A stretch of 29,404 bases of DNA from Tabrizicola piscis (GTDB lineage: Bacteria; Pseudomonadota; Alphaproteobacteria; Rhodobacterales; Rhodobacteraceae): assembly GCF_003940805.1 (NCBI RefSeq), contig NZ_CP034330.1:1-29404 (forward strand). The letters are read 5' to 3'. The notes under the pieces are model-generated. The model did not search any database. It saw only the letters and a program-made list of their open reading frames with translations, and was not told the origin of the DNA. Each line of letters begins with the position of its first letter. Position 1 is the first letter of the stretch. The translations under genes were made by a program, and so were the position numbers. Below are positions 1 to 29,404 of this stretch, piece after piece.

Positions 1-7
1 GAGGCAG

Positions 8-490
8 ATGCCAGCAGTCACCAAGGAAGCCCACAAGCCCGGCGATTACTTCGTCGATTACGAAAGCAAGGTGTTCGAAGACGTCAAGGCCGCGCCGGGG
101 GAAAAGGCGCTGGTCACTTTCCATACCATGGCGTTCGAAGGCTCGATCGGGCTGGTCAACATCCTGAACGCAATCCGTCTGAACAAGAAGGGCTATGAAA
201 CCTCGATCCTGCTTTATGGCCCCGGGGTCCTGCTTGGCGTGCAGCGCGGGTTCCCGAAGATTGGCGACGAGGCGTTTCCGGGCCATCAGAACTTCAACAA
301 GAACCTCGAACGGTTCATGGCCGAGGGCGGCAAGGTCTATGCCTGCCGGTTCGCGCTGCAGGCGCTGTACGGCTCGGGCGAACCCGCACTGATCCCCGGC
401 ATCACGCCGATCATGCCGCAGGACGTGCTGGACTGCATCCTGCTGCACAAGAAGGCCAACGCCGTGATCATCGACACCTGGACGGTCTGA
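8..490 (+). CDS. nitB: NitB, MSMEG_0572/Sll0783-family nitrogen-starvation protein
   Basis: A 160-residue protein, first gene of the Nit1C operon in this window. The ATG follows a GAGGCAG ribosome-binding sequence at 1-7, so the gene appears complete although the window begins right before it. It has no signal peptide or membrane segment. The hydrophobic strand-helix pattern ([11 protein letters not shown] near residues 35-45, then SILLYGPGV near 65-75) suggests a DsrE-like alpha/beta fold, which is an inference. In known Nit1C clusters the homologous small protein always precedes the nitrilase, and its biochemical role is not established. Identification rests mainly on the very diagnostic gene order downstream. 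The promoter and any NitA-type regulator would lie upstream of the window. Confidence 0.85.
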
Positions 491-497
491 ACCCGCC

Positions 498-521
498 CGG
501 CCCGCCGGACAAGGCGGGCCG
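498..521 (+). terminator. GC hairpin between nitB and nitC (possible attenuator or processing site)
   Basis: CGGCCCGCC at 498-506 pairs perfectly with GGCGGGCCG at 513-521 around a 6-nt loop, 8 bases after the nitB stop. Only TTCC follows, so it lacks the U-tract of an intrinsic terminator. It could stabilise the nitB 3' end or reduce read-through into nitC. It is the only sizeable gap inside an otherwise overlapping operon. Confidence 0.4.
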
Positions 522-544
522 TTCCCTGCCCTAAGGAGAATGCC

Positions 545-1516
545 ATGCCCCCCAAGCCGGTCATCCGCGCCGCTGCCGTACAGATCGCGCCAGACCTGAC
601 CTCGCGCGCGGGCACCATGGAGAAGGTGCTGAACGCGATTGCCGATGCGGCGGACAAAGGGGCAGAGTTTGTCGTCTTTCCCGAAACCTTTGTGCCGTAC
701 TACCCCTACTTCAGCTTTGTGCTGCCGCCTGTGCAACAGGGGCCGGAGCATCTGCGGCTGTACGAAGAAGCGGTCGTCGTGCCATCGGCCGAGACCCGCG
801 CGGTTGCCGAAGCCGCCCGCAAGCGCGGCATGGTGGTGGTGCTTGGCGTGAACGAGCGCGACCATGGGTCGCTTTACAACACGCAGCTGATCTTTGATGC
901 GGACGGGTCCTTGGTCCTGAAGCGGCGCAAGATCACGCCGACCTATCACGAACGGATGGTCTGGGGCCAAGGCGATGGCGCCGGGCTGAAGGTGGTAGAG
1001 ACCGCCGTAGGCCGTGTCGGGGCGCTTGCCTGTTGGGAGCATTACAATCCGCTGGCCCGTTATGCGCTGATGGCGCAGCACGAAGAAATTCATGCCTCGC
1101 ACTTTCCGGGCAGCCTTGTCGGGCCAATCTTCGGCGAGCAGATCGAAGTGACGATGCGTCATCACGCCCTGGAGGCGGGGTGTTTTGTCGTCAACGCGAC
1201 GGGTTGGCTGTCGGAAGAGCAGATCGCCTCGATCCACCCTGACCCCAAGCTGCAAAAGGGCCTGCGTGACGGCTGCATGACCTGCATCATCACGCCGGAA
1301 GGTCGCCATGCGGTGCCGCCTCTGACCAGCGGCGAGGGCATCCTGATCGCCGATCTGGACATGCGGCTGATCACCAAGCGCAAGCGGATGATGGACAGCG
1401 TCGGGCATTACGCCCGGCCCGAACTGTTGCGGTTGCTGCATGACACGCGCCCAGCCGTTCCGCGTGAGGAGTGGGCCAACGAACCTATGGACATCGAGGA
1501 GCCAAGTGATGCTTGA
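545..1516 (+). CDS. nitC: NitC, Nit1-clade nitrilase (carbon-nitrogen hydrolase)
   Basis: A 323-residue nitrilase-superfamily enzyme, the usual length for branch-1 nitrilases. The catalytic triad is visible: Glu47 in FPETF, Lys129 in RRKITPT and nucleophilic Cys163 in LACWEHYNP. The CWE context is that of true nitrilases, which convert nitriles (RCN) to acids plus ammonia. AAGGAG at 533-538 sets the ATG at 545. In Pseudomonas fluorescens the Nit1C nitrilase is linked to assimilation of cyanide as nitrogen source. The substrate here is inferred from the family and context, not shown by the sequence. The protein is cytoplasmic, and its 3' end overlaps nitD by 8 bases. Confidence 0.93.
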
Positions 1517-2612
1517 CGCGGATCTCATCAACGAGCTGCAGACCCGGGGCGCGCGCCTTGTGGACCCGTCAGCCGGGCATGAAAGCCGCAGGGGCGGTGC
1601 CGGGCCCTCCGACCACAAGGCGGTGACGCTGGCCGGGCAGACGGTGATGGTGCCAGTGCATACCGCACCCGCCTTCCAAAGCCCCTATGTCATCGACGCG
1701 CCGGACGGCACGCAAGGCGAAGCGCGGGTCGTGCGGGATGGGGTAGAGGTCGGGCGCATCCGCTTTCCCGACCGCCCCCGGTTCTATGATCTGACCACGG
1801 CAGACGGCATCCCCTATTCCAAGATCGCCGTCCTGCATGGCCGGGACGTGCTGGCGACGACGGTCCTGCAAACCTGCATCCGCTATGAAAGCCGCAAGAA
1901 GACCTGTCAGTTCTGCTCGATCGGGCAGAGCCTTGCCGCGGGGCGGACCATTGCCCACAAGACTCCGGCGCAACTGGCCGAAGTCGCCAAAGCGGCGGTC
2001 GAGTTGGATGGTGTCAAGCACATGGTGCTGACCACCGGAACCCCGAAAGGTTCAGACCGCGGCGCGCAGGTGCTGGCAGACAGCGCGCGGGCGATCAAGG
2101 CGGCGGTGAACCTGCCGATCCAGGCACAGTGCGAACCGCCAGAGGATGACATCTGGCACCAGCGCATGTTTGACGCTGGCGTCGACACCTTGGGCATGCA
2201 TCTGGAAGCGGTCACGCCAGAGGTGCGGGCGCGCATCATGCCGGGCAAGGCGTCGGTCCCGCTGGAGAAGTACTTCAGCAGCTTTGAAGCGGCGGTAAAG
2301 GTGTTCGGTCGCGGGCAAGTCTCCACGTACATTCTTGCCGGGCTTGGCGATACCGCCGAGGCCATTCTGGACATGTCGGCGCGGCTGGTGGCGATGGGTG
2401 TCTACCCCTTTGTCGTGCCCTTCGTGCCGATCTCGGGCACCCCGCTGGAAAGCCACCCGGCCCCCACAGCCGGCTTCATGGCCTCGATCCTGAAGCCGCT
2501 GTCGCAGATGACGGTCGATGGCCGGATGCAGGCCAGCGACATCAAGGCGGGCTGCGGCAAATGCGGGGCCTGCTCGGCCCTGTCCACCTATGAAAAGTTG
2601 AGGGTGGCATGA
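1509..2612 (+). CDS. nitD: NitD, MSMEG_0568-family radical SAM protein
   Basis: A 367-residue radical SAM protein. I place the start at ATG 1509, because GAGGAG at about 1497-1502 precedes it and homology-like sequence begins there. A longer reading frame from 1440 is inside nitC. The iron-sulphur motif is unusual: Cys123, Cys133 and Cys136 form CX9CX2C rather than the standard CX3CX2C. The C-terminus carries another cysteine set, Cys349, Cys352 and Cys355 (CGKCGAC), which could hold an auxiliary cluster or metal. The family is confined to Nit1C loci and its reaction is unknown. The gene overlaps nitC by 8 bases and nitE by 4 (ATGA), so translational coupling is likely. Confidence 0.9.
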
Positions 2613-3163
2613 CACATCTGACGCCACAGTCCGAATTTCTGCAAAGCTACCGGATCTGCGCCGCGGCAGAGCCGTGGATGCAGGCGGGTGCCGCAGCCTT
2701 GCGGGAACGGGTGTTCGTGCAGGAGCAAGGCCTGTTTGCGGGGCATGACCGCGACGCGATTGACGATATGGCCCTGCCCCTTGTCGCCATTGCCGAGGAT
2801 GCGGCAGGCGGGCCCCGGGTGGCGGGGACGGTGCGGATCCATGAGCCGACGCCCGGCATCTGGTGGGGCTCGCGGCTGGCCGTGGCGCCCGAGTGGCGCC
2901 GGGTCGGCAAGCTGGGGTCGGAACTGATCCGGCTTGCAGTCGGCACAGCGCGCGCGCGCGGCGCGGTGGAGTTTCACGCCCTTGTGCAGGAGCAGAACGT
3001 CGTGCTTTTCCGGCGCCTGCACTGGGCGGTGGAGGCCAAGGTAGATCTGCACGGCCGCCCGCATGCGCATATGCTGGCAAGTCTGGCGCACTATGCCCCG
3101 ATCAAGGATCCGGTTGCCGGCTGGCAGCTCAAGGCCCCCGGCCCGGTCGAGCGCACCCCATGA
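2609..3163 (+). CDS. nitE: NitE, MSMEG_0567/Sll0786-type GNAT N-acyltransferase
   Basis: A 184-residue GNAT-fold protein that starts at an ATGA overlap with nitD. The acetyl-CoA binding region is visible as LAVAPEWRRVGKLGSELIR near residues 90-108, with the typical basic/glycine loop (RRVGKLGS) following the beta4 strand. The N-terminal part (LRERVFVQEQGLF) resembles acyltransferases of the autoinducer-synthase/GNAT superfamily. In other Nit1C clusters the acetyltransferase and the AIR-synthase domain are separate (cyanobacteria) or fused (mycobacteria); here they are separate but share a 4-base overlap. The acceptor substrate is unknown. Confidence 0.88.
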   Translation: MTHLTPQSEFLQSYRICAAAEPWMQAGAAALRERVFVQEQGLFAGHDRDAIDDMALPLVAIAEDAAGGPRVAGTVRIHEPTPGIWWGSRLAVAPEWRRVGKLGSELIRLAVGTARARGAVEFHALVQEQNVVLFRRLHWAVEAKVDLHGRPHAHMLASLAHYAPIKDPVAGWQLKAPGPVERTP

Positions 3164-4146
3164 CTGTCGCCACCATTGCCAGCGAACTGGCCGCGCATCC
3201 GTCGATCCTGGGAAAGCTGGATATCTCCGGCGCAACCCGTGCCCTGGGTCTGACCGGCGCGAGCGTGGGCCAGCCCGGCGATGACGCCGCCGCCCTGCCC
3301 CGGCCCGAGGGCGGCTGGGACCTGTTCGCCGCCGAGGCGTTCATTCCGGCGTTTGTGGCGGATGATCCGTGGTTCGCCGGCTGGTGCGGGGTGATGGTGA
3401 ACCTGTCAGACATTGCAGCCATGGGCGGGAGGGCCGTCGCGATCACCGATATGCTCTGGGCCCCCGATGCCGCTGCGGCGGCCCCGGTGCTGGAGGGGAT
3501 GCTTGCCGCATCACAGGCCTATGGCGTGCCGATAGTCGGTGGCCACACCAACCTGCGCGCGCCCGCGCTGAACCTCTCGGTCGCGGTGACGGGTCGGGCG
3601 CAGGCGCTGATTTCCAGCTTTGCCGCAAGGCCGGGTGATCTGCTGATCGCGGCGATTGATCTGCGTGGCGCGTGGCGGCCCCGGTTTGACAACTGGTTTG
3701 CCGCCGCAGATGCGCCTGCCGCCCGGTTGCGCGGTGATCTTGCCTTGCTGGCCGAACTGGCCGAGGCCGGACTGGTCCGGGCGGGCAAGGACATCAGTCA
3801 GGGCGGGATTGCCGGGACAAGCCTGATGCTGGGCGAATGTTCCGGCTGCGGGTTCGAGATTGATCTTGACCGGCTGCCGATGCCCCCCGTGACCGATGTG
3901 GCGCGCTGGCTGCGGGCCTTTCCCAGCTTTGGCTTCCTGCTGTCGGTAAGCCCGTCGGCCGCGAACGAGGTCTGCGCCCGCTTTGCCGACCGTGGGCTGG
4001 CGGCCTCGGTGATCGGCCATGCCACATCCGGGACTGCGATTGATCTGGTGCAGGGCGACGCGCGGGCGACGTTCTGGGACTGGCAGGCGCGTCCCTATCT
4101 GGCGCTGGGTCGGGGCCAACCGGTGCAAGAGGCGCATCATGCCTGA
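3160..4146 (+). CDS. nitF: NitF, Sll0787-family AIR synthase-like (PurM/SelD fold) protein
   Basis: A 328-residue protein starting at an ATGA overlap with nitE. A longer upstream frame from 2863 lies inside nitE and was discarded. The AIR synthase/ThiL/SelD-type nucleotide-binding features are present: an N-terminal GDDAA motif (Gly40-Ala44), MVNLSDIAAMGGRAVAITDML near 95-115, and SQGGIAGTSLMLGECSGCG in the second half. PurM-fold enzymes use ATP to activate amide or carboxylate groups. The substrate in this pathway is not known. The stop overlaps nitG by 8 bases. Confidence 0.9.
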   Translation: MTVATIASELAAHPSILGKLDISGATRALGLTGASVGQPGDDAAALPRPEGGWDLFAAEAFIPAFVADDPWFAGWCGVMVNLSDIAAMGGRAVAITDMLWAPDAAAAAPVLEGMLAASQAYGVPIVGGHTNLRAPALNLSVAVTGRAQALISSFAARPGDLLIAAIDLRGAWRPRFDNWFAAADAPAARLRGDLALLAELAEAGLVRAGKDISQGGIAGTSLMLGECSGCGFEIDLDRLPMPPVTDVARWLRAFPSFGFLLSVSPSAANEVCARFADRGLAASVIGHATSGTAIDLVQGDARATFWDWQARPYLALGRGQPVQEAHHA

Positions 4147-4420
4147 GGTGATCTTTCACATCCGCTGGCCGGACGGGGTGGAAGAGCAGTGCTATTCGCC
4201 CTCGACCATCATCCACCAGCATCTGAGCGCGGGGCAAAGCTATCCGCTTGATGATTTCGTGGCGCGCGCCCGTGCCGGGCTGATCGAGGCCTCGGACCGG
4301 GTGGCGGCCAAATACGGCTTTGCCTGTTCCAGCGCGATGGACCAGTTGGCCCGGATCGAGACCAAGGCCCGCCGCTATACCCAAAATGGCGCGCGCGTCA
4401 TCTGCCTGTCCCTTCAATGA
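4139..4420 (+). CDS. nitG: NitG, MSMEG_0570-family small protein
   Basis: A 93-residue protein. I choose ATG 4139, inside the nitF end, because the family begins with an MPEVIFHIRWPDG-like strand; the longer open frame from 4019 is out-of-frame nitF sequence. It has no signal, membrane segment or recognisable catalytic motif. Two cysteines (YSPST preceded by QC, and FACSSAMD) are visible. This family is known only from Nit1C clusters and its function is unknown. The stop overlaps nitH by 4 bases (ATGA). Confidence 0.85.
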   Translation: MPEVIFHIRWPDGVEEQCYSPSTIIHQHLSAGQSYPLDDFVARARAGLIEASDRVAAKYGFACSSAMDQLARIETKARRYTQNGARVICLSLQ

Positions 4421-5700
4421 AAGCCATGCCCATGCGTGTTCATGACACCGCCGTTCCGTACATTCCTGTCGTCATCATCGGCGGCGGGCAGGCCGGTCTT
4501 TCCGTCAGCTGGTATCTTACCCGGGACGGGATCGGGCATGTTGTCTTCGAACGATACCGCCGGTTCCAGTCCTGGCGGGAGAACCGTTGGGACAGCTTCT
4601 GCCTGGTCACGCCGAACTGGCAATGCCGGTTGCCCGGATTTCCCTATCAGGGTGACGACCCGGACGGGTTCATGCTGCGCGACGAGATCGTGGAATATCT
4701 GGACGGGTTCAGCGCCAGCTTTGACCCGCCGCTGCACGAGGGCGTGTCGGTGACGCGGGTGACGCCGCTGGCAGAGGGCGGCTACCGGGTCGAGACCACA
4801 GCGGGGGTCTGGACCACGGGGCAAGTGGTCGTGGCGACCGGCGGCTACGATCAGCCCATCGTGCCACCCTATGCCAGCGCCATCGCGCCCGAGGTCATGC
4901 AGATGCATTCGGTCGCGTATCGCCGCCCGTCGCAAGTGCCGGAAGGCGGCACGCTTGTCGTGGGCACCGGGCAATCGGGCGTGCAGATCATGGAGGATCT
5001 TCACCGTGCAGGGCGCGACGTGCATCTGGCGGTCGGGCCGGCACCGCGCAGCCCACGCAAGTACCGTGGCCGCGATGCGACCGACTGGCTGCATGCCATG
5101 GGCCATTACGCGATCACGATCGACAAGCACCCCGACCCGAACAAGGCCCTGACGCAGACCAACCATTACATGTCGGGTCGCGACGGCGGCAAAGAGATCG
5201 ACCTGCGCAAGTTCGCCCTGGAGGGAGTACATCTCTATGGCTCGCTGGCGGGGGCCAAGGGCACCGCGTTGCAGTTCCTGCCGGATCTGGAAAAGAACCT
5301 CGACGATGCCGACCGCAGCTATTGCGGGATCCGCGACCAGATTGACGCCTGGATCGCGACGCAGGGGATCGACGCCCCGGTCGAGCCGCCGTTTCAGAAA
5401 GTGTGGCGACCCGAGCAGGAGGTGACGGAAATCGACTGCGCCGCGCTGGGGATTACCTCGGTGATCTGGGCCATCGGGTTCCGGCCGGATTACGCTTGGC
5501 TGGAGGCCGACTGCTTTGATGCCCAAGGTCGCCCGGTCTACCGGCGCGGGGTGACGCAGGCTCCGGGCTTGTATTTCATCGGCCTGGGCTGGCTGAACAC
5601 CTGGGGGTCAGGCCGGTTTCTGGGAATAGACGATGATGCGCGCTATCTGGCGCAGCAGATCGCGGCCAATGCCCAAGTCGGGGCGCAGGCTGCGGAATGA
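4417..5700 (+). CDS. nitH: NitH, MSMEG_0569-family flavin-dependent oxidoreductase
   Basis: A 427-residue two-dinucleotide-binding-domain flavoprotein resembling flavin monooxygenases. The FAD Rossmann motif IIGGGQAGLSVSWYL is at residues 20-34. A second Rossmann motif for NAD(P)H, VVGTGQSGVQ, is at 181-190. The FMO-type ATGGYDQP is at 140-147. The C-terminal half carries a GD-like region (LYFIGLGWLNTWGSGRFLGI). It starts at the ATGA overlap with nitG; an in-frame ATG at 4429 is a less likely alternative. It presumably oxidises an intermediate of the Nit1C pathway. Its end overlaps the next gene by 4 bases. Confidence 0.92.
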   Translation: MKAMPMRVHDTAVPYIPVVIIGGGQAGLSVSWYLTRDGIGHVVFERYRRFQSWRENRWDSFCLVTPNWQCRLPGFPYQGDDPDGFMLRDEIVEYLDGFSASFDPPLHEGVSVTRVTPLAEGGYRVETTAGVWTTGQVVVATGGYDQPIVPPYASAIAPEVMQMHSVAYRRPSQVPEGGTLVVGTGQSGVQIMEDLHRAGRDVHLAVGPAPRSPRKYRGRDATDWLHAMGHYAITIDKHPDPNKALTQTNHYMSGRDGGKEIDLRKFALEGVHLYGSLAGAKGTALQFLPDLEKNLDDADRSYCGIRDQIDAWIATQGIDAPVEPPFQKVWRPEQEVTEIDCAALGITSVIWAIGFRPDYAWLEADCFDAQGRPVYRRGVTQAPGLYFIGLGWLNTWGSGRFLGIDDDARYLAQQIAANAQVGAQAAE

Positions 5701-6500
5701 AGCACGAGACCTTTCCGCACGGCGACACCGTCGAGCAGCGTCGCCTTGGCATGGCGGAATGCGGCTGGCATGGGCTGTCAGAGGGCTGGCTTCTGCGCCA
5801 TCTGGGCGATGTGCACTGGCGGCAGATCGCCGAAGCGATGGGGCAGCGGGCGGCGGTGTTCCACGATGCCACCGGCGCGCCGGTCTATGCCGCCTTCTGT
5901 GCGATTTCGGAACGGATTCTGCAGCCCGAACTGGCCCGGCCCGGTGCGGTCCTGACCATCACCTCAGGCCTGCAGCGCCTTTCGGCGACTCGGCTCATCT
6001 CGTTCCACCGTCTTGCCATTGATGCCACCGCCTTTGCCGAGGTGATGCTGATCACCGCCTTTGTGCGCCATGGCCACGGCGGCAATGCGCAGATCCGGCG
6101 GGCGCAGCCTTGTGGCGTGCTGGACCTTCCCGCGATGGAGCCGGGCGCGGACAACGGCTTTGCCGAAGAAGCGACACGGCTCTATCGCCAGGAGGGCATT
6201 CCGGCTCTGGCGCTGGAGGCAGAGGTGACCCCCTGCCCGACGACAGAGTTCAACGCCGCCGGGCTGCTTTACTGCGCGAACTATCCGGCCTTGGTGGACC
6301 GGGCAGAGTGGGCGCTATGCCCGGACCTCGCCAGAAACATGCTGACAACGCGCAAGATCGTCTTTCTGGGCAATGTCGACCCCGGAGAACCGGTGCGGGC
6401 GCGGCTGTCGCGCGACCCGCTTTGCCCCAATCGACACAGCGCAACGCTTGACTCCCGCGGGCGGGTGATCGCCCGGATCGTCACGGATCGGCTGAGTTGA
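5697..6500 (+). CDS. Pnap_2097/LnmK-like biosynthetic protein coupled to Nit1C
   Basis: A 267-residue protein in an ATGA overlap with nitH, so it is cotranscribed. The overall pattern is a double hotdog-like layout: an N-terminal MAECGWHGLSEGWLLRHLGD block, then TEFNAAGLLYCANYPALVDRAEW near residues 182-204. It resembles the LnmK/Pnap_2097 group. LnmK is a bifunctional acyltransferase/decarboxylase acting on malonyl-type thioesters in leinamycin biosynthesis. The Asn-Ala-Ala-Gly-Leu-Leu-Tyr-Cys-Ala-Asn-Tyr sequence is reminiscent of thioesterase-like hotdog active sites. No carrier protein gene is nearby. The assignment is by memory of motif and context, so it is tentative. If correct, the operon makes or modifies an acyl thioester-derived product. 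Confidence 0.6.
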   Translation: MKHETFPHGDTVEQRRLGMAECGWHGLSEGWLLRHLGDVHWRQIAEAMGQRAAVFHDATGAPVYAAFCAISERILQPELARPGAVLTITSGLQRLSATRLISFHRLAIDATAFAEVMLITAFVRHGHGGNAQIRRAQPCGVLDLPAMEPGADNGFAEEATRLYRQEGIPALALEAEVTPCPTTEFNAAGLLYCANYPALVDRAEWALCPDLARNMLTTRKIVFLGNVDPGEPVRARLSRDPLCPNRHSATLDSRGRVIARIVTDRLS

Positions 6501-6519
6501 TTGGACGCAGCCATGGCTA

Positions 6520-6558
6520 TTGACTGCATGGATTGATTGCTTACATTCCAATCAATCC
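6520..6558 (+). promoter_or_regulatory. Promoter and palindromic operator of the DUF983 gene
   Basis: TTGACT at 6520-6525 and TACATT at 6542-6547, with a 16-bp spacer, make a plausible sigma70-type promoter. A perfect inverted repeat, GGATTGATTG at 6530-6539 and CAATCAATCC at 6549-6558, spans the -10 element and ends one base before the AGGAGG ribosome-binding site (6560-6565). A further TTGATTGG lies at 6497-6504. As DNA it looks like an operator; as RNA it could form a 10-bp hairpin next to the ribosome-binding site. Confidence 0.5.
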
Positions 6559-6570
6559 TAGGAGGCTGCC

Positions 6571-6933
6571 GTGCAAGACGATCAACGCCAGAGAAAAGTC
6601 GCGATGCGGCATGGGTTGCGGCACCGGTGCCCGAATTGCGGTGAAGGTCGGCTGTTCAGCTCTTACCTGAAGGTTGCCCCCGCCTGCGACGTCTGCGGTC
6701 AGAGTTTTACCGCGCAGAAAGCCGATGACGGCCCGGCCTATTTCACGATTCTGCTGATGTGCCATATCGCGGGCTTCATGCTGCATTTCATGATTGTCTA
6801 CAGCGACTTCGGACCGATGGAGACGGCGCTGTCGATCACGGCCGTGGTTGTGGCCGGCAGCCTGATGCTCCTTCCCCGGATCAAGGGGCTCATGATCGGC
6901 TGGCAATGGGCCGACCGGCTGCACGGGTTCTGA
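6571..6933 (+). CDS. DUF983-family zinc-ribbon membrane protein
   Basis: A 120-residue protein starting at GTG 6571, preceded by a strong AGGAGG five bases upstream. ATG 6604 is an alternative but has no comparable ribosome-binding site. Two CxxC pairs (CPNC near residues 20-23 and CDVC near 39-42) form a probable zinc ribbon. Two hydrophobic helices follow (about residues 54-75 and 82-104). DUF983 proteins are widespread in alphaproteobacteria and their function is not established. It is separated from the Nit1C operon by its own promoter, so it need not belong to that pathway. Confidence 0.85.
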   Translation: MQDDQRQRKVAMRHGLRHRCPNCGEGRLFSSYLKVAPACDVCGQSFTAQKADDGPAYFTILLMCHIAGFMLHFMIVYSDFGPMETALSITAVVVAGSLMLLPRIKGLMIGWQWADRLHGF

Positions 6934-7269
6934 AACGCACAAACCTCGCAGGAGGCGGCGGTCGCGGTTCGGATGCTGTACGCCGCAACGCCGACCTCTG
7001 CCATGAAGGTGCGGCGTCATTAAATGAATCTTAAAATATCAGAAGGATATGATCGGCGCGCTCACGCAGCGCGGCCGACATGTGTGCTTTTGGTTTCGAC
7101 AGAGTCCCGATCAACGACGTGCGAAAGTGCGCTCGTCCGGCCGTCAGCCCAGTACCTGAGACGCTGAATCGGAACACCGCGGCGAAACCACGCAAAAAAC
7201 GCTACCGTTCTCTAATCCATTTACGAAACGATTGCGTATGCTATTCTGCTGTGCGCAGGAGGTGTCTTC
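6934..7269. other. Intergenic region between DUF983 gene and RND operon
   Basis: No convincing gene is present. An imperfectly spaced inverted repeat, ACGCCGCA at 6980-6987 and TGCGGCGT at 7010-7017 (22-base loop), follows the DUF983 stop. It may act as a weak transcription end, but it has no U-tract. An AT-rich patch (7018-7055) follows. The last 50 bases hold the RND promoter described separately. An open frame at 7080-7634 is out of frame with the adaptor gene and was not called. Confidence 0.5.
7220..7264 (+). promoter_or_regulatory. Promoter, TetR-type operator and ribosome-binding site of the RND operon
   Basis: TTTACG at 7220-7225 and TATTCT at 7242-7247, with a 16-bp spacer, form a likely promoter. 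The imperfect palindrome TACGAAACGATTGCGTA (7222-7238, half-sites TACGaAA/TACGcAA) sits between the boxes, where a TetR repressor would block RNA polymerase. AGGAGGTG at 7257-7264 is a near-consensus ribosome-binding site five bases before the ATG at 7270. Regulation by the TetR gene at 11822 is inferred from context. Confidence 0.5.
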
Positions 7270-8460
7270 ATGGCGAACGAAAAACCCGACGACAAGGTCA
7301 AGCGGCGCAAGCGCGGTGGCCTGCTCAGGGGTACGGTGAATGTGGCGCTTCTTGGGGCGATTGCTGCTGGGGTGATCCTTGTCGCGCTCGCCATCCACAA
7401 GCGGTCGGCGGAAGCGCAAGCCGCACAGCAAAGTGCATTGGTCACCCGCGCCGTGCCGGTCAGCGTCGCACGCCCGGCGGCGGAAAGCGGATACGACCTG
7501 ACGCGCAGCTTCACCGGTCTGGTTGCGGCGCGAAGGTCGGTCGATCTGGGGTTCGACCAGGCGGGACGGGTCATGGCGGTGCATGCCGACCTTGGAGATC
7601 GTGTGGCGCAAGGCGAGGTGGTGGCAGAGCTTGACCGGGACCGCCTTTTGGCCCGGCAGGCCGAACTTACGGCATCGATTGCCGAGGCGCGCGCGGCGCT
7701 GGCGCTTGCAGAAGGCGATCTGGGGCGCGCGGTCCGTCTGACCGCCAGTGGTGCCACGGCCGCCGTCACCCGCGATCAGGCACAAAGTGCCCGCGACCGG
7801 GCGGCCGCGCGCCTTGCGTCGGCCGAAGCAGCGCTGGCGAATGTTGCAATCGATCTTGATCTTGCGGCCCTTCGCGCGCCCTTCGAGGCCACGGTGGTGG
7901 CCCGCCTTGCCGAACCCGGCGCGGTCGTGTCGCCCGGAACCCCCATCCTCCGGCTTCTGGATGCCGTCTCGCTTGAAGTGCAGGTGGGCCTGCCGCTGAC
8001 CGAGGCGCGTCGGCTGTCGGTTGGCCAGACCGTCATGCTCCGCCTGAGGCAGGCGCAGGTCGCGGGCACGGTAAGAACTGTCGTGCCCGAAATCGCAGGC
8101 GGCACGCGCACGGCGACGGTCATTGTGGCACTGCCTCCCGGTGCCGAGGTGACCGAGGGAGAGACCGTCGATCTTGTCATCACCAACCGGGTCGATGCTG
8201 AAGGATACTGGGTGCCTACCGCGGCATTGATGCCCGGGGTCAGGGGGCTGTGGGCGCTGCGGACCGTCGTCGTCGATCCGCAAAGCGGGGACGGCACGGT
8301 CGCCGATGCGGCTGTCTCTATCCTGCACGCTGCGGACGGTCGGGCGTTCGTGCGCGGGACGCTTGATGCGGACACCCCCGTGATCATCGACGGGGCGCAT
8401 CGCGTGGCGCCGGGCCAGACCGTCTCCATCCAGCCGACATCGGAAGGAGAAGGCCTGTGA
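7270..8460 (+). CDS. RND efflux periplasmic adaptor (MFP/HlyD family)
   Basis: A 396-residue membrane fusion protein. The N-terminus is basic (KVKRRKRGG) and is followed by one hydrophobic segment (about residues 20-42), so the protein is anchored in the inner membrane with the rest in the periplasm. The barrel-sandwich/lipoyl halves are recognisable: SVDLGFDQAGRVMAVHADLGDRVAQGEVVAELDR near 90-122, then, after an alanine-rich alpha hairpin (about 125-190), LRAPFEATVVARLAEPGAVV. It couples the permease to an outer-membrane channel, which is not encoded here. Its stop overlaps the permease GTG by 4 bases. Confidence 0.92.
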   Translation: MANEKPDDKVKRRKRGGLLRGTVNVALLGAIAAGVILVALAIHKRSAEAQAAQQSALVTRAVPVSVARPAAESGYDLTRSFTGLVAARRSVDLGFDQAGRVMAVHADLGDRVAQGEVVAELDRDRLLARQAELTASIAEARAALALAEGDLGRAVRLTASGATAAVTRDQAQSARDRAAARLASAEAALANVAIDLDLAALRAPFEATVVARLAEPGAVVSPGTPILRLLDAVSLEVQVGLPLTEARRLSVGQTVMLRLRQAQVAGTVRTVVPEIAGGTRTATVIVALPPGAEVTEGETVDLVITNRVDAEGYWVPTAALMPGVRGLWALRTVVVDPQSGDGTVADAAVSILHAADGRAFVRGTLDADTPVIIDGAHRVAPGQTVSIQPTSEGEGL

Positions 8461-11400
8461 TCCGGTCGTTCCTGTTCAATCCCCGCATCCTGTTCCTCGC
8501 GGTCGGTTTTCTGACGGTGCTTGGCCTTGGCGCGATTCAGACGCTGCCGCGTCTGGAGGACCCTGTCATCCGGTCGCGCAGCGCCACGATCCTGACGCTT
8601 CAGCCCGGCGCCGATGCCGCCCGAGTGGAGGCGCTGGTGACCAAGGTGATCGAGGATGAGGTGCGCACACTGCCACAGGTGGATAGTGTCAGCTCTACCT
8701 CAAGCGCGGGCACGTCGCTCATCTCGATCACTCTGCTTGACACCATCACGGACACGGCAGCCGTCTGGTCCCGGGTGCGTGACAAGCTGGCAGATGTGGC
8801 GCCGCTCTTGCCGGCCACTGCCGGGACACCCATCCTCGATGACGAAGGCGGCTACGCCTACACCTTGGTCGCAGCCGTACGCTGGACGGCCGAGGGTCCG
8901 CCCGACCGGGTGATCCTGCGGCGCTATGCGCTGGAACTCGAAGACCGGTTGCGCGGCGTGCCCGGCACCGAACTGGTGGCGCTGCACGGCACCGGGGCCG
9001 AACGGGTGCAGGTGACCGTCGATCCCGCGGCGCTGGCTGCGGCGGGTCTTGGCATCGACGCCGTGGCGGCCGCGCTGGCCAACGCAGACGCACGGTCTGC
9101 GGCAGGTGACTTGAACGGCACCGACACGCGGATCATCGTCGAGATTGCAGGAGCCTTCGACAGTATGGACCGGTTACGGTCCGTTCCGGTCGCGGCAGCG
9201 GACGGGGGGTTCCTGACGCTTGCCGACCTCGCCACAATCGAGCGCGGGCTGCAAGATCCGCCACCGGAACTGGCATTCATCGACGGCGCCCCAGCCGTCA
9301 GCGTCGGCTCGCGGATGCAACCCAACCAGCGTGTTGATCTTTGGGTTCCAAGGGCACTCGCCGTCATCGAGGAGATGCAGGCCGAGGCTCCGCAGGGGCT
9401 GGCGATCGACGTGGTGTTCGAGCAGGCGGGCTACACTTCGGCGCGCATCAGCAACGTGGTCAACAGCCTGGTGCAAGGCCTTATCATCGTCGTGGCGGTG
9501 CTTTTTGTGACGATGGGGTGGCGGGCGGCGGTGGTCGTCGGCCTTGCCATCCCGATCACTGCGCTGCTGACGCTTGGTCTTTTCCGGTTCACGGGCATCA
9601 GCATCCATCAAATGAGCATCACCGGGATGATCGTCGCGCTGGGGCTGATGGTGGACAACGCCATCATCACCACCAACGCGATCCGGGATGGCATCGCCCG
9701 CGGCCAAGCAACGGCACAGGCGGTGTTCGTCGCCCTGCGCTCCCTCTGGGCGCCGCTGGCGGCGTCGACGGTCACGACGGTTCTTGCGTTCATGCCCATC
9801 GTGCTCTTGCCCGGCCCGGCTGGTGAGTTCGTCGGGCCGCTCGCACTCTCCGTCATCCTTGCGCTTGTATCGTCCTATGCCGTCGCGCTGTACTTCGTCC
9901 CGGCGGTCATGCCGCTGATCTATGGCGCACAGGTCCAATCGCAGGGCTGGTGGAACACGGGGATCGCGATTGCGCCCCTGACGAGCGCCTTCCGGGGGCT
10001 CATCGGGCTAACCCTGCGTTGGCCCCTGCCGACGGCGGCCTTCGCCTTGGCCTTTCCGGTCATCGGCTTTGTCGCCATGCCGACGGTACCGCAGGTATTC
10101 TTCCCGCCGACGGACCGCGACCAGTTCTACATCGAACTCCGAATGCCCCCGGCGACCGGCATCCTTGCCACCGAGGCGGCAGCGCGGGAGTTGGACAAAG
10201 CGCTGCGTGCTGACGAGCGTATCCGCCGCACGGCGTGGTACATTGGCGAATCCGCGCCAACACAGTTCTACAACGTCATCAGCAGCGAAAGCGCCAACCC
10301 GGCTTTCGCCCAAGGAATCATCGACACTACCTCCGAGGTCGCGACAGAGACGCTGCTCGCCACGCTCCAACCGATCCTCGACCGCGGGTTTCCGGGTGCC
10401 GAGATTCTCATCTTCGGCTACGATCTTGGCCCGCCGGTGGCCTCTCCGATCGAAATGCGCATAGTGGGGCCCGAGCTGCCGCAACTGGCCGCGCTTGGGC
10501 AAGAGATGGCCGCGATCATGGGCAGCGTGCCGCAGGTCGTGCACGCCCGCGCTCTGGTGACCACAAACCAGCCCAACCTGCGCCTGACCATTGACGAGGC
10601 GGCTGTCCGTCTGGCCGGCCTTGACCTGACGTCGGTCGCCGGACAGCTGGACGCGGCGCTTGCCGGGCGTACGGGGGGGTTCCTGCTGGAAGGGACCGAG
10701 CAGGTGCCGGTCACCGTCCGCTTTCCCGACCGCTATCGCAGTGACCCTGACCTCCTAGGCACACTGCCGCTGACCGTCTCCACGCGCGAAGGGGCCGCCA
10801 TCGGCCTGCCGCTTTCGGCTGTCGCGACAAGCGAACTCGTCCCCTCTTACAGCGGTATCCAACGGCTCGACGGAGAGAGGGTGCAGATCGTGCGCGGCTA
10901 TATCGACGAAGACGCCATCCCAAGCACGGTCCTCGCCCGGTTTCAGGCAGCACTCGATGCGGCTGGCTTCGCCCTGCCGCCGGGCTACCGGCTTGAGGTT
11001 GGTGGCGAAGCGGAAACCCGGGGCGACGCGGTGGGGGCGCTGCTCGCCTCGGTCGCCCTGCTTCTTGTCCTGATGGTGACAACGGTGGCGCTTGCATTCA
11101 ACTCGTTCCGCGCGACGGCCGTCGTGCTGCTCGCCGGAATACAGACGCTCGGAATCGGATTCCTCGCCCTCTGGTTCACCGGCCACGCCTTCGGCTTCCT
11201 CATCATCGTGGGGATCATGGGTCTCGTGGGTGTGGCGATCAACGCCACCATCATGATCCTTTCAGAGTTCCGCGAAGACGAAGCCGCCCGGCATGGCGAC
11301 GCCGCGGCGATGGTGGATATCCTTACCGGCCCGCTTAGCCGCCATATCTGGTCCACGACCATCACGACTGCCGGCGGCTTCGTGCCGCTGATGCTGGTGC

Positions 11401-11600
11401 CGGGCCAGTTCTGGCCACCCTTCGCGCAGACCTTCGTGGTCGGCCTGCTGCTGGCCACGCTGATTGCGTTCCTGTTCACGCCCTCCGCCTGGCGTCTGGT
11501 CGCCCCGCGCGCCCGAAAGGCGACGACGCCCACTCAGTCCCATTCTCCCCGAGAAAACCCCTTGCAACCCGAACCGCCAATGAAGATCGCAGCCGAATGA
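8457..11600 (+). CDS. RND-family efflux permease (inner-membrane pump subunit)
   Basis: A 1047-residue protein, normal length for an AcrB-type proton antiporter. It starts at GTG 8457 in a GTGA overlap with the adaptor. The first transmembrane helix is at about residues 9-28, a large periplasmic loop follows, then a helix bundle around 335-475. The second repeat has its helix set at about 865-1025. TM4 reads GLMVDNAIITTNAI near residue 399: the first of the AcrB aspartate pair is kept and the second is Asn, a variant common in other RND branches. The TM11 region ITTAGGFVPLMLVPG is typical. The substrate cannot be told. The last 30 residues (basic, Pro-rich) are a low-complexity cytoplasmic tail. 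Confidence 0.94.
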   Translation: MIRSFLFNPRILFLAVGFLTVLGLGAIQTLPRLEDPVIRSRSATILTLQPGADAARVEALVTKVIEDEVRTLPQVDSVSSTSSAGTSLISITLLDTITDTAAVWSRVRDKLADVAPLLPATAGTPILDDEGGYAYTLVAAVRWTAEGPPDRVILRRYALELEDRLRGVPGTELVALHGTGAERVQVTVDPAALAAAGLGIDAVAAALANADARSAAGDLNGTDTRIIVEIAGAFDSMDRLRSVPVAAADGGFLTLADLATIERGLQDPPPELAFIDGAPAVSVGSRMQPNQRVDLWVPRALAVIEEMQAEAPQGLAIDVVFEQAGYTSARISNVVNSLVQGLIIVVAVLFVTMGWRAAVVVGLAIPITALLTLGLFRFTGISIHQMSITGMIVALGLMVDNAIITTNAIRDGIARGQATAQAVFVALRSLWAPLAASTVTTVLAFMPIVLLPGPAGEFVGPLALSVILALVSSYAVALYFVPAVMPLIYGAQVQSQGWWNTGIAIAPLTSAFRGLIGLTLRWPLPTAAFALAFPVIGFVAMPTVPQVFFPPTDRDQFYIELRMPPATGILATEAAARELDKALRADERIRRTAWYIGESAPTQFYNVISSESANPAFAQGIIDTTSEVATETLLATLQPILDRGFPGAEILIFGYDLGPPVASPIEMRIVGPELPQLAALGQEMAAIMGSVPQVVHARALVTTNQPNLRLTIDEAAVRLAGLDLTSVAGQLDAALAGRTGGFLLEGTEQVPVTVRFPDRYRSDPDLLGTLPLTVSTREGAAIGLPLSAVATSELVPSYSGIQRLDGERVQIVRGYIDEDAIPSTVLARFQAALDAAGFALPPGYRLEVGGEAETRGDAVGALLASVALLLVLMVTTVALAFNSFRATAVVLLAGIQTLGIGFLALWFTGHAFGFLIIVGIMGLVGVAINATIMILSEFREDEAARHGDAAAMVDILTGPLSRHIWSTTITTAGGFVPLMLVPGQFWPPFAQTFVVGLLLATLIAFLFTPSAWRLVAPRARKATTPTQSHSPRENPLQPEPPMKIAAE

Positions 11601-11821
11601 CCTGACGATCGAACGACGCGGACCATTGCCCTGGCCGGCGTGCCAGCCGATTTCCGACAACCTGCGCCTTGGCCCGCGGGCGTTGCGTCCCTGGGACTTT
11701 GGCAAAAGGGGCCACTGACCGGGTCAAGCTGCGCGTCCTGTCGCCCTAACCCGATCAAGGGGCCGCACTCCACGGGTCCCGCGTTGCCTTCCCAAGCAAC
11801 TCCGCCCATGGTGGACAGGTC

Positions 11822-12490
11822 ATGAGCAAGAATGAACCAAACGCAATCGATGCCGTGAAGGCTTCTGCCGGCCGTCCGGGACGTCCTGTCGATCTCCACA
11901 AGCGCGATCACATTCTTGATGTCGCCCGCGACTTCTTCTTCGCGCATGGCGTCGAAGGGGTGTCGATTGAGGGCATCGCAAGCGCTTCCGGCGTGTCCAA
12001 GGTGACCATCTACAAAGGGTTCGGGGACAAGACGGGGCTGTTCGAGGCCGTCGTCGAACGCGAAGCCGAGGCTATGGAACGGGGTGTGGCCCAGTTGAGC
12101 GCCCAGGGTGCAACGCTCACCGAGCAACTTGTCGCCTTCGGAGCCGAACTCCTTGGCTTTCTGGAACGCCCTGAGCTCGCCGCCTTCGACCGGGTTCTGG
12201 CACTCGAGGCGCCGCGCCGCCCGGGTCTGGCCGAGCGGTTCTTCAATGCAGGCCCGGGGCGCATTCGTGCAAGCCTTGCACGCTTGATCCGCGAAGCGAT
12301 GCAGCGGGGCGAGATCGAGGACGCAGATCCATTGGTCGCGGCCGAGGATCTGATCGCACTCTGGCAGGGCTTTGCGACGATCGAACAGAAGTTCCTGGGC
12401 TTGGGCGCCAGGTCAAACCCTGATGCAAGGCGCCGCCGCGTGGTCCGGGCAGTGGACCGTTGGCTGCGCGCCTATTCCTGCCAAGATTAA
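11822..12490 (+). CDS. TetR/AcrR-family transcriptional regulator
   Basis: A 222-residue protein with the N-terminal TetR helix-turn-helix GIASASGVSKVTIYKGFGDK at about residues 57-76, followed by KTGLFEAVVEREA. The C-terminal ligand domain is helical and resembles the AefR-type group. The start at 11822 follows GGACAGG. The upstream 221 bases (11601-11821) contain no gene or clear promoter. Position behind an RND pump on the same strand suggests that it is the local repressor of the pump, acting at the palindrome at 7222-7238. This is inference. Confidence 0.88.
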   Translation: MSKNEPNAIDAVKASAGRPGRPVDLHKRDHILDVARDFFFAHGVEGVSIEGIASASGVSKVTIYKGFGDKTGLFEAVVEREAEAMERGVAQLSAQGATLTEQLVAFGAELLGFLERPELAAFDRVLALEAPRRPGLAERFFNAGPGRIRASLARLIREAMQRGEIEDADPLVAAEDLIALWQGFATIEQKFLGLGARSNPDARRRRVVRAVDRWLRAYSCQD

Positions 12491-12503
12491 CGCCGCAAGA
12501 CGT

Positions 12504-13184
12504 TCACGCGACGATCCGAACGTCGCGCACAGTCGGATCAATCCGACGAACCGCGGACAACAGCCTTTCCTTAAGGTTGCTTGCGACGTAGGCGGCGTGA
12601 AATTTCGTCGGGGCGGCAAGTGTAAGAGCGTTCGCATCGACACCGGCATCGGCAAGAGCTTGGAACCACGCTCCGTATATCGCGGCATCCTCGGCATGCA
12701 GACAGGCCTGTGCGGCGGACCAGAGAGAACCATCACCGTCAGCCACGTGAACCGTGCGAAGGGAAACCACATTTGACACTGCATGCTTTGGCGTCTCAGC
12801 TGGCTGGAGACGGCTGACGAAATCGTCGCCGATCAGGGGCCAGGCGGACCGCGTGTCCTCCAGCATCTGGTTCAGGTTCATGCCGTAAACGCTTACTCTG
12901 CCGCGCGCACCCTGCCGCTTGAGAACCAGCCAGCCCTGCGCCCGCAGCCGCGCCATTTCACGCTTGACCGTGCGCTCGTCCACCGACCACAGCCGGGCAA
13001 TCTCCCCCTGCCCCATCGTCAGCTCGTCGCGCTGCCAATTGTACCGCGTGGTGATCAGCGCCATTATCCGCAGGATTTGTCGCTGGATGTGCTTGTCCCT
13101 GGACAAGGCGAAGGCCATGAGCGCGGACAGGATATCGTATTTGCGCGACGCGGCCTCGCGCCCGATAGGCCGGGGAAGCTGCAT
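12504..13184 (-). CDS. DnaA-like plasmid replication initiator
   Basis: A 226-residue protein. I set the start at position 13184 (MQLPRPIGREAAS) because AGGAG lies six bases upstream; the longer frame to 13244 has no good ribosome-binding site. Residues 57-105 form a winged helix-turn-helix (GEIARLWSVDERTVKREMAR, then a basic wing ending RVSVYGMN). Residues 153-222 (LWSAAQACLHAEDAAIYGAW through DPTVRDVRIVA) resemble the DnaA N-terminal domain, but at the C-terminus. No AAA+ domain is present, so it is not chromosomal DnaA. Rhodobacterales plasmids of the DnaA-like replicon type carry such a replicase next to parAB, as here. It is divergent from parA across the putative origin. Confidence 0.8.
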   Translation of the reverse strand: MQLPRPIGREAASRKYDILSALMAFALSRDKHIQRQILRIMALITTRYNWQRDELTMGQGEIARLWSVDERTVKREMARLRAQGWLVLKRQGARGRVSVYGMNLNQMLEDTRSAWPLIGDDFVSRLQPAETPKHAVSNVVSLRTVHVADGDGSLWSAAQACLHAEDAAIYGAWFQALADAGVDANALTLAAPTKFHAAYVASNLKERLLSAVRRIDPTVRDVRIVA

Positions 13185-13402
13185 GTCTGTCTCCTGTCCA
13201 TCGCCATGGTCGCTTTCGCGCTCATGTCTGCCTCGGTCACTCATGGCCCTGGTCGGGCTCTTGGGGGCAAAGACGCTAAGTCAACGCTCTTCCCCGCATG
13301 TTGGCCATTTGCGTCCACCAATCCGATTCTGTCAAGCGTGACGTTGGCAGGGGGCCCCTCTACCCCAAATCCATTTCGAAGAAACTGGGTATCACTGGTA
13401 AA

Positions 13403-13478
13403 GGGGGACAACCAGACTGTCCCACAATCCTGAAGTTTTGTCCCCCAATATGCGGTGTCCTGCGTCGGGCTGTCCCCT
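13403..13478. repeat. Iteron-like TGTCCC motifs in the origin region
   Basis: GGGGGACAA at 13403-13411 is the exact reverse complement of TTGTCCCCC at 13438-13446. TGTCCCAC lies at 13418-13425, TGTCCCCT at 13471-13478, and a weaker TGTCCTGC at 13456-13463. The mixed orientations and uneven spacing differ from classic tandem iterons, but the density in 76 bp is high. They are candidate binding sites for the replicase. Confidence 0.5.
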
Positions 13479-13548
13479 AAATGCATCCCCTGCCCGCCCG
13501 AAGCTGGGTCTTGACCGATTCGGCCCCCCTGCCCTTGCCATCAAGACC

Positions 13549-13572
13549 GGACCTTCCCCGCGGGGAAGGTCC
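13549..13572. repeat. parS-like palindrome, copy 1
   Basis: A perfect palindrome with core ACCTTCCCCGCGGGGAAGGT (13551-13570), extended by GG on the left and CC on the right to 24 bp. It is located 87 bp upstream of the parA start. It is the first of five copies spread over 2.5 kb around parAB, so it is a candidate ParB-binding centromere. Confidence 0.65.
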
Positions 13573-13591
13573 CTGCCCTATTAACTTCGCT

Positions 13592-13621
13592 TTTGCATTC
13601 CTTGCAAATTCGGCGTATTTC
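13592..13621 (+). promoter_or_regulatory. parA promoter with overlapping inverted repeat
   Basis: TTGCAT at 13593-13598 and TATTTC at 13616-13621, with a 17-bp spacer, form a plausible promoter. TTTGCA (13592-13597) and TGCAAA (13603-13608) make a small inverted repeat across the -35 box. ParA proteins with an N-terminal HTH, as encoded here, commonly repress their own operon, so this is a candidate ParA operator. GAGG at 13650-13653 serves as ribosome-binding site. Confidence 0.45.
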
Positions 13622-13658
13622 AGGAAACGCCAAGAATTAACGTTGCAGTGAGGCGCAC

Positions 13659-14951
13659 ATGTATACGCACGAAGATCTCGCCCGGCTACAGGCCCAGTCC
13701 CTGAAGATGCAAAGCTGGATCCGGCAGCAGACCTTCAGTCCCGAGAACCAGAAGACGCTCCGCCGTTTCTCGTCATGGGAGGTGTCAGAGCTGATCTTCA
13801 AGATCAACCAGTCCACATTCCGCGGTCGCCTTGCTGCCGAACCGGACCTTCCCGGCGGGGAAGTTGAACCCGATGGCCGTCAGCGCTGGTTCAGCCTGGA
13901 AGAGATCAACGCCCTCCGCCGCAAGATGAAGATCAACCGCAAGACCCTGATGCCCCCGCGCCCGGCCGGCAAGCGCGCCTTCCGGGCGGCCATCGCGAAC
14001 TTCAAGGGCGGCGCCGGCAAGTCGACCGTTGCGCTCCACTTCGCCCATGCCGCCGCGCTGGATGGCTACCGCGTTCTCCTCGTCGACTTCGACCCGCAGG
14101 CCACCCTCTCCCACTCCATGGGCCTGAACGACGTGGCCGAGGATTACACCGTCTGGGGCATCATGGCCCGCGACCTGATCCGCGAGACGGACCGGATGAA
14201 CGCGGCCACCACCGGGGCGGCCAGCGGCACCACCCTGCCCCGCCGCCAGATCCCCGCCTCGATCCGCGACCTCGGCCTGGGTGAGCTGCGCCACAACGAC
14301 TTCATCAAGACCACCGCCTGGTCCACCATCGACATTGTCCCCTCTTGCGCCAACGCCGCCTTTGTGGAGTTTGCCTCTGCCCAGTACCGGCACCTCAACC
14401 CCGAATGGTCCTTCTTCGCCGCCGTCAGCCGCTACCTCGACAGCTTGGGCGACGACGACTATGACCTGATCCTCTTCGACTGCCCGCCTGCCATCGGCTA
14501 CCAGTCGATGAACGCAGTCTTCGCCGCCGACATGCTCTACATCCCCTCCGGCCCCGGCTATTGGGAGTATGACAGCACCACCAGCTTCATCGGCCAGCTT
14601 TCCGAAGCGCTGGAGGACCTCTCTGGTTTCGGGGCAACCTTCCCCGCGGGGAAGATTTCGCTGCCGAAGGCCTTCGCCGACGTCCGCTTCCTGATGACCC
14701 GGTATGAGCCTGGCAACGACCTTCACCGCGCGATGTTCGAAGCCTTCCGCAAGGTTTTCGGTCCACATGTCGCCGAAAGCCCGATCGAGATGACGCGCGC
14801 CGTCGAACAGTCCGGCCGCTTCCTCTCCTCGGTCTACGAGATCGACTATCGGGAAATGACCCGCGAGACATGGCGCCGCGCCCGCGCCAGCTTTGACAAG
14901 GCGTATGAGGAATTCCGCGGCAGCATGCTTGCCGCCTGGGACAAGATCTGA
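13659..14951 (+). CDS. parA: ParA-type plasmid partition ATPase
   Basis: A 430-residue protein, the length of type Ia ParA/RepA partition ATPases. Residues 1-100 form an N-terminal DNA-binding segment with MerR-like features (SSWEVSELIFKINQSTFRGR and WFSLEEINALRRKM). The deviant Walker A KGGAGKST is at residues 116-123, the Walker A' region VDFDPQAT at 142-149, and LILFDCPPAIG is the Walker B region. The protein drives segregation of plasmid copies with ParB. Two copies of the GC-rich palindrome lie inside the gene: residues 62-69 (DLPGGEV) and 327-333 (TFPAGKI). They are read in different frames. parB follows 11 bases downstream. Confidence 0.95.
   Translation: MYTHEDLARLQAQSLKMQSWIRQQTFSPENQKTLRRFSSWEVSELIFKINQSTFRGRLAAEPDLPGGEVEPDGRQRWFSLEEINALRRKMKINRKTLMPPRPAGKRAFRAAIANFKGGAGKSTVALHFAHAAALDGYRVLLVDFDPQATLSHSMGLNDVAEDYTVWGIMARDLIRETDRMNAATTGAASGTTLPRRQIPASIRDLGLGELRHNDFIKTTAWSTIDIVPSCANAAFVEFASAQYRHLNPEWSFFAAVSRYLDSLGDDDYDLILFDCPPAIGYQSMNAVFAADMLYIPSGPGYWEYDSTTSFIGQLSEALEDLSGFGATFPAGKISLPKAFADVRFLMTRYEPGNDLHRAMFEAFRKVFGPHVAESPIEMTRAVEQSGRFLSSVYEIDYREMTRETWRRARASFDKAYEEFRGSMLAAWDKI
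13846..13865. repeat. parS-like palindrome, copy 2 (degenerate, inside parA)
   Basis: ACCTTCCCGGCGGGGAAGTT differs from the consensus at two positions (13854 and 13864). It encodes part of DLPGGEV in ParA, a frame one base away from that of copies 3 and 4. Confidence 0.5.
14637..14656. repeat. parS-like palindrome, copy 3 (inside parA)
   Basis: ACCTTCCCCGCGGGGAAGAT has one mismatch (14655) to the 20-bp consensus. It is translated as TFPAGKI in the C-terminal part of ParA, in a loop-like Gly/Pro-rich stretch between conserved segments. Confidence 0.6.
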
Positions 14952-14962
14952 GGGGGTAGCCG

Positions 14963-16066
14963 ATGACCAAGAAGCGCCGCATGTTTGATATCGATCTGCC
15001 AGAGGGACCCGCAGCCGAAACCTTCCCCGCGGGGAAGGTTTCCGATCCCCCTGCCCGTCGCGGCCCGATGGCGACGGCCATTGCCGAGACGGCCACGTCA
15101 ACCCGCGAACGCCATGAGATCGAGGCGCAGATCCGCGCCGAGAATGATGCCTTGGCGCATGAGCATGTCAGGCTCAAACGCCTTGGCCTTGTGGTTGATC
15201 TGGTGCCGCTGGACCAGATCGAGATGACCAAGCTTGTCCGCGACCGCAAGAAGGGCCCCGATGCCGAGCTGGCCGAGCTGAAGGCTTCGATCGCCGAGCT
15301 GGGCCTTTCCAACCCGATTCGGCTTGAAGCCCGGGCCGATGGTCGGTGCGAGCTGATCCAGGGCTATCGTCGCCTTGCGGCCTACCGCGAGCTGCTGGAC
15401 GACACGGGCGATGCCGACCGCTTTGGCAAGATCCCGGCTGTGGTCAGTCAGCCTGGCGATGATCTTGAGGCGCTCTACCGCAAGATGGTGGACGAGAACC
15501 TGGTGCGGAAGGACATCTCTTTCGCCGAGATGGCGATGCTTGCGCTGGACTATGCCAGCGACCCCGGCACCGCGATCAGCGACCCGGAAAAGGCCGTGGC
15601 CGTGCTCTTCAAGTCCGCCGGCTATCAGAAGCGCAGCTACATCCGCACCTTCATGGCTGTGGTCGAACGGCTGGGTGCCGACCTCCTTTACCCGCAGGAC
15701 ATCCCGCGCGCGCTTGGCATCGCTCTGGCCCGCAGGTTCGAGCAGGTGGATGGTCTTGCCGCGCTGATCCGGGCCGAGCTGAAGGGTTGGGACACCCGGT
15801 CCGTCACTGACGAGCTGGCCGTCCTGCGGCGCTTTGCGGGCGAAGCGGACGAGGGCGAGGCCCGGGAACAACCGGCCGTGCCACCGCGCCCGGACAAACC
15901 GGCAAAGGCCAAGACGAGTTTCCAGTTCGATCGCCAGGACGGCCGTGGCAAATGCGTGGCCGCCGTCGGCAAGCTTGAGATCCAGCTTGACCGCGACTTC
16001 ACCACCATTGATCGACGGCGGCTGGAACAGGCCGTGCGCCTGATGCTGGACCAGCTGGACGGGTAG
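14963..16066 (+). CDS. parB: ParB-type plasmid partition protein
   Basis: A 367-residue ParB/RepB-family protein. The ParB N-terminal domain covers about residues 78-170, with the box VRDRKKGPDAELAELKASI and LSNPIRLEARADGRCELIQG, followed by GYRRLAAYREL at 134-144, which corresponds to the GERRxxA CTP-contact motif. A helix-turn-helix region follows at about 170-260 (KDISFAEMAMLALDYA). The C-terminal 60 residues resemble a RepB dimerisation region. It binds parS centromeres and recruits ParA. Its own N-terminal tail contains palindrome copy 4 (residues 19-26, TFPAGKV). A GGGGGTAG ribosome-binding site precedes the ATG. Confidence 0.95.
   Translation: MTKKRRMFDIDLPEGPAAETFPAGKVSDPPARRGPMATAIAETATSTRERHEIEAQIRAENDALAHEHVRLKRLGLVVDLVPLDQIEMTKLVRDRKKGPDAELAELKASIAELGLSNPIRLEARADGRCELIQGYRRLAAYRELLDDTGDADRFGKIPAVVSQPGDDLEALYRKMVDENLVRKDISFAEMAMLALDYASDPGTAISDPEKAVAVLFKSAGYQKRSYIRTFMAVVERLGADLLYPQDIPRALGIALARRFEQVDGLAALIRAELKGWDTRSVTDELAVLRRFAGEADEGEAREQPAVPPRPDKPAKAKTSFQFDRQDGRGKCVAAVGKLEIQLDRDFTTIDRRRLEQAVRLMLDQLDG
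15017..15042. repeat. parS-like palindrome, copy 4 (inside parB)
   Basis: A perfect 26-bp palindrome containing the 20-bp core at 15020-15039, with GAA/TTC extensions. It is the longest of the five copies. It is translated in ParB as TFPAGKV between the start and the ParB domain, where the protein is probably unstructured and tolerant of insertions. Confidence 0.65.
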
Positions 16067-16073
16067 GGCAGGG

Positions 16074-16093
16074 ACCTTCCCCGCGGGGAAGGT
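16074..16093. repeat. parS-like palindrome, copy 5
   Basis: A perfect 20-bp copy 8 bases after the parB stop and 2 bases before the end of the convergent ATPase gene. As RNA it would also form a strong hairpin between the convergent genes, so it may additionally end transcription, but a U-tract is lacking. Confidence 0.6.
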
Positions 16094-16095
16094 TT

Positions 16096-17259
16096 CTAAA
16101 GTCCGCGCAGCAGGGCGATGGCCGTTGCCAAGGGCATGGCGCGGGTTTCCTCCCCCGCCGGAACCTCGCGGGTCCCGGCGTAGATCAGGATCTTGCGGCT
16201 GGCCTTGATGTCTTCTGACGCGTTGTGAAAGCCGCGGGACAGCTTCGGCGCGGTGGTCCGCTTGATCTCGATCGCCCAGACCTCACCATTCGGCATGCGC
16301 AGGATCAGGTCCAGTTCGGCCCCGGCCGAGGTGCGGTAGAAGTAAGGCTCTGTCCCCGCTGGCGCGGCGGCGATCAGCGCCTCCACACAGAACCCTTCCC
16401 AGCTGCCGCCGACGACCGGATGGCCAAGCAGGGCCTCCAGCGTGCCAAGCCCAAGCAGCGCATGAACCAGCCCGCTGTCCCGGACATACACCTTCGGCGA
16501 CTTCACCAGTCGCTTGCCCACGTTTTCGTGCCACGGCATCAGGCGGCGCACCAGCATCAGGTCAACCAGCAGGTCAAGGTAGCGCCCGACCGTCTGGCCC
16601 GAAACTCCCAGACCCTCGGCCAAAGCCGCCGCATTCAGAAGCCCGCCCTGCGTATGGGCCAGCATCGTCCAGAACCGGCGCAGCGTGGCTACCGGGATGC
16701 GGGGGCCAAGGGCAGGGATATCGCGCTCCAGATAGGTGCGCAGGAAATCCTCGCGCCAGGTCAGGCTGGCCCGGTCGCTGGCGGCCTGGAAACTGTCGGG
16801 AAATCCGCCACGAAGCCAAAGGTCGTTCAGGCGGTCGGCCCCGACCTCGTCCACCTGCAGGGGCGGCATCTCGACATAGCGGACCCGGCCCGCCAGAGAT
16901 TCAGCCGACTGGTTCAGCAGGACGTTCGAGGCCGATCCCAACAAGAGAAACTGCCCCGTGCGGAGCCCCTTGCGCCGCCGGGCGTCGATCTGGCCGCGCA
17001 GCGTGGCGAACAGACCGGGCATCTGCTGGACCTCATCCAGAATCACCAACTTGCCAGCCTGTTCGTCAAGGTAAAGGTCCGCCTCGCCCAGCACGGCGCG
17101 ATCTGCCTCACGCTCCAGGTCAAGGTAGTTCGCCGCCCGCTCCTCCGCGATGGCAAGGGCAAGGGTCGTCTTGCCGACCTGCCGGGGTCCAAGCAGGACG
17201 ACTGCTGCCTGCTCGTCCAGGGCACGGAGGACAGTCTGGGTGGTCTGGCGCGGGTACAT
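16096..17259 (-). CDS. AAA ATPase with DUF4143 domain
   Basis: A 387-residue protein. I choose ATG at 17259 (MYPRQTTQTV), with GGAG 12 bases upstream; the frame extends to a TTG at 17295. Walker A GPRQVGKTT is at residues 24-32 and Walker B LVILDEVQQMP is at 71-81. The C-terminal DUF4143 part includes ISGQTVGRYLDLL-type helix-turn-helix sequence and a PD-(D/E)XK-like strand pattern (GAELDLILRMPNGEVWAIEIK). The family is common on mobile elements and its role is largely unknown. It faces parB convergently, with palindrome copy 5 between. Two inverted CCTTGCAA motifs flank its start. Confidence 0.9.
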   Translation of the reverse strand: MYPRQTTQTVLRALDEQAAVVLLGPRQVGKTTLALAIAEERAANYLDLEREADRAVLGEADLYLDEQAGKLVILDEVQQMPGLFATLRGQIDARRRKGLRTGQFLLLGSASNVLLNQSAESLAGRVRYVEMPPLQVDEVGADRLNDLWLRGGFPDSFQAASDRASLTWREDFLRTYLERDIPALGPRIPVATLRRFWTMLAHTQGGLLNAAALAEGLGVSGQTVGRYLDLLVDLMLVRRLMPWHENVGKRLVKSPKVYVRDSGLVHALLGLGTLEALLGHPVVGGSWEGFCVEALIAAAPAGTEPYFYRTSAGAELDLILRMPNGEVWAIEIKRTTAPKLSRGFHNASEDIKASRKILIYAGTREVPAGEETRAMPLATAIALLRGL

Positions 17260-17260
17260 A

Positions 17261-17297
17261 CCTTGCAAATACTCCACCGTATGGAAGGATTGCAAGG
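17261..17297 (-). promoter_or_regulatory. Inverted CCTTGCAA repeat at the start of the DUF4143 ATPase gene
   Basis: CCTTGCAA at 17261-17268 and its reverse complement TTGCAAGG at 17290-17297 flank the translation start of the ATPase. The same octamer occurs in the parA promoter (13600-13607) and in front of the tyrosine recombinase (18480-18487). It may be a shared operator in the plasmid backbone. Confidence 0.3.
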
Positions 17298-17428
17298 AAA
17301 ACCTCTGTGCGCAGGCGGTGGCTCTACCGGCGGGAAGGGCACGGGGTCGAGATCGCCGGTATCCTGCATGCCTATCAGAAACTGACAGCCTACCTGTCGG
17401 ACGGTTGACCAGCTACTGAGATAGCCCG

Positions 17429-18472
17429 TCACTCGCCGAGAAGATCGGTCGCCGGGTTCTCGGTGATCTCGACATCGGCATAGTATTTCTGGGCCTGCAC
17501 GGCGGATCGGTGCAGGGACAGCTTCATGGCGGCAGCCAAGGGCGCGCCGTCGAGGGCGGCTTGAGTGAGAAACCCGGCGCGCAGGCCATGTGGGGTGGCA
17601 AAATTCACCGGCAGCCCGGCAAGAACCAACCGGTGCCGCAGGATCGTGCGAAGGGCATCCGTTGCGAGGCGGCGGGGCAGGGGGCGATCGGATAGAGAGA
17701 TCGGACGGAACAGCGGGCCATCGGTGATCTTGGTCACCTCCAGCCAATGCACTAGCGCACGGGCGGCCCGGCCCTTCATCGGCAGGCGTGGGGCCTGATC
17801 CTTCCTCGTGGTCTTGGTGTCCAACAACGTGATCCAGATCAGACCCTTGGGCGTGAAGTCATCAAGGCCAACGTCCTCGACATTCAGCGCGGTGAGTTCC
17901 GACCGCCGTCGCCCACCGCTGGCGAATGCCAGCATCAGCATGGCGCGGTCCCGGATGCCGCGGCGGCTGGCATCGCAGGTGGCAAGCAGTGCCTCAAGAA
18001 TATCGCGGGTCACCGGTTTGGGCGACTTTGGCACCCGGGGCCGCGCATTGGCGCGCCGGGCCTTTTGCCGGGCCTGCTGGACAAGGGGGGACGAGAAGGG
18101 CGAGGCCAGGTTTCGCATCCGGTGGAACGCCTGCCAGCTTGCGATGCGCCGGTCCAGCGTGGCCGGGGCAGGGCAGGTCAGCTCGCGCCGCAACCCGATG
18201 GCGATCAGCTCCATCGCTACATCCCGTGCAGCGCCCGGCTTTTCCGTCAGGTCCTGCGCGTGATCAAGGATGAAGCGCAGGGCTACCTTCTCCTCCTCGG
18301 GCCAGTCCAGTGGCCGACCGAACGAGGCCATCTTCCAGGCTGCGATATAGGCAAGATCCCGTTCCCAGGCGCGCAGCGTGTTGGCGGGCGTGCCGCGGCG
18401 GTACAGATCGGTCAGTGCCGCCTCGTCAGCTTCGGAGAGCTGGGCATAGGCGGGGAGGGCAAGGGTGGTCAT
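17429..18472 (-). CDS. Tyrosine recombinase (XerC/integrase family)
   Basis: A 347-residue protein. I place the start at ATG 18472, with AAGGG six bases upstream; a TTG five codons earlier is possible. The N-terminal SAM-like/core-binding domain covers about residues 1-130. The catalytic residues are visible: Arg189 (GGRRRSEL), Lys in the beta hairpin near 220-224 (DTKTTRK), His295 and Arg298 (PHGLR), His321 (SLHRSA) and nucleophile Tyr330, nine residues after His321 as in XerC. In a plasmid backbone such an enzyme may resolve multimers, or it could be the integrase of an element. No att or dif-like site was identified. Confidence 0.9.
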   Translation of the reverse strand: MTTLALPAYAQLSEADEAALTDLYRRGTPANTLRAWERDLAYIAAWKMASFGRPLDWPEEEKVALRFILDHAQDLTEKPGAARDVAMELIAIGLRRELTCPAPATLDRRIASWQAFHRMRNLASPFSSPLVQQARQKARRANARPRVPKSPKPVTRDILEALLATCDASRRGIRDRAMLMLAFASGGRRRSELTALNVEDVGLDDFTPKGLIWITLLDTKTTRKDQAPRLPMKGRAARALVHWLEVTKITDGPLFRPISLSDRPLPRRLATDALRTILRHRLVLAGLPVNFATPHGLRAGFLTQAALDGAPLAAAMKLSLHRSAVQAQKYYADVEITENPATDLLGE

Positions 18473-18507
18473 GCGGGACCCTTGCAACAGGTCTGGGTTT
18501 GCCCCAT

Positions 18508-18527
18508 ATAGCTAGACAGATAGCTAG
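18508..18527 (+). promoter_or_regulatory. Twin palindromic operator of the toxin-antitoxin pair
   Basis: ATAGCTAG occurs at 18508-18515 and again at 18520-18527, a 12-bp direct repeat whose cores (TAGCTA) are palindromic. It sits just upstream of the antitoxin ribosome-binding site (GGAG, 18531-18534), in the gap divergent to the recombinase gene. Phd-type antitoxins bind tandem palindromes like this for autoregulation. Confidence 0.5.
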
Positions 18528-18541
18528 CATGGAGTGACCCG

Positions 18542-18784
18542 ATGTGGACGCTGCAAGATGCGAAAAACCGCTTTTCTTCCGTGGTGGAGGCCGCTCTGGC
18601 TGGTCGACCGCAGGAAGTGACCCGGCGCGGCAAGGCGGCGGTGGTCGTGCTGTCGGCTGAGGCATACCACAGGCTTGTCGCTGAAGCGGCCGAGCATCGC
18701 GAGAGCTTTGCGGACCATCTTCTGGCCTTTCCGGGGGGCGAGTTTGAACGCTTGTCTGCGCGCCCGCGCGATGCAGCATTCTGA
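18542..18784 (+). CDS. Phd/YefM-family antitoxin
   Basis: An 80-residue protein with the Phd N-terminal DNA-binding signature (WTLQDAKNRFSSVVEAALAGRPQEVTRRGK, given here only as a guide to residues 2-31) followed by AAVVVLSAEAYHRL. The C-terminal tail (residues 50-80) would bind and block the toxin. It overlaps the toxin start by one base (TGATG), so the two are coupled. It neutralises the PIN nuclease and probably represses the operon at the twin palindrome. Presence in a plasmid backbone suggests a role in plasmid maintenance. Confidence 0.88.
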   Translation: MWTLQDAKNRFSSVVEAALAGRPQEVTRRGKAAVVVLSAEAYHRLVAEAAEHRESFADHLLAFPGGEFERLSARPRDAAF

Positions 18785-19185
18785 TGTATCTGCTGGATAC
18801 CAACGTGATCTCTGCGGTGCGTCGCCCCGACCGCGCCCCGCAGGTTGCCGCCTGGCTGCGTGGCAAAGCGGAAGGCGATCTGTTTCTGAGCGTCATCACG
18901 ATTGGAGAGATCGAGCGCGGCATCTGCGCGCAAGACAGGCAGAACCCTGCCTTTGCGGCAGACCTGCGGTCCTGGGTTGATCGGACGGTGCAGGTGTTCT
19001 CCGACCGGATCCTGCCGTTCACGGCTGAAGATGCCCGTATCTGGGGACGCCTGAGCCAGGAGATCGGTCATGGTAGCGCGGACCTGATGATCGCCGCTAC
19101 CGCTCTTGCACGAGGCGCCACGGTGGTGACCGGCAATGTCGACGATTTCCGAGCCACCGGCGTTGCGCTGGAAAATCCGTTCTAA
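18784..19185 (+). CDS. vapC: VapC/FitB-type PIN-domain toxin
   Basis: A 133-residue PIN-domain ribonuclease. The acidic metal-binding residues are in place: Asp5 (LLDTNV), Glu42 (TIGEIERG), Asp100 (GSADLMIAA) and Asp120/121 in TGNVDDF. The length and the LLDTNVIS start are typical of the VapC/FitB family, which cleaves RNA (often tRNA). It follows the Phd-type antitoxin directly. Mixed Phd-VapC pairs are common. Confidence 0.92.
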   Translation: MYLLDTNVISAVRRPDRAPQVAAWLRGKAEGDLFLSVITIGEIERGICAQDRQNPAFAADLRSWVDRTVQVFSDRILPFTAEDARIWGRLSQEIGHGSADLMIAATALARGATVVTGNVDDFRATGVALENPF

Positions 19186-19418
19186 GGGCATTTCACGCTC
19201 CATTGTTGCGTCATTCTGCCCATCATTTCCTGTCAAGATCAACACACACGATAAGGCAAACTTATCGTGAGTAATGAGGCAGCTGAAGAAAGCCGTCAGT
19301 AGTAGGCAAAAATAGCCCATTTTGCGCATAAAGCCCATTGGACACCAAGAATTTAGGGATCGGTGGACAAGCCGCGGACGTCACTTCAATGCCCTATCCT
19401 GCGTCCGACAGCGGTGAC
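19186..19418. other. AT-richer intergenic stretch with a perfect hairpin
   Basis: No gene was found. CACGATAAG (19247-19255) and CTTATCGTG (19261-19269) make a perfect 9-bp stem with loop GCAAA, without a U-tract. AGCCCATT is repeated at 19314-19321 and 19332-19339. The block is visibly AT-richer than its flanks and marks the border between the plasmid backbone and the LysR cluster. It may be a relic of a mobile element or a protein-binding site. Confidence 0.45.
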
Positions 19419-20345
19419 CTATTCAGGGTCTGGCTCACCAATCAGCCGCAGGCCGTCCAGATCGCGTTTCAGGCGCGGCGCTGCAAAGTCGATGAAGGCG
19501 CGCAGTTTTGGGGCCTGCTGGCGTGACTGCGGATAGACCAGATGCACCGGGGCTGGTGGCGGTGTGACATCGGTCAGCACCGGGACGAGGGTGCCTTGGC
19601 GGATCTTCTCTGCCACCATGTAGGACAGGGCGACGCTTATTCCCTCGCCCGCCTCGGCGGCGGCGATGGCCGAGACGGCATCGTTGATCTCCAGCCTTGG
19701 CATGAAGGACACGGCCTTGCCGCTGCGCCCGTCAAGATACCGCCATTCGCGGTTTGGCATCAGGCCGGTGAAGGCGATCATGGCGTGGCGCGTCAAATCG
19801 GCCGGGACGATCGGCGTACCATGCGCGGCAAGATAGCCCGGACTGGCCACCAGCAGGCGTTGCATCGTCCCAAGCTTGCGCGCAACCAGGGTCGAGTCCG
19901 GCAGCGGGGCGACGCGGACTGCGACGTCGATGCCTTCCTCGATCAGGTTGGTGATGCGGTCCAGCAGCAGGACCGACAGGGTGATCTCGGGGTATTCCGC
20001 CAGGAACTGCCGCGCGATGGGGGCCAGTAGCGACCGGCCCAGTGTGACCGATGCCGTGATGGTCAGGTGTCCGCGCGGTGTGGTGGTGGCGCCAACCGCC
20101 TCGCGCTCGGCCGCGCGGAGGTCGTCCAGAATGCGGCGCGCGTTGTCCAGAAACCGGGTGCCGACCTCGGTGATGGCCAGGCGGCGCGTGGTGCGCTGGA
20201 ACAGCCGGGCCCCAAGACGATCTTCCAGCGCCGAGATCGCCCGAGTCACGGCGGGGGGCGACAAGCGCAGCCGCTGGCCCGCTTTGGCAAAGCTGCCGGC
20301 GTCATGGACGGCGATGAACACCTCGATCTCGTGAAAGCGGTCCAT
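19419..20345 (-). CDS. LysR-family transcriptional regulator
   Basis: A 308-residue LysR protein, the standard family length. I choose ATG 20345 (MDRFHEIEVF) because GGAGAGGGAAGG lies just upstream; an extension to 20369 has no such site. The N-terminal winged helix is at residues 1-62 (AGSFAKAGQRLRLSPPAVTR, with LEDRLGARLFQRTTRRLAIT). The effector-binding domain follows. It is divergent from the MBL-DUF1348-PPOX-GST genes and most likely controls them from the palindrome at 20374-20390. The effector is unknown. Confidence 0.93.
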   Translation of the reverse strand: MDRFHEIEVFIAVHDAGSFAKAGQRLRLSPPAVTRAISALEDRLGARLFQRTTRRLAITEVGTRFLDNARRILDDLRAAEREAVGATTTPRGHLTITASVTLGRSLLAPIARQFLAEYPEITLSVLLLDRITNLIEEGIDVAVRVAPLPDSTLVARKLGTMQRLLVASPGYLAAHGTPIVPADLTRHAMIAFTGLMPNREWRYLDGRSGKAVSFMPRLEINDAVSAIAAAEAGEGISVALSYMVAEKIRQGTLVPVLTDVTPPPAPVHLVYPQSRQQAPKLRAFIDFAAPRLKRDLDGLRLIGEPDPE

Positions 20346-20373
20346 GCCTTCCCTCTCCGTTCGTTTCATCTGG

Positions 20374-20390
20374 TGGAATAATCAATTCCA
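20374..20390. promoter_or_regulatory. LysR-type binding palindrome in the divergent promoter region
   Basis: TGGAATAATCAATTCCA is a 6+5+6 inverted repeat (TGGAAT/ATTCCA) with the T-N11-A character of LysR boxes, located between lysR and the MBL gene. TATTCT at 20400-20405 could be the -10 box of the rightward promoter, which has no good -35, as expected for an activated promoter. Confidence 0.55.
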
Positions 20391-20495
20391 TACGTCGCGT
20401 ATTCTTGCAACGCCGCTGCAGGAGCATGGTCCACGTCGAGGTCACGAGGCCCGCAGCCGACGGGGCCGCGCCGCAACCCCTTGAAAGGACATCTT

Positions 20496-21455
20496 ATGGT
20501 CAACCTGTCCCGTCGCGGCTTTGGCGCCGCGCTTGCCGCCCTTCCCTTGTCTGCCGCCCTTGCCAGTCACGCCGCGGCTCGCTCCACCGGCCCGCTGGCC
20601 CGCCCGCCGGTGGTGGCGCGCTATCAGATCGGCCGGTTCGAGGTGACCGTCATCTCTGACGGCTACATCGACTTTCCCTATGATTTGTTCACCGGGGCTG
20701 CGCCTGCGGATGTGAAGGCGGCGGGCGACGCGGTGTTTGCCGCTGGCAAGAACGGGATCCGGGCCAGTTTCTCGACCTATCTCATCAACGATGGCGAGCG
20801 GTACATTCTGGTGGACAGCGGGCCAGCGGGAACGGTCAGCCCGACAAGCGGCTATCTGCCCGGCACGCTGGAGGCTTTGGGCGTGGCGGCGAGCAGCATT
20901 GACGCGGTGATCCTGAGCCATGCGCATGTCGACCACATTGCCGGGATGGTGGCGGGCGGCGTCAACACCTACCCCAATGCCGAGGTCTACATCGACCGCC
21001 GCGATGTCGCCACCTTCACCGACGCCGGCATGCTGGCCCGTGCCCCCGCGATCACCCATTCCAGCTTTGCCGCGACCGAGCAACTTGTCGCTCTGTACCC
21101 GCGTCTGCAGCAGATCGACGGCAACCGTGAGATTTCGCGGGGGGTGTCGGTGTTCGACCTGTCGGGTCATACGCCGGGGCAAATCGGGGTCAGGATCGAG
21201 GATGGGGGCGAAAGCCTGCTTTTGGTGGCCGACATGCTGTTCCACCCGGCGGCGCATCCGGCGATCCCCGGTTTCGGCATCGTGTTCGAGATGGACAAAC
21301 CCGCGGCTGATGCCACGCGCGCCCGGTTCTTTGCGGAAGCGGCGGAAGCAAAGTCGCTGATCGCGGCCACCCACATGCCCTTCCCCGGTGTCGGGCGCAT
21401 TGTCGGCGACGCAGGGGCCCTGCGCTGGCTGCCCGCCGACTGGTCCTATCTCTGA
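20496..21455 (+). CDS. Tat-exported metallo-beta-lactamase-fold hydrolase
   Basis: A 319-residue protein. ATG 20496 is preceded by GAAAGGAC; a TTG five codons upstream is unlikely. The N-terminus carries a twin-arginine signal (SRRGFG at 5-10, then a hydrophobic Ala/Leu stretch ending near ASHAAA), so the folded enzyme would be exported. The zinc motif HAHVDH is at 142-147. A further metal His is in LSGHTPGQ near 229, an Asp in LLVADMLFHP and a His in AATHMPFPG. It belongs to the general MBL-fold hydrolases (lactonase or thioesterase-like); the substrate is unknown. It is the first gene of the LysR-controlled set. Confidence 0.9.
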   Translation: MVNLSRRGFGAALAALPLSAALASHAAARSTGPLARPPVVARYQIGRFEVTVISDGYIDFPYDLFTGAAPADVKAAGDAVFAAGKNGIRASFSTYLINDGERYILVDSGPAGTVSPTSGYLPGTLEALGVAASSIDAVILSHAHVDHIAGMVAGGVNTYPNAEVYIDRRDVATFTDAGMLARAPAITHSSFAATEQLVALYPRLQQIDGNREISRGVSVFDLSGHTPGQIGVRIEDGGESLLLVADMLFHPAAHPAIPGFGIVFEMDKPAADATRARFFAEAAEAKSLIAATHMPFPGVGRIVGDAGALRWLPADWSYL

Positions 21456-21590
21456 CCCCCCCCTGCGACCCAACCCAACCCCCCGGGGCGGAAGGCCACG
21501 CCCATTGCAGACCTCTGACACGCCGCGACAGGGTTCGGGCCCCGGCATCGGGGCCTGCCACTTGCCGCCCCCACGCACAGGAAGCCCCCA

Positions 21591-22055
21591 ATGTCCCGCC
21601 CCCCCTTGCCCCCCTTCACCGCCGAGACCGCCGCGCAAAAGGCGCGGATGGCCGAAGACGCCTGGAACAGCCGCGACCCCGCACGCGTGGCACTGGCCTA
21701 TACGCCCGACAGCCAATGGCGCAACCGAGCCGAGTTTCCCCGGGGCCGCGCCGAGATTCAGGCGTTCCTGACCCGCAAATGGATGGCCGAGCAGGACTAT
21801 CGCCTGATCAAGGAGGTCTGGGCCTTTCACGGCAACCGGATCGCGGTGCGATTTGCCTATGAATGGCGCAATGCTGCGGGGCAGTGGTTCCGCAGCTATG
21901 GCAACGAAAACTGGGAGTTTGATGCAGAGGGCCTGATGGCCTTTCGCTACGCCAGCATTAACGACCTGCCCATCGTCGAGGCCGACCGCAAGTTCCACTG
22001 GCCACTTGGACGCCGCCCGGACGACCACCCGGGTTTGAGAGCGCTGGGGCTATAG
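21591..22055 (+). CDS. DUF1348/NTF2-like protein
   Basis: A 154-residue cytoplasmic protein that matches the DUF1348 group of the NTF2/SnoaL-like fold. Markers are [20 protein letters not shown] near the start, [20 protein letters not shown] and [20 protein letters not shown] near the end, with closing [10 protein letters not shown]. The function of the family is unknown; the cone-shaped fold usually holds small molecules. It stands 135 bases after the MBL gene and 17 before the PPOX gene, so it is probably in the same transcript. Confidence 0.88.
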
Positions 22056-22072
22056 ATCCCAAAGGAACCAAC

Positions 22073-22690
22073 ATGACACACCGTTTTGCCGACATCGCCT
22101 TCACTCCGACCGTCAAGAAGGTGCAGGAGCGCCAGGGCAGCCGCGCGGCCTATTCGCGCAATGAGGGCGTGGCCGAGCCGCTCAACCATCATCTGACCGA
22201 GGCCGAGGCGCAGTTCATTGCCGCGCGCGATTCGCTCTACATGGCCAGCGTGGGCGAAACCGGCTGGCCCTATATCCAGCACCGCGGCGGCCCTGCGGGC
22301 TTTGTCCGGGTGCTGGACGCGCAGACCATCGGCTTTGCCGACTATCGTGGCAACCGGCAGTACATCAGCGTGGGCAACCTGCTGACCGACGACCGCGTGT
22401 CGCTGTTCTTCATGGACTATGCCAACCGCACACGGCTGAAACTGCTGGGCCACGCGCGGGCGGTGGACCCTGAGGACCGTGCGACGCTGGAGCGTCTGGC
22501 CGTCCCCGGCTACCGCGCCACGATCGAGCGCGGCATCGTGATCACCGTCGAAGGCTTCGACTGGAACTGTCCGCAGCACATCACCCAACGCTTCACCCTC
22601 GACGACGTGCAACGGGCGACCGCGCCGCTGCTGTCGCGGATCGCAGAGCTTGAGGCGCAATTGCAGCACAAAGGGCCATCCGATGCCTGA
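22073..22690 (+). CDS. Pyridoxamine 5'-phosphate oxidase-family flavin-binding protein
   Basis: A 205-residue protein with the PPOX split-barrel pattern: FIAARDSLYMASVGETGWPY near residues 43-62, FADYRGNRQYISVGNLLTDD near 95-114, and VSLFFMDYANRTRLKLLGHA. Such proteins bind FMN or F420-type cofactors and act as small oxidoreductases. It is not PdxH itself. A ribosome-binding site AAAGGAAC precedes ATG 22073. It sits between DUF1348 and GST genes, an association that suggests oxidative or electrophile detoxification. Confidence 0.88.
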   Translation: MTHRFADIAFTPTVKKVQERQGSRAAYSRNEGVAEPLNHHLTEAEAQFIAARDSLYMASVGETGWPYIQHRGGPAGFVRVLDAQTIGFADYRGNRQYISVGNLLTDDRVSLFFMDYANRTRLKLLGHARAVDPEDRATLERLAVPGYRATIERGIVITVEGFDWNCPQHITQRFTLDDVQRATAPLLSRIAELEAQLQHKGPSDA

Positions 22691-22835
22691 ACAGCACCCC
22701 GACCCGAACCTTTACCTCGAATGTCTGGCCGCGATGGCCACGTCCGGTGATGGGTATCCGTGCGACACGCTGGCCCCGGCTCTGCCGGACCAGCAAAGCG
22801 ACTCGTTGAGTGAACCCAGCGAAAGGACCTGGCCC

Positions 22836-23465
22836 ATGCCCGCCATCCGTCTGCACCGCTTTCGCCTGTCCGGCCATTCCCACCGGGTCGAGTTGATGCT
22901 GTCCTTGCTGGGCTGTCCGGCCGAGATCATCGATCTGCCATCCGGCGCGCAGAAGTCGCCCGCGTTTCTGGCGATGAACCCGTTCGGGCAAGTCCCGGTG
23001 ATCGAGGATGACGGCTTTGTGCTGGCGGATTCGAACGCCATTCTTGTGTATCTGGCGACCCGCTATGACTTAGCGCGCCAGTGGTACCCGGTCGATGCCA
23101 AAGCAGCGGCGCAGGTGCAGCGCTGGTTGTCAGTGGCCGCCGGGCCGCTGTTCCAGGGCCCTGCCGTGGCACGGCTGGTGGGCCTCTTCGACGCCAAATA
23201 CGATCTGCCCCGCGCGCAAGCGGTCGCAGCGGGCGTGCTTTGGGTGATGGAGGCGCATCTGGCGGCCGGGGGGCCGTTCTTTGCGGGCGGCGCCCCGACC
23301 ATTGCCGATGTCGCGCTGTATTCCTATACCGCCCATTCGCCCGAGGGACATATCTCGCTGGACACCTATCCGGAAATCCGGGCCTGGCTCCACCGGGTCG
23401 AGGCGTTGCCCGGGTTCGTTCCCATGGTCCGTTCGGTGCCAAAGTTCGGTGGGCCTGCCGCGTGA
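22836..23465 (+). CDS. Glutathione S-transferase
   Basis: A 209-residue GST of normal length when started at ATG 22836, which has GAAAGGAC upstream. The open frame continues in phase to ATG 22683, overlapping the PPOX stop; those 51 extra codons do not look like GST sequence. The thioredoxin-like domain shows SGHSHRVELMLSLLG (Ser/His active-site region), NPFGQVPVIEDDG (cis-proline loop) and LADSNAILVYLA. The helical domain shows PTIADVALYSYTA. It would conjugate glutathione to an electrophile. Confidence 0.92.
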   Translation: MPAIRLHRFRLSGHSHRVELMLSLLGCPAEIIDLPSGAQKSPAFLAMNPFGQVPVIEDDGFVLADSNAILVYLATRYDLARQWYPVDAKAAAQVQRWLSVAAGPLFQGPAVARLVGLFDAKYDLPRAQAVAAGVLWVMEAHLAAGGPFFAGGAPTIADVALYSYTAHSPEGHISLDTYPEIRAWLHRVEALPGFVPMVRSVPKFGGPAA

Positions 23466-23619
23466 CGAAGTCAACCGGCTCGCCCTGTCATGAGGGCGAG
23501 CGCTGCGTGCAGGACCGCGCGGGAACCCGCGCCCGGATGGATGCGGCGGTTGGCCTTGGCAGGTGGTCCGGGCCGGGTCCTTGTTTCAGAATGCCGCGGT
23601 GAAGGCGCCGGATGTGGGC

Positions 23620-24168
23620 TCAGGCGGCCAGAGGTTTGGCCACCGGAAAGTCGATGGCCGTTTCGGCAACGTTGTTGACGTAATTGGTCAGCGTGTTCAG
23701 CGCGACATGCAGGACGATCTCGACAATCTGCGCATCGCTGAAACCGGCGGCCCGGATAGCCTCGACATCGCCATTGCCGACGCGACCACGCGCCTTGGTC
23801 ACCGCAACCGCAAAGCGCACCGCCGCGTCGGCCTTGGCATCGCCCGAGGTGCCCCGGCGGTTGGCCAGAATCTCGGCCTCGTCCAGTTTCGCGAGGTTTG
23901 CGCCCATGTAGCTGTGCGCCGCCAGGCAATAGTCGCAGCCGTTGATCTCGGCCACCGCCAGCGCGATCCGTTCCCGCGTCTTGGCGTCGACCGCGCCTTT
24001 GCCCAGGGCCGCATTCAGGCCGAGGTAGCCTTCAAGGGCGGCAGGCGAATTGCCGACAACCCGGAACAGGTTCGGTACAATGCCGAACTGCTTTTTCACT
24101 GCCTCAAGCAGTGGCTGCGAGCCAGCTGGCGCGGTGTCGATGCTGGCTGGGGTATTGATGCGTGACAT
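23620..24168 (-). CDS. AhpD/carboxymuconolactone decarboxylase-family peroxidase-like protein
   Basis: A 182-residue protein started at 24168 (MSRINTPASI); the frame extends to 24222 without a better start. The AhpD-type redox centre is present: Glu74, Cys78, Cys81 and His85 in EINGCDYCLAAH. The family reduces peroxides with thiol partners or acts as related oxidoreductases. It is convergent with the GST gene, 154 bases away. The 237 bases behind its start (24169-24405) show no gene. It may belong functionally to the detoxification set although it is on the opposite strand. Confidence 0.9.
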   Translation of the reverse strand: MSRINTPASIDTAPAGSQPLLEAVKKQFGIVPNLFRVVGNSPAALEGYLGLNAALGKGAVDAKTRERIALAVAEINGCDYCLAAHSYMGANLAKLDEAEILANRRGTSGDAKADAAVRFAVAVTKARGRVGNGDVEAIRAAGFSDAQIVEIVLHVALNTLTNYVNNVAETAIDFPVAKPLAA

Positions 24169-24405
24169 TGCGGTCTTCCTGTCTTGCTTGGCCTGCGGGA
24201 CCATCCCGCGCCAGTGCAACAAAACCTAATTGCTTCGCCGCAAGGGCGGAATGCTCGGACCGCGCAATTCAGAGCCACGTTCAGCGGAATAATCATCTTG
24301 TCACTCGGGGGCCCATAGCGGCTGCGCGGATATGCTTCGGCGCAGGCCACACCTGAACGTGTGGCGGCAAAAGCTGCTGGTTGTGGCAGGCGGCCCGACA
24401 ATGAG

Positions 24406-25230
24406 TCACAGGCCCTGCTTGACCGCCAAGAGCATGAAATGCGTGAGATGTGGCTTGTTTTTGCGGCTTCGGTCTATGTGCCGCAAGATCCAGCCGTGCT
24501 GCGCCATGAAATCTGCGGACCAGCCCGCCCGGTCGCCGCAATAGAGGGCATGGTCCTCCCAGAAGATGTCGCCATCTGGAATCTCGGCGCAGTGATCAAC
24601 CAGAAAGCGACCGCCGCGCTGGAACAAGGCCCTCCACCAGCCTGGAGAATGGTAGCGGGCATATTCGGTGTTCCAGCCGTCGTCGTCGCGCAGCGCTTCA
24701 GGGATCGCCTCGGGGTCATCGCGAAAACAGGTCTGGCCGATCACGATGCGCCCACCCGGCTTCAGCAGTCTGGCGAGATAGTCCAGCATGCCCCGCCGTG
24801 CGCCGAACGAGTGGAAGGCCTGCATCACGAATATGGCGTCGAACGCTGCAATGCCGGCGGCCAGGCCGCGGGTCATATCCCCCTGCAGGGCAAACACTCT
24901 GTCCGCCACGCCCGCCTGCCGGGCCAGAAGCTGGCGTTCCTGCGCACTGGTCCAAAGATCAACGGAAACCACATGCGCGTCCAGTTCGGAGGCCAGCATC
25001 ACCGACGTTTGGCCGCGCCCGCAGCCGATGTCGAGAATCCGTGCGCCGGGGCAGGGCGACAGATGCTGCGCCATCATCCGGGCCAGAAGCATGCCCCCCG
25101 GTGCCATCATGCGACCGTGGTCATACATGTGGTCGCGTGACATGGCCGCAAGCGGCGGATGCCGTGCGGTTGTTAGCCGCCGAAACCGGTGCCGGATCGA
25201 CGCGGGCTCCAGAGTGTCAGGCGCTGCCAT
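24406..25230 (-). CDS. Class I SAM-dependent methyltransferase
   Basis: A 274-residue methyltransferase. Motif I ILDIGCGRGQTS is at about residues 65-76, the acidic end of strand 2 is VVSVDLW, the motif II region is ALQGDMTRGL, and motif III is LKPGGRIVIGQT. The closing residues (DIFWEDHALYCGDRAGW, HIDRSRKNKPHLTHFML) are not known to me. The N-terminus (SRDHMYDHGRMMAPGGMLLA) is reminiscent of small-molecule methyltransferases. The acceptor is unknown. It lies 72 bases after the MBL gene in the same direction, so possibly in one operon. Confidence 0.88.
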   Translation of the reverse strand: MAAPDTLEPASIRHRFRRLTTARHPPLAAMSRDHMYDHGRMMAPGGMLLARMMAQHLSPCPGARILDIGCGRGQTSVMLASELDAHVVSVDLWTSAQERQLLARQAGVADRVFALQGDMTRGLAAGIAAFDAIFVMQAFHSFGARRGMLDYLARLLKPGGRIVIGQTCFRDDPEAIPEALRDDDGWNTEYARYHSPGWWRALFQRGGRFLVDHCAEIPDGDIFWEDHALYCGDRAGWSADFMAQHGWILRHIDRSRKNKPHLTHFMLLAVKQGL

Positions 25231-25302
25231 CTTCGTCTTGCCCTGTCAGCGGATACGGCCAGGAGGCTGAACCGCCCTGTGGCGGTCCAGCCGTGGGTGG
25301 TT

Positions 25303-26289
25303 TCAGACCTCGACTTCGTGCCATTCGCCGGGGCGCAAGAGCCGGAGCGTGTCGGCAACACCGGCCGTATTGAAGTCGCGCAGCATCTGCCAGCTGCCTT
25401 GCGAAAAATGCCGCCAGCCTTCGAAATGGGCGGGATAAGCGTTCTTCAGTTGCAGGAGTTTCGACAGACGGGCACCGTCCTCGGAGCGCATGGTCAGGAT
25501 GTTGTCCCCGACCGCAGGCACGTTGGCCGCCCCCATGTGCAGAACGGCCGTACCAACTTTGTAGCGTTTGGCGATCTCTTCCAGATCGTCGATCCAGACG
25601 GTATCGCCCGAGATGTACAGCGCGCCGTCCTTCTGGCCTTCCCACTCGACCATGAACCCCGTCACCTCGCCGATGATGTCGCGCAGGTCCGGGTTGCTGG
25701 TGTGTACCCCGGGCATGGCAGTGATCTTCAAGGTCTCGCCTTGGGCATTGCTCACCTCGGTCGATTCCCAGGTTTTCAGGCCTTTGGGGTTGCCCGGCAG
25801 GCCAAGGGCGACGCTTTCCGGTGTGGTCAGGGCAAGCTTTGCCGTCCCCAACAGCCGCCGACCTTCGTTGTCGAGGTTGTCAAAGTGCTGGGCGTGGCTC
25901 AGCAGCACAAGGTCCAGTTCGCCAATCTGGTCGGCGGCAATCGGCGGTGCCATGATCTTGGTCAGCAGATGCCCGGGGCCCTCATCGCGCTCGGTGCCCT
26001 GCGGATCGAAGCCCGGATCGGTCAGGATGCGGAAGTTTCCGATCTCGATCAGGTAGGTCGGACCGCCCAGATAGGTCAGGCGGACGCCCATGCTGCCCGA
26101 TGCGTTCGGGGCGGGGGGCGGCATCATGCCTGCAGTCTCGGCAAGGGCCGGCTGGCCTGTCATCGTGGACGCGGCCCCGACCATGACGGCCGAGACTGCG
26201 GTGGCACCCCCTCCAAGAAAGCCGCGGCGGCTGACATTGAAGAGGGACATTTCCGGAAGATCGCCATCAGGGCCATGTTCATGTTGCAT
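25303..26289 (-). CDS. Tat-exported MBL-fold metallohydrolase, variant motif
   Basis: A 328-residue protein. ATG 26289 has GGAG eight bases upstream; the frame is open another 150 codons, but that sequence has no family character. The twin-arginine signal SRRGFLGGG is at residues 20-28, followed by a hydrophobic stretch and ALA-E near 50. The metal motif is SHAQHFDNLD (131-140), an HxxHxDN version instead of HxHxDH, seen in a UlaG-like branch of the superfamily. Other metal ligands may be VHTSNPD near 199 and SGDTVWIDD near 230. The substrate is unknown. Confidence 0.87.
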   Translation of the reverse strand: MQHEHGPDGDLPEMSLFNVSRRGFLGGGATAVSAVMVGAASTMTGQPALAETAGMMPPPAPNASGSMGVRLTYLGGPTYLIEIGNFRILTDPGFDPQGTERDEGPGHLLTKIMAPPIAADQIGELDLVLLSHAQHFDNLDNEGRRLLGTAKLALTTPESVALGLPGNPKGLKTWESTEVSNAQGETLKITAMPGVHTSNPDLRDIIGEVTGFMVEWEGQKDGALYISGDTVWIDDLEEIAKRYKVGTAVLHMGAANVPAVGDNILTMRSEDGARLSKLLQLKNAYPAHFEGWRHFSQGSWQMLRDFNTAGVADTLRLLRPGEWHEVEV

Positions 26290-26660
26290 CAAGGTGCTCC
26301 GTTGATCGGGGTGAGGTCTGGCACGTGGCCGACCAATCGGTCGCGCCCACGGCCCAGAGCATCGTTGACAGCGGCCTGCTTCGGAACGCGCGGTGGTCAC
26401 AAGACACCATTCCACGAAGCGGAACAGTCGGCCTTCGGCTGCACCACTGCGCGACCTCTGTGGGAAGAGCGGGGTTGCTTGTCCTGCCGACCGACGCGCC
26501 TGTCGCCCGGCCAGACCACAGCTTGCTACTCTTCCGCCGTCGAAACGCGAGATCCACGCCCGGAACACCAGACGCCGGCCCCTCAATGATGATCTCGCAG
26601 GAGGCGAAGCATTCCGACAAAGCGCTTGGGTAAAATGCAAAGCCCCCGTATTTTGCACAT
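26290..26660. other. Intergenic region between divergent MBL and DUF1612 genes
   Basis: 371 bases without a gene I can support, although both strands have open frames (for example 26325-26633 +). The translations are Arg/Ser-rich and unlike any family I know, which fits chance open frames in GC-rich DNA. The right end holds the DUF1612 promoter. Confidence 0.5.
26626..26657 (+). promoter_or_regulatory. Leaderless promoter with inverted repeat for the DUF1612 gene
   Basis: TTGGGT at 26626-26631 and TATTTT at 26649-26654 with a 17-bp spacer place the transcription start at about 26661, the A of the ATG. No ribosome-binding site precedes it, so the mRNA is predicted to be leaderless. TGCAAA (26636-26641) and TTTGCA (26652-26657) form an inverted repeat across the -10 box, a candidate operator. 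Confidence 0.5.
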
Positions 26661-27728
26661 ATGAGACCGAGAACTCCTTCGAAATATGGGAATACCGACA
26701 CCCTCCTCGATGACGTCGAGGAGGGCGAAGTGGTATCAACGGACGACCTGTGGTTCCTGCCCGGACCTATGGATGCGGAGCCGGACGATCTGCTGCCCGG
26801 GCCGCGATCAGAGCCGCGAGAGGCGGCGGCGATTGACGCATGGCGTCTGGCAGAGGCTGCCTGTGCTGCGCGTCTCGCCCGAGTTGCCGGCCGGATCGGC
26901 GCGCTGGATGATCGGCTGAAGCGGGGCCCGGAAGGTTGGCGGCACAGGCTTGCGCTGATCGAGGCGGCGGACCTTAGCTGGTTTGTGGGCGACCGGATTG
27001 GCCCGGATCGGCTGGCGCTTTGGATATCCCTGCGTCTGTCGGGGGCGCAGGACGACACCGCAGCGCTGACGCGTGTCGGATGGGCGGTTCGACGTCTGAC
27101 AGGCGGTCCCGGACCCGAGCCGGACTTTCCCGCGTTCCTTGACCGCCGCGACCCGGACACCATCGCCGATGAAGCGGAGCCGTTTGCCGATCGCGCCGGC
27201 GGGTGGCTGGACCTGATGGCGGCCGCAGATGACCTGCATCCGTTCTCTCGCGCCTGCATGGGCTTTCACGTTTGGAGCCTTGCGGGCCTTGACCAGAACG
27301 GCGACCGGATGGAAGCGGCGGTCACTGCCGCGCGCATCGCAGCCACCGATGCCAAAGGCGCAGTCTTCGCGCCGCTTGCCATGGGCGGGGCAGGGGGGCT
27401 GCGCGCTGGCGGTGCGCCTGCACAGCGGCTGGTGCGTTGGCTTGACGGAATGGAGGCCGCATGCCTGACCGCGATGCGGCATCTTGACGACATCGAAGCC
27501 TGGTCGGGGCGTGCGAAAACCGAGATGTCCTCGCTTTCGGGCAAGACCCCGCCAGCCCTGCGCGGCGTTCTGGCTGAATGGCCCATTGTCTCGGCTCCGA
27601 TGGCCGAGGCTTTGACAGGTGCCAGCCGGGCTGCGGTTCAGCGCAACCTTGCCTGGATGGAAGCGCAGGGCCTGATCCGCGAGGTGACAGGGGAGGGGCG
27701 GTTTCGGATGTGGCGGATCGTTGTATGA
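26661..27728 (+). CDS. DUF1612/RHE_PE00001-like protein with C-terminal HTH
   Basis: A 355-residue protein similar to the RHE_PE00001 group, found mainly on plasmids of rhizobia and Rhodobacterales. The N-terminal region has an acidic stretch (DDVEEGEVVSTDD), then ARLARVAGRIGALDDRL, which precedes the DUF1612 part. The C-terminus (about residues 295-353) is a winged helix-turn-helix: LRGVLAEWPIVSAPMAEALT, then ASRAAVQRNLAWMEAQGLI. It is likely a DNA-binding regulator; the target is unknown. The start is set by the promoter geometry and by the absence of an alternative. Confidence 0.82.
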   Translation: MRPRTPSKYGNTDTLLDDVEEGEVVSTDDLWFLPGPMDAEPDDLLPGPRSEPREAAAIDAWRLAEAACAARLARVAGRIGALDDRLKRGPEGWRHRLALIEAADLSWFVGDRIGPDRLALWISLRLSGAQDDTAALTRVGWAVRRLTGGPGPEPDFPAFLDRRDPDTIADEAEPFADRAGGWLDLMAAADDLHPFSRACMGFHVWSLAGLDQNGDRMEAAVTAARIAATDAKGAVFAPLAMGGAGGLRAGGAPAQRLVRWLDGMEAACLTAMRHLDDIEAWSGRAKTEMSSLSGKTPPALRGVLAEWPIVSAPMAEALTGASRAAVQRNLAWMEAQGLIREVTGEGRFRMWRIVV

Positions 27729-27778
27729 ATGTCCGGTCGGCAGCGCATGCTTGCCCGTGCAGGACCACCAGACCTTCG

Positions 27779-29152
27779 CTAGCCCAGCCAGGTTTCGCCG
27801 TTCAAGCTGTTTGCCAGGAATGACAGCCCACTGCGCAGCCCTGCGCGGGTGATTGACCCGCCAAGGCAGACGCGCACGCGTTCATCAGCGGCACCAAGCA
27901 CGGTGAAGGCGTCGGAAGGCATCAGCCCGATGCCATGCCCGTTCATCCTGCCCATCACCTCCGCCCGTCCGACACCGGCTGGCAGCTTCAGCCAGATGTT
28001 GAAAGCGTGCCTGTCGGCATCAAAACGCTGCCCCTGCAAAAGCTCGGCCGCGATGTCCTGCCGGGCGGCACTTTCAGCGCGGATAAAGCGGCAGATCCGG
28101 TCGGCGGTGCCATCTTCGATCCAGCGGGTCACAAGGGCCATCGACAAAGGTGACGCCATGACGTTGGTGACGCGCAGTGTTTGCGCCAGCTGATAGGATG
28201 ACCGGCTGTCCGGCGCGATGGTAAAGGCAAGCCTCAGGCCGGCGCCGATGCATTTGGCCAGCCCGCCGATATGCCAGGTGAGCAGCGGGGCCAGCGTTGC
28301 AAAGGGCGGCGGCGCGTTTGGCAGGATGAACCCGTAGGCATCATCTTCGACCAGAGGCAGGTTGTGGCGCAGAAGGACTTCGGCGATTTCCATCCGCCGC
28401 TCTGCCGGGATGGTCAGGGTGGTCGGGTTGTGCAGCGTGGGGTTCAGATACAGCGCCTTTGGCTTGTGCTTGAGGATTGCAGCCGACAGCGCATCCGGCA
28501 CGATGCCCGCGGCATCGACGGGCAGGCCGATCAGGTTCAGCCCCGCCCGCGCGACGATGGACCGCAAACCGGGATAGGTGACCGCCTCACACAGGATCGT
28601 GTCTCCGGGGGAGGCCAGAATGTTCAGCACGGCCACCATCGTTGCATGGGCCCCGGGTGTCACGGCAATACGGTCGAGGTTCGGGACCATTCCGCGCATC
28701 GACAGCCATGACAACGCGGCCGCACGGTCCATTTCGGACCCGACGGTCGACTGGTAGCGCAAGAGCGGCACAAGATTGGCCCCCACCGTGTCCAGACCCG
28801 CGCGCATCGCGGCCAGGAGCGCCGGGTCATCCGGTTCTGGCGGCAGGTTCATCGACAGGTCCTGCTCTCGTGTGCGCTGCAGATCGGCAACCGGGCCGGT
28901 GGCATCCGCCCTGGCCCGGATAAAGGTGCCACGACCGACATGGCTTTCGACCAGACCGCGGGACTGCGCTTCGGTGTAGGCCCGGCTGATCGTGGTGAAA
29001 TCCAGCCCCAAAGCTTCGGCGAGACGCCGCTGCGGCGGCAGCTGGTCACCCGCCGACAGCATGCCGCTGTCGGTGTCACGCTCGATGGCGTCGGCAATTT
29101 CCAGGTAGCAAGGCCTGCCCTTCGCGCCAAGTGTGGGAACCCAGGACTTCAC
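27779..29152 (-). CDS. MocR-type GntR/PLP-aminotransferase-like regulator
   Basis: A 457-residue protein starting at GTG 29152, with GGAG six bases upstream. Residues 1-80 are a GntR winged helix (AGDQLPPQRRLAEALGLDFT, then SRAYTEAQSRGLVESHVGRG). Residues about 100-455 form a fold-type I aminotransferase domain: LNPTLHNPT near 236-244, Asp270/Tyr273 for the cofactor, PLP lysine Lys300 in GGLAKCIGAGLRLAF, and Arg307. MocR proteins usually sense an amine- or aldehyde-related metabolite through PLP and control a neighbouring gene. No obvious amine-pathway gene is beside it; a divergent target may lie beyond the right edge. Confidence 0.92.
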   Translation of the reverse strand: MKSWVPTLGAKGRPCYLEIADAIERDTDSGMLSAGDQLPPQRRLAEALGLDFTTISRAYTEAQSRGLVESHVGRGTFIRARADATGPVADLQRTREQDLSMNLPPEPDDPALLAAMRAGLDTVGANLVPLLRYQSTVGSEMDRAAALSWLSMRGMVPNLDRIAVTPGAHATMVAVLNILASPGDTILCEAVTYPGLRSIVARAGLNLIGLPVDAAGIVPDALSAAILKHKPKALYLNPTLHNPTTLTIPAERRMEIAEVLLRHNLPLVEDDAYGFILPNAPPPFATLAPLLTWHIGGLAKCIGAGLRLAFTIAPDSRSSYQLAQTLRVTNVMASPLSMALVTRWIEDGTADRICRFIRAESAARQDIAAELLQGQRFDADRHAFNIWLKLPAGVGRAEVMGRMNGHGIGLMPSDAFTVLGAADERVRVCLGGSITRAGLRSGLSFLANSLNGETWLG

Positions 29153-29182
29153 GATCTGCTCCGGAATTTCGCATTGACTGCC

Positions 29183-29210
29183 TTTGTATGCATCAAGGCC
29201 ATATTGTCAA
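29183..29210 (-). promoter_or_regulatory. Promoter of the MocR-type regulator gene
   Basis: On the minus strand TTGACA (29210-29205) and TACAAA (29188-29183) with a 16-bp spacer make a strong sigma70-type promoter, about 30 bases before the GTG start. The remaining 29211-29404 is AT-richer, shows no gene, and may contain the promoter of a divergent gene outside the window. Confidence 0.55.
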
Positions 29211-29404
29211 ACGGCAATGCGATTCTGCCGAACTTGGGCGCCACCACTCATTCTCCGCCGCTTTTCTACCCGATGGCGATCAATTTGAGCCCAAGTTTTC
29301 AGCGCAGCTATCGTCTTGTGTGCAATATTGTATGGAGAATTGATTCAGATATTGATCGCATCGATCCCGCCTGCACCCTGATCTCATCCCAACTAGGACC
29401 AGGA

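Follow-up and report, generated by a model that had tools for sequence, protein, structure and literature searches.

Introduction

Petersen et al. reportedly described, in Mol Biol Evol in 2011, conserved palindromes within the module of DnaA-like replicons as centromeric anchors, and are said to have distinguished two compatibility groups of these replicons. In repABC replicons, parS palindromes differ by one letter between compatibility groups and some of them lie within open reading frames (PMC9040568, PMC5613091). In the ParT-parS system of SCP2 from Streptomyces, the gene for the parS-binding protein itself contains a parS (PMC12260392). In the Noc-NBS and ParB-parS pairs, residues 173 and 201 decide the site bases, with residues 179 and 184 being permissive (Caulobacter numbering), and residues 170–173 of Caulobacter ParB contact parS (PMC7383237).

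Here we describe a partition locus in a 29,404-base stretch of DNA, which was analysed as a whole and is referred to as the window. An initial annotation had proposed that five parS-like palindromes form a centromere spread through its own partition genes. In our interpretation, held with a probability of about 0.93, these palindromes form the parS centromere of a Rhodobacterales DnaA-like replicon that is partitioned by a type-I ParABS system.

Organization of the partition module

The replicase matches DnaA_N (PF11638) with an E-value of 6.5e-5 and 23.0 bits, below the cut-off of 24.6 bits. Its homologue is found by tblastn in 75 of 81 sequences including the window, always on the minus strand (75/75), and plasmid records annotate a 'DnaA N-terminal domain-containing protein' beside parAB. 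A replicase with DnaA N-terminal similarity adjoins parAB here, as in DnaA-like replicons. ParA carries the KGGAGK motif of Walker-type ATPases, which is invariant among 31 sequences. Its AlphaFold model has a mean pLDDT of 71, and an N-terminal helix-turn-helix is read off the model helices together with RepA/SopA-type matches. ParB scores 21.8 bits against ParB_N (cut-off, 26.3), and the whole-chain TM-scores of its fold matches are low, 0.18–0.37 of the query (29 rows, E up to 0.001); in VIA-align, sulfiredoxin ranks first although it has only the N-terminal domain in common. The combination of a ParB with an N-terminal CTPase-type domain and a helix-turn-helix with palindromic parS-type sites at the operon is that of type I ParABS systems. 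Judging from its fold and motifs, ParB would bind CTP.

The five 20-mers are located exactly as annotated (Table 1). They are the only matches at up to three mismatches in the window, and no match arises in 100 dinucleotide-preserving shuffles, in agreement with the earlier judgement that they are not due to chance. The two reading frames previously assigned in parA are also correct, the codons of the 13846 copy being GAC CTT CCC GGC GGG GAA GTT. This copy is the weakest of the five, with a broken pair beside the centre (CCCGGCGGGG). The copy at the ParB N-terminus sits within a 26-bp perfect palindrome (15017–15042).

Table 1 Features of the module, with palindromes named parS according to the preferred reading; slot counts refer to CT-class loci
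Feature	Position	Strand	Remarks
DnaA-like replicase gene, 246 aa	12504..13244	-	Divergent from parA; Pfam DnaA_N and HTH_Crp_2
Three KOPS-like GGGCAGGG	13488, 13527, 13571 (13488..13578)	-	Left-pointing
Putative parS 1	13551..13570	none	0 mismatches; perfect palindrome, non-coding, upstream of parA; slot U in at least 15/36
parA, 430 aa	13659..14951	+	Pfam AAA_31, E 1.1e-25
Putative parS 2	13846..13865	none	2 mismatches; imperfect, in parA, frame 1 (DLPGGEV); slot A1 in at least 24/36
KOPS-like GGGCAGGG in parA	14233..14240	-	Left-pointing; kept at about -730 from parB start
Putative parS 3	14637..14656	none	1 mismatch; in parA, frame 0 (TFPAGKI); slot A2 in at least 35/36
parB, 367 aa	14963..16066	+	ParB_N, E 1.9e-4; fold match to Noc, ParB and KorB
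Putative parS 4	15020..15039	none	0 mismatches; ParB N-terminus, frame 0 (TFPAGKV); slot B1 in at least 31/36
KOPS-like GGGCAGGG in parB	15049..15056	-	Last left-pointing copy
ParB Y221 codon, putative arm-specificity residue	15623..15625	+	First residue of helix 221-240 (model)
KOPS-like GGGCAGGG	16066..16073	+	First right-pointing copy; adjoins parS 5
Putative parS 5	16074..16093	none	0 mismatches; perfect palindrome, non-coding, directly downstream of parB; slot D in at least 27/36

Distribution of the palindrome in genomes

The 14-base core occurs five times in the 4.39-Mb genome, four times in the window and once on the chromosome (C1:980405), and each of the four genomic copies of the 16-mer CTTCCCCGCGGGGAAG lies inside the window. 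Apart from the chromosomal core copy, the palindrome is thus restricted to the replicon in this genome, as the whole-genome search suggested earlier was to reveal. The chromosomal 20-mer (L001) has three mismatches to the window motif and reads FYIPRGED in a 410-aa open reading frame whose product resembles copper nitrite reductase (nirK-like). Nine of its ten pairs are intact over 20 bases, the break being at position 8, a specificity position; this copy could be a weak site, or coding sequence that matches by chance. Among the matches listed when the palindrome sequence was searched in the literature, all papers were unrelated.

Among relatives, 108 exact 16-mers are found in 36 genomes (35 of the CT arm class described below and L040), and 91 of them fall within the fetched parAB loci; the exact 16-mer is absent from 4 of 36 CT-type genomes. 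Of the 135 genomes that have this ParB, 18 contain the 16-mer, compared with 2 of the 160 that lack it (Fisher 3e-5); 2 of the 20 genomes having the 16-mer are without this ParB at E 1e-20. One relative, G034, carries 33 copies, 32 of them chromosomal, and also has an orphan ParB. Noc-like domestication may have taken place in G034: between 3.12 and 4.15 Mb, a quarter of the chromosome that adjoins the inferred origin, lie 18 of the 32 chromosomal sites, but two others are near the inferred terminus.

A palindromic element that spreads by in-frame insertion into genes, similar to REP or the Rickettsia RPE, could account for such copies: several of the 26 inspected in G034 are readable as FPAGK in open frames that may be genes, and the L023 genome has 11 copies with only two in its fetched locus. 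However, REP and RPE elements are present in many copies across the host genome whereas the 16-mer is confined to the replicon here; the ParA alignments show substitution over an existing loop rather than insertion; and the arms of the palindrome track a ParB residue, which a selfish repeat would not need. A dispersed repeat is rejected for this genome, and its probability as an explanation of the palindromes is very low. Dispersal had been named at the outset as an observation that would speak against parS. It does not occur in this genome, in favour of the parS reading, but it does occur in G034.

Selection on the DNA and on the encoded peptides

The palindromes lie at constant offsets from parB in relatives, so that the same slots recur within and beside the two par genes. 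Because several loci end at contig edges, the slot counts, from which L011, L077, L080 and L085 were left out, are lower bounds. Identical DNA is read in three frames across relatives, as FPAGK, LPRGE and SPRG. For ParA, 74 sequences were aligned (L011, L015, L033, L056, L065, L080 and L085 were dropped, no full parA being found). In the CT class, synonymous constraint over parS 3 (residues 326–329) ranks 1–4 among 425 windows; at residue 327 the rank drops from 2 in the CT class to 267 in the GT class, and over parS 2 from 9 to 141, each among 425 windows. Within the GT class, the first ParA site is found in none and the second in 2 of 22 loci, being absent from 20. In ParB, the parS 4 windows rank 1–2 of 339. 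Site windows thus show the highest synonymous constraint in ParA (CT class) and in ParB (CT and GT classes).

The sites are where synonymous codons are least free to vary, which shows that the DNA itself is under selection, and the use of all three frames is in keeping with this. The initial annotation had drawn this conclusion from the frames alone. The conclusion holds, but the frames alone do not settle the case of 13846, where the peptide is conserved as well; codon choice decided it. LPxG at this position is conserved in every arm class, whether the site is present or absent. Since the 13846 copy is imperfect and lies on this conserved peptide, it may be a weak site.

Selection on the peptides FPAGK or LPGGE, with the DNA palindrome being secondary, would fit the conservation of ParA, in which L64, P65, G67 and P329 are invariant and G331 nearly so (31 sequences, all classes). 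However, one DNA gives three readings, the synonymous constraint is gone at equivalent places lacking the site, two copies are non-coding, and ParB residues 19–26 and ParA residues 327–335 have pLDDT values below 50 in the models. Peptide selection is rejected as the main cause on the synonymous constraint, and we regard it as extremely improbable.

The proteins had been suggested to have tolerated insertion of the site. For ParA this is rejected: the alignment of homologues shows substitution over a pre-existing Pro-x-Gly loop of similar length, which is 16 residues long in 20 loci of the GT class that lack the site and 14 to 18 residues long where the site is present. Gain or loss of a site by indels is plausible only in the disordered N-terminus of ParB. 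The palindrome would be able to spell a Pro-x-Gly loop or a disordered linker in any frame (FPAGK, LPRGE or SPRG), so that the slots would be cheap for the proteins.

Arm classes and ParB residue 221

Four arm classes comprise 75 of the 81 sequences (CT, 36; GT, 25; TT, 11; TG, 3), and six have no clear arm class (L011, L040, L047, L050, L071 and L085). Coding and non-coding arm letters agree in 64 of 67 loci, compared with a mean of 23.1 and a maximum of 40 in 10,000 permutations; L033 was left out here in addition to the loci omitted from the slot counts, and the arms differ in L040, L042 and L082. In the ParB alignment (76 kept; L011, L033, L077, L080 and L085 left out), column 221 matches the arm class in 72 of 72 classified loci, with Y for CT, K for GT, P for TT and R for TG. 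It is the sole perfect column among 348, the runner-up reaching 0.931.

Among further loci whose ParB is less than 95% identical to the first set, the code also holds in all 24 that were testable. It is seen in 19 of 19 further loci that have the standard core, including 17 below 95% ParB identity, and in 7 of 7 with variant cores, which were read by eye. Palindrome scans of the 29 further loci found none in three (L098, L103 and L112). L090 and L091, whose ParB proteins are identical to those of L037 and L016, were not counted as new; L089–L117 were taken as they stand and possibly include near-copies of one another. On the ParB tree, K/GT and R/TG each changed twice, residue and arms changing together. 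The evolutionary switches behind the code are few (GT, 2; TG, 2; TT, 1; CT, 1), or seven in total if four unclassified rows are taken as a state, and a sign test on independent pairs is unable to reach 0.05. A corresponding code of residue 222 for the core letters was rejected, since T is paired with ACCC but S occurs with both CCCC and ATCC, so that the relation is not one-to-one.

The palindromes could instead be operators or iterons for the DnaA-like replicase or for the N-terminal helix-turn-helix of ParA, serving replication control or autoregulation. Autoregulation by Par proteins is common, the sites flank and enter the replication and partition module, and the position of one of them, upstream of parA, would suit a repressor. 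However, no replicase column exceeds 0.831 (231 columns) and the best ParA column, at 0.914, is located in the slot itself, whereas the perfect ParB column is at the start of the recognition helix. Recognition by the replicase or ParA is rejected as the main cause since its columns are weaker than ParB 221, and we consider it highly unlikely.

In their conserved slots, ParB residue code and restriction to the replicon in this genome, the palindromes appear to behave like parS, as first proposed. What argues for ParB binding and for a need of the sites in partition is the residue–arm code. Each half-site would be read by the helix-turn-helix of a ParB dimer, with residue 221 reading letters 8 and 7 from the centre (C and T here). 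If the system works as its relatives do, the sites would be the points at which ParB is loaded as a CTP clamp, the complex would be moved by ParA, and the arm class would set compatibility. A change in ParB specificity would be accompanied by a joint change in the sites of the replicon and thereby in the encoded peptides (FPAGK, FPAGN and VPAGT).

Polarity of the replicon

The KOPS-like motif GGGCAGGG is polarised in two arms about parB, as described for KOPS (GGGNAGGG). Among the 425 windows, those over the copy at 14233 come first in synonymous constraint in the GT class; in the CT class their rank is 8 (residue 192). GGGTAGGG and GGGGAGGG show a similar lean with few copies and GGGAAGGG shows none, and the control motif GGGACGGG has 11, 2, 3, 6 and 2 copies on single replicons, too few for a useful control. 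A dif site would be expected at the point of convergence of the motifs; an E. coli-like dif pattern gives one three-mismatch match in the window (chance mean, 2.1) and only two-mismatch matches in the genome, which are chance-like.

Both the KOPS-like motifs and the GC skew reverse in the region of the parA end and the parB 5' part, so that an origin or an FtsK segregation axis would be inside or beside parB. This hints at a further role of parAB as the replicon's origin or segregation axis. If so, the origin or axis would lie away from the AT-richer gap before parA, and an FtsK-type axis would exist even on a 29-kb replicon; FtsK-type dimer resolution has been described as the rule above roughly 250 kb in Enterobacteriaceae, far beyond this size. 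We tentatively propose, at somewhat less than even odds, that parA-parB is multiply coded, its 2.5 kb encoding two proteins while also holding the replicon's polarity axis and a centromere that is read by a single-residue code.

Implications and comparison with known systems

The partition specificity of a plasmid family that is hard to read may be readable from one ParB residue and two bases. This would allow compatibility between DnaA-like replicons to be predicted from sequence, and a single amino-acid change would test the prediction. The origin or segregation axis of such replicons may likewise be placed by sequence. The locus would also exemplify a switch in binding-site specificity that is carried through protein-coding DNA, the peptides over the embedded sites changing with ParB.

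The locus resembles the DnaA-like replicons of Rhodobacterales in its weak DnaA N-terminal replicase divergent from parAB and in its host range. Compared by eye, the repABC consensus GTTNNCNGCNGNNAAC is matched by the site of the GT class, GTTCCCCGCGGGGAAC (PMC9040568, PMC5613091). However, ParA scores 202.1 bits against a RepA cut-off of 348.45 (TIGR03453) and ParB 38.6 bits against a RepB cut-off of 201.5 (TIGR03454), so that membership in repABC is rejected on these NCBIfam cut-offs. Also unlike repABC, the replicase is divergent without an NCBIfam match and three of the five sites lie inside parA and parB. The centromere does extend through its own partition genes, which had been called notable; however, parS inside parA- or parB-type genes is known in other systems, and the present case adds one of a known kind. 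SCP2 likewise has a parS within the gene of the protein that binds it, but only a single site, an 18-bp inverted repeat, and a CTP-independent ParB-like protein (PMC12260392). The Noc/ParB switch (PMC7383237) is similar in that few residues set the site bases, as residue 221 would here; in contrast, the present system appears, from sequence, to use a four-state code of one residue in natural replicons.

Putative parS sites in the parAB region

Five palindromic 20-mers lie in and around parA and parB. A scan of the whole window at up to 3 mismatches gave no further copy and 100 shuffles of the window gave no match, confirming the initial annotation, which had described five near-identical 20-mers with none elsewhere in the window. 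The window is an entire contig, C3, 29,404 bases long, and the genome to which it belongs totals 4.39 Mb in five contigs; a search for an overlap of the contig's ends found none. The parB-internal site widens to a perfect 26-bp palindrome, GAAACC...GGTTTC, an extension that is also present, in full or in part, at dispersed copies in the genomes G034 and G035. The XerC/D-like recombinase near parB is possibly the replicon's own dimer resolvase. Two further plasmids of the same type have a tyrosine-type recombinase gene immediately after parB (L196, 2444-3478; L198, 2463-3503).

Features of the parAB region (window positions)
Feature	Position	Strand	Remark
Replicase, weak DnaA N-terminal domain	12504-13244	minus	
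Putative parS site 1	13551		non-coding
parA	13659-14951	plus	
Putative parS site 2	13846		in parA
KOPS-like motif	14233-14240		in parA
Putative parS site 3	14637		in parA
parB	14963-16066	plus	
26-bp palindrome	15017-15042		in parB
Putative parS site 4	15020		in parB
Putative parS site 5	16074		non-coding
DUF4143 ATPase			directly after parB, before recombinase gene
XerC/D-like tyrosine recombinase	17429-18487		two genes downstream of parB

Distribution of the sites among relatives

Related DNA that includes parAB occurs on plasmids from Paracoccus, Leisingera, Defluviimonas and others, and many of the listed rows contain a gene with a DnaA N-terminal domain. In the relatives (L006-L085, the best 80 of 86 loci from a ParB search), the palindromes share the centre T-CCCC-GCGGGG-A and differ in two outer letters, CT as in the window, GT, TT or TG; this arm class was assigned in 75 of 81 sequences. 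The palindromes recur at fixed distances from the parB start. A Geminicoccaceae MAG, on a contig labelled outside Rhodobacterales, has eight palindromes in two clusters downstream of parB (L052, 5602-8195).

Loci with a palindrome in each slot (lower bounds, because contig ends cut loci; CT includes the window)
Slot	CT (36)	GT (24)	TT (10)	TG (3)
Upstream of parA	15	20	8	3
parA N-terminus	24	0	5	0
parA C-terminal part	35	2	10	3
parB N-terminus	31	21	1	2
parB middle	11	22	0	0
parB C-terminal part	3	1	4	2
Downstream of parB	27	12	8	2

The exact 16-mer is present in 20 of 295 genomes of the family: 18 of 135 with this ParB (E <=1e-20) versus 2 of 160 without it (G018, G102; Fisher p 3e-5). Across the genomes with the 36 CT-type loci (35 CT and L040), 108 exact 16-mers were counted, 91 of them within the fetched locus; 4 of these genomes lack it.

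Several copies lie elsewhere. The sole chromosomal core copy in the host (L001, G000:C1:980405) falls within a nirK-like ORF; 9 of its 10 pairs are intact, and the single broken one is at the specificity position, 8. G034 encodes an orphan chromosomal ParB of this family (L133, C1:3417500-3423500); neither parA nor rep was seen within the surrounding 6 kb, the genome has no close ParA (best 31%), and 32 of its 33 exact 16-mers are on the 4.15-Mb chromosome. This ParB is possibly a Noc-like domesticated partition protein. A Tabrizicola MAG (L015) has no parA ORF beside ParB and no close ParA (best 35%), with one of its five exact 16-mers in the fetched locus. The Amylibacter marinus genome (L023) has eleven; outside the parAB locus, they form three pairs whose members are 52-53 bases apart.

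Residue 221 of ParB and the arm class

Coding and non-coding sites have the same arm class in 64 of the 67 loci with both (exceptions L040, L042 and L082), against a permuted mean of 23.1 and a highest value of 40 in 10,000. Column 221 alone, among 348 ParB columns, predicts the class one to one and without error in 72 of 72 sequences (Y with CT, 35; K with GT, 24; P with TT, 10; R with TG, 3). K is paired with GT in the main GT clade as well as in Puniceibacterium (L036, L041), while Alloyangia and Shimia combine R with TG. On the ParB tree, either pairing requires two changes, in which residue and class switch together; the independent pairs are too few for a formal test.

The code was examined in 29 further loci (L089-L117), in 27 of which ParB is less than 95% identical to the first set; a palindrome scan found none in L098, L103 and L112. 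It holds in 19 of 19 loci with the standard core, 17 of them new, and seven variant-core loci also combine Y with CT arms as judged by eye; new testable loci obey it in 24 of 24 cases. L108 has a K/GT locus as its nearest neighbour (L036, 59% identical), yet its own ParB has Y and its arms are CT. The variant cores are CTTACCC (L104, L106, L114, L116) and CTTATCC (L109, L111, L117). These loci and L047, which also has a variant core, have T or S instead of Q at ParB residue 222, perhaps a second, looser specificity position.

In the ParB model, helix 221-240 follows helix 208-215 and is the second HTH helix (mean pLDDT 81, pTM 0.54); by fold, the model matches Noc, ParB and KorB. Residue 221 aligns by eye with residue 170 or 171 of Caulobacter ParB, in which residues 170-173 are among those contacting parS according to an excerpt of PMC7383237. 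The GT-class site GTTCCCCGCGGGGAAC (e.g. L054, L058) fits the repABC parS consensus GTTNNCNGCNGNNAAC, and this sequence resemblance hints that site and ParB may share descent with repABC.

Selection on the DNA

Codon constraint was calculated in six-codon sliding windows as identical codons among identical amino acids relative to expectation. Because the sequences are related, windows were ranked against others of the same genes, independence not being assumed. In the CT class, ParA residues 326-329 take ranks 1-4 of 425 (34 sequences) and ParB residues 19-20 ranks 1-2 of 339 (35 sequences). In 24 GT ParB sequences, the two GT sites, at residues 22 and 177, rank 1 and 3 of 330. The position of the 13846 copy ranks 9 of 425 in CT versus 141 of 425 in GT, where the site is absent, and that of the 14637 copy (residue 327) ranks 2 versus 267, the site missing from 20 of 22 GT ParA genes. 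Site windows rank high where the site exists and, at the two ParA positions, far lower in the class that lacks or mostly lacks it, in agreement with the earlier claim that selection acts on the DNA rather than the peptide.

The same annotation held that the proteins appeared to have tolerated insertion of the site. This does not apply to ParA. LPxG at 64-67 and Pro-x-Gly at 329-331 are kept whether the site is present or absent, and the second loop is of similar length (17 or 18 residues in CT, 14 in two GT loci bearing the site, 16 in 20 GT loci without it, 16 or 17 in TG); therefore, the ParA sites arose over existing loops. In ParB, loci with the site have a longer N-terminal linker than those without it (CT, median 34 in 29 loci versus 29 in 5; GT, 49 in 21 versus 32 in 3; TT, 34 in 1 versus 29 in 9), and linker length varies greatly, so that gain by indel is plausible there, and there only. 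The site is read mostly as FPAGK, FPAGN or VPAGT, depending on class, in frame 0, as LPRGE, VPRGE or LPGGE in frame 1, and as SPRG or SPQG in frame 2 (four TT loci).

A KOPS-like polarity axis at parB

A second strongly codon-constrained element in parA, CCCTGCCC, reads GGGCAGGG on the other strand and matches the KOPS consensus GGGNAGGG given in literature excerpts. Its place, about -730 from parB, is fixed in most relatives across arm classes, and its strong synonymous constraint ranks 1 of 425 windows in the GT class. Single KOPS copies would not ordinarily be expected to keep a fixed place.

The window has 16 copies of the motif (524-27388; shuffle mean 3.19, maximum 7): nine before parB and one within it (15049) point left, whereas every one of the remaining six, located past these, points right. 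No other 8-mer with 60 or more copies in the 80 relatives is as polar about the start of parB (464 one way versus 24 the other), although about 70 of these copies are the single one fixed near -730 and are not independent; the right side alone gives 218 to 16. Direction tracks place, not gene strand, being the same in the minus-strand rep region and in plus-strand parA and parB. Mean GC skew over 80 loci is positive in all bins from -250 on and negative earlier, except in the bin at -1000.

Motif copies agreeing with an axis at parB, and cumulative GC skew minimum relative to the parB start
Plasmid	Fitted terminus	Terminus at half length	Skew minimum
Leisingera	19/19	15	+183
P. fistulariae	27/28	24	+429
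Defluviimonas	24/29	18	+140
Paracoccus MC1862	18/22	17	+3568
Window	15/16	15	+2183

On the host chromosome, sampled in 20 stretches of 20 kb, the motif is likewise arranged in two arms, and on another replicon (contig C2) it switches direction. Polarity is therefore not restricted to replicons of this type; their specific feature is an axis at parB. The reversal, seen across the window, L006-L085 and L191-L201, points to parB as the place of an origin or FtsK axis, even with a contig as small as 29 kb. A search of the window and the genome for an E. coli-like dif site gave no convincing match. Excerpts of PMC13342612 and PMC11724359 describe KOPS-type polarity on large replicons; in the latter, FtsK-type resolution is the norm for Enterobacteriaceae replicons larger than 250 kb, and 41% of the plasmids exceeding 75 kb show significant clustering. 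PMC7901474 contains a single mention of KOPS. The literature matches listed include no case on DnaA-like replicons.

Proposed mechanism and comparison with known systems

ParB would load at several sites over 2.5 kb, and ParA would then move the ParB-site complex. Arm class may set compatibility, by analogy with repABC groups differing by one letter, for which an excerpt of PMC5613091 makes the same argument. The module would travel as one cassette, with site and reader inseparable. Sites within genes could be accommodated because the Pro-x-Gly loop would be nearly neutral and the palindrome can spell such a loop in every frame.

A centromere spread through its own partition genes had been called notable; the spread is real, but parS inside par genes is already in print. 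Petersen 2011 reportedly dealt with the palindromes of DnaA-like replicons. Among the literature matches listed, mostly non-subscription papers, there is neither a residue code nor coding slots for this family. Excerpts place parS within parT of SCP2 (PMC12260392), a putative parS in parA of M. bovis BCG (PMC2346475), and parS in ORFs near repABC and at the 5' end of repB (PMC9040568).
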